A stretch of 35,764 nucleotides of DNA, from contig CALCCF010000096.1 of assembly GCA_937899905.1 (NCBI GenBank), forward strand, positions 1-35,764. Direction: 5' to 3'. The notes below the pieces were generated by a model. It was not told the origin of the DNA, ran no database searches, and saw only the letters and a program-made list of their open reading frames with translations. Of this stretch, positions 1 to 35,764 are shown piece by piece; position 1 is the stretch's first letter, and each line of letters starts with the position of its first letter. This DNA comes from an uncultured Phycisphaeraceae bacterium (lineage in GTDB: Bacteria; Planctomycetota; Phycisphaerae; Phycisphaerales; UBA1924). The translations under genes and the position numbers were made by a program.

Positions 1-600
1 CGCGTAGGTAAGCGGGTGATTCATGACCTTGGCGATGACGTCGAAGGGGACGGTCGCGACATCGGCGCCGGCGAGCGCGCACTGCAGCAGGTGGTTCGGG
101 TGGCGGATCGAGGCGGCCAGGATCTTGGTCTGCATGCCGTAGTTGTCGTAGATCTGGCGGATCTTGACGATCAGTTCCATGCCGTCCTCGCCGATGTCGT
201 CGACGCGGCCGATGAACGGGCTCACGAGGTACGCCCCGGCCTTGGCGACCATGAGCGCTTGGAGCGACTGGAAGCACAGCGTCAGGTTGGTGCGGATGCC
301 GTCATCGCTGAGGGCCTTGCAGGCGCGTAGGCCGTCGACGGTGCTGGGCAGCTTGACCACGATGTTGCCCGCGATGGTGGCCCGGTCCTTGCCCTCGGCG
401 ATCATCTCGGCCGACTTGGTTGCGATGACCTCGGCCGACACGGGGCCGGAGACGACGCCGCAGATCTCGGCGAGTCGGGCGCCGTAGTCGACGCCCTCCT
501 TGGCGATCAGCGTGGGGTTGGTCGTGACGCCGTCGAGCACGCCCAGGTCGTGCGCCTCGCGGATCTGGTCGAGATTCGCCGTATCGATGTAGAGTTCCAC
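1..600 (-). CDS. Transaldolase / fructose-6-phosphate aldolase family protein (3' end outside window)
   Basis: The reverse strand reads as 200 uninterrupted codons from a GTG at 600 to the window edge. The N-terminus MELYIDTANLDQI and the TTNPT motif (residues 26-30) are typical of the small transaldolase/Fsa family, which cleaves or transfers dihydroxyacetone units in the cytoplasm. Lys83 in VVKLP matches the Schiff-base lysine of FsaA (VVKVP), and a TNLTLCFQ segment and KILAASIR follow as in the family. The reading ends in NHPLTYA, so only about 15-20 C-terminal residues should be missing. AAGGA lies 8 nt before the GTG and supports that start. The gene begins 34 nt after the stop of the acyl-CoA ligase on the same strand, so the two are probably cotranscribed. 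Sequence alone does not separate transaldolase from fructose-6-phosphate aldolase activity. Confidence 0.9.
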   Translation of the reverse strand, partial: MELYIDTANLDQIREAHDLGVLDGVTTNPTLIAKEGVDYGARLAEICGVVSGPVSAEVIATKSAEMIAEGKDRATIAGNIVVKLPSTVDGLRACKALSDDGIRTNLTLCFQSLQALMVAKAGAYLVSPFIGRVDDIGEDGMELIVKIRQIYDNYGMQTKILAASIRHPNHLLQCALAGADVATVPFDVIAKVMNHPLTYA

Positions 601-634
601 GCTTGGGTTCCTTGCAACTGCCTTCGGTTCGGGA

Positions 635-2131
635 TTAGTCGCAGACCGTAGCCTGATCCTCACGCTCGAGTGTCGCCTTGAGCTCGCGACGCATGATCTT
701 GCCGGTGGGGTTCCGCGGCAGGGCTTCGATGACGCGGACTTCTCTCGGGATCTTGTAGCCGGCGATCTTGTCTCGGCACCAGGTCTTCAGTGTGCCCGGC
801 TCCGGCGTGGTGCCTTCCTCGGGCTGCACGAAGGCGACGATCTCCTCGCCGCGCGTCGGGCAGACGCGGCTGGTGACGCCCGAGGCGTGGACGTCGGGGT
901 GCCTGTTGAGCACTTCTTCGACCTCGCGGGGGAACACGTTCTCGCCGCCGACGATCATCATCTCTTTGCGGCGGCCGGTGATCAGCAGCCGCCCAGCGTC
1001 GTCGACGTGACCGATGTCACCGGTGCGGAAGTAGCCGCGATCGTCGAAGACCTTGGCCGTCTCGTCGGGGGCGTTGTAGTAGCCCTTCATGACGTTTGGG
1101 CCGCTGACGCGGATCTCGCCGTCCTCGCCCGGCGGTAGCTCGCGATCGGTTTCAACGTCTGTGATGCGCTGTGACACGTCGGGAAGCGGCAAGCCCACGC
1201 AATGGGCGCGGAACTCGGTCGGGCGGCACCAGTGCGTGACCGGGCTGGTCTCGGTCAGGCCATACCCCTCGTGGATGGTGATTCCGTATCGCTCCTGGAA
1301 GCGATCGAAGATGTCCTGGGGCAGCGGCTCGCCGCCGGAGACGGCGTAGCGGACCTGCTCGAAGTCCTCGGGCGTGGCGCTCTTGACCGACAACAGCGCA
1401 CCATACATGGAGGGGATTCCGATGAACACCGTGGGCTTGTGCTCGCGGAAGAGCTTCATGACGGTCTGAGGAACGAAGCGGGACGTGTAGATCACGCGCT
1501 GGCCCATCAAAAGCGGCAGGAGCGTCATGACCGTGAGGCCGAAGCTATGGAACTGAGGCAGCACGCTTAGGAAGCGGTGGTTGTCGCGTGTGAAGCGCAC
1601 GAAGCGATCGATCTGGGAGACGTTGCTTAGCAGGTTGTTGTGCGTGAGCATGACGCCCTTGGGGCGGCCGCTGGTGCCCGAGGTGTACAGCAACACCGCG
1701 AGGTCGTCCTTCTCGGAGCGGGCCGGCCAGCGCAGGTCGGGCATGCCCTTGAAGCGGACGTCCTCCAGCTTGAGCAGCGTCTTGCACTTGGGCTCGTAGC
1801 CGAGGAACTCGAGCATCGGCTCGACGGTGACGATCGTGTCGGTGCCGCAATGGTCGATGACGTACTGGAGTTCCTCGGGCTTGAGAAGGTAGTTGAGGGG
1901 CACGACGGTCTTGCCGAGCATCCAACCTGCGAGCGCCGCGATGGGAAAGCCGCCGCTGGTGGGCAAGAGCACGCCCACGGTGTCGGTGGAGCACTTCTTC
2001 TCGATCTCCGAGGCGAGGTAATAGCTCGCGGCGAGGATCTTCAGGCCGGTATAGCTGGATCGATCGTCGACGACCAGCGTCTTGCGGCCGTGGCGGATGA
2101 GGCTGCGCAGCAGGGCCCATTGGATGCTCAA
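635..2131 (-). CDS. Long-chain fatty-acyl-CoA ligase (AMP-forming, ANL superfamily)
   Basis: This 498-aa enzyme activates a carboxylic acid with ATP and transfers it to CoA. The P-loop motif LLYTSGTSGRPKG lies at about residues 147-158, the A5 motif GYGLTETSP at 289-297, YFRTGD at 367-372, the hinge GRRKEM at 386-391 and the C-terminal PRNPTGK at 472-478, whose lysine is the usual catalytic residue. All expected motifs are present and the length is normal. The open frame extends upstream to 2218, but that part would overlap the divergent SPOR gene. TTG at 2131 is preceded at 8 nt by GGAGGG, so TTG is the chosen start. A long-chain fatty acid is the most likely substrate class; other acyl acids are possible. 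Confidence 0.92.
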   Translation of the reverse strand: MSIQWALLRSLIRHGRKTLVVDDRSSYTGLKILAASYYLASEIEKKCSTDTVGVLLPTSGGFPIAALAGWMLGKTVVPLNYLLKPEELQYVIDHCGTDTIVTVEPMLEFLGYEPKCKTLLKLEDVRFKGMPDLRWPARSEKDDLAVLLYTSGTSGRPKGVMLTHNNLLSNVSQIDRFVRFTRDNHRFLSVLPQFHSFGLTVMTLLPLLMGQRVIYTSRFVPQTVMKLFREHKPTVFIGIPSMYGALLSVKSATPEDFEQVRYAVSGGEPLPQDIFDRFQERYGITIHEGYGLTETSPVTHWCRPTEFRAHCVGLPLPDVSQRITDVETDRELPPGEDGEIRVSGPNVMKGYYNAPDETAKVFDDRGYFRTGDIGHVDDAGRLLITGRRKEMMIVGGENVFPREVEEVLNRHPDVHASGVTSRVCPTRGEEIVAFVQPEEGTTPEPGTLKTWCRDKIAGYKIPREVRVIEALPRNPTGKIMRRELKATLEREDQATVCD

Positions 2132-2139
2132 GGTTGGGT

Positions 2140-2145
2140 CCCTCC
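2140..2145 (-). promoter_or_regulatory. Shine-Dalgarno site fixing the TTG start of the acyl-CoA ligase
   Basis: GGAGGG on the minus strand lies exactly 8 nt before the TTG at 2131. The longer in-frame ATG at 2218 has no comparable site and would place translation inside the start of the divergent gene. Confidence 0.7.
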
Positions 2146-2203
2146 GTGGAGCGTTCGGGCGGCCGACCCCGGATCTGGCCGCGCGAGACGCGAATGATCG
2201 GTG

Positions 2204-2986
2204 ATGATAGTACACCAACCACTAACCTTGGTTCGGTCGGTCGGGCCCCTGCTGGGGCTGATCCTGGCGATGTGGGCGATCTGGATCGGCGGGTGTTCGG
2301 CTGGCAGCGGCTCCGGCCAGGCGACCTATCGGGAGCAGTACGAGGCCGGGATGTACCGCCAGGCCCTTGCGAGCGCTCAGGCGAGGGCGGGCCGGCCGGG
2401 GGCCTCGAGCGAGGCGGCCTTGGTCGCCGGCCTCTCCGCCGAGGCCTTGCGCGACGACGCGACGGCCAAGCGTTGGTTGGAACCAGTGGCGCGCAGTACC
2501 GGAGATCGCGCAGCCAGGGCGCGGGCTGGCCTGGCGCTCATCGAGCTGCGCACCGGAGACCCCTTGCGCGCGGCACGCGACCTCGAGATCGTGAGCGCAC
2601 AGCTCAGTGGGCAGGACGCTCGGGAGGCGGCACGTGTCTCGGCGACCGCCTACGAGCGTGCCGGGCGGCCGACGGATGCGGAGCGCATGCGCCGGCGCGC
2701 GGTTGGTGCGATGCCCGCGGGTTCGAGGACCAGTGCCGGTTTCGTGGCTACGGGCTACACACTGCAGGTCGGGGCGTACAGCACGCGGAGCCGAGCGAAC
2801 CAACGCGTAGCGGAGGTCGGATCGGCGGTGCGCAGCGCGGGACTTGGGCCGGCCCGAGTGGAACTCGCCTCGCGTGACGGCCGCGTGCTGTACCTCGTGC
2901 ACGTGGGGCGATTCTCGACCTTCGATGACGCGGAGCGTGCGCGACGCACGCTTGGTGTATCAACGATCGTGGCCGAGGCACTCTAA
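2204..2986 (+). CDS. SPOR-domain lipoprotein with TPR-like helices
   Basis: This 260-aa exported protein has a hydrophobic N-terminus (PLLGLILAMWAIWIGGC) ending in a lipobox-like IGGC. Cys31 would be lipidated, followed by a Gly/Ser linker. Residues of about 45-175 are Ala/Arg-rich helices that look like TPR repeats. The last 75 or so residues, starting YTLQVGAYSTRSRANQ and ending near VGRFSTFDDAERAR, form a SPOR domain, a family that binds denuded septal peptidoglycan. An envelope or division-site role is therefore likely. GTG at 2201 is an alternative start. There is no Shine-Dalgarno, but AATGAT lies 5 nt before the ATG, so the mRNA may be leaderless. The gene diverges from the acyl-CoA ligase and converges on the hydrolase gene. 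Confidence 0.85.
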   Translation: MIVHQPLTLVRSVGPLLGLILAMWAIWIGGCSAGSGSGQATYREQYEAGMYRQALASAQARAGRPGASSEAALVAGLSAEALRDDATAKRWLEPVARSTGDRAARARAGLALIELRTGDPLRAARDLEIVSAQLSGQDAREAARVSATAYERAGRPTDAERMRRRAVGAMPAGSRTSAGFVATGYTLQVGAYSTRSRANQRVAEVGSAVRSAGLGPARVELASRDGRVLYLVHVGRFSTFDDAERARRTLGVSTIVAEAL

Positions 2987-2990
2987 GAAA

Positions 2991-3016
2991 AGCGGCCCGT
3001 GTTTCCACGGGCCGCT
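2991..3016 (-). terminator. Hairpin terminator between convergent genes
   Basis: AGCGGCCCGTG (2991-3001) and CACGGGCCGCT (3006-3016) form a perfect 11-bp stem with a 4-nt loop. Read leftward, the stem is followed by TTTTCTT, so it best serves the hydrolase gene that ends at 3044. It also sits 4 nt after the stop of the SPOR gene and may act in both directions, but the rightward side lacks a T tract. Confidence 0.75.
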
Positions 3017-3043
3017 CGGGGTCGGGCTGTTACTCGCGCGGTC

Positions 3044-6000
3044 TTACGGGCAGCTCAGAGTGAAGATCTGGAAGGCATCGACGGCGGCCTCGGTGACCGA
3101 GTCGTTGGGGTTGTCGGTGGCCAGGAAGCGGAAGCGCATCTGGCTGGTCACCGGCACGAAGTCGGAGATGGTCCAGGTTTGCTTCACCCAGCCGACGGTG
3201 TCGCCGACGCTCTCGATGGTGGTCCAGGTGGATCCACCGTCATTGGAGACCTCGACGTCGAGTCTGTCCACGTCCTGGTCGTCGTTGGTGAACCAGCGGG
3301 CGTAGGAGAGCCGCACATCGGGCGTGGTGCTGAGGTTGTACACCGGTGAGGTGAGGATCGTGGGCCCGCCGTCGACGTCGCTGTTTCCGGCGACGTTGTC
3401 GGTGAGCCAGCACTGGCCCGAGCCGTCGAAGTCGGCGAAGGGGTCGCCGCGGCCGCCGGCGGCCGGCACGCCGCGATCCCACGGGCCATCATCGAGATCG
3501 ATGTTCTCGACGGTCCAGCCGTCGGCGGTCTCGAAGTCGAGATCGACGACGAAGGTCTGGGTTGCCACGAAGTAGGTCAGCGCGTCGGCCGGTGCGGTCG
3601 GCGGGAATGTAACGGCACCGCTGACGGTGCCCTCGGCCTGGAAGAAGTACTCGGGGTTGCTGCCGCACGGGGCGCCGGGGATCGTCGCCTCGTACACGCC
3701 GCCGCCGAGGTCGGTGAGCGCGACCTCGATGAAGTCGCCCGTATCGAAGCGGTACTGCAGGACTTCGGAGCCGCCAACGAGCGCCTCGCCGTCCTTCGCC
3801 TCGATCTCGAGCTCGATCGTGACCTCTTCGCCGGGGGCGACGATGTCGGGCAGCAGGCCCTGGACCTCGAAGTCGATGCCTAGCGGTGCGCGGTTGTTGT
3901 TGATGTAGACGTCGTCGATGCCGAGGCGGCCCTGGGCTGAGCCGTGGCTGGGGCCGAAGTCGAAGCGGAGCGACGCGACGTCGCCCAGGTCGAGCCCGCT
4001 GCCGTTCGTTTGGAAGTCGCCCAAACGGATGCGGATGGTCTCGTACTCGTTCTGCCAGCCGGCGCCCGTGCCGAAGCCGGTACGCTGGTAGGGCTCTTCG
4101 ACTCCGCCGCCGAACACGCTCGTCTGGATGGTGCTGGTTGTGCCAGCGCCGTCGATAAGCGTGACGCTGAAGTTCAGATCACCGAGCTCGGCGGCCGTCC
4201 GCGGGTGGCGCGTGCCCTGGGCGGCGCGGAAGCTCAGGAAGAAGTCGTCGGTCCAGTCACGCTCGCCGGGCACGATCTCAAACTCGATGGAGCTATCGCT
4301 GTTCCAATCGAAGACCAGGCCGCGCGAGTCGTCGCCGCCGGTGGCCCGGGTCATGCCATTGCTGGGCTGCGCGCCGGTCCAGCTGTAGGAGCCGTCGCCG
4401 TCGCTCTGGAGCACCTCGGTGGCGTTGGACACGGAGAGCGTGACAGCGCCACCGGAGCTGCTGACGGTGAGGTCGGTGTTGGTCTGGAAGTCATCGATGT
4501 AGAAATCGTCGCCGTCGAGCGTCTCGCGGTACTCGCGCACGACGACGGTGTTGGGGTTGATGCTCAGCGACTCGAGGCTCTCGGCCTGACGCCAGAGGTA
4601 CTCGGTTGCCATCTGACCGCCGATGCTCTCTTCGTTGTGCAGCTTGGCGAGCACAAGGTAAACGGCGTTTTGCACGCGCTGGGCCTCGGGGCGGCCGATC
4701 TCGGTGCCGGCTGGGCCGGAGAAATCGTTGAAGCCACAGCAGTTGAAGTCGTTGTGGTCGGCGCCGTGGATGTAGGTGCTGTAGCGGTTGCCCTCGGCGC
4801 GATCGTGGATGGCGAACGAACTGACACCGCCCGAGGGCGCGCCGGAGATGTCGCCGTCCGCCGAGCCCCAGAGCAGGTGGAAGTTCACAAGGCCGGGCTC
4901 GGTGCTTCCCGAGCCGAGCGAGTTGTTCGGCGCGATGCTGGAGACCAGCGTGATGTCGTCCGAGTCGTAGTTCTGGGTCGTGACTAGGCCGTCGCGTACG
5001 CGGGTGAACGCGCGAGCGACGCCCTCGCCGCCGCGGCTGTGGCCGATCCACATGATGCGGCTGGAGTCGACCTCGCCCTGCAGCACGCCGCCTCCGATGG
5101 TGTCGAGCAAGCCCAGGAAGGCGTCGGTGTGCAGGTAGGTGGTCGTGCTGGCGGTCTCGATGCCGGGCACGGTATCGTTCTGGTTGGTCATCACGATGAA
5201 GCCGTGGCTGGCCAGGTGCTGCTGGAGGAAGTCATACCAGCGGTAGTCGTGGCCATTGCCGTGGCTGATGACCACGAGCGGCAGCGGCGGCAGGTCGGCG
5301 ATGTTCGCCGGATACACCGTGCGCTGGCGGTTGCGGCTGGCGATGATGCCCGGCCACGACACGGCATAGTCGAGGGGCGCCGCGGTCGCGAACGGGCCGA
5401 GCGCGGTCAGGTCCTTGAAGATGGCGAAGCCGCCGAGGTCGCCGCGGCCGTCGATGAGATCGCCCGAGCTCAGCGAGCCGTCGCCGTCAACGTCGACAAC
5501 GAGGTCGTATGCGGCGGCGATGTCCTCGTCGGCCGGGCCGGCGAGCGAGCCCGAACCGGTGAGCACGACGGTGTTGTCCTGGATGCTGCCGGCAACGAAG
5601 CCGACCGACTGGGGCGCGCCGCGCACGTCGGCCAGGGCCGGGTCGGAGTCCCACTCGGCCGCGCTCTTGTTGGCAACGATGTAGACGTCCGCGGTCTGGC
5701 CGGCGATGCCCGCGATCTGGTTCGGATCGACGGCGATGCGGACGTTCGTGCCGGTGTTGAACGCGTCGACAAACGTCGAGAACGGGAAGCCGTCGACGGG
5801 GATGGCGGCGAGTTCGGTTTGGATGACGTCGCCGGTCGGGCAGCCCGCGTCGAACTGGTTCTGGAACTCGAGGAAATCGAACAGCGTCAAGCTGCCGTCG
5901 CCGTCGAAGTCGGCGGCAAGGTCGCCGGCGTCGAACAGGTTCTGGAACGCAAGGAAATCGAACAGCGTCAGGTCGCCGTCGCCGTCGATGTCGGCCGGGC

Positions 6001-6115
6001 ACTCGGGCGTGGCCAGCGCGGTCGCGGCGATCGTTGTGGCCAATCCGGCGGCGAGCATCAACAGGGAACGACGCGACGGGGCGGAAGCCCCACGTGTGGA
6101 CGTGGAGGTTGGCAT
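3044..6115 (-). CDS. Secreted alpha/beta hydrolase with N-terminal GC-type dockerin-like doublet
   Basis: This 1,023-aa protein starts at ATG 6115, behind AGAGGAG. The N-terminus has twin arginines (SRRSLLMLAAGLATT) and a cleavable signal ending near residue 35. Residues 39-92 form the doubled Ca-binding-type module, from CPADIDGDG to FDAGC. A third DVDGDGSLSSGD-like loop lies near 208. Residues of about 270-470 are an alpha/beta hydrolase: an oxyanion-type ISHGNGHDY, the nucleophile elbow GHSRGG with Ser360, a candidate Asp at 420 or 422, and His454 in GADHNDF. The fold resembles dienelactone hydrolase, PAF-acetylhydrolase or chlorophyllase families, so an esterase acting outside the cytoplasm is likely. 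The remaining 550 residues look like beta-rich accessory domains, including a C-terminal segment around FETADGWTVEN. The substrate is unknown. The module is unusual in being N-terminal here. Confidence 0.88.
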   Translation of the reverse strand: MPTSTSTRGASAPSRRSLLMLAAGLATTIAATALATPECPADIDGDGDLTLFDFLAFQNLFDAGDLAADFDGDGSLTLFDFLEFQNQFDAGCPTGDVIQTELAAIPVDGFPFSTFVDAFNTGTNVRIAVDPNQIAGIAGQTADVYIVANKSAAEWDSDPALADVRGAPQSVGFVAGSIQDNTVVLTGSGSLAGPADEDIAAAYDLVVDVDGDGSLSSGDLIDGRGDLGGFAIFKDLTALGPFATAAPLDYAVSWPGIIASRNRQRTVYPANIADLPPLPLVVISHGNGHDYRWYDFLQQHLASHGFIVMTNQNDTVPGIETASTTTYLHTDAFLGLLDTIGGGVLQGEVDSSRIMWIGHSRGGEGVARAFTRVRDGLVTTQNYDSDDITLVSSIAPNNSLGSGSTEPGLVNFHLLWGSADGDISGAPSGGVSSFAIHDRAEGNRYSTYIHGADHNDFNCCGFNDFSGPAGTEIGRPEAQRVQNAVYLVLAKLHNEESIGGQMATEYLWRQAESLESLSINPNTVVVREYRETLDGDDFYIDDFQTNTDLTVSSSGGAVTLSVSNATEVLQSDGDGSYSWTGAQPSNGMTRATGGDDSRGLVFDWNSDSSIEFEIVPGERDWTDDFFLSFRAAQGTRHPRTAAELGDLNFSVTLIDGAGTTSTIQTSVFGGGVEEPYQRTGFGTGAGWQNEYETIRIRLGDFQTNGSGLDLGDVASLRFDFGPSHGSAQGRLGIDDVYINNNRAPLGIDFEVQGLLPDIVAPGEEVTIELEIEAKDGEALVGGSEVLQYRFDTGDFIEVALTDLGGGVYEATIPGAPCGSNPEYFFQAEGTVSGAVTFPPTAPADALTYFVATQTFVVDLDFETADGWTVENIDLDDGPWDRGVPAAGGRGDPFADFDGSGQCWLTDNVAGNSDVDGGPTILTSPVYNLSTTPDVRLSYARWFTNDDQDVDRLDVEVSNDGGSTWTTIESVGDTVGWVKQTWTISDFVPVTSQMRFRFLATDNPNDSVTEAAVDAFQIFTLSCP

Positions 6116-6215
6116 CTGGAGATCTCCTCTGATTCTCTTGGCGTCTCTCGACTCGTCTCTCGTGATCCGGGAAGGTATCGCGGCCGACGGGGAGCCCCCA
6201 CGGCGGCCTCTCTCC

Positions 6216-6244
6216 AGCATACAGCCCCTCTAGAAGCTGCGCAA
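6216..6244 (-). promoter_or_regulatory. Candidate sigma70-type promoter of the hydrolase gene
   Basis: On the minus strand TTGCGC (6239-6244) is separated by 17 nt from TATGCT (6216-6221). It lies about 100 nt before the ATG at 6115, which carries a good Shine-Dalgarno. The spacing is ideal but both boxes are imperfect. Confidence 0.45.
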
Positions 6245-6304
6245 CAGAGAAAGCCCGGGCCAGGACCGGTTATCGAGCTGCCAGGGGAGATGAGCCAACG
6301 TTTA

Positions 6305-7822
6305 TCAGGGAACTGGCAGGGTCTGCGGGCCCGCGAGGGGCGCCAGGTCGAGCGACTCCCCCACCGCCTCGATCTCGTCGAGGATCAGGGCCAGCTCGGC
6401 CTCGGTCGCCCGGTCGTTGGCCGAAACATGCCGGAAGGCCCGCACGCCATAAACCGGCGCGTAGTTGGTCAGCACTCGGCCGCGGAGGCGGACCCGCTCT
6501 CGCAACACGTGGGTCGAGGCGTCGAGCGCCTTGCGCCGTTGGTCGGCGGGCAGGTCGTCGAGCGACGGGGCGTGGTAGACGAAGCAGGTGTTGCAGCCAC
6601 CGCCGACGTCGTCCGGATCGGCGAGCAGCTCGAAGCGATCTCGTTCGTTGACCAGCCGTCGCATGGTCGAGGCGAGCTCGAACTTGCGGTCGACGATCGC
6701 GGCCATGCCGGCGTCGCCCCGGGCCTTCCACGCGAGCCAGACCTTCAGCGCGTCGACACGGCGGCCGCACTGGATGCTCATCTCGCCGGTGTCGAGATCC
6801 TGCTCCTCGCTGTCGGAGTGGTACAGGTACTCCGCGTGCACGGCGTTGCACTTGTGCAGCAGGCCCGGGTCTCGAACGAGGATGGCCGAGGCGCTCAGCG
6901 GCACGGTGAGCATCTTGTGGATGCACCACGTCAGAGAGTCGGCTCGCTCGATGCCGCGCATGAGTTCGCGGCGGGTTTCGCTCAGCAGGGCGCTCGCACC
7001 GTAAGCGCCATCGACGTGGAGCCACAGCCCTTCGCGCTCGGTGATGTCGGCGATCGCTTCGATCGGGTCGTACGCGCTGAAGACCGTGGAGCCCGACGTC
7101 GCGACAACGGCCATCGGGAGCAGACCGTTCGCACGAGCCTGCGCAATTTCGTGCGCGAGGGCGTCGGGGCGCATCCGGCCGTGGCGATCGTGCGGGACGT
7201 CGACAACACCTTGGGCACCCAGCCCAAGGATCGCCGCGGCACGCGCGACTGAGTAGTGGGACTCGGCCGAGGTAAAGATGACCGGACGCGCGTCGCCCAT
7301 GCCGTTGGCCTTGACCGTCGGCAGCGCGCGCTGCCGCGCCATGAGCATGGCCATGAGGTTCGCCAGGCTCCCGCCGGGGGTGAACAGTCCCTCGCACGCG
7401 TCCCAGCCCGCGGCACGGCCCATGCGGGCGATCACCTCGCGCTCGACGAGCGTCATCGCGGGCGCGACCTCGTAGGTGTACATCGAGGCGTTCATGACCG
7501 CCGACAGCCACTCGCCGACGATGGCCACGGGGTCGAAGCCGCTGAACAGCTGGTTGGAGAAGTTCGGGCTGGTCGTGCGAACCGAGAATTCCAGCAGGTC
7601 CTTGGCCTGCGCGAGCAGGTCCTCAACGGAGGTCGCCGGGCCGTCGAGCTTCAGCGGCACCCTCTGGTGGATCGCGCTGGGCGGCGGATTCTGCGTGACC
7701 GGGTTCTTCGGGTCCGCACTCTGGCTCAGGTAGTTCGCGGCGAGGTCGGCCGCGGCGTGGAAGAGGGCAGAAGCGTCGATGGGCTGGTTGGAAGGGGAAC
7801 GCGACTCAACAGGATCCGGCAT
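6305..7822 (-). CDS. PLP-dependent group II decarboxylase, glutamate/cysteine-sulfinate type
   Basis: This 505-aa enzyme starts at ATG 7822. The stretch NFSNQLFSGFDPVAIVGEW (residues 87-105), MYTYEVAP (114-121) and PGGSLANLMAM (149-159) follow the pattern of the animal-type GAD65/CSAD/GADL1 group. HVDGAYG (269-275) supplies the aspartate that pairs with the pyridine nitrogen. CIHKML (300-305) holds the PLP lysine Lys303, where the family usually reads NPHK, so the two residues before HK differ. SIQCGRRVDALKVWLAWKARG also fits this group. Expected chemistry is alpha-decarboxylation of glutamate, cysteine sulfinate or a related amino acid in the cytoplasm. It diverges from the AbgT-hutG-hutI operon, whose end product is glutamate. 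There is no Shine-Dalgarno; TACCAT lies 5 nt before the ATG. Exact substrate unproven. Confidence 0.88.
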   Translation of the reverse strand: MPDPVESRSPSNQPIDASALFHAAADLAANYLSQSADPKNPVTQNPPPSAIHQRVPLKLDGPATSVEDLLAQAKDLLEFSVRTTSPNFSNQLFSGFDPVAIVGEWLSAVMNASMYTYEVAPAMTLVEREVIARMGRAAGWDACEGLFTPGGSLANLMAMLMARQRALPTVKANGMGDARPVIFTSAESHYSVARAAAILGLGAQGVVDVPHDRHGRMRPDALAHEIAQARANGLLPMAVVATSGSTVFSAYDPIEAIADITEREGLWLHVDGAYGASALLSETRRELMRGIERADSLTWCIHKMLTVPLSASAILVRDPGLLHKCNAVHAEYLYHSDSEEQDLDTGEMSIQCGRRVDALKVWLAWKARGDAGMAAIVDRKFELASTMRRLVNERDRFELLADPDDVGGGCNTCFVYHAPSLDDLPADQRRKALDASTHVLRERVRLRGRVLTNYAPVYGVRAFRHVSANDRATEAELALILDEIEAVGESLDLAPLAGPQTLPVP

Positions 7823-7827
7823 GACCA

Positions 7828-7833
7828 ATGGTA
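7828..7833 (-). promoter_or_regulatory. -10 element, likely leaderless start of the decarboxylase
   Basis: TACCAT on the minus strand lies 5 nt before the ATG at 7822 and there is no Shine-Dalgarno. Transcription would begin at or next to the start codon. No good -35 box is seen at 16-18 nt. Confidence 0.45.
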
Positions 7834-7856
7834 TTCGCGGGGCGACCCACTCGGCG

Positions 7857-7862
7857 TACCCT
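7857..7862 (+). promoter_or_regulatory. -10-like element before the AbgT gene, possibly leaderless
   Basis: TACCCT lies 5 nt before the ATG at 7868, again without a Shine-Dalgarno. It fits a relaxed TAnnnT pattern but is a weak match to TATAAT. It faces away from the decarboxylase element, 23 nt apart. Confidence 0.3.
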
Positions 7863-7867
7863 CGGGC

Positions 7868-9646
7868 ATGCCCGAACCAGCACCATCCCATAACGGTCGA
7901 TCCAAGTCCGTGCTGGGCGCGCCAGGGCGCGCGTTCGCGACGTTCTTACGCATCGTCGAGTGGCTCGGAAACTGCCTGCCGCACCCCGTCACGCTGTTCG
8001 CATTGCTCGCGTGCATCGTGGCGGTCGTGAGCGGTATCGCGGCTTGGGCCAACTGGGAGGTCGTGTTCGAGCGCCCCTTGCCGGGCGGCGGCTTCGAGGA
8101 AGAGACCATCGTCGCGACGAGCATCATGAGCGGCGATGGGTTCCGCTGGCTCGTGACCAACCTCGTGAGGAACTTCACGAACTTTGCGCCGCTGGGCACG
8201 GTGCTCGTGGCGCTGCTTGGCGTGGCGGTTGCCGAGCGAAGTGGCTTGCTCGGTGCGGTCATCCGCGGCATGGTCCTTTCGGCGCCCCCGAAGCTCGTGA
8301 CGCTCGTGGTTGTGTTCGCTGGTGTGCAGAGCAACATCGCCAGTGAGATGGGCTACGTCGTGCTCATTCCGTTGGCGATGGTCGTATTCCATGCCCTTGG
8401 ACGTCACCCGATGGCGGGGCTCGCCGCGGCATTCGCCGGCGTGAGCGGCGGATACAGCGCAAACCTGCTAATCGGGACGATCGATCCGCTGCTGGCTGGC
8501 ATCACGCAGGAAGCCGCACAGATCGTGTCGCCCGGCTACGAGGTACACGCGGCCGTCAATTGGTTCTTCATGATTATCAGCGTATTCATGATCACGATCG
8601 TGGGATGGGCGGTCACCACGTTCATCGTCGAGCCGCGGCTTGGTGCATATGACGCGGCCAACGCAGACGAGAGCATCGAGAAGGATCCAACGCTCGGCAA
8701 GCTCACAGAAGATGAGAAGCGTGGTCTTGTGCGTGCAGGAATCGCGGCACTGGTTGCGGCGCTCGCGTTCGCCTACGTCGCCGGGCCCCAACTTACCCAG
8801 AAGGTCGAAGTCGCGCCGGACGTCACCATCACGCAGTATCTCGAGGCGGACGAAGCCCAGCAGCTCGAGTTTCGTACCCAAGCCGAAGGACCAGTGGAGA
8901 AGCGCGCACTCCGCATCACGACGGACAACGCACTCAACAGCGCCCTGACGGCCTTGCCCGGCTACGGCGTGCTTCGCAACCAGGAAACCGGCGGCCTGAT
9001 GCCCAGCCCGTTCCTCCGCGGCGTGGTCGCCATGATCTTCGTCTTCTTCATCATCCCGGGCTTCGTCTACGGCCGGGCGGTCGGCACGATGAAGAACGAC
9101 CGCGACGTTATTGACGCGATGGCCCACGGCATGAGCACGCTGGGCTTGTACATCGTGCTCGTCTTCTTCGCGGCCCAGTTCGTGGCGATGTTCAACTACT
9201 CCGGGCTCGGGCGCATGCTCGCGGTCGTCGGGGCCGACGGCATCCGGGCGCTGGGCATCGACTCGCCGATCGTGTTCATCCCGTTCATCCTGATGTGCTG
9301 CTTCATCAACCTCATGCTCGGCAGCGCAAGCGCCCAGTGGGCGGCGACCGCGCCGATCTTCGTGCCCATGCTCATGGGCGTGGGGTACTCGCCCGAGGTC
9401 ATCCAGGCGGCGTATCGCATCGGCGACAGCACGACCAACATCATCACGCCCATGATGAGCTACTTCGGGCTGATCCTGGCCGTGGCCGCGCGGTACGACA
9501 AGAAGCTAGGCATCGGCACGATGATCGCGACCATGCTGCCCTACTCGATCGCGTTCCTCGTCTGCTGGATCATCCTGTTTTATGTCTGGGTGTTCGGCTT
9601 CGGCTTGCCGGTGGGTCCGGGGGCGGAGACGTACTTCACGCCGTGA
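7868..9646 (+). CDS. AbgT-family transporter
   Basis: This 592-aa polytopic membrane protein resembles the AbgT family (p-aminobenzoyl-glutamate uptake or drug efflux). Family-like segments include PHPVTLFALLACIVAVVS near residue 40, SGGYSANLLIGTIDPLLAGIT in the first half, and GDSTTNIITPMMSYF with SASAQWAATAPIFVPML near the end. The protein is about 85 residues longer than E. coli AbgT. Much of the excess is a charged, non-membrane insert (about residues 300-365, around VTITQYLEADEAQQLEF) just before PGYGVLRNQETGG. ATG 7868 is chosen because the signal-less transporter sequence begins here and the upstream frame belongs to the opposite-strand decarboxylase. It is followed after 10 nt by hutG, so it is likely the first gene of the operon and may import a substrate for it. 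Confidence 0.85.
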   Translation: MPEPAPSHNGRSKSVLGAPGRAFATFLRIVEWLGNCLPHPVTLFALLACIVAVVSGIAAWANWEVVFERPLPGGGFEEETIVATSIMSGDGFRWLVTNLVRNFTNFAPLGTVLVALLGVAVAERSGLLGAVIRGMVLSAPPKLVTLVVVFAGVQSNIASEMGYVVLIPLAMVVFHALGRHPMAGLAAAFAGVSGGYSANLLIGTIDPLLAGITQEAAQIVSPGYEVHAAVNWFFMIISVFMITIVGWAVTTFIVEPRLGAYDAANADESIEKDPTLGKLTEDEKRGLVRAGIAALVAALAFAYVAGPQLTQKVEVAPDVTITQYLEADEAQQLEFRTQAEGPVEKRALRITTDNALNSALTALPGYGVLRNQETGGLMPSPFLRGVVAMIFVFFIIPGFVYGRAVGTMKNDRDVIDAMAHGMSTLGLYIVLVFFAAQFVAMFNYSGLGRMLAVVGADGIRALGIDSPIVFIPFILMCCFINLMLGSASAQWAATAPIFVPMLMGVGYSPEVIQAAYRIGDSTTNIITPMMSYFGLILAVAARYDKKLGIGTMIATMLPYSIAFLVCWIILFYVWVFGFGLPVGPGAETYFTP

Positions 9647-9656
9647 GAGTGATCCG

Positions 9657-10559
9657 ATGGAAGTTCCGTTCGCCACACCGCCAGAGACGCCGATCGAGCC
9701 GCATAATGGTCGGTTTTCGAGCACGGTGAAGCCGATCGGCGAGTACCGGCCCGATCCGGACGGGCGCCGTGCGGTCGTGATCCTCGGCATGCCGGACGAC
9801 ACGGGTGTGACGCTCAACAAAGGACGGCCGGGCGCGAAGGAAGGGCCGAGCGCGATCCGGCGGGTGTTGTCGCGACTGGGTGTCGAGCGACCGGCGACGT
9901 TCGATTGGCCGGCGGTGTACGACGCGGGCGATGTGCTTCCTGCGGGCGATGACCTCGACGAAACACACCGTCGGGTGAGCGAGGCATCGAAGGCGCTCAC
10001 GATGTCAGGACTGCTGCCAATTGGTCTCGGCGGCGGCCACGACCTGACCTTCGCGTTCGTTCGTGGCGTGATCGAAGGATCGCCGGATACCCTGAAGCCA
10101 CGCACGGGCGAGTACTTCGACCCGCATCTCGATGTCCGAGAGCGCCAGGGTTCCGGGATGCCGTTCCGTCGACTCATCGAGGCATGCGGAGTGACACGGC
10201 TTTTGAATACGGGCATGGACGCGAAGGCCAACAGCCGCGATCACTACGAGTGGTTCCTTTCGCATGGCGGTGAGATTCCTCAAGTCCCAAGCGAGCCGCA
10301 CACGGAGTCGTACTTTGCAAGCTTCGACCTTGACGCACTCGATGCGTCACACGCGCCCGGCGTGAGCGCTCCAGCACCGTGTGGCGAACCAGCGTTCACC
10401 GCTCCGCTCTGGATCAGCCGGGTTGTGAGCTCCCGTCACCTGCGATGCTTTGACATCATGGAGCTGAGTCCCCCACATGACGAGGGAGATCGCACCACAC
10501 GGCTCGCCGCGTATCTCTTTCTTCATGCCGTGCAGCACATGAGCTTGGCGCAGCCATGA
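9657..10559 (+). CDS. hutG: Arginase-family hydrolase, probable formimidoylglutamase
   Basis: This 300-aa cytoplasmic enzyme of the ureohydrolase superfamily carries all manganese ligands: GGGHD (residues 125-129), DPHLD (155-159) and SFDLDALD with Asp224 and Asp226. In histidine breakdown HutG hydrolyses N-formimino-L-glutamate to glutamate and formamide. The assignment rests on the following gene, hutI, whose start overlaps this stop in an ATGA. By sequence alone an agmatinase or guanidinobutyrase could not be excluded. The start at 9657 lies 10 nt after the transporter stop, with GAGAGTG upstream as a modest Shine-Dalgarno. The genes for the first two steps (hutH, hutU) are not in the window. 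Confidence 0.85.
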   Translation: MEVPFATPPETPIEPHNGRFSSTVKPIGEYRPDPDGRRAVVILGMPDDTGVTLNKGRPGAKEGPSAIRRVLSRLGVERPATFDWPAVYDAGDVLPAGDDLDETHRRVSEASKALTMSGLLPIGLGGGHDLTFAFVRGVIEGSPDTLKPRTGEYFDPHLDVRERQGSGMPFRRLIEACGVTRLLNTGMDAKANSRDHYEWFLSHGGEIPQVPSEPHTESYFASFDLDALDASHAPGVSAPAPCGEPAFTAPLWISRVVSSRHLRCFDIMELSPPHDEGDRTTRLAAYLFLHAVQHMSLAQP

Positions 10560-11749
10560 CCACCATCGCCAACGCCCGAATCCTGACTCTCGATCCGTCA
10601 CTCGGTGAAGGCCAACTCGGCGTCATCGAACGCGGCTGGATCTGCTTCAAGAACGGTCGAATCGACGAGGTCCGCGCTGGCGAACCGATCGGAAGCGCCG
10701 ATATCAACGCCGATGGTCGCGTGCTCATGCCGGCGTTCGTCGATTGCCACACGCACGCGTGCTGGGCGGGGGATCGCACCGACGAGTGGGCGGCGCGGCT
10801 GGCGGGCGCGTCGTACCTCGAACTGCTCGAGGCGGGCGGTGGCATCATGAGCACCGTCCGTGCCGTGCGCGCGGCATCGCAGCAAGAGCTCGCGGATCTC
10901 CTGCTCGAGCGATTGCGCACGATGCTCGCGCTCGGCACCACGGTCGTCGAGGTCAAGAGCGGATACGGCCTGTCGACCGACGACGAACTGAAGATGCTCC
11001 GCGCGATCGCCGACGCGGGCGAGCGGTTCGAGGGTGTTGTCGTGCCCACCGCGTGCATCGGCCACGCGCTCGACCCTGACGTCCCGCGTGAGCGGTTCAT
11101 TCGGACGACCATCGACGAGACGCTGCCAGCCGTCACCGCCGAATTCCCGGGCATCGCCGTCGACGCGTACGCCGAGCCGGCGGCCTGGCATCTCGAGGAG
11201 TGCCTCGAGCTGTTCGACAAGGCCGCGGCTGCTGGCCACACGTGCCGCGTGCACGCCGACCAGTTCACATCGATGGGCATGGTCGAGGCGGCGCTCGAGC
11301 GGGGCTTTATGAGCGTGGACCATCTCGAAGCGAGCGACACATCGCTGCTCGAGCGCGTTGCCCGGAGCGAGACGCACGCGGTTGTGCTGCCGTGCAGCGG
11401 GTTTCATGTCGATCGCCGGTACGCGGATGCGCGCACGCTGGTGGATCATGGCGCGAAGCTGTGCCTCGCGACAAACCTGAACCCGGGCAGCGCGCCGTGC
11501 CCGAGCATGCCGATGGCCATCGCGCTCGCGTGCCGGTTCTGTGGCGAGCCGCCGATCTCACCCGAGCAGGCCATCGTCGCGACAACGCGCACGCCGGCGC
11601 GGATGCTGGGGCTGCAAGACCGTGGCACGCTGTCCCCAGGCTCGAGCGCCGACGCGATCCTGCTTCATCACCACAGCGAGCGCGAGTTGGCCCACACGTT
11701 CGGTGCCAACCCGGTCGAGCGGGTCTGGGTGAATGGTGCCAAGGCCTGA
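10556..11749 (+). CDS. hutI: Imidazolonepropionase
   Basis: This 397-aa enzyme of the amidohydrolase superfamily opens the ring of imidazolone-propionate to give N-formiminoglutamate, the third step of histidine degradation. The metal motif DCHTHACWAG has His65 and His67. The family signature GGGIMSTVRAVRAAS follows, then VEVKSGYGL, VHADQFTSMG, DHLEAS and NLNPGSAP. Length and motif order are those of a complete HutI. Its ATG overlaps the hutG stop by 4 nt, which suggests translational coupling. It is the last gene of the operon and converges on the gene ending at 11774, 24 nt away, with no obvious terminator between them. Confidence 0.95.
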   Translation: MTTIANARILTLDPSLGEGQLGVIERGWICFKNGRIDEVRAGEPIGSADINADGRVLMPAFVDCHTHACWAGDRTDEWAARLAGASYLELLEAGGGIMSTVRAVRAASQQELADLLLERLRTMLALGTTVVEVKSGYGLSTDDELKMLRAIADAGERFEGVVVPTACIGHALDPDVPRERFIRTTIDETLPAVTAEFPGIAVDAYAEPAAWHLEECLELFDKAAAAGHTCRVHADQFTSMGMVEAALERGFMSVDHLEASDTSLLERVARSETHAVVLPCSGFHVDRRYADARTLVDHGAKLCLATNLNPGSAPCPSMPMAIALACRFCGEPPISPEQAIVATTRTPARMLGLQDRGTLSPGSSADAILLHHHSERELAHTFGANPVERVWVNGAKA

Positions 11750-11773
11750 TGCCCTCGCCCGCGCCGTCGCGCA

Positions 11774-13405
11774 CTACTTGATGTTCGACCGGAGCATGTA
11801 GCTGCTCGGCGGCAGCTCGTCCTCGAAGCCCCACATCGGCACGCCGATCATCGTGTCGCCGGCCTGGTGGTCCTTGATGACGTTGACGGGGCGATCGATC
11901 GCCAGCTCGGGGTTCTCGTGGTCGGCGACGAGCAGGCGGACCTGCAGCCGCGAGCGATCCGAGAAGTACCATGTGCCGTTGCTGTAGGTCCACTTGGTCT
12001 CACGCTTCCACGCCTCGGCGGGGATCCGGACCTTGAGGACCTCGAACTCGTCCTGCTGGACCTTCCAACCGCTAACGGCTATCGCGATCGTCTTGTCGCG
12101 ATCCTCACCGGTGTAGTTGTCGGCGGGCATGGTGTTCTCGCGGATGATCAGCTCGCGCAGCTGGTCGGCCTGGGTCTTGAGCCTGGCTTGCGTGGCGTCG
12201 TACTGCTCGCGCATCGACGCGCCGGCCGTGGCGTCGAGCGACGCGAGCAGGGTGACCTTTGCATCGGCGAAGCCCATGACCTGCGGGATGCCGCCGTTGA
12301 ACCAGGCCGGCTTCTGCTCGGCGACCGCCTCGTCGGCGTAGCGCTGGGCGGTTGCCAGATCCTCGCGGATCTTGCCGGGCAGGGCGAGCTGTTCGGCGCG
12401 GGCCCGCTCCATGAACGCGGCGTGGTTCTTGAGGAAGCCGTTGCCCACGCCCTCGATGCGCTCGCCCTGGGCGGTGCGCTGCTGGATGAGCCGCGCGTAC
12501 TTGCGGGCCAGGCGGATCGCCTCGTCGTAGGCCGGCTGGGACTGCGGGATGGTCTCGGCCGCCATCGGGAGATCCGTCTCGAGGATCTCGGGCCGGGCGA
12601 ACATGATCGAAAGCTCTCGTAGCCGCTTGTGGTCGGCCTCGAACTCGGGATAGTTCGCGGGGTTGATGAGATCCTTGAGCCGCGCGTCGAGGGGACGCAG
12701 GTAGTCGGTCGCGACGGTGACCTTGGCCCGTGCAGTGTTCAGTCGCTGCCGCGCAGCGGGCACGCCCCGGCCGTCTTCGGGGAGCTGCACGAGCGTGTCG
12801 TTGGCGAAGCCGGTCTTTCGTTCGGCGTTGGCGACCACGCCGAGCAGCGCGTCGACGTCGCGGAAATCGATCGCCAGCTGGTCCTGGATGGCCCTCATCG
12901 CCTCGGTGCGCTCGGTGAGGACCTGGGCGTTGCCCTCGACCTCGCGGATGTGGAAGATCGCGTTTCGCAGCAGCTGCTCCTGCTGGTAGTCCAGCCGCGT
13001 TCCCGTGTCCGTCTCGGGCTCGAGGGGCGCGGCGTCGCCGACCATGAACTCGCGCAGGCGGTTGAACTCGTTGGCTGCCGCCGCGTACCGCTCGACCGCG
13101 GCCGCACGGCCCTCGGCATCGGCGGGAGCCTTCTCGAGCTCGGCCTTGGCCGCGTTGATGTCGCCGAGCGCGCTCTCGAGCCGCTGCATGAGCAGCTTGC
13201 CGGCCGACCCCCTGGGCGGGGACGTTCGCCCGCGGATGCTGGCGGCCACCGACTCGAGGTTGGCCTCGGCCCGACGCAGCAGGCCGTTGGCACGATCGAC
13301 GTCGTTCAGGTGTTCGGCGGCGGGCGCAAGGCTGGCGCACAGCCCCAGGACGAGCATCGCCACGAGCATGAGCGGCGAACGATGGGAAGCGGCGGCGGGC
13401 ATCAT
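11774..13405 (-). CDS. Secreted helical protein of unknown function
   Basis: This 543-aa protein starts at ATG 13405, six nt after a strong GAGGAGGT. Residues 1-30 are a clear signal peptide (SPLMLVAMLVLGLCASLAPAAE). The body is rich in Ala, Glu, Arg and Leu, with long predicted helices and coiled-coil character, for example around AERYAAAANEFNRL-like and AQVLTERTEAMRAIQDQL segments. The last 100 residues change to a beta-type domain with WTYSNGTWYFSDRSR and VPMWGFEDELPPSSY. No family was recognised and no catalytic motif is visible. It should act in the periplasm or at the cell surface. The ABC-F gene ends 108 nt upstream on the same strand, but the separate Shine-Dalgarno and a TACCAT at 13429-13434 suggest its own promoter. 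Confidence 0.75.
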   Translation of the reverse strand: MMPAAASHRSPLMLVAMLVLGLCASLAPAAEHLNDVDRANGLLRRAEANLESVAASIRGRTSPPRGSAGKLLMQRLESALGDINAAKAELEKAPADAEGRAAAVERYAAAANEFNRLREFMVGDAAPLEPETDTGTRLDYQQEQLLRNAIFHIREVEGNAQVLTERTEAMRAIQDQLAIDFRDVDALLGVVANAERKTGFANDTLVQLPEDGRGVPAARQRLNTARAKVTVATDYLRPLDARLKDLINPANYPEFEADHKRLRELSIMFARPEILETDLPMAAETIPQSQPAYDEAIRLARKYARLIQQRTAQGERIEGVGNGFLKNHAAFMERARAEQLALPGKIREDLATAQRYADEAVAEQKPAWFNGGIPQVMGFADAKVTLLASLDATAGASMREQYDATQARLKTQADQLRELIIRENTMPADNYTGEDRDKTIAIAVSGWKVQQDEFEVLKVRIPAEAWKRETKWTYSNGTWYFSDRSRLQVRLLVADHENPELAIDRPVNVIKDHQAGDTMIGVPMWGFEDELPPSSYMLRSNIK

Positions 13406-13513
13406 GTCAGACCTCCTCACAAGGGGGCATGGTACGGCTCCGGATCGCACCGTCCCGTGCGCGACCGCCGCCTATCGGGCCTCGGGCCTCCCCGGGTTTC
13501 ACGGCTGGTCGCG

Positions 13514-15394
13514 TCAGCCGCCGCGCATCGCATCGAGCTCGGCCCACCGGGCGTACAGGTCCTGCACCCTCTTCTGGACCGCGCCAAGTTGCTCGTACGC
13601 CTTGGCCGCCCGCGCGTGGTCGGTGGCGAGCGCCGGATCGTCGGCGGCCGCCTGCAACGCTTCGAGCTCGCCCTCGGCCTCGAGGATCGCCTCTTCCATG
13701 CCGTCGTACTCGCGCTGGAGCTTGTACGAGAGCTTGCCGGGCTTGGTCGTGCTCGCCTTCTTCGGCTCATTCGCTGTCGGCTTGGGTTCCGCCCGATCGG
13801 CCGCGGCCCGCTCGGCCTTGCGCGCGGCCGACTGCCACTGCTCCATCGACGCGTACCACTTCGCGCCCCCACTGCCATCCAGCGCCACGTACTCGGTGGC
13901 GATGCGTTCGAGCAGGAATCGGTCGTGGCTGACCAGCACGATCGCGCCGGCGAACTCCAGCAGCGCCTGCTCGAGCACTTCGAGCGACGGGATATCCAGG
14001 TCGTTGGTCGGCTCGTCCAGCAGCAGCACGTCGGCGGGCGAGCGCATGAGGTTGGCGATGAGCACGCGGGCCTGCTCGCCTCCCGACAGATCGCCCAGGC
14101 GCATGGGCAGCTGCTCGGGCTCAAACAGGAAGCGTTTTGCCCAACCGGTGATGTGCACCGACGCGCCGCGGTAGTGCACGGTGTCGCCGACGGGGCCGAG
14201 CGCGTCGCGCAGGCTCTGCTCCTGCCCATTTTCTAAGAAGAGCGCATCGCGGTGCTGGCTGAAGGTGATGATCTTCAGGTCGTCGGCCGGCTTGATCGTG
14301 CCCGAGTCGGGCTGCATGTCGCCGGACATCAGGCGCATGAGGGTTGTCTTGCCCGAGCCGTTGACGCCCATCAGCCCGAGCCGCTGGCCGGGGGTCAGCG
14401 TGAGGTCCAGTCCTTCAAACAGCTTCTTGTCGCCCAGCTGCTTGGAGACCGCGCGGAGCGTCAGCAGCTTGTTGGTCCGCCGCTCGGTCGCGTCGAACTC
14501 GATCGTCGTCGTCTTCGTGGGCGCGGCGTTGCGGTCCCTGGTGTCCTGCAGCTCCTGCTTCCGCTCGGCGGCGGCCTTGACCTGGCTGTGGTTGCGCGTG
14601 CCGCGGCCCTTGACGCCCTGGTGCAGCCAGGCCGTGTCGCGGCGGACCTTGCCGGCGATGGCCGACTGGGCCGCCTTCTGGGCCTCCAGGAACGCGTCCT
14701 TGCGGCGGACGAACTCGCTGTAGTTGCCCGCGGCCTCGAACGCGCCGCCGGGGTAGGCCGCCGACAGCTCCATGATGCGCGTGGCGGTGTTCTCCAGGAA
14801 GCGCCGGTCGTGCGTCACGAACACCATCGCCATCGGCGAGTTGCGCACGAAGCCCTCGAGCCACAGCACGCCCTCGAGGTCGAGGTGGTTGGTCGGTTCA
14901 TCGAGGAGGAGTAACTCGGGCTCGCCGACGAGGGCCCGGGCGATCGACAGCCGCTTGCGCCAGCCGCCCGAGAGCGTCTCGACCGGCTGGTCGTGGTCGG
15001 CAAAGCCGAGCCTGGTCAGCACGATCGCCGCGCGCGTGCCGGCGTCCGTGTGGTCGCCGTGGTCGTGATCGTCATGCCCGTGCGCTTCGCGTTCGGCCTC
15101 GACCGCGCGCCGCACGACCGACATCGGCGTGGCCCCGGGCGCGAACACATCGTCCTGGGGGATGTACGCCGCCCGCAGCCCGCGCCGCCGCACGATCTCG
15201 CCCGAGTCGGCCTCGACCAGTTCCACGCCAGCGGCGTCTCCGGCGAGGATCTTCATGAGCGTGGACTTGCCCCCGCCGTTGGGCCCGATGAGCCCCAGCC
15301 GCTCGCCGTCCTCGACGTGCACCGACACGCCCTCGAAGAGGGTCTTCGAGGGGTAGGCCTTGGTCAGGTTGCGTGCGGAGAGGAGGGTGGGCAT
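13514..15394 (-). CDS. ABC-F ATPase, Uup-like, with His-rich insert
   Basis: This 626-aa soluble protein has two ABC domains and no membrane segments. Domain 1: Walker A GPNGGGKST (37-45), signature LSGGW (141-145), Walker B LLDEPTNHLD (163-172). A linker with HQGVKGRGTRNHSQVK-type sequence (about 258-273) follows. Domain 2: GVNGSGKTT (343-351), LSGGEQ (436-441), LLDEPTNDLD (458-467). The C-terminal 70 residues form a coiled coil (YKLQREYDGMEEAI), which is typical of Uup. ABC-F proteins act on ribosomes or, for Uup, also in DNA repair. An unusual HGHDDHDHGDH insert sits at 105-115, between Walker A and the signature. No Shine-Dalgarno precedes ATG 15394; a longer open frame upstream overlaps the next gene in another frame and is not used. 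Confidence 0.92.
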   Translation of the reverse strand: MPTLLSARNLTKAYPSKTLFEGVSVHVEDGERLGLIGPNGGGKSTLMKILAGDAAGVELVEADSGEIVRRRGLRAAYIPQDDVFAPGATPMSVVRRAVEAEREAHGHDDHDHGDHTDAGTRAAIVLTRLGFADHDQPVETLSGGWRKRLSIARALVGEPELLLLDEPTNHLDLEGVLWLEGFVRNSPMAMVFVTHDRRFLENTATRIMELSAAYPGGAFEAAGNYSEFVRRKDAFLEAQKAAQSAIAGKVRRDTAWLHQGVKGRGTRNHSQVKAAAERKQELQDTRDRNAAPTKTTTIEFDATERRTNKLLTLRAVSKQLGDKKLFEGLDLTLTPGQRLGLMGVNGSGKTTLMRLMSGDMQPDSGTIKPADDLKIITFSQHRDALFLENGQEQSLRDALGPVGDTVHYRGASVHITGWAKRFLFEPEQLPMRLGDLSGGEQARVLIANLMRSPADVLLLDEPTNDLDIPSLEVLEQALLEFAGAIVLVSHDRFLLERIATEYVALDGSGGAKWYASMEQWQSAARKAERAAADRAEPKPTANEPKKASTTKPGKLSYKLQREYDGMEEAILEAEGELEALQAAADDPALATDHARAAKAYEQLGAVQKRVQDLYARWAELDAMRGG

Positions 15395-15495
15395 GGGGCG
15401 GGGGCTCGGGTCTGGAACGTCGGCCGATACGGTACGCGGCCCGCGTGCCGATCCCGTTCCGCCGCCCGCATGCCCGGTTCCTCGCCGGAGGGCGC

Positions 15496-16446
15496 TCAGG
15501 CCCGCATCGAGCCCCAGGCGCTCGCTGTTGCTTGGCGCTCGTACGGCCGGCCGCACTCGGGGCAGTTGCCGGCCGCGGGCAGTTCGCGCAAGTCGTACAT
15601 GCAGGCGGTGCACACGAAGTCGCCCGCGAGCGACGCGCGGCGCAGGCGGGCGGCGATCCTGGGCAGGCATACGAGCAGCACGATCGCCAGACCAGCCAGC
15701 GGCGCGAACGTGTACGCCCACCAGGGATCGGGCATCAGCCACCAGAAGAACCACAGCACGCCGGTCGCCGGCAGCAGGACGCAGCACGCCAGCAGCACCA
15801 CCGCGTGCAAGCGCGACAACGCGGGCACGCCCCGCGCGCCCCCGTGCAGTTTGCCGTGGACGGTCATGGCCAGCGCCGCCAGCAGATGGATCGCCGCCGC
15901 GATGGCGACCGCGAGCCCGGCGCCGTTCACGATGTTCCACGCGCGGGCCCGGCGATCGATGACGACCGTTGTGAGCTGGCCACGCTGCAGCAGGTCCAGG
16001 GCCACGGGCCTAGGATCGAGCCCTTCGTCAAAAGACGTCACGCGGGTCGGGTGGGTCTGAAGAGACGCGCGCAGCGCCGACTCGGCCCGAGCGATCGCCG
16101 CCGGATCGGGCTGGGCGAGTGAGACCCCGCCTTCGACCAAAGTAAACGTCCACGCCGTGCGATCCAGCAACGGCCCGGCACCCGTGCGATGCAACTCGTA
16201 GAACAGCAGCCCGAACGGCGCGCCGCCCCTCAACCCGGGCGAGGGGTGCGACCAACTGGCGGCGGTCGCGGTCTGCCAGTTCGTGCCGCCGAGGTCGAAG
16301 ACCGTCTCGAAGATCAGCCGCCCGAAGAACGCCGCCACCACGACGCCGATCGAGAAGTACACCGCCGGCCAACGCCGCCAGCGCGGCCGCCCGTCCTCCC
16401 GCCGGGCCCTGAGCGCCGCCATCCCCCGAGCCGTTCGCCGGTCCAT
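15496..16446 (-). CDS. Membrane protein with C-terminal zinc ribbon
   Basis: This 316-aa protein has several hydrophobic segments: one near residues 27-47 (AVYFSIGVVVAAFFGRLIF), one around AIAAAIHLLAALAMTV, and two in the last third (HAVVLLACCVLLPATGVLWFFWW and FAPLAGLAIVLLVC). The tail carries two CxxC pairs, CTACMYDL and CPECGRPYE, which should bind zinc. Such short ribbons are common in planctomycete membrane proteins, but no function is known. ATG 16446 has no Shine-Dalgarno; TAGACT lies 6 nt upstream and would give a leaderless mRNA. ATG 16422 is a weaker alternative. The ABC-F gene follows after about 100 nt on the same strand. Confidence 0.72.
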   Translation of the reverse strand: MDRRTARGMAALRARREDGRPRWRRWPAVYFSIGVVVAAFFGRLIFETVFDLGGTNWQTATAASWSHPSPGLRGGAPFGLLFYELHRTGAGPLLDRTAWTFTLVEGGVSLAQPDPAAIARAESALRASLQTHPTRVTSFDEGLDPRPVALDLLQRGQLTTVVIDRRARAWNIVNGAGLAVAIAAAIHLLAALAMTVHGKLHGGARGVPALSRLHAVVLLACCVLLPATGVLWFFWWLMPDPWWAYTFAPLAGLAIVLLVCLPRIAARLRRASLAGDFVCTACMYDLRELPAAGNCPECGRPYERQATASAWGSMRA

Positions 16447-16452
16447 CAGCCG

Positions 16453-16458
16453 AGTCTA
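16453..16458 (-). promoter_or_regulatory. -10 element, likely leaderless start of the zinc-ribbon protein
   Basis: TAGACT on the minus strand ends 6 nt before the ATG at 16446. There is no Shine-Dalgarno and no convincing -35 box. Confidence 0.45.
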
Positions 16459-16530
16459 CCCCATCATGCGGTCGCCACGGTCGACATCGGGCCGGGCCGG
16501 AAGACGTGATCGGACCCGCGGAGGAGCCGT

Positions 16531-16571
16531 TTCCGACCGGTCGGGAGGCGTTCCCGACCGGTCGGGAGGCG
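16531..16571. repeat. Two tandem copies of a palindromic 20/21-bp unit
   Basis: The units TTCCGACCGGTCGGGAGGCG (16531-16550) and the same with one extra C (16551-16571) lie head to tail. Each contains the perfect palindrome CCGACCGGTCGG; the second extends to 14 bp. Their centres (16538.5 and 16559.5) are exactly 21 bp apart, about two turns of DNA, which would place two dimeric regulators on one face. The site lies about 85-125 bp before the zinc-ribbon gene. Confidence 0.6.
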
Positions 16572-16704
16572 CCTCCGAAGGAGCATGGGCCGCTCCCGGG
16601 CGATCGGGCGTAACTCGCGTGCTGTCGGCCGGGGTTCGTGGGCGGTCCGAGGCGCTCCGAAAGGCCGCGCGAACCACCCGTACGCCGTCCCAAGCGATCC
16701 GCGA

Positions 16705-16750
16705 GCCGGCCCGAACGATCCGTGACCGCTCCAGAATCGTTCGGGCCGGC
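16705..16750. terminator. Perfect 15-bp inverted repeat, possible terminator
   Basis: GCCGGCCCGAACGAT (16705-16719) pairs perfectly with ATCGTTCGGGCCGGC (16736-16750) across a 16-nt loop. It lies 87 nt beyond the stop of the gene ending at 16837, in the direction of its transcription. No T tract follows on either strand, so it may instead be a processing site, a factor-dependent terminator or a protein-binding site. Confidence 0.45.
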
Positions 16751-16836
16751 GGTTCTCGGGCCCCGTGGATGGCCAGAACCACCCAGGCGCGGCGTGGGGG
16801 CGGTTGTGGATATGCGGACGTATCGCGCCGGCGGCG

Positions 16837-18810
16837 TTAGGGGCCCGTCGCCGCGTCGTAGGCCGCCTGGTACAGGACGGCGTCGGCCGCGTCGGTATCG
16901 CCGTCGGTGTCCATGTCCACCCGGCGGGCCCCGGTGGCGAAGAGGTCCGCAAACATCGACATGTCATACAAATCGACCTGGAGGTCGCCGTTGAGGTTGG
17001 CGTTGTTGCACGAGATGTCGTTCTCGATCAGCCACACGTCGCGGAGATCGATGTCCGTGATCGTTGAGGGATTACTCCCGTCGTCGTGGACGAGCGTGTG
17101 TACCGACCACAGGTCACACGTGAACGGGTCGGCCTGCATGTCGCTGAAGTCGGCCCACCTGTTGTTGGTGGGCGAGTACGCCAGATTGGAGGGCCCGGCG
17201 ACGACCGGCACGTTCGAACCCGCCACCACCGCGTCGTAGCTGCTGTTGAGCCGGACCCGGCGCAGTTCGGGCCACGTCGTGCCGTTGGAAAACGTGTACT
17301 CGATGTACGCCACGCCCTGCTTGGTCACGCCGATGGACGGAAAATAGCAGTCGCCGGCGTTCGTACCATCGGAGCTGATGCGACCGGTTTCCAGGACTTG
17401 CGGCGTCCACACCGGCGGGTCCTGTACCTTCCGAAAGTCGTTGAGGTCCGGGTCGATGTAGTACCACTGCACGTGCACGCCGTCGACGTCTCCCATGGCG
17501 TCCTGGGTGTACACATGGTGCGTGGCAAAGATCCGGGGCGCTCCATTGGCGTCCTTCACCAGAACGGCGGACGAGATGAAGGCGCCGACCGCCGCGGGGT
17601 TGAAGCTCGCCGGCGGCGTGCGTGTGTCGGGCGTCTGAACTTCATAGCCCCCGCGGCTATAGAAGAACTGGAAGCTCGAAGCGAGTTCCATGCCCTCCAG
17701 GTCGAGCGAGGTCGTGTTGAGGTGCTGCGTCAGGCGCCAGCGATGGTCGGTCGGACTCGGCGCCGTGTCGTCGAACCACAGCCCGCACAGCCGGATGCGA
17801 TCGAAGACGGTGCCGGTCTGTTCGTCCGAAACCGACAGGAAGAACTGCGCGTTGTCTTCCTGCTCGAAGGGCTCCTGCACGGCGTAGTGCCGCAAGTGGA
17901 AGTCCGATTCGTGGTCGTCGATGTCGTCGTCGGGGTCGAGGTCGATCAGGCGGATGCTGGTGATCAGGTCGTCGGGCGTCTTGTGCCCGTCGAGCATCGA
18001 CTTGGTCACCCCGCCCTCCTCGAACTCGATCGGAAGGATGAAGATGCTCTGGAACTGGAACGCCGGTTCCGCTGCGAGGTCATCGCGGTCCTGGCCGAAG
18101 CAGGTGACGTACACGAACTCGTCGTCGACGGCGATCACCGGAAGGTCGAAGATCGCGCTGCGAAATTGAACGATTGGCCCGCCGCCCGGCGGGGTCGGGC
18201 CGGCCGGGATCGGGTTGTGCGGCTCACCATCCTCATAGCGATCCATATCCAGATCCTGCATGTTGAACGCCGGCCCGCCGTTGCCGATCGGTGCCGGCAC
18301 GGCATCGTCCAGCCCGGTGTAGAACCACCAGTCGAGGTCGCCGAACGTGTCCAGCACGTTCGAGCCGGTCATGTCCCGCGAAACGGCCAGGTGCCAAGGA
18401 GAGATGTTGTCGATGCCCGTCGACGCGTTCTCCTCGCTGTAGCTGATCCACAGGCGATTGTGCACGGGGTCGTAGTCCACGCGTCCGTCGAACCAGCGGC
18501 TAAAAGGCGGATCAATCGGGGCGGCGGGCGGTGGCTTCTGTCGTCCCACTCGGAGGAACGGGAAGCCGCTGTCGGTCATCTTCGGATTGGCCAGGATCGT
18601 GCCGGACTTGTCTAGGAGCGTGAGCCCGTGGTTGGTCGTGACGACGATCGCCTCCTCGCCGACCCCGACCGCGGCATCGGTGGACTTGTCTCCGAATTCG
18701 TCGTCGTCGTCGGCGATGCGGGCGACCTCCTCGACCTGCGCGATCGCTGGTGCCCACGAAAAGCGCCAGACGGCCATGCCATTCGCCAGATGGCGTGCGA
18801 ATCGTTCCAT
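16837..18810 (-). CDS. Large exported protein with C-terminal dockerin-like repeats
   Basis: This 657-aa protein starts at ATG 18810, behind AAGGGGG. The N-terminus (MERFARHLANGMAVWRF) is a poor signal peptide, although AIA-QVEE near residue 25 would suit signal peptidase. The body is Asp-rich and repetitive, with Trp/Asp motifs suggesting a beta-propeller, for example DPVHNRLWISYSEENAST and IRLIDLDPDDDIDDHES. The final 60 residues hold two Ca-binding-type loops, LNGDLQVDLYDMSMFADLF and MDTDGDTDAADAVLYQAAYDA, as in dockerin type I repeats. Unlike the other five dockerin-like proteins in the window, it has no Gly-Cys end and no FDFLxFQ core. Substrate and function are unknown. It diverges from the gene at 19006. 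Confidence 0.78.
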   Translation of the reverse strand: MERFARHLANGMAVWRFSWAPAIAQVEEVARIADDDDEFGDKSTDAAVGVGEEAIVVTTNHGLTLLDKSGTILANPKMTDSGFPFLRVGRQKPPPAAPIDPPFSRWFDGRVDYDPVHNRLWISYSEENASTGIDNISPWHLAVSRDMTGSNVLDTFGDLDWWFYTGLDDAVPAPIGNGGPAFNMQDLDMDRYEDGEPHNPIPAGPTPPGGGPIVQFRSAIFDLPVIAVDDEFVYVTCFGQDRDDLAAEPAFQFQSIFILPIEFEEGGVTKSMLDGHKTPDDLITSIRLIDLDPDDDIDDHESDFHLRHYAVQEPFEQEDNAQFFLSVSDEQTGTVFDRIRLCGLWFDDTAPSPTDHRWRLTQHLNTTSLDLEGMELASSFQFFYSRGGYEVQTPDTRTPPASFNPAAVGAFISSAVLVKDANGAPRIFATHHVYTQDAMGDVDGVHVQWYYIDPDLNDFRKVQDPPVWTPQVLETGRISSDGTNAGDCYFPSIGVTKQGVAYIEYTFSNGTTWPELRRVRLNSSYDAVVAGSNVPVVAGPSNLAYSPTNNRWADFSDMQADPFTCDLWSVHTLVHDDGSNPSTITDIDLRDVWLIENDISCNNANLNGDLQVDLYDMSMFADLFATGARRVDMDTDGDTDAADAVLYQAAYDAATGP

Positions 18811-18850
18811 CGGTGACCCCCTTCTTTGTAAGATCTTCACGAGTGTGCAT

Positions 18851-18868
18851 TGGTCGCGCACGCGACCA
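18851..18868. promoter_or_regulatory. 18-bp inverted repeat, operator candidate
   Basis: TGGTCGCG-CA-CGCGACCA forms perfect 8-bp arms around a 2-bp centre. It lies between two divergent genes for secreted proteins, 41 nt before the minus-strand ATG at 18810. Confidence 0.4.
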
Positions 18869-18970
18869 CGCCAAGGACCTTACCACAACATGTCAACGAT
18901 CCGGCCGGTGCTTTTCTGAATTGGTCAGTTGTGCCCACGAGTCAGGATGTAGAAATCGTGGATCTCCCTC

Positions 18971-18999
18971 TTGCACGGGCCCAGACCATCGGCGATACT
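18971..18999 (+). promoter_or_regulatory. Promoter giving a probable leaderless mRNA for the 19006 gene
   Basis: TTGCAC (18971-18976) and GATACT (18994-18999) are separated by exactly 17 nt. The ATG follows 6 nt later and no Shine-Dalgarno is present, so the transcript should begin at the start codon. Confidence 0.55.
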
Positions 19000-19005
19000 G
19001 TGTGT

Positions 19006-20343
19006 ATGCATAAGTCCCTCTCAGCAGCCGGCCTGGGTCTTGCCACGACCCTTGGCGTGGCCCAGCCGGTCGACCCCTGCCTCTCGCAGCGCTTCTTCCC
19101 CGACTTCCAGGACCAGCGCCTGGAGTTCGGCGTGGACGTGGCCATCAGTGAGGAGCACCTGCTTGTGGCGGATCGCGCGGGCGGGGCGAAGATCTACGCG
19201 TATCGCAAGGATCCGGCGACGGGCCGGTGGGTATTCAGCCACGCCGTGCCCGGGGGCGGACGCGGCAACGTCGCGTTGCACGAGGACCGGTTCATCACCG
19301 GCAGCGGCCGCCCCGCGCGCTATGGCGGCGCACTGATCTATGAGTTCGATGGCGAGCGGTGGCACGAGATCGCCGAGCTCGGCTCGCCCGACATCGCGTC
19401 GCTCTCGCCGTGGGGCGCAAACGTCGCCATCCACGGCGGCGTGGCGGCGGTGTCCAACTGGGGCACCGACGTGCTGGTGTTCCGTGAGCGCGACGGCGGC
19501 GTGTGGGAGGAGGTGGCCCAGCTCGAGCAGCCGCCGCCGGGCGTGCCGCGCGCCGACTACGGCGACGATATCGCGATGGACGAGCGGTTCTTGTTCATTG
19601 GGGCGCCAGGTGAAGACATTTCGGGACGACAGAACGGGGCCGTTTACGTCTACGAGTGGGACGCCGATGGCGTGCCCGTGCTGTACCAGAAGCTCGTACA
19701 ACTACCCGACGGCGTCGTGGGCCCCCGGCTCGGATCGTCCCTTGCGATCGACAACGGGACGCTGGTTGCTGGTGCCAGGAGCCTCGACATTGCTGGACTG
19801 CAAAACGTCGGCACTGCGTACGTTTTCGGGTTGGTTGACGGCTCGTGGGAGCTCCAGACGCGGCTGCTGCCCGAACCCCTTACCGATGGCGCACAATTTG
19901 GCTGGAGCGTTGACGTGGTCGGTGACGCCATCGTTGTTGGCGCTCCCTCGCAGTACCTCGGGCCGGGTCTGGGCATCGGGGCCGCGCACATGTACCGCCG
20001 CGCGCCGTCTGGATCATGGAAACATGCTACAGGTGTTACGATCCAGATCTCGGCCTGGGACTACGCCGAGGCGGTCGCCCTCAGCGGCACCGAACTCGTC
20101 GTCGGTGGCAGCGAGACGGTCGTCATAGGCCAGGACCAGGGCGTGGCCGACGTTTTCGAACTAGACTGCCTGCTCTGCATCACCGACCTCGACGCCGACG
20201 GCCGCCTGACCCTCTTCGATTTCCTGGCCTTCTTCAACGCCTTCGACGCGGCGAATCCCATCGCCGACCTCGACGGCGACGGCGAGTTCACGCTCTTCGA
20301 CTTCCTGGCCTTCCAGACGGCCTTCGACACCGGCTGCCCGTAG
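19006..20343 (+). CDS. Secreted FG-GAP-like beta-propeller protein with GC-type dockerin-like doublet
   Basis: This 445-aa protein has a short signal peptide (HKSLSAAGLGLATTLGVAQP). Residues of about 25-380 contain repeats of roughly 50-55 residues with FG-GAP character, such as FGVDVAISEEHLLVADRAGGAKIY, ADYGDDIAMDERFLFIGAPGED, LGSSLAIDNGTLVAGA and FGWSVDVVGDAIVVGAPS. These repeats form beta-propellers in adhesins and integrin-like proteins. The last 55 residues are the Cys-bracketed doublet, from CITDLDADGR to FDTGCP. ATG 19006 is preferred over the upstream in-frame GTG/ATG codons because the signal peptide begins here and a promoter ends 6 nt before it. A surface or matrix role is inferred. 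Confidence 0.85.
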   Translation: MHKSLSAAGLGLATTLGVAQPVDPCLSQRFFPDFQDQRLEFGVDVAISEEHLLVADRAGGAKIYAYRKDPATGRWVFSHAVPGGGRGNVALHEDRFITGSGRPARYGGALIYEFDGERWHEIAELGSPDIASLSPWGANVAIHGGVAAVSNWGTDVLVFRERDGGVWEEVAQLEQPPPGVPRADYGDDIAMDERFLFIGAPGEDISGRQNGAVYVYEWDADGVPVLYQKLVQLPDGVVGPRLGSSLAIDNGTLVAGARSLDIAGLQNVGTAYVFGLVDGSWELQTRLLPEPLTDGAQFGWSVDVVGDAIVVGAPSQYLGPGLGIGAAHMYRRAPSGSWKHATGVTIQISAWDYAEAVALSGTELVVGGSETVVIGQDQGVADVFELDCLLCITDLDADGRLTLFDFLAFFNAFDAANPIADLDGDGEFTLFDFLAFQTAFDTGCP

Positions 20344-20424
20344 CTTCTTCCTCTAAAGAAAGCGACTCCAAGCGACGCCAGGCACGCCCGGACACGCCGC
20401 GGGTCCGGGCCATCGGAGCCGGCG

Positions 20425-20598
20425 GTGTCGTTCCCGGACGCCGGGCCCCGCTCTTTCGTCGCGACCATCGCGGGCGTGCTCAAGCTGCCATCCGGTGCAC
20501 CCGATACGACCGGCACGGGCGGCAGCATCGGCACGGCGTCGATGGCCGAGCCCGGGCACAACGGCGGCGCATCGCGCCGGCCCGCATCGAGGACCTGA
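20425..20598 (+). CDS. Possible small protein of 57 aa
   Basis: An open frame begins at GTG 20425, with GGAG 7 nt upstream, and ends with TGA three nt before the next ATG. The product is Gly/Ala/Ser/Thr-rich (VSFPDAGPRSFVATIAGVL at the start), without a recognised domain, membrane segment or signal. The close spacing to the 20602 gene and the ribosome site favour a real gene; the short length and low-complexity sequence argue against it. Confidence 0.3.
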   Translation: MSFPDAGPRSFVATIAGVLKLPSGAPDTTGTGGSIGTASMAEPGHNGGASRRPASRT

Positions 20599-20601
20599 GC
20601 C

Positions 20602-21315
20602 ATGAGCAGCGGACGCATCCCCCGAACCGACGCCACCTTCATCGCATGGGCACGCCAGCGGGCCAACCAGTGGGCCGGCGGGCAGGGCGGGCCGCCCGAG
20701 ATCGGATTGGATCCCAGCGAAATCGCCGCGTTCGAGGCAAAGACGGCCGCTGCTGAGGCCGCATACCAGCAGATGCTCGATATGCGCAGCGCTGCTCGCG
20801 ACGCAACCTCGGCCAAGGACGTCGCCTTCGCCGACCTGCGGCTCGAGGCCAGCAGCGACCTGGCCCGCATCGACGCCTACGCCACAACAACGAACGACCC
20901 CGGCGTGTACCCGCTGGCCGGCATCCCCGAGCCCAAAACCCCAAGCGAGCGCGGGGCACCGGGTGCCCCCCCCGACCAGCGCTCGACCGTCGGCCCCGAC
21001 GGCTCGATCGAACTTACGTTCAAGGTCGCCACCGGCGGCGGCGCAACGTACCTGGTGCAGCGCCGCATCACGGCCATCGACGGCGTGGTTGGCCAGTACG
21101 AGTTCATCGGCTTCGCCGACGAGAACAAGACGTTCACCGACACCGCCGTGCCCACGGGCATCCAGAGTGTCGGCTACCGCGTCGCGGCCCGCCTCTCCAG
21201 CGGCCCGCAGGGCGGCTGGAGCCAGACGCTGACGGTGCCCTTCGGCAGCCAGAGCTTCGGCCCGGTCGGCAGCATCATGCCCGAGGACCCCGAGGACGCG
21301 CAGCAGGCCGGTTAA
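20602..21315 (+). CDS. Hypothetical protein with coiled N-terminal half and fibronectin-like C-terminal domain
   Basis: This 237-aa protein starts at ATG 20602, with GAGGA 9 nt upstream. Residues 1-95 are helical and charged (FIAWARQRANQWAGG, EIAAFEAKTAAAEAAYQQML). A Pro/Ala/Gly linker spans about 100-130. The last 100 residues look beta-rich, with FKVATGGGATYLVQRRI and GYRVAARLSSGPQGGWS, in the style of a fibronectin type III domain. There is no signal peptide or membrane segment. No family was recognised. A possible small ORF ends 3 nt upstream. A hairpin that may be its terminator lies 33 nt downstream. Confidence 0.75.
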   Translation: MSSGRIPRTDATFIAWARQRANQWAGGQGGPPEIGLDPSEIAAFEAKTAAAEAAYQQMLDMRSAARDATSAKDVAFADLRLEASSDLARIDAYATTTNDPGVYPLAGIPEPKTPSERGAPGAPPDQRSTVGPDGSIELTFKVATGGGATYLVQRRITAIDGVVGQYEFIGFADENKTFTDTAVPTGIQSVGYRVAARLSSGPQGGWSQTLTVPFGSQSFGPVGSIMPEDPEDAQQAG

Positions 21316-21347
21316 GGCCGGACCCCCAAGCCCCCACGAGTCGATGA

Positions 21348-21375
21348 CGCCTGGGCTCTCCTTTCGGCCCGGGCG
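21348..21375 (+). terminator. Hairpin between the 20602 gene and dinB
   Basis: CGCCTGGGC (21348-21356) pairs with GCCCGGGCG (21367-21375), nine pairs with one G-U, across a 10-nt loop. Only TTGT follows, so termination is plausible but not strong. Confidence 0.4.
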
Positions 21376-21391
21376 TTGTCGTGCGCCCTCG

Positions 21392-21397
21392 TACGAT
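21392..21397 (+). promoter_or_regulatory. -10 element of dinB, possibly leaderless
   Basis: TACGAT ends 8 nt before the ATG at 21406, and there is no Shine-Dalgarno. No good -35 box or clear SOS operator was found beside it. Confidence 0.4.
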
Positions 21398-21405
21398 TCC
21401 CGGCG

Positions 21406-22584
21406 ATGCCGGAACCCACCCGCACCATCCTCCACGCCGACCTCGACGCGTTCTTCGCGTCCGTCGAGCAGCGTGACAACCCCGAGCTGCGCGGCAAGCC
21501 GGTGCTCGTGGGTGGCGAGGGTCGGCGGGGTGTTGTCGCGGCGGCGAGCTACGAGGCCCGCGAGTTCGGCTGCCACAGCGCGATGCCCGGGGCGGTCGCG
21601 CGGCGGCTGTGCCCGCAGGCGATCTTCGTGAAGGGCAGCTACGCGAAGTACAAGGCCGCGAGCCAGGCGGTGTTCGAGGTGTTCGAGTCGGTCACGCCGC
21701 TGGTCGAGCCGCTGAGCATCGACGAGGCGTTCCTCGACGTCACCGGCAGCCAACGCCTGCTCGGCGGCGGCCGCGAGATCGCGATGAAGATCAAGCGTGA
21801 GGTCTTCGAGAAGACGCAACTGACCGTCAGCCTCGGCGTCGCGCCGAACAAGCTGGTCGCCAAGATCGCCAGCGACCTGGACAAGCCCGACGGGTTGGTT
21901 GTCATCGAGCCCGGCGAGGTCGAGGATCGGCTGGCCGACCTGGAGATCAAGCGGCTCTGGGGCGTGGGCGCCGTCGGGCAGGGCAAGCTCGAGCGGCTGG
22001 GCGTGCGCACGTTCGGGCAGCTGCGCTCGCTCGACCTGCCGACGCTGCAGCGCCTCTTCGGCTCGATGGGCGAGAGCCTGTGGAACCGCTGCCGCGGCAT
22101 CGACGATCGGCCGGTGGTCACCGATCGCCACGCCAAGTCGATCGGCCACGAGCGGACCTTTGGCGAGAACCTGGAGACCCTCGACCAGTGCCACGCGCAG
22201 ATCGTGGACCTGGCCGAGCGCGTCGCGTGGCGGCTGCGCCGGGCCGATCGATCGGCGGGCACGATCACGCTGAAGATCCGCAACGGGCAGTTCAGGACCA
22301 TCACGCGCGGGCACACGCTGGCCGAGCCGACGCATGACAGCGGCGTGATCGTGCGCGAGGCGCTGGCGTTGCTCGAGGCGTGGGCGGTTAAGAGCTTCGA
22401 GCCCGTGCGGCTGCTCGGTGTCAGCACCAGCCAGCTGCGCACGCCGCAGGGGCCGGGGCTGTTCGATGCTGCCGAGCGGGCACAAGCGTCGCGCGTCGAC
22501 GAGGCGGCCGACGCGATCCGCGCGAAGTTCGGAGACGGCTCGATCGGGCGTGCGAGCGCGATCGACCCGGCATCGGATCGCTAA
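21406..22584 (+). CDS. dinB: DNA polymerase IV (Y-family, translesion)
   Basis: This 392-aa polymerase copies past damaged bases. The catalytic motif HADLDAFFASVEQ starts at residue 10 (Asp12), SYEAREFGCHSAMPG (about 48-62) is the fingers motif, and SIDEAFLD (104-111) supplies the acidic pair Asp106/Glu107. SLGVAPNKLVAKIASDLDKPDG and the helix-hairpin-helix region around LWGVGAVGQGKLERLGV follow, then the little-finger domain. The protein is slightly longer than E. coli DinB (351 aa) but complete. The chosen ATG is the one directly before the conserved core; an upstream ATG at 21376 lies in the hairpin. Its stop TAA shares bases with the stop of the convergent gene at 22581. Confidence 0.96.
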   Translation: MPEPTRTILHADLDAFFASVEQRDNPELRGKPVLVGGEGRRGVVAAASYEAREFGCHSAMPGAVARRLCPQAIFVKGSYAKYKAASQAVFEVFESVTPLVEPLSIDEAFLDVTGSQRLLGGGREIAMKIKREVFEKTQLTVSLGVAPNKLVAKIASDLDKPDGLVVIEPGEVEDRLADLEIKRLWGVGAVGQGKLERLGVRTFGQLRSLDLPTLQRLFGSMGESLWNRCRGIDDRPVVTDRHAKSIGHERTFGENLETLDQCHAQIVDLAERVAWRLRRADRSAGTITLKIRNGQFRTITRGHTLAEPTHDSGVIVREALALLEAWAVKSFEPVRLLGVSTSQLRTPQGPGLFDAAERAQASRVDEAADAIRAKFGDGSIGRASAIDPASDR

Positions 22585-22961
22585 CCCCTGAGTTGCAGCC
22601 GGATCGGGCCTCGGAACCCGTCTGGATCGACGGGCTTGCCACCCTGGGTGATCGTGAGCCTGCCCTCGCGAACGAGCCGCCTCGCAGCGCGGCGTGTCCG
22701 CTCCATCAGCGGCTTCCAGTCGTCTGGCTTCACGGCCTTGGCGGCCTCGCTCGGGCAGATGCTCGCGCCGCGATCTCGGGACTTGAGGAGATCGAGGATG
22801 GCCGACTCCAACTGGCTATCGAGCTTGCCCGGCTTCTCGCGCCGGCACTGGTCCGAGCAGTATCGCACGTCATCCCAGTTGCGCTCCCACTTCTTCCGCC
22901 ACGCGAAGGCACGGCCACATGTTGCGCAGATCTTGGTTGGCACATCGGCGCTGCGGCTCAT
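22581..22961 (-). CDS. DUF2256/DUF3253 fusion protein
   Basis: This 126-aa protein has two parts. Residues 10-41 (ICATCGRAFAWRKKWERNW followed by DDVRYCSDQCRR) are a treble-clef zinc motif of the DUF2256 type, with CxxC and CxxxC pairs. Residues 50-126 resemble DUF3253, a winged-helix-like domain with MERTRRAARRLVREGRL. Both families are uncharacterised; nucleic-acid binding is a guess from the fold. Its ATG overlaps the stop of the upstream kinase gene by 4 nt (ATGA), which indicates coupled translation. Its stop codon overlaps that of dinB on the other strand. Confidence 0.85.
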   Translation of the reverse strand: MSRSADVPTKICATCGRAFAWRKKWERNWDDVRYCSDQCRREKPGKLDSQLESAILDLLKSRDRGASICPSEAAKAVKPDDWKPLMERTRRAARRLVREGRLTITQGGKPVDPDGFRGPIRLQLRG

Positions 22962-23857
22962 TGCTCCGTCGCCTTGGGATCGGCGAGGGGAGCGACCTTG
23001 GGTGTCGGATCGCCATGGATCGCGATGCGCTCGGCGATCTTCGGCCACGCGGCGAGCGCCGTGCCGCGCGGGAGCGATCGGAGGACGGCCCGACGCTCGG
23101 TGCTGTTCATGGCCATCGAGTCTTCGAGCTTCGCTTTGCCAAAGCGGCGCGCGGTGTAGGCCGCGACGGCACTCGCGAGCGCCATCGCAATGAGAGACCG
23201 CCGGGGCAACACGCCGGTGCCGATGGGCTCGAGCGCGATCGAGGCCTGCATACGCACGGTGTGGCGGCTCTTCTCGCGTTCCAGCCGCTTCACGCCCTGG
23301 CAGTCGGCGATCGCGATGATCGGCCGCTCGCCCTCGAACCGCACGATCAGGTTGCTGGGCTTGTGGTCGCGGTTGTGGAGCTCGGCGGCCAAGATGCAGC
23401 CAACCTGCGCCCCTACCGCCTGCGCAACGGCGTGCTGCGGGGCGATGGGCACCTGGCCGTCTCGCACATCGCGCAGCCATTGCAGCAGCGTCTGGCCCTC
23501 CAGCCGGCCCATGATCAGGCAGTCTTCGCGGACGCCGCCATCGCGCCGGCTGGCCAGCGCGAGCATCTCAGCACAAGGGATCTCCTCGGCCGCCAGCAAT
23601 GCCGCACCAGCCCAATGCCGGTCCGCCGCGGCCACGCCCAATCGCGATCTCACGCGGCCTCGCGGGCCGCCGTGCCGGTAGAACTTCAGCACGACCGCTC
23701 GATCCCGCAGGGTGGTCGAGAGCACGCGGACATCGCCGTCTTCTTTGAGCAGCTCGGCCGAGTCAGACCACGGCTCGGAGCCGAGCGCATCCGCCCACGC
23801 TTGGCCGTCAGCGCGCGGGCCTTGCCGCCGGGGGTGCCATTTGGGGCGTGCGGGCAT
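22958..23857 (-). CDS. WaaP/Kdo-kinase-like protein kinase family enzyme
   Basis: This 299-aa protein shows a reduced kinase fold of the lipopolysaccharide-kinase type. The beta-3 lysine is Lys58 in VVLKFYRHGG, the catalytic loop is HNRDHKPSNLIVR (161-173) and DCQGVKR (185-191) stands in the place of DFG. This resembles WaaP/KdkA enzymes, which phosphorylate sugars of the lipid A-core, better than Ser/Thr kinases. The gene diverges from a GT2 glycosyltransferase, which supports an envelope polysaccharide role. The C-terminal 90 residues contain one hydrophobic stretch (RRSLIAMALASAVAAYTARR) that may be a membrane anchor. There is no Shine-Dalgarno; TATCCT lies 7 nt before ATG 23857. Confidence 0.8.
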   Translation of the reverse strand: MPARPKWHPRRQGPRADGQAWADALGSEPWSDSAELLKEDGDVRVLSTTLRDRAVVLKFYRHGGPRGRVRSRLGVAAADRHWAGAALLAAEEIPCAEMLALASRRDGGVREDCLIMGRLEGQTLLQWLRDVRDGQVPIAPQHAVAQAVGAQVGCILAAELHNRDHKPSNLIVRFEGERPIIAIADCQGVKRLEREKSRHTVRMQASIALEPIGTGVLPRRSLIAMALASAVAAYTARRFGKAKLEDSMAMNSTERRAVLRSLPRGTALAAWPKIAERIAIHGDPTPKVAPLADPKATEQ

Positions 23858-23864
23858 CGCCGCG

Positions 23865-23870
23865 AGGATA
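23865..23870 (-). promoter_or_regulatory. -10 element, likely leaderless start of the kinase gene
   Basis: TATCCT on the minus strand ends 7 nt before the ATG at 23857. No Shine-Dalgarno and no clear -35 box. Confidence 0.4.
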
Positions 23871-23952
23871 TGGGCGTGGGACGGACGAAACCCGAATTCG
23901 TGACCGTGTTGGGGTTGAACTACCGCGGCTTGGGCGCTTTGCTCCCCTGCCC

Positions 23953-24777
23953 ATGGCCCTCCCGATCTCGGTTGTGATCGTCTGCAAGGACAGCGAAGCG
24001 ACGCTCGGCCGGACGCTCGACAGCGTCCGCGGCCTGGGATCGGAGATCGTGGCGGTCGACTCGGGTTCCACCGATGGCACGCTCGACCTGCTGAGGCAGG
24101 CCCGGGCGAGGATCATCGAGCGGCCGTGGATGGGATATGTCAAGACCAAGCAATTCGCGCTCGAGCAGTGCACCCAGCCGTGGGCGCTCTCGCTCGATAG
24201 CGACGAGTCGCTCGAGCCCGAGCTGCGCCGGAGCGTCGAGGAACTTGGGCTAACCGAGAACGGCGATGATGGCGGGCCCACGGGCTATCGCATGAACCGA
24301 AAGGTGTTCTATCGCGGCCGGTTCTTTGAGCACACGTGGCAGCCCGAGTGGCGGCTTCGGCTGGTGCGAGCCGACCGCTACCACTGGCAGGGACTCGACC
24401 CGCACGACGAATTGAAGCCGGTTGATCCTGCCGAGCCGATGGCCGACCTCCGCGGCGACATGCGGCACGACAGCTTCTCCAGCTTCCCTGAGCTCATGCT
24501 CAAGCACGTCGGGCACGCCCACCTCACGGCCCAGAGCCTGCACGCCGCTGGCAAGCGGGTCGGCCCTATCGGGCTCGCGCTCGCTCCAGCCACCGCGTTC
24601 GTGCGGCAGGCGATCACGCGCGGTGGGTATCGGGACGGCACGCGTGGCTGGGCCGCCGCAGGAGCGATGGCGGCTTATACCCTTATGAAGTACGTCTGCC
24701 TGCTTGAACTCAAGGACCAGCAGGAGTCGGCGTCCGACAAACCTCCGAAGCGAGACAGAAGGAGCGACAGCTCGTGA
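23953..24777 (+). CDS. Family 2 glycosyltransferase (WaaE/KdtX-like)
   Basis: This 274-aa enzyme has a GT-A fold: LPISVVIVCKDSEATLGRTL at the N-terminus, VDSGSTDGTLDLL (35-47) and the metal-binding DSDE at 82-85. Downstream motifs RMNRKVFYRGRFFEH, WRLRLVRAD and LDPHDELK match the WaaE/KdtX group that adds glucose or heptose to lipopolysaccharide core. It should act at the inner face of the membrane. A C-terminal stretch (AGAMAAYTLMKYVCLLELKDQ) is partly hydrophobic and may be a membrane contact. ATG 23953 is chosen because the conserved core starts here; the upstream in-frame ATG at 23848 overlaps the divergent gene. The stop overlaps the GTG of the methyltransferase. Confidence 0.88.
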   Translation: MALPISVVIVCKDSEATLGRTLDSVRGLGSEIVAVDSGSTDGTLDLLRQARARIIERPWMGYVKTKQFALEQCTQPWALSLDSDESLEPELRRSVEELGLTENGDDGGPTGYRMNRKVFYRGRFFEHTWQPEWRLRLVRADRYHWQGLDPHDELKPVDPAEPMADLRGDMRHDSFSSFPELMLKHVGHAHLTAQSLHAAGKRVGPIGLALAPATAFVRQAITRGGYRDGTRGWAAAGAMAAYTLMKYVCLLELKDQQESASDKPPKRDRRSDSS

Positions 24778-25592
24778 CACAGGCCCCAGCCGCGACGCCG
24801 CAGAGCGCCCCCGCCCACACCGATCTCCAAGGCGTGAACAAAACGCTGCAATTCGAGGACGCGAAGGACCCGCGTATCGCGCCCACCGTCGCTGACATGA
24901 AGAAGTGGGTCCTGCGGTGGCGATTCAAGGGCGAGCCGCTGGGCGTCAACGGCGCGGTCAAGAAGCGGTGGTACGTCCGGCCGCACAAGATGTGGGAGTA
25001 CAGCCGAGGGCTTGCGCTCACGGGCGCGAGCGGGCCGACCCGCGAGCAGGGCCGCAAGCTGCACTGCCTGGACGTCGGCGGCGCGATGACCCTGCCCATC
25101 TTCTATATGGGCAGCCTCGGTGATCGGGTCGTGTGCCTCGATATTGATCCGACGATGACCCAGCAGAGCATGGATGCGGCGAGCCGGCAGGGCCTGGATC
25201 TCGATTGCCGAACGACCAACCTTGGGCAGGAGGGTCCATCGGCGGCCGATCTGGGCGCGCCCGAGGCCGGCTTCGACCGCGTGTACTGCTTTAGCGTCAT
25301 CGAGCACATCTTGCCGCCCGAGCAGGAGCGGGTCGCCAGCCGGATGGGCGGGCTCGTTCGGCCCGGAGGCATGCTGTGCATCACCTTCGATTTCGGCGAA
25401 CACGGGCCGATGGAAGCTCCCATGCGGACCATGGAAGACGCTCACAAGCTCGGTGACCTCATCGGGCTCCCGCTCGTCGGCGGGGATTTCGTGGACACGG
25501 GCGACCGCTATCCGCTGAATCGCAAGCACCCCCAGGCCCGGTACACCTTCGGTTCGATGTTCTTCAAGAGGCCCGAGGCCGAAAACGCGTAG
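24774..25592 (+). CDS. Class I SAM-dependent methyltransferase
   Basis: This 272-aa protein carries motif I CLDVGGAMTLP (98-108) and an acidic LDIDP (122-126), which hold S-adenosylmethionine. FDRVYCFSVIEHI is the post-II motif, and a typical GGLVRPGGMLCITFDFG follows. Motif I is slightly degenerate (GGA in place of GxG). The start is GTG 24774, with AAGGAG about 10 nt upstream, overlapping the glycosyltransferase stop (GTGA), so the two are coupled. A sugar or lipid substrate in envelope synthesis is inferred from context only. Confidence 0.87.
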   Translation: MTQAPAATPQSAPAHTDLQGVNKTLQFEDAKDPRIAPTVADMKKWVLRWRFKGEPLGVNGAVKKRWYVRPHKMWEYSRGLALTGASGPTREQGRKLHCLDVGGAMTLPIFYMGSLGDRVVCLDIDPTMTQQSMDAASRQGLDLDCRTTNLGQEGPSAADLGAPEAGFDRVYCFSVIEHILPPEQERVASRMGGLVRPGGMLCITFDFGEHGPMEAPMRTMEDAHKLGDLIGLPLVGGDFVDTGDRYPLNRKHPQARYTFGSMFFKRPEAENA

Positions 25593-25666
25593 GCGTCCGT
25601 GCTAGCATCATGGCCCTCGATGTGAGGGTGCGCACGCCCGCGGCACACGCCGCACTGGGGAGCCCA

Positions 25667-25924
25667 ATGGCTAAGAAGACCGCCAAGAAGACCACGAAGA
25701 AGACCGCCAAGAAGACGACCAAGAAAACCACCAAGAAGACGGTCCGCAAGGCTCCCGCGGCCAAGAAGACCACGAAGAAGACCAGCAAGAAGACGACCAA
25801 GAAGACCTCGCGTTCCAGCGGCTCGAGCCGTCGTAGCGCGGGCTCGTCGCGAGGCACATCCAAGTCTGCCAGCGGGCGTAGCACCGTCACGCGGACCAAG
25901 GTCAATTCGATCAGCTCTCGCTGA
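25667..25924 (+). CDS. Lysine-repeat histone H1-like protein
   Basis: This 85-aa protein starts at ATG 25667 with GGGGAG just upstream. Residues 2-50 are made almost entirely of Lys and Thr in units such as KKTTKK and KKTAKKTTKK, with one RKAPAAKK interruption. The rest is Ser/Arg/Gly-rich (SRSSGSSRRSAGSS). This composition is that of eukaryotic H1 tails and bacterial H1-like proteins (Chlamydia Hc1/Hc2, AlgP), which compact DNA without sequence preference. No globular domain is present. The DNA is a degenerate tandem array of AAG and ACC codons, so copy number may vary between strains. The next gene is a DEAD-box helicase with a similar tail. An earlier ATG at 25610 lacks a ribosome site. 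Confidence 0.85.
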   Translation: MAKKTAKKTTKKTAKKTTKKTTKKTVRKAPAAKKTTKKTSKKTTKKTSRSSGSSRRSAGSSRGTSKSASGRSTVTRTKVNSISSR

Positions 25925-25967
25925 ATCTCAGCCTGCGGTCTGCCCGGCTCGCCCCGATCCGATTTTT

Positions 25968-25975
25968 GAAGAGGA
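25968..25975 (+). promoter_or_regulatory. Shine-Dalgarno site supporting a CTG start of the helicase
   Basis: GAAGAGGA lies with its GAGG 8 nt before an in-frame CTG at 25983. No ATG, GTG or TTG is available in this frame between the site and 26118. The GTG at 26118 has no ribosome site of its own. Confidence 0.5.
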
Positions 25976-25982
25976 CATCGCT

Positions 25983-27425
25983 CTGCCCACGCCGAAGAAG
26001 CCATCCAAGACCTCCAAGAAGCCAGCGCCCTCGAAGAAGGGCGCGCGGTCGAGTTCCGGCCCGAAGCCCACATCGAAGTCCAAGACCAAGGACGACGAGA
26101 CGATCTTCGACTCGTCGGTGACCTTCGATGACTTCGACCTTGTCGAGGATGTGCTCGATGGCATCGACGACGAGGGATTCGTCCATCCGACGATGATCCA
26201 GTCGATGCTCATCCCCGTTGCGCTCACCGGCAAGGACGTGCTCGGGCAGGCCAAGACTGGCACGGGCAAGACGGCGGCGTTCGGCCTGCCGTTGCTCTCG
26301 CTCGTGGATCCGGGCGATGGTTTTGCGGCGCTCGTTCTGGCACCGACCCGCGAGCTTGCGCTACAGATTACCGCCGAGTTGCAAACGCTCGGCAAGCACA
26401 GCGGCCTGAAGGTGTGCGCGGTCTACGGCGGCGAGCCCATCGAGAAGCAGGCCAAGCGCCTAAGCCAGAAGCCCGAGATCATTGTCGGCACGCCAGGCCG
26501 AGTCATGGACATGGAGCGCCGCGGCTATCTGCGGTTCGACCGAATCCAGGTCGCCATCCTCGACGAGGTCGACCGCATGCTCGACATCGGCTTCCGCGAG
26601 GACATCCGCCAGATCCTGGGCGTCTGCCCCAAGGACCGGCAGACCATCTTCGTCTCGGCCACGCTGACGCCGGAGATCGAGAAGCTCGCGCGGAAGTACA
26701 TGAACGACCCCGAGAAGCTGGTCGCCTCGGCCGGCTCGCTGACGGTCAGCGTGGTCGAGCAGCACTACCTCACCGTGCAGCCCTGGGACAAGAAGCGGCT
26801 GCTCGTCCACCTCCTCACGCACGAGGAGCCCGCGCTCACCGTCGTCTTCTGCCGGCTCAAGCGCGTGGTCGACGACCTCGAGAAGCTCCTGCAAAGCAAG
26901 GGCATCGATGCGGTGGCCATCCACGGCGACATGCGTCAGAGCCGGCGCAACAGCGTGATGGGCAAGCTGCGGACGGGCAAGCTGGGCGTGCTCATCGCCA
27001 GCGATCTGGCCAGCCGCGGCATCGACGTCGAGGGCATCAGCCACGTCATCAACTACGACCTGCCGGAGGACCCGGACCTCTACATCCACCGCATCGGGCG
27101 CACGGCGCGGGCCGGCCGCGGCGGCATCGCGTGGAGCCTGGTCACGCCCGAGCAGGGCAAGCTGCTCACCGAGATCGAGACGCGAATCAACACGCACATC
27201 CCGTACATGGCCTACCCGGACTTCGAGCCGGGGCCCGAGCCCGATTCCGTGCGGCAGAAACGTGAGCTCGATGCGATGCGCGATGAGCGCTCGAAGCAGC
27301 GCACGCTCGAACGCATGGGCAAGGTGCTGCCGAAGGACGCCGACGAGAGCAAGTTCCCCGGCGGCGTTGTGCCAACGAAGCTTCCGCCCAAGCGTCTTGG
27401 TGGGCGGATCTCGGGCCGTCGCTGA
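25983..27425 (+). CDS. DEAD-box RNA helicase with lysine-rich N-terminal tail
   Basis: The helicase core begins at GTG 26118 (435 aa from there). It has the Q motif (FVHPTMIQ), AKTGTGKT (45-52), PTRELALQ (78-85), GTPGR, DEVD at 150-153 in place of DEAD, SAT, and HRIGRTARAGRGG in the second RecA-like domain. It should unwind RNA in the cytoplasm, for example in ribosome assembly or mRNA decay. In frame upstream lie 45 codons for a tail (PTPKKPSKTSKKPAPSKK and on to SKSKTKDDETIF) with about 90% G or C in the third position, so this part is surely translated. The best start is CTG 25983 behind GAAGAGGA; ATC 25977 or ATT 25962 are alternatives. Standard gene callers would give 26118. Confidence 0.88.
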   Translation: MPTPKKPSKTSKKPAPSKKGARSSSGPKPTSKSKTKDDETIFDSSVTFDDFDLVEDVLDGIDDEGFVHPTMIQSMLIPVALTGKDVLGQAKTGTGKTAAFGLPLLSLVDPGDGFAALVLAPTRELALQITAELQTLGKHSGLKVCAVYGGEPIEKQAKRLSQKPEIIVGTPGRVMDMERRGYLRFDRIQVAILDEVDRMLDIGFREDIRQILGVCPKDRQTIFVSATLTPEIEKLARKYMNDPEKLVASAGSLTVSVVEQHYLTVQPWDKKRLLVHLLTHEEPALTVVFCRLKRVVDDLEKLLQSKGIDAVAIHGDMRQSRRNSVMGKLRTGKLGVLIASDLASRGIDVEGISHVINYDLPEDPDLYIHRIGRTARAGRGGIAWSLVTPEQGKLLTEIETRINTHIPYMAYPDFEPGPEPDSVRQKRELDAMRDERSKQRTLERMGKVLPKDADESKFPGGVVPTKLPPKRLGGRISGRR

Positions 27426-27446
27426 GCGTCTTTGTTTGAACTCGGG

Positions 27447-27833
27447 CTAATCGCCGAGCTTGGCCAGCGCCTTCTCGCGCGACTTGGTGATCGTGAACAG
27501 GCGATCGACCTTGGTCGTCTTGAGCACGCTCGCGATCGGGCTCGCCAGCCCGCTAATCGCCAGCGAGCCGCCGGCGTTCGCGCAGGCTTCACGCAGTTGC
27601 ACCAGCATCGAGATGCCGGCACTGGACATGTACTCGACGCGCGCCATGTCCAGCAGGACGCGGCCGTTGGACCGCTCGACGTCGCCGACCACCTCTGCGA
27701 GTACGCTGGTCGAGTCACTCTCGGTGATGCTCGGGCCCTTGGGCGTGATGACCAGCATGCCTTGCGTGGTCTCTCGGGTGGTATTCGGGCCGTCGATGAT
27801 CGAAGCGCCCTCGGGCGTCGCGTTGGTGGTCAT
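27447..27833 (-). CDS. STAS-domain anti-sigma factor antagonist-like protein
   Basis: This 128-aa protein starts at ATG 27833 with AGGGAG 7 nt upstream. Residues of about 25-125 form a STAS domain: a strand GMLVITPKG, the helix region DSTSVLAEVVGDVERS, strand RVLLDMARVEY, and MSSAGISMLVQLREA (69-83). Ser70 or Ser71 stands where SpoIIAA-type antagonists are phosphorylated. It would switch partners with an anti-sigma factor kinase, but no such kinase is in the window. The last 15 residues (ITKSREKALAKL) are charged. It converges on the helicase gene 21 nt away. Confidence 0.88.
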   Translation of the reverse strand: MTTNATPEGASIIDGPNTTRETTQGMLVITPKGPSITESDSTSVLAEVVGDVERSNGRVLLDMARVEYMSSAGISMLVQLREACANAGGSLAISGLASPIASVLKTTKVDRLFTITKSREKALAKLGD

Positions 27834-27892
27834 GCGCGGTCTCCCTATTCGCGAGCGGCTTCCCCATATCGTCGCCACTAAGCTCGTGAGCG

Positions 27893-27898
27893 ATAGTA
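27893..27898 (-). promoter_or_regulatory. -10-like element upstream of the STAS gene
   Basis: TACTAT on the minus strand lies 59 nt before the ATG. The 10-mer GTGTACTATC occurs here and again at 2206-2215 upstream of the acyl-CoA ligase, in the same orientation. No clear -35 box is seen, so the assignment is weak. Confidence 0.3.
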
Positions 27899-28093
27899 CA
27901 CACCCGCCCGTCCTGCCCTGGGTATCGGCAAAAACCACTCTCCAGATGCGTACTGGCTGCGTCTGATCGCCCTGCAGGTTCCTCGTCTCGCCGTGCGTGA
28001 AACGGGGGTGTCTCCTCTCCGGTACAACCCAGCGAGGGGGCGTGCGCCCTGAAGCTGGCATCTGGGACATCAATCGACGAGGGGAAGACGATC

Positions 28094-29461
28094 ATGCACA
28101 CGACCACGACAGACCCCGTACGGGCCATCACGCTGGCAGCGATGACCGCTGTGGCCGCTAGCGCTGCCGGACAGTGTGTTCCCGTCTGGGACCCGACCAT
28201 CGGCGTGCCGGGCGTCGATGACGGGTACGTCCAGCCGTTCCAGGTCTGGGACGACGGCAGCGGCGAAGCTCTGTTTGCCGGCGGCGCGTTTGGCAGCATC
28301 GGCGGGGCTGCGGGAACGACACTCATCGGCCGCTGGGATGGCAGCGAGTGGTCCGCCGTTGGCAGTCCCGGCCTAAGCACGGGCAGCACCAACGGCTTTC
28401 TCACCAGCATGGCCATCTTTGACGTCTTTGGCACCGAACGACTTGTGGCCGGCGGCTTCTTCGCCAGCGCGGGCGGCATCTCCGACACGCAGTCGATCGC
28501 AACGTGGGACGGCACTGTCTGGAGCAACATGGGCTCTGGGCTCACCGCCCCGGACGCCGTGTGGGCGATGGCGACCGGCGACGTCGGCGATGGCGAGCGG
28601 CTCTTCGTGGGCGGGTCGTTCGAGAGCATTGGCGGCGGGCCGGCGGGCGGCATCGCGCAATGGGACGGCGAGAACTGGGCCGCCGTGGGTAGCGGCGATC
28701 CGCTCACCGGCCTAGTCACGCCCAACGTGTTCGGCACGATCGTCTTCAATGACGGCTCGGGCCCGGCGCTGTATGCGGGCGGTCGGTTCGATGAGATCGA
28801 CGGCGCGACGGGTACGACGCTCCTCGGGCGATTCCGCGACGGAGCGTGGGAGCCGGTCGGCGCCGGCCTGACGCGCACCTCGATCACCGGCGACGCGGGC
28901 CAGCTCGAAGTGTTCGACGACGGCAGCGGTGCCGCCCTGTACGTCGCGGGGCGCAGCTTCTTTCCGACCGGTCTTGGCGCGGTCGCGGATGTGTACAGGT
29001 GGGACGGCACCGAGTGGACGGCCGTCGGGCAGGACATCGCTGGAGTCGTGACCGATCTCGAAGTGTGGGACGATGGCAGCGGGCCGGCGTTGTACCTGAC
29101 GAGCACGAGCGGGGCCGGTCGCATCGCGCGATTGCAGGATGACGAGTGGGTCACCGTGGACGGCGGAGCCGAGGGCGGCTCGGCGTTCGGCCTGGGCGTC
29201 TGGCACGGCGACCTGTACGTCGGCGGCAGCTTCAGCACGGTGAATGGCGAGTCTGCCAACGGCGTGGTGCGTCGCAGCGGCTGCCCGGCTCCGGACTGCT
29301 ACGCCGACTTCGACGGCGACGGCAGCCTCAATATCTTCGACTTCCTGGCATTCCAGAACGCCTTCGACTCGGGCGACGCGGCGGCGGATTGCGACGAGGA
29401 CGGCAGCCTGACGCTGTTTGACTTCCTCTGCTTTCAGAACGCCTTCGACGCGGGCTGCTAG
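28094..29461 (+). CDS. Secreted repeat protein with GC-type dockerin-like doublet (tandem copy 1)
   Basis: This 455-aa protein starts at ATG 28094 behind GAGGGGA. The signal peptide ends near residue 26 (AAMTAVAASAAGQ). Residues 30-395 carry at least seven repeats of the form GxxLFAGGxFxxIGGxxxxxIAxWDGxxWxxVG, which suggests a beta-propeller. The last 54 residues are the doublet, from CYADFDGDGS to FDAGC. It has the extra Cys pair, ADCDEDG and FDFLCFQ. The protein ends exactly at the Gly-Cys. It should be exported. It is a paralogue of the next gene, and both share the segment SPGLSTGSTNGFLT or its near twin. Function and ligand are unknown. Confidence 0.85.
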   Translation: MHTTTTDPVRAITLAAMTAVAASAAGQCVPVWDPTIGVPGVDDGYVQPFQVWDDGSGEALFAGGAFGSIGGAAGTTLIGRWDGSEWSAVGSPGLSTGSTNGFLTSMAIFDVFGTERLVAGGFFASAGGISDTQSIATWDGTVWSNMGSGLTAPDAVWAMATGDVGDGERLFVGGSFESIGGGPAGGIAQWDGENWAAVGSGDPLTGLVTPNVFGTIVFNDGSGPALYAGGRFDEIDGATGTTLLGRFRDGAWEPVGAGLTRTSITGDAGQLEVFDDGSGAALYVAGRSFFPTGLGAVADVYRWDGTEWTAVGQDIAGVVTDLEVWDDGSGPALYLTSTSGAGRIARLQDDEWVTVDGGAEGGSAFGLGVWHGDLYVGGSFSTVNGESANGVVRRSGCPAPDCYADFDGDGSLNIFDFLAFQNAFDSGDAAADCDEDGSLTLFDFLCFQNAFDAGC

Positions 29462-29518
29462 TCGGTCGACCCCGAGGGCACGCATACCGCCGATAAAACC
29501 CGCGATTCCCGTCTTTTC

Positions 29519-29540
29519 ACGCCCAACTCTGGGCGTTTTT
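29519..29540 (+). terminator. Rho-independent terminator after copy 1
   Basis: ACGCCCA (29519-29525) pairs with TGGGCGT (29530-29536), a 7-bp stem with an ACTC loop, followed by TTTT. It separates the two tandem paralogues, so the second copy should have its own promoter. Confidence 0.85.
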
Positions 29541-29566
29541 CTGTTTCCCGCGAGTCGGATCTCCCT

Positions 29567-29572
29567 TATCAT
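29567..29572 (+). promoter_or_regulatory. -10-like element for copy 2
   Basis: TATCAT matches five of six bases of the consensus and lies about 58 nt before the chosen ATG at 29630, just after a terminator. No good -35 box stands 17 nt upstream. Confidence 0.4.
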
Positions 29573-29629
29573 CTGTCCCACAGACCCCGACACTGAAACT
29601 CAAATCCAAGGAATATGGGAGCCCGCTCC

Positions 29630-31021
29630 ATGAACCGCTTCGCCCTCGCCTCGCTGACCATCCCGTGCCTCACGCTCGCCGCCGCCGGCCAGTGCACCTC
29701 CGTCTGGGACGGCTCGTTGGGCCTGCCCGGCATCGACCGCGGCTACATCCAGCCCATGATGAACTGGGACGACGGCACCGGGGAGCGCCTGTACGTCGGC
29801 GGCTCGTTCAACGCCGTCCGCGGCGTACCGGGCTCGACGATCCTGGCCCAGTGGGATCGCGACACCAACACCTGGGACCGAGTCGGCACGCCCGGACTCA
29901 GCACCGGCAGCACCAATGGGTTTCTGACCAACATCATGCCGTTTGAGGTCCTTGGCGAGGAACGTCTGGTTGTCGCCGGCTTCTTCGCCAGCGCGGGTGG
30001 CGTCGCCGATACCCGCTCCATCGCCGCTTGGAACGGCACCGAGTGGATCTCAATGTCGGCCGAACTGCCCTCGCCGCAGAGCATCTGGGCCATGACCACG
30101 GGCGACGTCGGGCAGGGCGAAAACCTGATCATCGGCGGAGCGTGGCCCGAGATCGGCGGCACATTCGGAGCCGACCTCGCGCAGTGGGACGGCGATGAGT
30201 GGCTGCCCATCGGTGACGGCTCTGGCATCACCGGCGGATTCAGCCCCACGGTCTTTGCTGCCCAGATGTTCGATGACGGCACCGGCCCGGCGCTCTACGC
30301 CGGCGGTCGCTTCGACAGCATCGGCTTCGCGCCCAACACCGCCGTGTTTGGTCGCTTCAACGGCACCGAATGGGAAGCGGTTGGCGGCGGCTTGAACCCC
30401 GAGGACTTCCTGTCGTCGATCAACGCGATGGCCGTGTTCGATGATGGCACCGGCGAGGCCCTGTATGTTGGCGGCAGCGACGTCTTCGCCCCGGGGCAGC
30501 CATTCTCGAGCGTGTACAAGTGGGATGGTGTCGCGTGGTCGGCCATCGGCCAGGAGTTTGGCGGCCGGGTGACCGACCTGAAAGTCTGGGACGACGGCAC
30601 CGGCCCGGCCCTGTACGTCTCGGGGACGGCGGTTCCAGACATCCAGTACGTCGCCAAGCTTGAAGGCGACGAATGGGTTCCGCTCGCCGGTGGAGCCGCC
30701 AGCCAGCCCGCAACCAGCGGCTCGTTCGCCAGCGTCTTCGGCCTGCACGTATGGGATGGCGACCTGTACGTTGGTGGCAACTTTACGCTCGTCGGCGACC
30801 CGGCCATCGAGGCCCGCGGCATCGTCCGTCGCACCGGTTGCGCGACACCCGACTGCTACGCCGACTTCGATGACGACGGACGCCTTTCGCTCTTCGACTT
30901 CCTCGCCTTCCAGAACGCGTTCGACGCGGGCGATACCGCCGCCGACTGCGATGACGACGGCCGCCTCTCGCTCTTTGACTTCCTGTGCTTCCAGAACGCG
31001 TTCGACGCGGGCTGCGACTGA
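29630..31021 (+). CDS. Secreted repeat protein with GC-type dockerin-like doublet (tandem copy 2)
   Basis: This 463-aa protein starts at ATG 29630, with GGGAG 8 nt upstream; an ATG at 29615 would add five residues. The signal peptide is FALASLTIPCLTLAAAGQ. The repeats match copy 1 closely in order and spacing, for example ERLVVAGFFASAGGVADTRSI and GTGPALYAGGRFDSIG. The final 55 residues are the doublet CYADFDDDGR to FDAGCD, with the same extra Cys pair (ADCDDDG, FDFLCFQ). Local duplication followed by divergence is the simplest origin. Function is unknown; export and surface location are inferred from the signal peptide. Confidence 0.85.
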   Translation: MNRFALASLTIPCLTLAAAGQCTSVWDGSLGLPGIDRGYIQPMMNWDDGTGERLYVGGSFNAVRGVPGSTILAQWDRDTNTWDRVGTPGLSTGSTNGFLTNIMPFEVLGEERLVVAGFFASAGGVADTRSIAAWNGTEWISMSAELPSPQSIWAMTTGDVGQGENLIIGGAWPEIGGTFGADLAQWDGDEWLPIGDGSGITGGFSPTVFAAQMFDDGTGPALYAGGRFDSIGFAPNTAVFGRFNGTEWEAVGGGLNPEDFLSSINAMAVFDDGTGEALYVGGSDVFAPGQPFSSVYKWDGVAWSAIGQEFGGRVTDLKVWDDGTGPALYVSGTAVPDIQYVAKLEGDEWVPLAGGAASQPATSGSFASVFGLHVWDGDLYVGGNFTLVGDPAIEARGIVRRTGCATPDCYADFDDDGRLSLFDFLAFQNAFDAGDTAADCDDDGRLSLFDFLCFQNAFDAGCD

Positions 31022-31058
31022 TCGCACGAAGCCACCGAGTCACGATGGAATGATCAAT

Positions 31059-31086
31059 CGGGAGGGGCTTTCGCCCTTCCCGTTTT
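31059..31086 (+). terminator. Rho-independent terminator after copy 2
   Basis: CGGGAGGGGC (31059-31068) pairs with GCCCTTCCCG (31073-31082), ten pairs with one G-U, loop TTTC, followed by TTTT. Confidence 0.85.
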
Positions 31087-31140
31087 CATTCAATAGCGCA
31101 TGTCTCAGCGATAACCAGTTGAATCGATCGGCCGGAGCTC

Positions 31141-32430
31141 TCACTCGGGCTTTGGGCTCAGGCGGATCCACCGGACCGCAACCGTCCCCGGCACCGCGAA
31201 CTCCATCACGAACCGCCACGCGGTGTAGTCTCGCTCGTCGTAGCCCAGCTTCTGGAACGTTGATCGGAGCACGTCGCGAATCTGCGGGAGGTGCGGTGAG
31301 TACAGGCCGTCGATGCCCCGCCCGGCGTGCTCTATCTTCGCTTGAGAATCCAGCGTATCGAGTGAGTCCTCGGGCGTGTAACCGATGCCCGAGAGCGCGC
31401 CAAGCCCGCCGAGATGGAACGTCATGAATGGCGGTTGGGCTCCGGGGAAGGCGTCTTCGTGCAGCAAGAGATCGCTGATCCAAACCTTCCGGGCGCTGCG
31501 GCTGGCGTAGCGATTGAACACGTAGGGCTTGTCTTCGCTCGCGGCGTAGCGCATGTACGTCTCGGTTGAGCGGTGCGCCATGAACAAATCAACCGAATCG
31601 GTGAGGCTCGGAAGCTCACCCGGCAGTCGGACCAGGACCTGTCTGTCCCGCGGCTCGATGTCGAGCGCGGGAAGCGGCTGGGTCGAGAACTCAGGCAAGA
31701 CGTAATCGCCAAAGTCGTCCGAGTGCTCGTTCTCAAGCGTGCGGAACGAACCAGCCCATCGGGCGGCGCTCTCGTCGCCGGCAAGCGCCGACGCAAACGC
31801 CGTGAGCAACATCGGCGAGCCCGGACGAACGCGCCGAAGCTCCGCCCACCCACTCACGGTGGCCGAGTCGCACGACATCGGATCCGTTGCCGACGGCGTG
31901 ATAATCTCACACGAATAACCAACGCCGATGCGCATGCCGAAGACGTGCATTGCGCCTTGGTAGATCTTCCGTCGCGCTTCGCGATCGGCTGCTTCGGATT
32001 GGGACGTCGCGCCGGCGATCGCGGAGATCAGGCCCGATCGACCCTCGGGCACCAGGCCGATCACCCGCTCGAGCTGGCCGATCGCCCGTTCCAATGCCGC
32101 AGCGCCCGCGTCGGAGAGCCCATGCTTCAACGCGGACCGCAGCAGGATGCGAAGCCCGGCGGGCGCTGGCGACGATGCAAGAGCGGACAACGGGTAGGCT
32201 GTCTCGGCAACCTTGGTCAGCCGCCAGGCGAGCGTCTTGTCGATCTTCAGCCGCTCGGCCACATCCACGGCGCGGGCGGTAGAGAGCCCAACGTCGGCGA
32301 GCACGGCCCGAACGGCCTCGGACAGGTCAGGCCCCGCCGCATGGACCTCGGACCCGAAGAACCCGCCTCCAGCGTCCGTAAACGCCGAGGGCGCGGTGAT
32401 GCCAGACCCCGATGTGGGCGTGTCGGTCAC
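31141..32430 (-). CDS. Protein of unknown function, possible N-terminal helix-turn-helix
   Basis: This 429-aa protein begins at GTG 32430. Residues of about 35-80 (VRAVLADVGLSTARAVDVA then ERLKIDKTLAWRLTKVAE) read like a winged helix-turn-helix. Residues 80-170 are helical. The rest is mixed, with MLLTAFASALAGDESAARW, VDLFMAHRSTETYMRY and MTFHLGGLGALSGIGYTPEDS. There is no signal peptide or membrane segment, so it is probably cytoplasmic. No family or catalytic motif was recognised; a regulator with a large ligand domain is one possibility. The start is supported by TATAGT 5 nt upstream, which would give a leaderless mRNA. It diverges from the HAF-repeat gene. Confidence 0.75.
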   Translation of the reverse strand: MTDTPTSGSGITAPSAFTDAGGGFFGSEVHAAGPDLSEAVRAVLADVGLSTARAVDVAERLKIDKTLAWRLTKVAETAYPLSALASSPAPAGLRILLRSALKHGLSDAGAAALERAIGQLERVIGLVPEGRSGLISAIAGATSQSEAADREARRKIYQGAMHVFGMRIGVGYSCEIITPSATDPMSCDSATVSGWAELRRVRPGSPMLLTAFASALAGDESAARWAGSFRTLENEHSDDFGDYVLPEFSTQPLPALDIEPRDRQVLVRLPGELPSLTDSVDLFMAHRSTETYMRYAASEDKPYVFNRYASRSARKVWISDLLLHEDAFPGAQPPFMTFHLGGLGALSGIGYTPEDSLDTLDSQAKIEHAGRGIDGLYSPHLPQIRDVLRSTFQKLGYDERDYTAWRFVMEFAVPGTVAVRWIRLSPKPE

Positions 32431-32435
32431 GACGG

Positions 32436-32441
32436 ACTATA
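32436..32441 (-). promoter_or_regulatory. -10 element, likely leaderless start of the 32430 gene
   Basis: TATAGT on the minus strand matches the consensus at five of six positions and ends 5 nt before the GTG at 32430. No Shine-Dalgarno is present. Confidence 0.55.
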
Positions 32442-32469
32442 GCCGCGGATCGACGCGGGATTTCCATAA

Positions 32470-32496
32470 CTCAGAAAATCTCTGAGAAATTTTCTG
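32470..32496. promoter_or_regulatory. AT-rich overlapping inverted repeats
   Basis: CAGAAAAT (32472-32479) pairs with ATTTTCTG (32489-32496), and CTCAGA (32470-32475) pairs with TCTGAG (32481-32486). The two pairings share bases and exclude each other. The site is strikingly AT-rich for this DNA and lies between divergent genes, so it may be an operator or regulatory structure. Confidence 0.4.
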
Positions 32497-32608
32497 TGGG
32501 CGTATCCATATCGTCTTCCCAGCCAATACACGGCAGCATGTCCTGACAGACAGCGACCCCATATCTCCCCCATACGACCGACCTGACACGACAGAGAGGA
32601 ATGCCCAA

Positions 32609-33928
32609 ATGACCCGTTCGACTCGAAAGCACGCCGGATTCCTGAGCCTCGCCGCCGGGCTCGCCCTGGCAACCGCGCCGGCAGCCCAGGGCCAGGAGTT
32701 CTTCCCGATTGGCTCCCTCGATGGCTCGACCGGGGCGCGTGGGCAGCTCAACTTCGTCCGGGCCATATCGGCCGACGGCCAGCTCGCTGCCGGCGGCGCG
32801 ATCCTGAGTGGCACGAGCGTCTGCGATTCACAGCAGGGCTACACCTGGTACCGCGGTGATGGCATCCAGCCGTTCGCCGTGATTGGTGAGTGCGTCACCT
32901 CGGTGTTCGACATGTCCGCGGACGGCCAGACGATCGTCGGCTCTGGTTCTCCCACCAACCCGCTCCGCGCATACTTCTGGACCGAGGACTCCGGCTTCAC
33001 CGAGATCCCGCAGATCTTCGAGGATGGTGGCCGGACGTTCTTCGATCCCGACACCACTCGCCTCCGCCTTACCGGCGATGGCAGCGCTGTCTTCGGCACG
33101 GGCTTCTCGATCGAAGCCGGGACCTCGTTCATCGACTCACGCCCCTACCGCTGGACGCCGTCGGGTGGGTACGAGTTCCTCGACATCCCGCCATCCTCGA
33201 CCGTGGCCATCCCAACGGGAACGAACTCTGACGGCTCGGTCACCGTCGGCTTCACGCGACCTGGCGGAGGCGAAGCCCCATTGATCCCCGCGATCTGGAG
33301 CGAGGACGGATCGGTACGAAACATCGACGGGCCGGCCGATACCTCGATCAGCTTCTTCCGCGACGTCACCCCCGACGGCAGCGTCCTGATCGGCGGCGGC
33401 CGATTCACCGATAGCAACGTGCCCCGCAGCTACAGCTGGACCGAAGACGGCGGCTGGCTCGATCTGGGCGACTTCCCCGCGGGTGGCACGGGCGGCTTCC
33501 CGCTTGCGGTGTCCGATGACGGCAGCGTCATCGTCGGGACGTACACCCTCTTTGGCTTCGGCGGCCGCGCATACATCTGGACCGAAGACACCGGGATCAC
33601 AGACCTGAACGACTTTGCTCGCGGGCTGGGCATCGATCTGCTTGGTTGGACGCTGACCGAGGCCACCGCGATCTCGGCGGATGGCCGCACCATCGCCGGT
33701 GTGGGCACGAACCCTGCGGGCGTTGATGACAGCTGGGTTTTGTCGCTCGAGAGCACGAACTGCCCCGCCGACTTCGACGGCGACGGACGCCTGTCGCTGT
33801 TCGACTTCCTGGCGTTCCAGAACGCGTTCGACTCAGGCGACCTTGCCGCCGACTTCGATAGCGACGGCAGATTCAGTTTGTTCGACTTCCTCGCGTTCCA
33901 GAACGCCTTCGACGCGGGCTGCGATTGA
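32609..33928 (+). CDS. Secreted HAF-repeat protein with GC-type dockerin-like doublet
   Basis: This 439-aa protein starts at ATG 32609 behind AGAGAGGA. The signal peptide is FLSLAAGLALATAPAAQGQ. Residues 30-375 hold HAF-type extracellular repeats, with the recurring pattern SADGxxxVGxxxxxxxxxAYxWT, such as MSADGQTIVGSG, RAYFWTEDSGF, VSDDGSVIVGTY, RAYIWTEDTGI and ISADGRTIAGVG. The last 55 residues are the doublet, from CPADFDGDGR to FDAGCD, without the extra Cys pair. HAF repeats form beta-propeller-like surface domains; the ligand is unknown. The gene converges on the DUF6065-like gene, with 8 nt between the stops. Confidence 0.87.
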   Translation: MTRSTRKHAGFLSLAAGLALATAPAAQGQEFFPIGSLDGSTGARGQLNFVRAISADGQLAAGGAILSGTSVCDSQQGYTWYRGDGIQPFAVIGECVTSVFDMSADGQTIVGSGSPTNPLRAYFWTEDSGFTEIPQIFEDGGRTFFDPDTTRLRLTGDGSAVFGTGFSIEAGTSFIDSRPYRWTPSGGYEFLDIPPSSTVAIPTGTNSDGSVTVGFTRPGGGEAPLIPAIWSEDGSVRNIDGPADTSISFFRDVTPDGSVLIGGGRFTDSNVPRSYSWTEDGGWLDLGDFPAGGTGGFPLAVSDDGSVIVGTYTLFGFGGRAYIWTEDTGITDLNDFARGLGIDLLGWTLTEATAISADGRTIAGVGTNPAGVDDSWVLSLESTNCPADFDGDGRLSLFDFLAFQNAFDSGDLAADFDSDGRFSLFDFLAFQNAFDAGCD

Positions 33929-33936
33929 GCGAAGTC

Positions 33937-34695
33937 TCAGCCCGAGCCGAATCCCTCGAGCTTCAAGCGCGTGCGATGATGGCCGGGGGCAACGGTGCCC
34001 CCGGCCGTCTGTCCTTTGAGGTAATCCTTCTGCCACGAGTCTTCGCCGCCCTGGTGGCGCGTGATGGCCTGTTGGCGCGAGTCGGCCCAGGCCTTGTACG
34101 CCTGAGCAGCGGGCTTGTCGGCATGGATCGGCGTGGTCTGTGGCTCGATCCATTCGAGTAACGCCAGTGGATAGGGCTGCAGCATGCAGATCGGCTCGCC
34201 CGCGCGGAACCAGACGTCGACCCCGCGCTTCATGATCTTCCAGTTCATCGTGAACGTGCTTGGAGACCAATCGGTCTCGACAAAGCCATCGAGCGGCACG
34301 GCGTAGTCCTTGGGCTCGTTGGTTGGCCCGCGCACCATAAGACCGATCTTCGGCGGCGTGCGAAACAACCACGGCAAGCGGAACGTGACGATGCCGCTCC
34401 CGAAATGGCTCACGATGAACTGGGCGAGGTGTGGCGGGCCCTCGTGCGCCTTGATGGTCAGCGCGTCGGGGCCGTCCTTGCCCGTCCATTTCATCGACAC
34501 CGTGCCCGGGCAGCGGATCACCCAGCCGGCCTGGTTCGCGATCGCCAGCGGCAGACAGCGGTACGCGCCCTTGCCGGGCGTCTTGTCCATCCAATCGCGC
34601 TTTGGCGCTCCCGGCTCGATGATCCAGCCGGTGGTATCGCTGACGACGTAGGCCGTTAGCGGGCACGGGCCATCGATGGTGATCGTCTCGGGCAT
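33937..34695 (-). CDS. DUF6065-like protein
   Basis: This 252-aa protein starts at ATG 34695, behind AAGGAGG. It contains [20 protein letters not shown], then [15 protein letters not shown], and later [20 protein letters not shown] and [12 protein letters not shown]. From memory this pattern fits the DUF6065 family, seen in bacteria beside oxygenases and natural-product genes; the assignment could not be checked. There is no signal peptide, membrane segment or known catalytic motif. A TATGCT element at 34722-34727 lies about 26 nt before the ATG and could be its -10 box. It diverges from recA. Confidence 0.75.
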
Positions 34696-34782
34696 GGGCG
34701 TTCCTCCTTGGCTCTCACGGCAGCATAGAGCCCGCTCCATCGTGTACTTATCGAAACTTCATACAGATCGGATCCCAAACAC

Positions 34783-34811
34783 TTGACGGCCTGTTCGGGC
34801 TCTGGTACACT
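34783..34811 (+). promoter_or_regulatory. recA promoter
   Basis: TTGACG (34783-34788) and TACACT (34806-34811) are separated by exactly 17 nt, a good sigma70-type promoter. Transcription should start near 34818, giving a leader of about 165 nt before the recA ATG. Confidence 0.7.
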
Positions 34812-34814
34812 CGG

Positions 34815-34919
34815 CCAGCCGGGCACGCGACCAGCGCCGCCCCCGGCCCCTGGGCTCGATTCGGTCACGGTGGACCACGCCCAGGCCACGCGCGCTGCAG
34901 CGGTGTGACGCCCGGCTGG
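34815..34919 (+). other. Possible structured leader RNA of recA
   Basis: CCAGCCGGGC (34815-34824) is perfectly complementary to GCCCGGCTGG (34910-34919), which would close an 85-nt GC-rich loop at the 5' end of the recA transcript. The start codon and its Shine-Dalgarno (TTGGAGG) lie 3' of the structure. A function is not shown. Confidence 0.3.
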
Positions 34920-34982
34920 GGAACCCGAAACAGGGTCAGCCCCCGCAGGCCACGGCACGCCGAAGACAATTGGAGGTGCCCC

Positions 34983-35764
34983 ATGGCACGCACGAAGGCT
35001 CCCGCCGGTTCCGCTCCCGCGTCGCGCTCGAAGACCGATGGCGCGGTTGAGGTCGTCGCCCCCGAGAAGGACAACTCGAAGGGTGATCCCAAGAGCGAGG
35101 CGAAGACCCAAGCCCCCACCGCTCCCGCGAAGACCGAGACGAATCCTGAGAAGGCCAAGGCATTGAACCTGGCTGTTGGGCAGATCGAACGCAACTTCGG
35201 CAAGGGCGCGATCATGCGCCTGGACGAAAACGCCGCGATGAACATCCCGGGCATCAGCACCGGCGCGCTGTCGCTGGATCTGGCGCTCGGCGGACGCGGC
35301 ATCCCACGCGGCCGCAGCGTCGAGGTGTTCGGCCCCGAGTCCAGCGGTAAGACGACGCTCGCGCTCACGGTCGCCGCCCACGCGCAAAAGGACGGCGGCG
35401 TCGCGGCGTTTATCGACGCCGAGCACGCGCTCGACCCGTCCTGGGCCCGTCGCCTGGGCGTGAACATCGACGACCTGCTGGTCAGCCAGCCCGACACGGG
35501 TGAGCAGGCCCTGGAGATCTGCGAGTTGCTGGTGCGCTCGAACGCCGTGGACATCATCGTGGTCGACTCGGTCGCGGCCTTGATTCCCCGTGCCGAGATC
35601 GAGGGCGAGATGGGCGACAGCCATGTCGGTTTGCAGGCCCGTCTCATGAGCCAAGCGATGCGTAAGCTCACGGGCATCATCGCCCGCAGTAACTGCACGG
35701 TGATCTTCATCAACCAGATCCGCGAGAAGATCGGCGTCATGTTCGGCAGCCCCGAGACCACGCC
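34983..35764 (+). CDS. recA: Recombinase RecA with basic N-terminal extension (3' end outside window)
   Basis: 260 codons are present and the frame runs off the right edge. The RecA core starts near residue 58 ([20 protein letters not shown]). The Walker A motif is GPESSGKTT, and [38 protein letters not shown] and [14 protein letters not shown] follow. RecA forms filaments on single-stranded DNA and drives strand exchange and SOS induction. The ATG at 34983 has a strong Shine-Dalgarno (TTGGAGG). About 50 residues of Lys/Ala/Pro/Thr-rich, probably disordered sequence precede the core and are absent from E. coli RecA. Confidence 0.97.

Follow-up and report, generated by a model that had tools for sequence, protein, structure and literature searches.

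The DEAD-box RNA helicase encoded in the window (the whole stretch of 35,764 nucleotides that was analysed) very probably starts at the CTG codon at position 25983, which was found, together with an upstream Shine-Dalgarno (SD) sequence, to be conserved in six of seven genomes of a genus of Phycisphaerae-type planctomycetes. The helicase frame, by direct reading, ended at 27425 and was open back to 25626. The first-pass annotation had described this frame as lacking an ordinary start ahead of GTG 26118, and its details were confirmed: no ATG, GTG or TTG was found in the 119 codons before CTG 25983 or in the 44 codons after it, the GTG at 26118 followed at exactly 45 codons, and GAAGAGGA was found at 25968-25975, its end separated from the CTG by 7 nt. 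The features are listed in Table 1.

Table 1. Features at the helicase locus of the window and the basis on which each was assigned.
Feature	Position	Strand	Basis
Lysine-rich H1-like small protein, 85 aa, upstream of the helicase	25667..25924	+	H1-like name given by eye
SD core AGAGGA, ending 7 nt ahead of the CTG	25970..25975	+	Invariant in 6/6 species at 7-8 nt
CTG, very probable start codon of the helicase	25983..25985	+	Matching codon at the coding onset in 6/7 genus genomes
N-terminal lysine/serine/proline-rich tail, 47 codons, ahead of the FDDF core	25983..26123	+	Codon-position signal
DEAD-box RNA helicase (480 aa when counted from the CTG)	25983..27425	+	PF00270 and PF00271 matches
GTG, first in-frame ordinary start after the CTG, judged not to be the start	26118..26120	+	Lies after the conserved ETIFD

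The genus comprised seven genomes in the searched set, and the helicase orthologues of the six others showed 81-87% identity. A conserved CTG-CCN-x-x-Lys-Lys sequence (LPxxKK) was found at the equivalent place in six of the seven genomes (G000, G001, G002, G003, G005 and G006), 44-67 codons ahead of the FDDF core. The tails of these six species were all in frame, with conserved LPxxKK and D-[EA]-TIFD at their ends. The earlier proposal that the CTG behind GAAGAGGA is the start was supported by the relatives, since CTG and AGAGGA were present in six of the seven genus genomes; the site at which an ATG had been proposed to be sought in relatives was likewise occupied by CTG in six of seven. The conserved codon and SD sequence that mark the class of near-cognate starts were thus found together in these six, and the remaining genome (G004) contained a fusion with neither.

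The AGAGGA core was invariant in all six species and was placed 7 or 8 nt before the CTG. The blocks 5′ of it (10, 10, 20 and 20 nt) showed a mean pairwise identity of 0.33-0.42 with no invariant column, and the last 7 nt before the CTG showed an identity of 0.42 with one invariant column. At fourfold-degenerate sites of the core, pairwise identity among the same species was 0.61, with 48 of 202 sites invariant. AGAGGA is best read as selected, because a six-base invariant run stands behind random-like 5′ flanks at SD distance from a conserved codon. It was found at 6-9 nt ahead of none of 154 control in-frame CTGs (GAGG at 6-10 nt: 4 of 154), and CTG 25983 was the only one of the 1202 CTGs on both strands of the window to contain it at that distance, with GAGG at 6-10 nt found for 19 of them. 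The pairing energy of the SD was moderate, both in the window alone (-5.8 kcal/mol, equalled by 25.5% of 188 control in-frame CTGs) and in G002 and G005 (-6.9, equalled by 12.8% of controls). Conservation of the CTG by itself was a weak signal, as 6 of 44 invariant leucine columns, the start column included, were CTG in all six species. The case for the CTG start rests on conservation and not on SD strength.

The coding signals, as judged from codon positions, switch on at the CTG. Among the six species, the differences at codon positions 1/2/3 numbered 58/40/44 over the 18 nt leading up to the CTG and 17/0/32 over codons 2-6. Pooled G+C at the three positions was 0.71/0.66/0.70 for the 60 nt preceding the CTG and changed to 0.48/0.59/0.87 for the tail and 0.68/0.42/0.92 for the body; in the window, the 60 nt preceding the CTG gave 0.75/0.50/0.55 and the tail gave 0.38/0.60/0.91, in agreement with the third-position bias noticed at first. 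In G005 and G006, third-position G+C was 0.85 already ahead of the CTG, and an in-frame TGA 22-23 codons upstream was found to shut the helicase frame. The predicted structure of the 40 nt centred on the CTG was weak in all six loci (-2.8 to -7.3 kcal/mol), compared with means from -11.1 to -12.7 kcal/mol in windows farther downstream, in the gene body and 3′ flank of each locus. The CTG region was more weakly structured than 89-99% of these windows, 1-11% of them being equally weak. The 106 nt at 25925-26030 of the window folded worse than all of 200 shuffles (z 2.73), and no RNA family was matched in the window by Rfam at the gathering score.

Ordinary starts were absent from the upstream stop to the last four pre-core codons in five of the six species, as is expected of the near-cognate start class. 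In G001, a single-contig genome, no ATG, GTG or TTG was found between the stop, which lies 77 codons upstream, and codon +67; the core begins at +58, and the first ordinary start lies nine codons inside it. The exception was G002, in which an in-frame TTG precedes the CTG by 22 codons and an ATG follows it by six, either of which could serve there; by its sequence it is the least clear member, though its SD spacing fits the CTG. That the helicase starts at GTG 26118, with the preceding open frame untranslated, is improbable. This GTG is the first ordinary start in the window and is matched by GTG in G005 and G006 and by TTG in G002, but the codon at its place is not an ordinary start in G001 or G003 (in G003 the nearest is an ATG two codons before it), no GAGG was found ahead of it, and it is preceded by the conserved D-[EA]-TIFD and a tail with coding bias. 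A protein beginning at 26118, named at the outset as the outcome that would overturn the CTG start, is therefore disfavoured, as G001 and G003 contain no start codon there.

Two further options raised by the first-pass annotation were not upheld. The ATT at 25962 and the ATC at 25977 are both in frame in the window, but the ATT precedes the SD, the ATC follows it by only 1 nt, and neither was kept in the other five CTG genomes, so that there is next to no likelihood of a start at either. An ordinary start hidden by a sequence error is conceivable for a draft of 113 contigs such as the window genome, but the CTG and SD were found again in five other genomes, including a single-contig one, and the same error would need to have arisen independently in all six; its probability is negligible. 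The conserved CTG is neither a sequencing error nor an accident, since it was kept with its ribosome-binding site in six of the seven species.

The H1-like gene and the helicase were found as two adjoining genes in six species of the genus. The 104-aa version of the H1-like protein had no Pfam or NCBIfam match. In G004, which lacks the CTG and the SD, the two were found to form one in-frame frame of 697 aa (L008, G004:C2, about 799-2892), in which a KKT-rich H1-like part was joined via a long Arg/Asp-rich linker. The adjoining genes and the fused frame might suggest that the helicase is produced elsewhere as an extension of the H1-like protein, via ribosomal frameshifting or stop readthrough. 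Such an extension would need a constant frame relation, but that relation was split evenly, three species having +1 and three 0, the distances from the H1-like stop to the CTG were 58, 72, 63, 235, 232 and 228 nt, and the differences before the CTG were scattered over all three codon positions. Extension was rejected as very improbable. When the core sequences were placed in a tree together with 23 from outside the genus, the first genus branch was G002, which has the CTG, and G004 was nested (support 89/77); therefore, the CTG start is probably the older state of the genus and the G004 fusion is derived, with moderate support and a long G004 branch. The helicase of L124 (G108) has, behind an ATG, its own long lysine-rich tail of the KKAAKK type, which perhaps arose when such a tail was joined to this helicase on a separate occasion.

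Outside the genus, 101 helicase loci were collected, comprising 78 of 80 kept from 445 relatives and 23 from a family search (147 of the 163 genomes covered matched at 1e-150; 30 loci were fetched, seven of them from the genus). L032 and L033 were excluded as copies of G003 and G002 with identical start-region sequence, and 13 loci were dropped because they were identical in sequence beyond the Walker motif, leaving 88. Only one of the 88 (L106, whose frame runs off the contig) lacked an ATG, GTG or TTG before the core. An ordinary start with an SD-like tetramer was found in only 33 of the 88, and start assignments among the outside loci are thus tentative. The related helicases L058, L070, L071, L081 and L082, with L055 and L069, contained a common in-frame TTG (L-TTSTDK) with no clear SD; a pre-core ATG was absent from the first five and present in L055 and L069. 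This TTG may be the start in the group.

The helicase contained the DEAD domain (PF00270, 1.3e-47, 162.1 bits) followed by the Helicase_C domain (PF00271, 1.3e-31, 109.5 bits), which places it among the DEAD-box proteins. It resembles the CshA/DeaD-type RNA helicases in these domains and in its best NCBIfam match, CshA (NF053631), but differs from the CshA type in scoring 439.7 bits against a curated cut-off of 646, below that of a CshA equivalog, and in its lysine-rich N-terminal tail. A STAS-domain protein (PF01740) was found at 27447-28073 on the minus strand, convergent with the helicase. The neighbours at 28094-29461 and 29615-31021 were similar, both contained a terminal repeat of the CYADFDxDGxLxxFDFLAFQNAFD type, and by eye they look like a duplication.

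The sequence GGATCACCTCCTTT was present in all seven genomes of the genus, and a 16S 3′ tail with CCTCC was read in five (G000, G001, G002, G003 and G006). Eight GGATCACCTCCTTT loci were read, five of them 16S 3′ ends and three non-16S (L148, L151 and L152, from G001, G004 and G005); the latter showed an EILTE-RHWITSF protein frame by eye, and the sequence there probably lies inside a conserved protein frame, likely as a coding coincidence. The initiator-type stem-loop GGGCTCATAACCC was found once per genome in all seven, in a tRNA-Met with anticodon CAT, and with this canonical stem-loop an unusual initiator tRNA was rejected as the cause of the probable CTG start. The infC gene, which encodes IF3, is known to start at AUU, AUC or AUA and to be autoregulated by IF3, in E. 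coli through its weak start. In the seven genus genomes (L141-L147), infC contained a conserved ATC behind AAGGAG, opening IRGRRFYR, followed by GTG 12 codons and ATG 20 codons past the ATC; infC appears to begin at this ATC, in agreement with the known habit of the gene.

Initiation at the helicase CTG would proceed by binding of the 30S subunit to AGAGGA, which would put CUG in the P site, where the ordinary initiator tRNA (anticodon CAU) would pair with it at positions 2 and 3 and be mismatched at position 1. The protein should begin with fMet-Pro, with methionine as the presumed first residue. Such initiation would be expected to be weak and open to proofreading by IF3. Low-level use of the CTG is likely, and the start codon probably holds the helicase at a low, adjustable level; the CTG start may have a regulatory role. 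That the infC AUC and the helicase CUG form one circuit, in which the IF3 level or loosened proofreading (for example in the cold) would set the amount of a ribosome- or degradosome-linked helicase, is a speculative and rather unlikely possibility.

By its conserved codon and SD, the probable helicase start belongs to the known class of conserved near-cognate (weak) start codons, as a member with CTG. It resembles infC of the same seven genomes, apparently started by ATC, in being a conserved near-cognate start with an SD. It differs in that infC encodes the discriminating factor itself, whereas here the codon is CUG with a first-position mismatch and the product is an RNA helicase. The starts of Staphylococcus cvfC1 (AUU) and ccpN (AUA) are similar in that a near-cognate codon and its SD are conserved between species, but those codons have a third-position mismatch, were supported by Ribo-RET and reporters, and lie behind SDs termed strong and extended, whereas a 6-nt core is conserved in the helicase; the conserved weak starts with SDs were reported there to yield, in poor medium, about 10% of the output of AUG (PMC13009471).

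Reports on CUG itself are mixed. A study of E. coli 70S complexes containing a variant initiator tRNA described the first position of CUG as too distant for strong pairing, and both wild-type and variant tRNA as inefficient at CUG initiation (PMC11497404). Four novel CUG-started proteoforms were reported from Salmonella by Ribo-RET (PMC11005335). The CUG of Caulobacter dnaA, which has an SD, was reported to give a toeprint yet to be unused in vivo (PMC8443254), and CTG behind an SD was reported as not enriched in mycobacteria (0.03%; PMC4633059). A chloroplast reporter study refers, where it discusses CUG, to a lack of expression, and cites another work according to which CUG is annotated as the start of 20 ORFs (0.024%) among 69 model bacterial genomes (PMC9845219). 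In the literature covered on bacterial CTG/CUG starts, infC, CTG-started DEAD-box genes and non-canonical starts in Planctomycetes, with most subscription papers outside the coverage, no report was recognised as the helicase case.

CTG is among the rarest bacterial start codons, and a CTG start kept across species is rare. Gene finders limited to ATG, GTG and TTG would place the helicase start at 26118 in the window, and inside the core in G001. Studies of start-codon proofreading would gain from the helicase a CUG case conserved in nature, and between-species conservation of codon positions and of the SD can point to such starts without proteomics.
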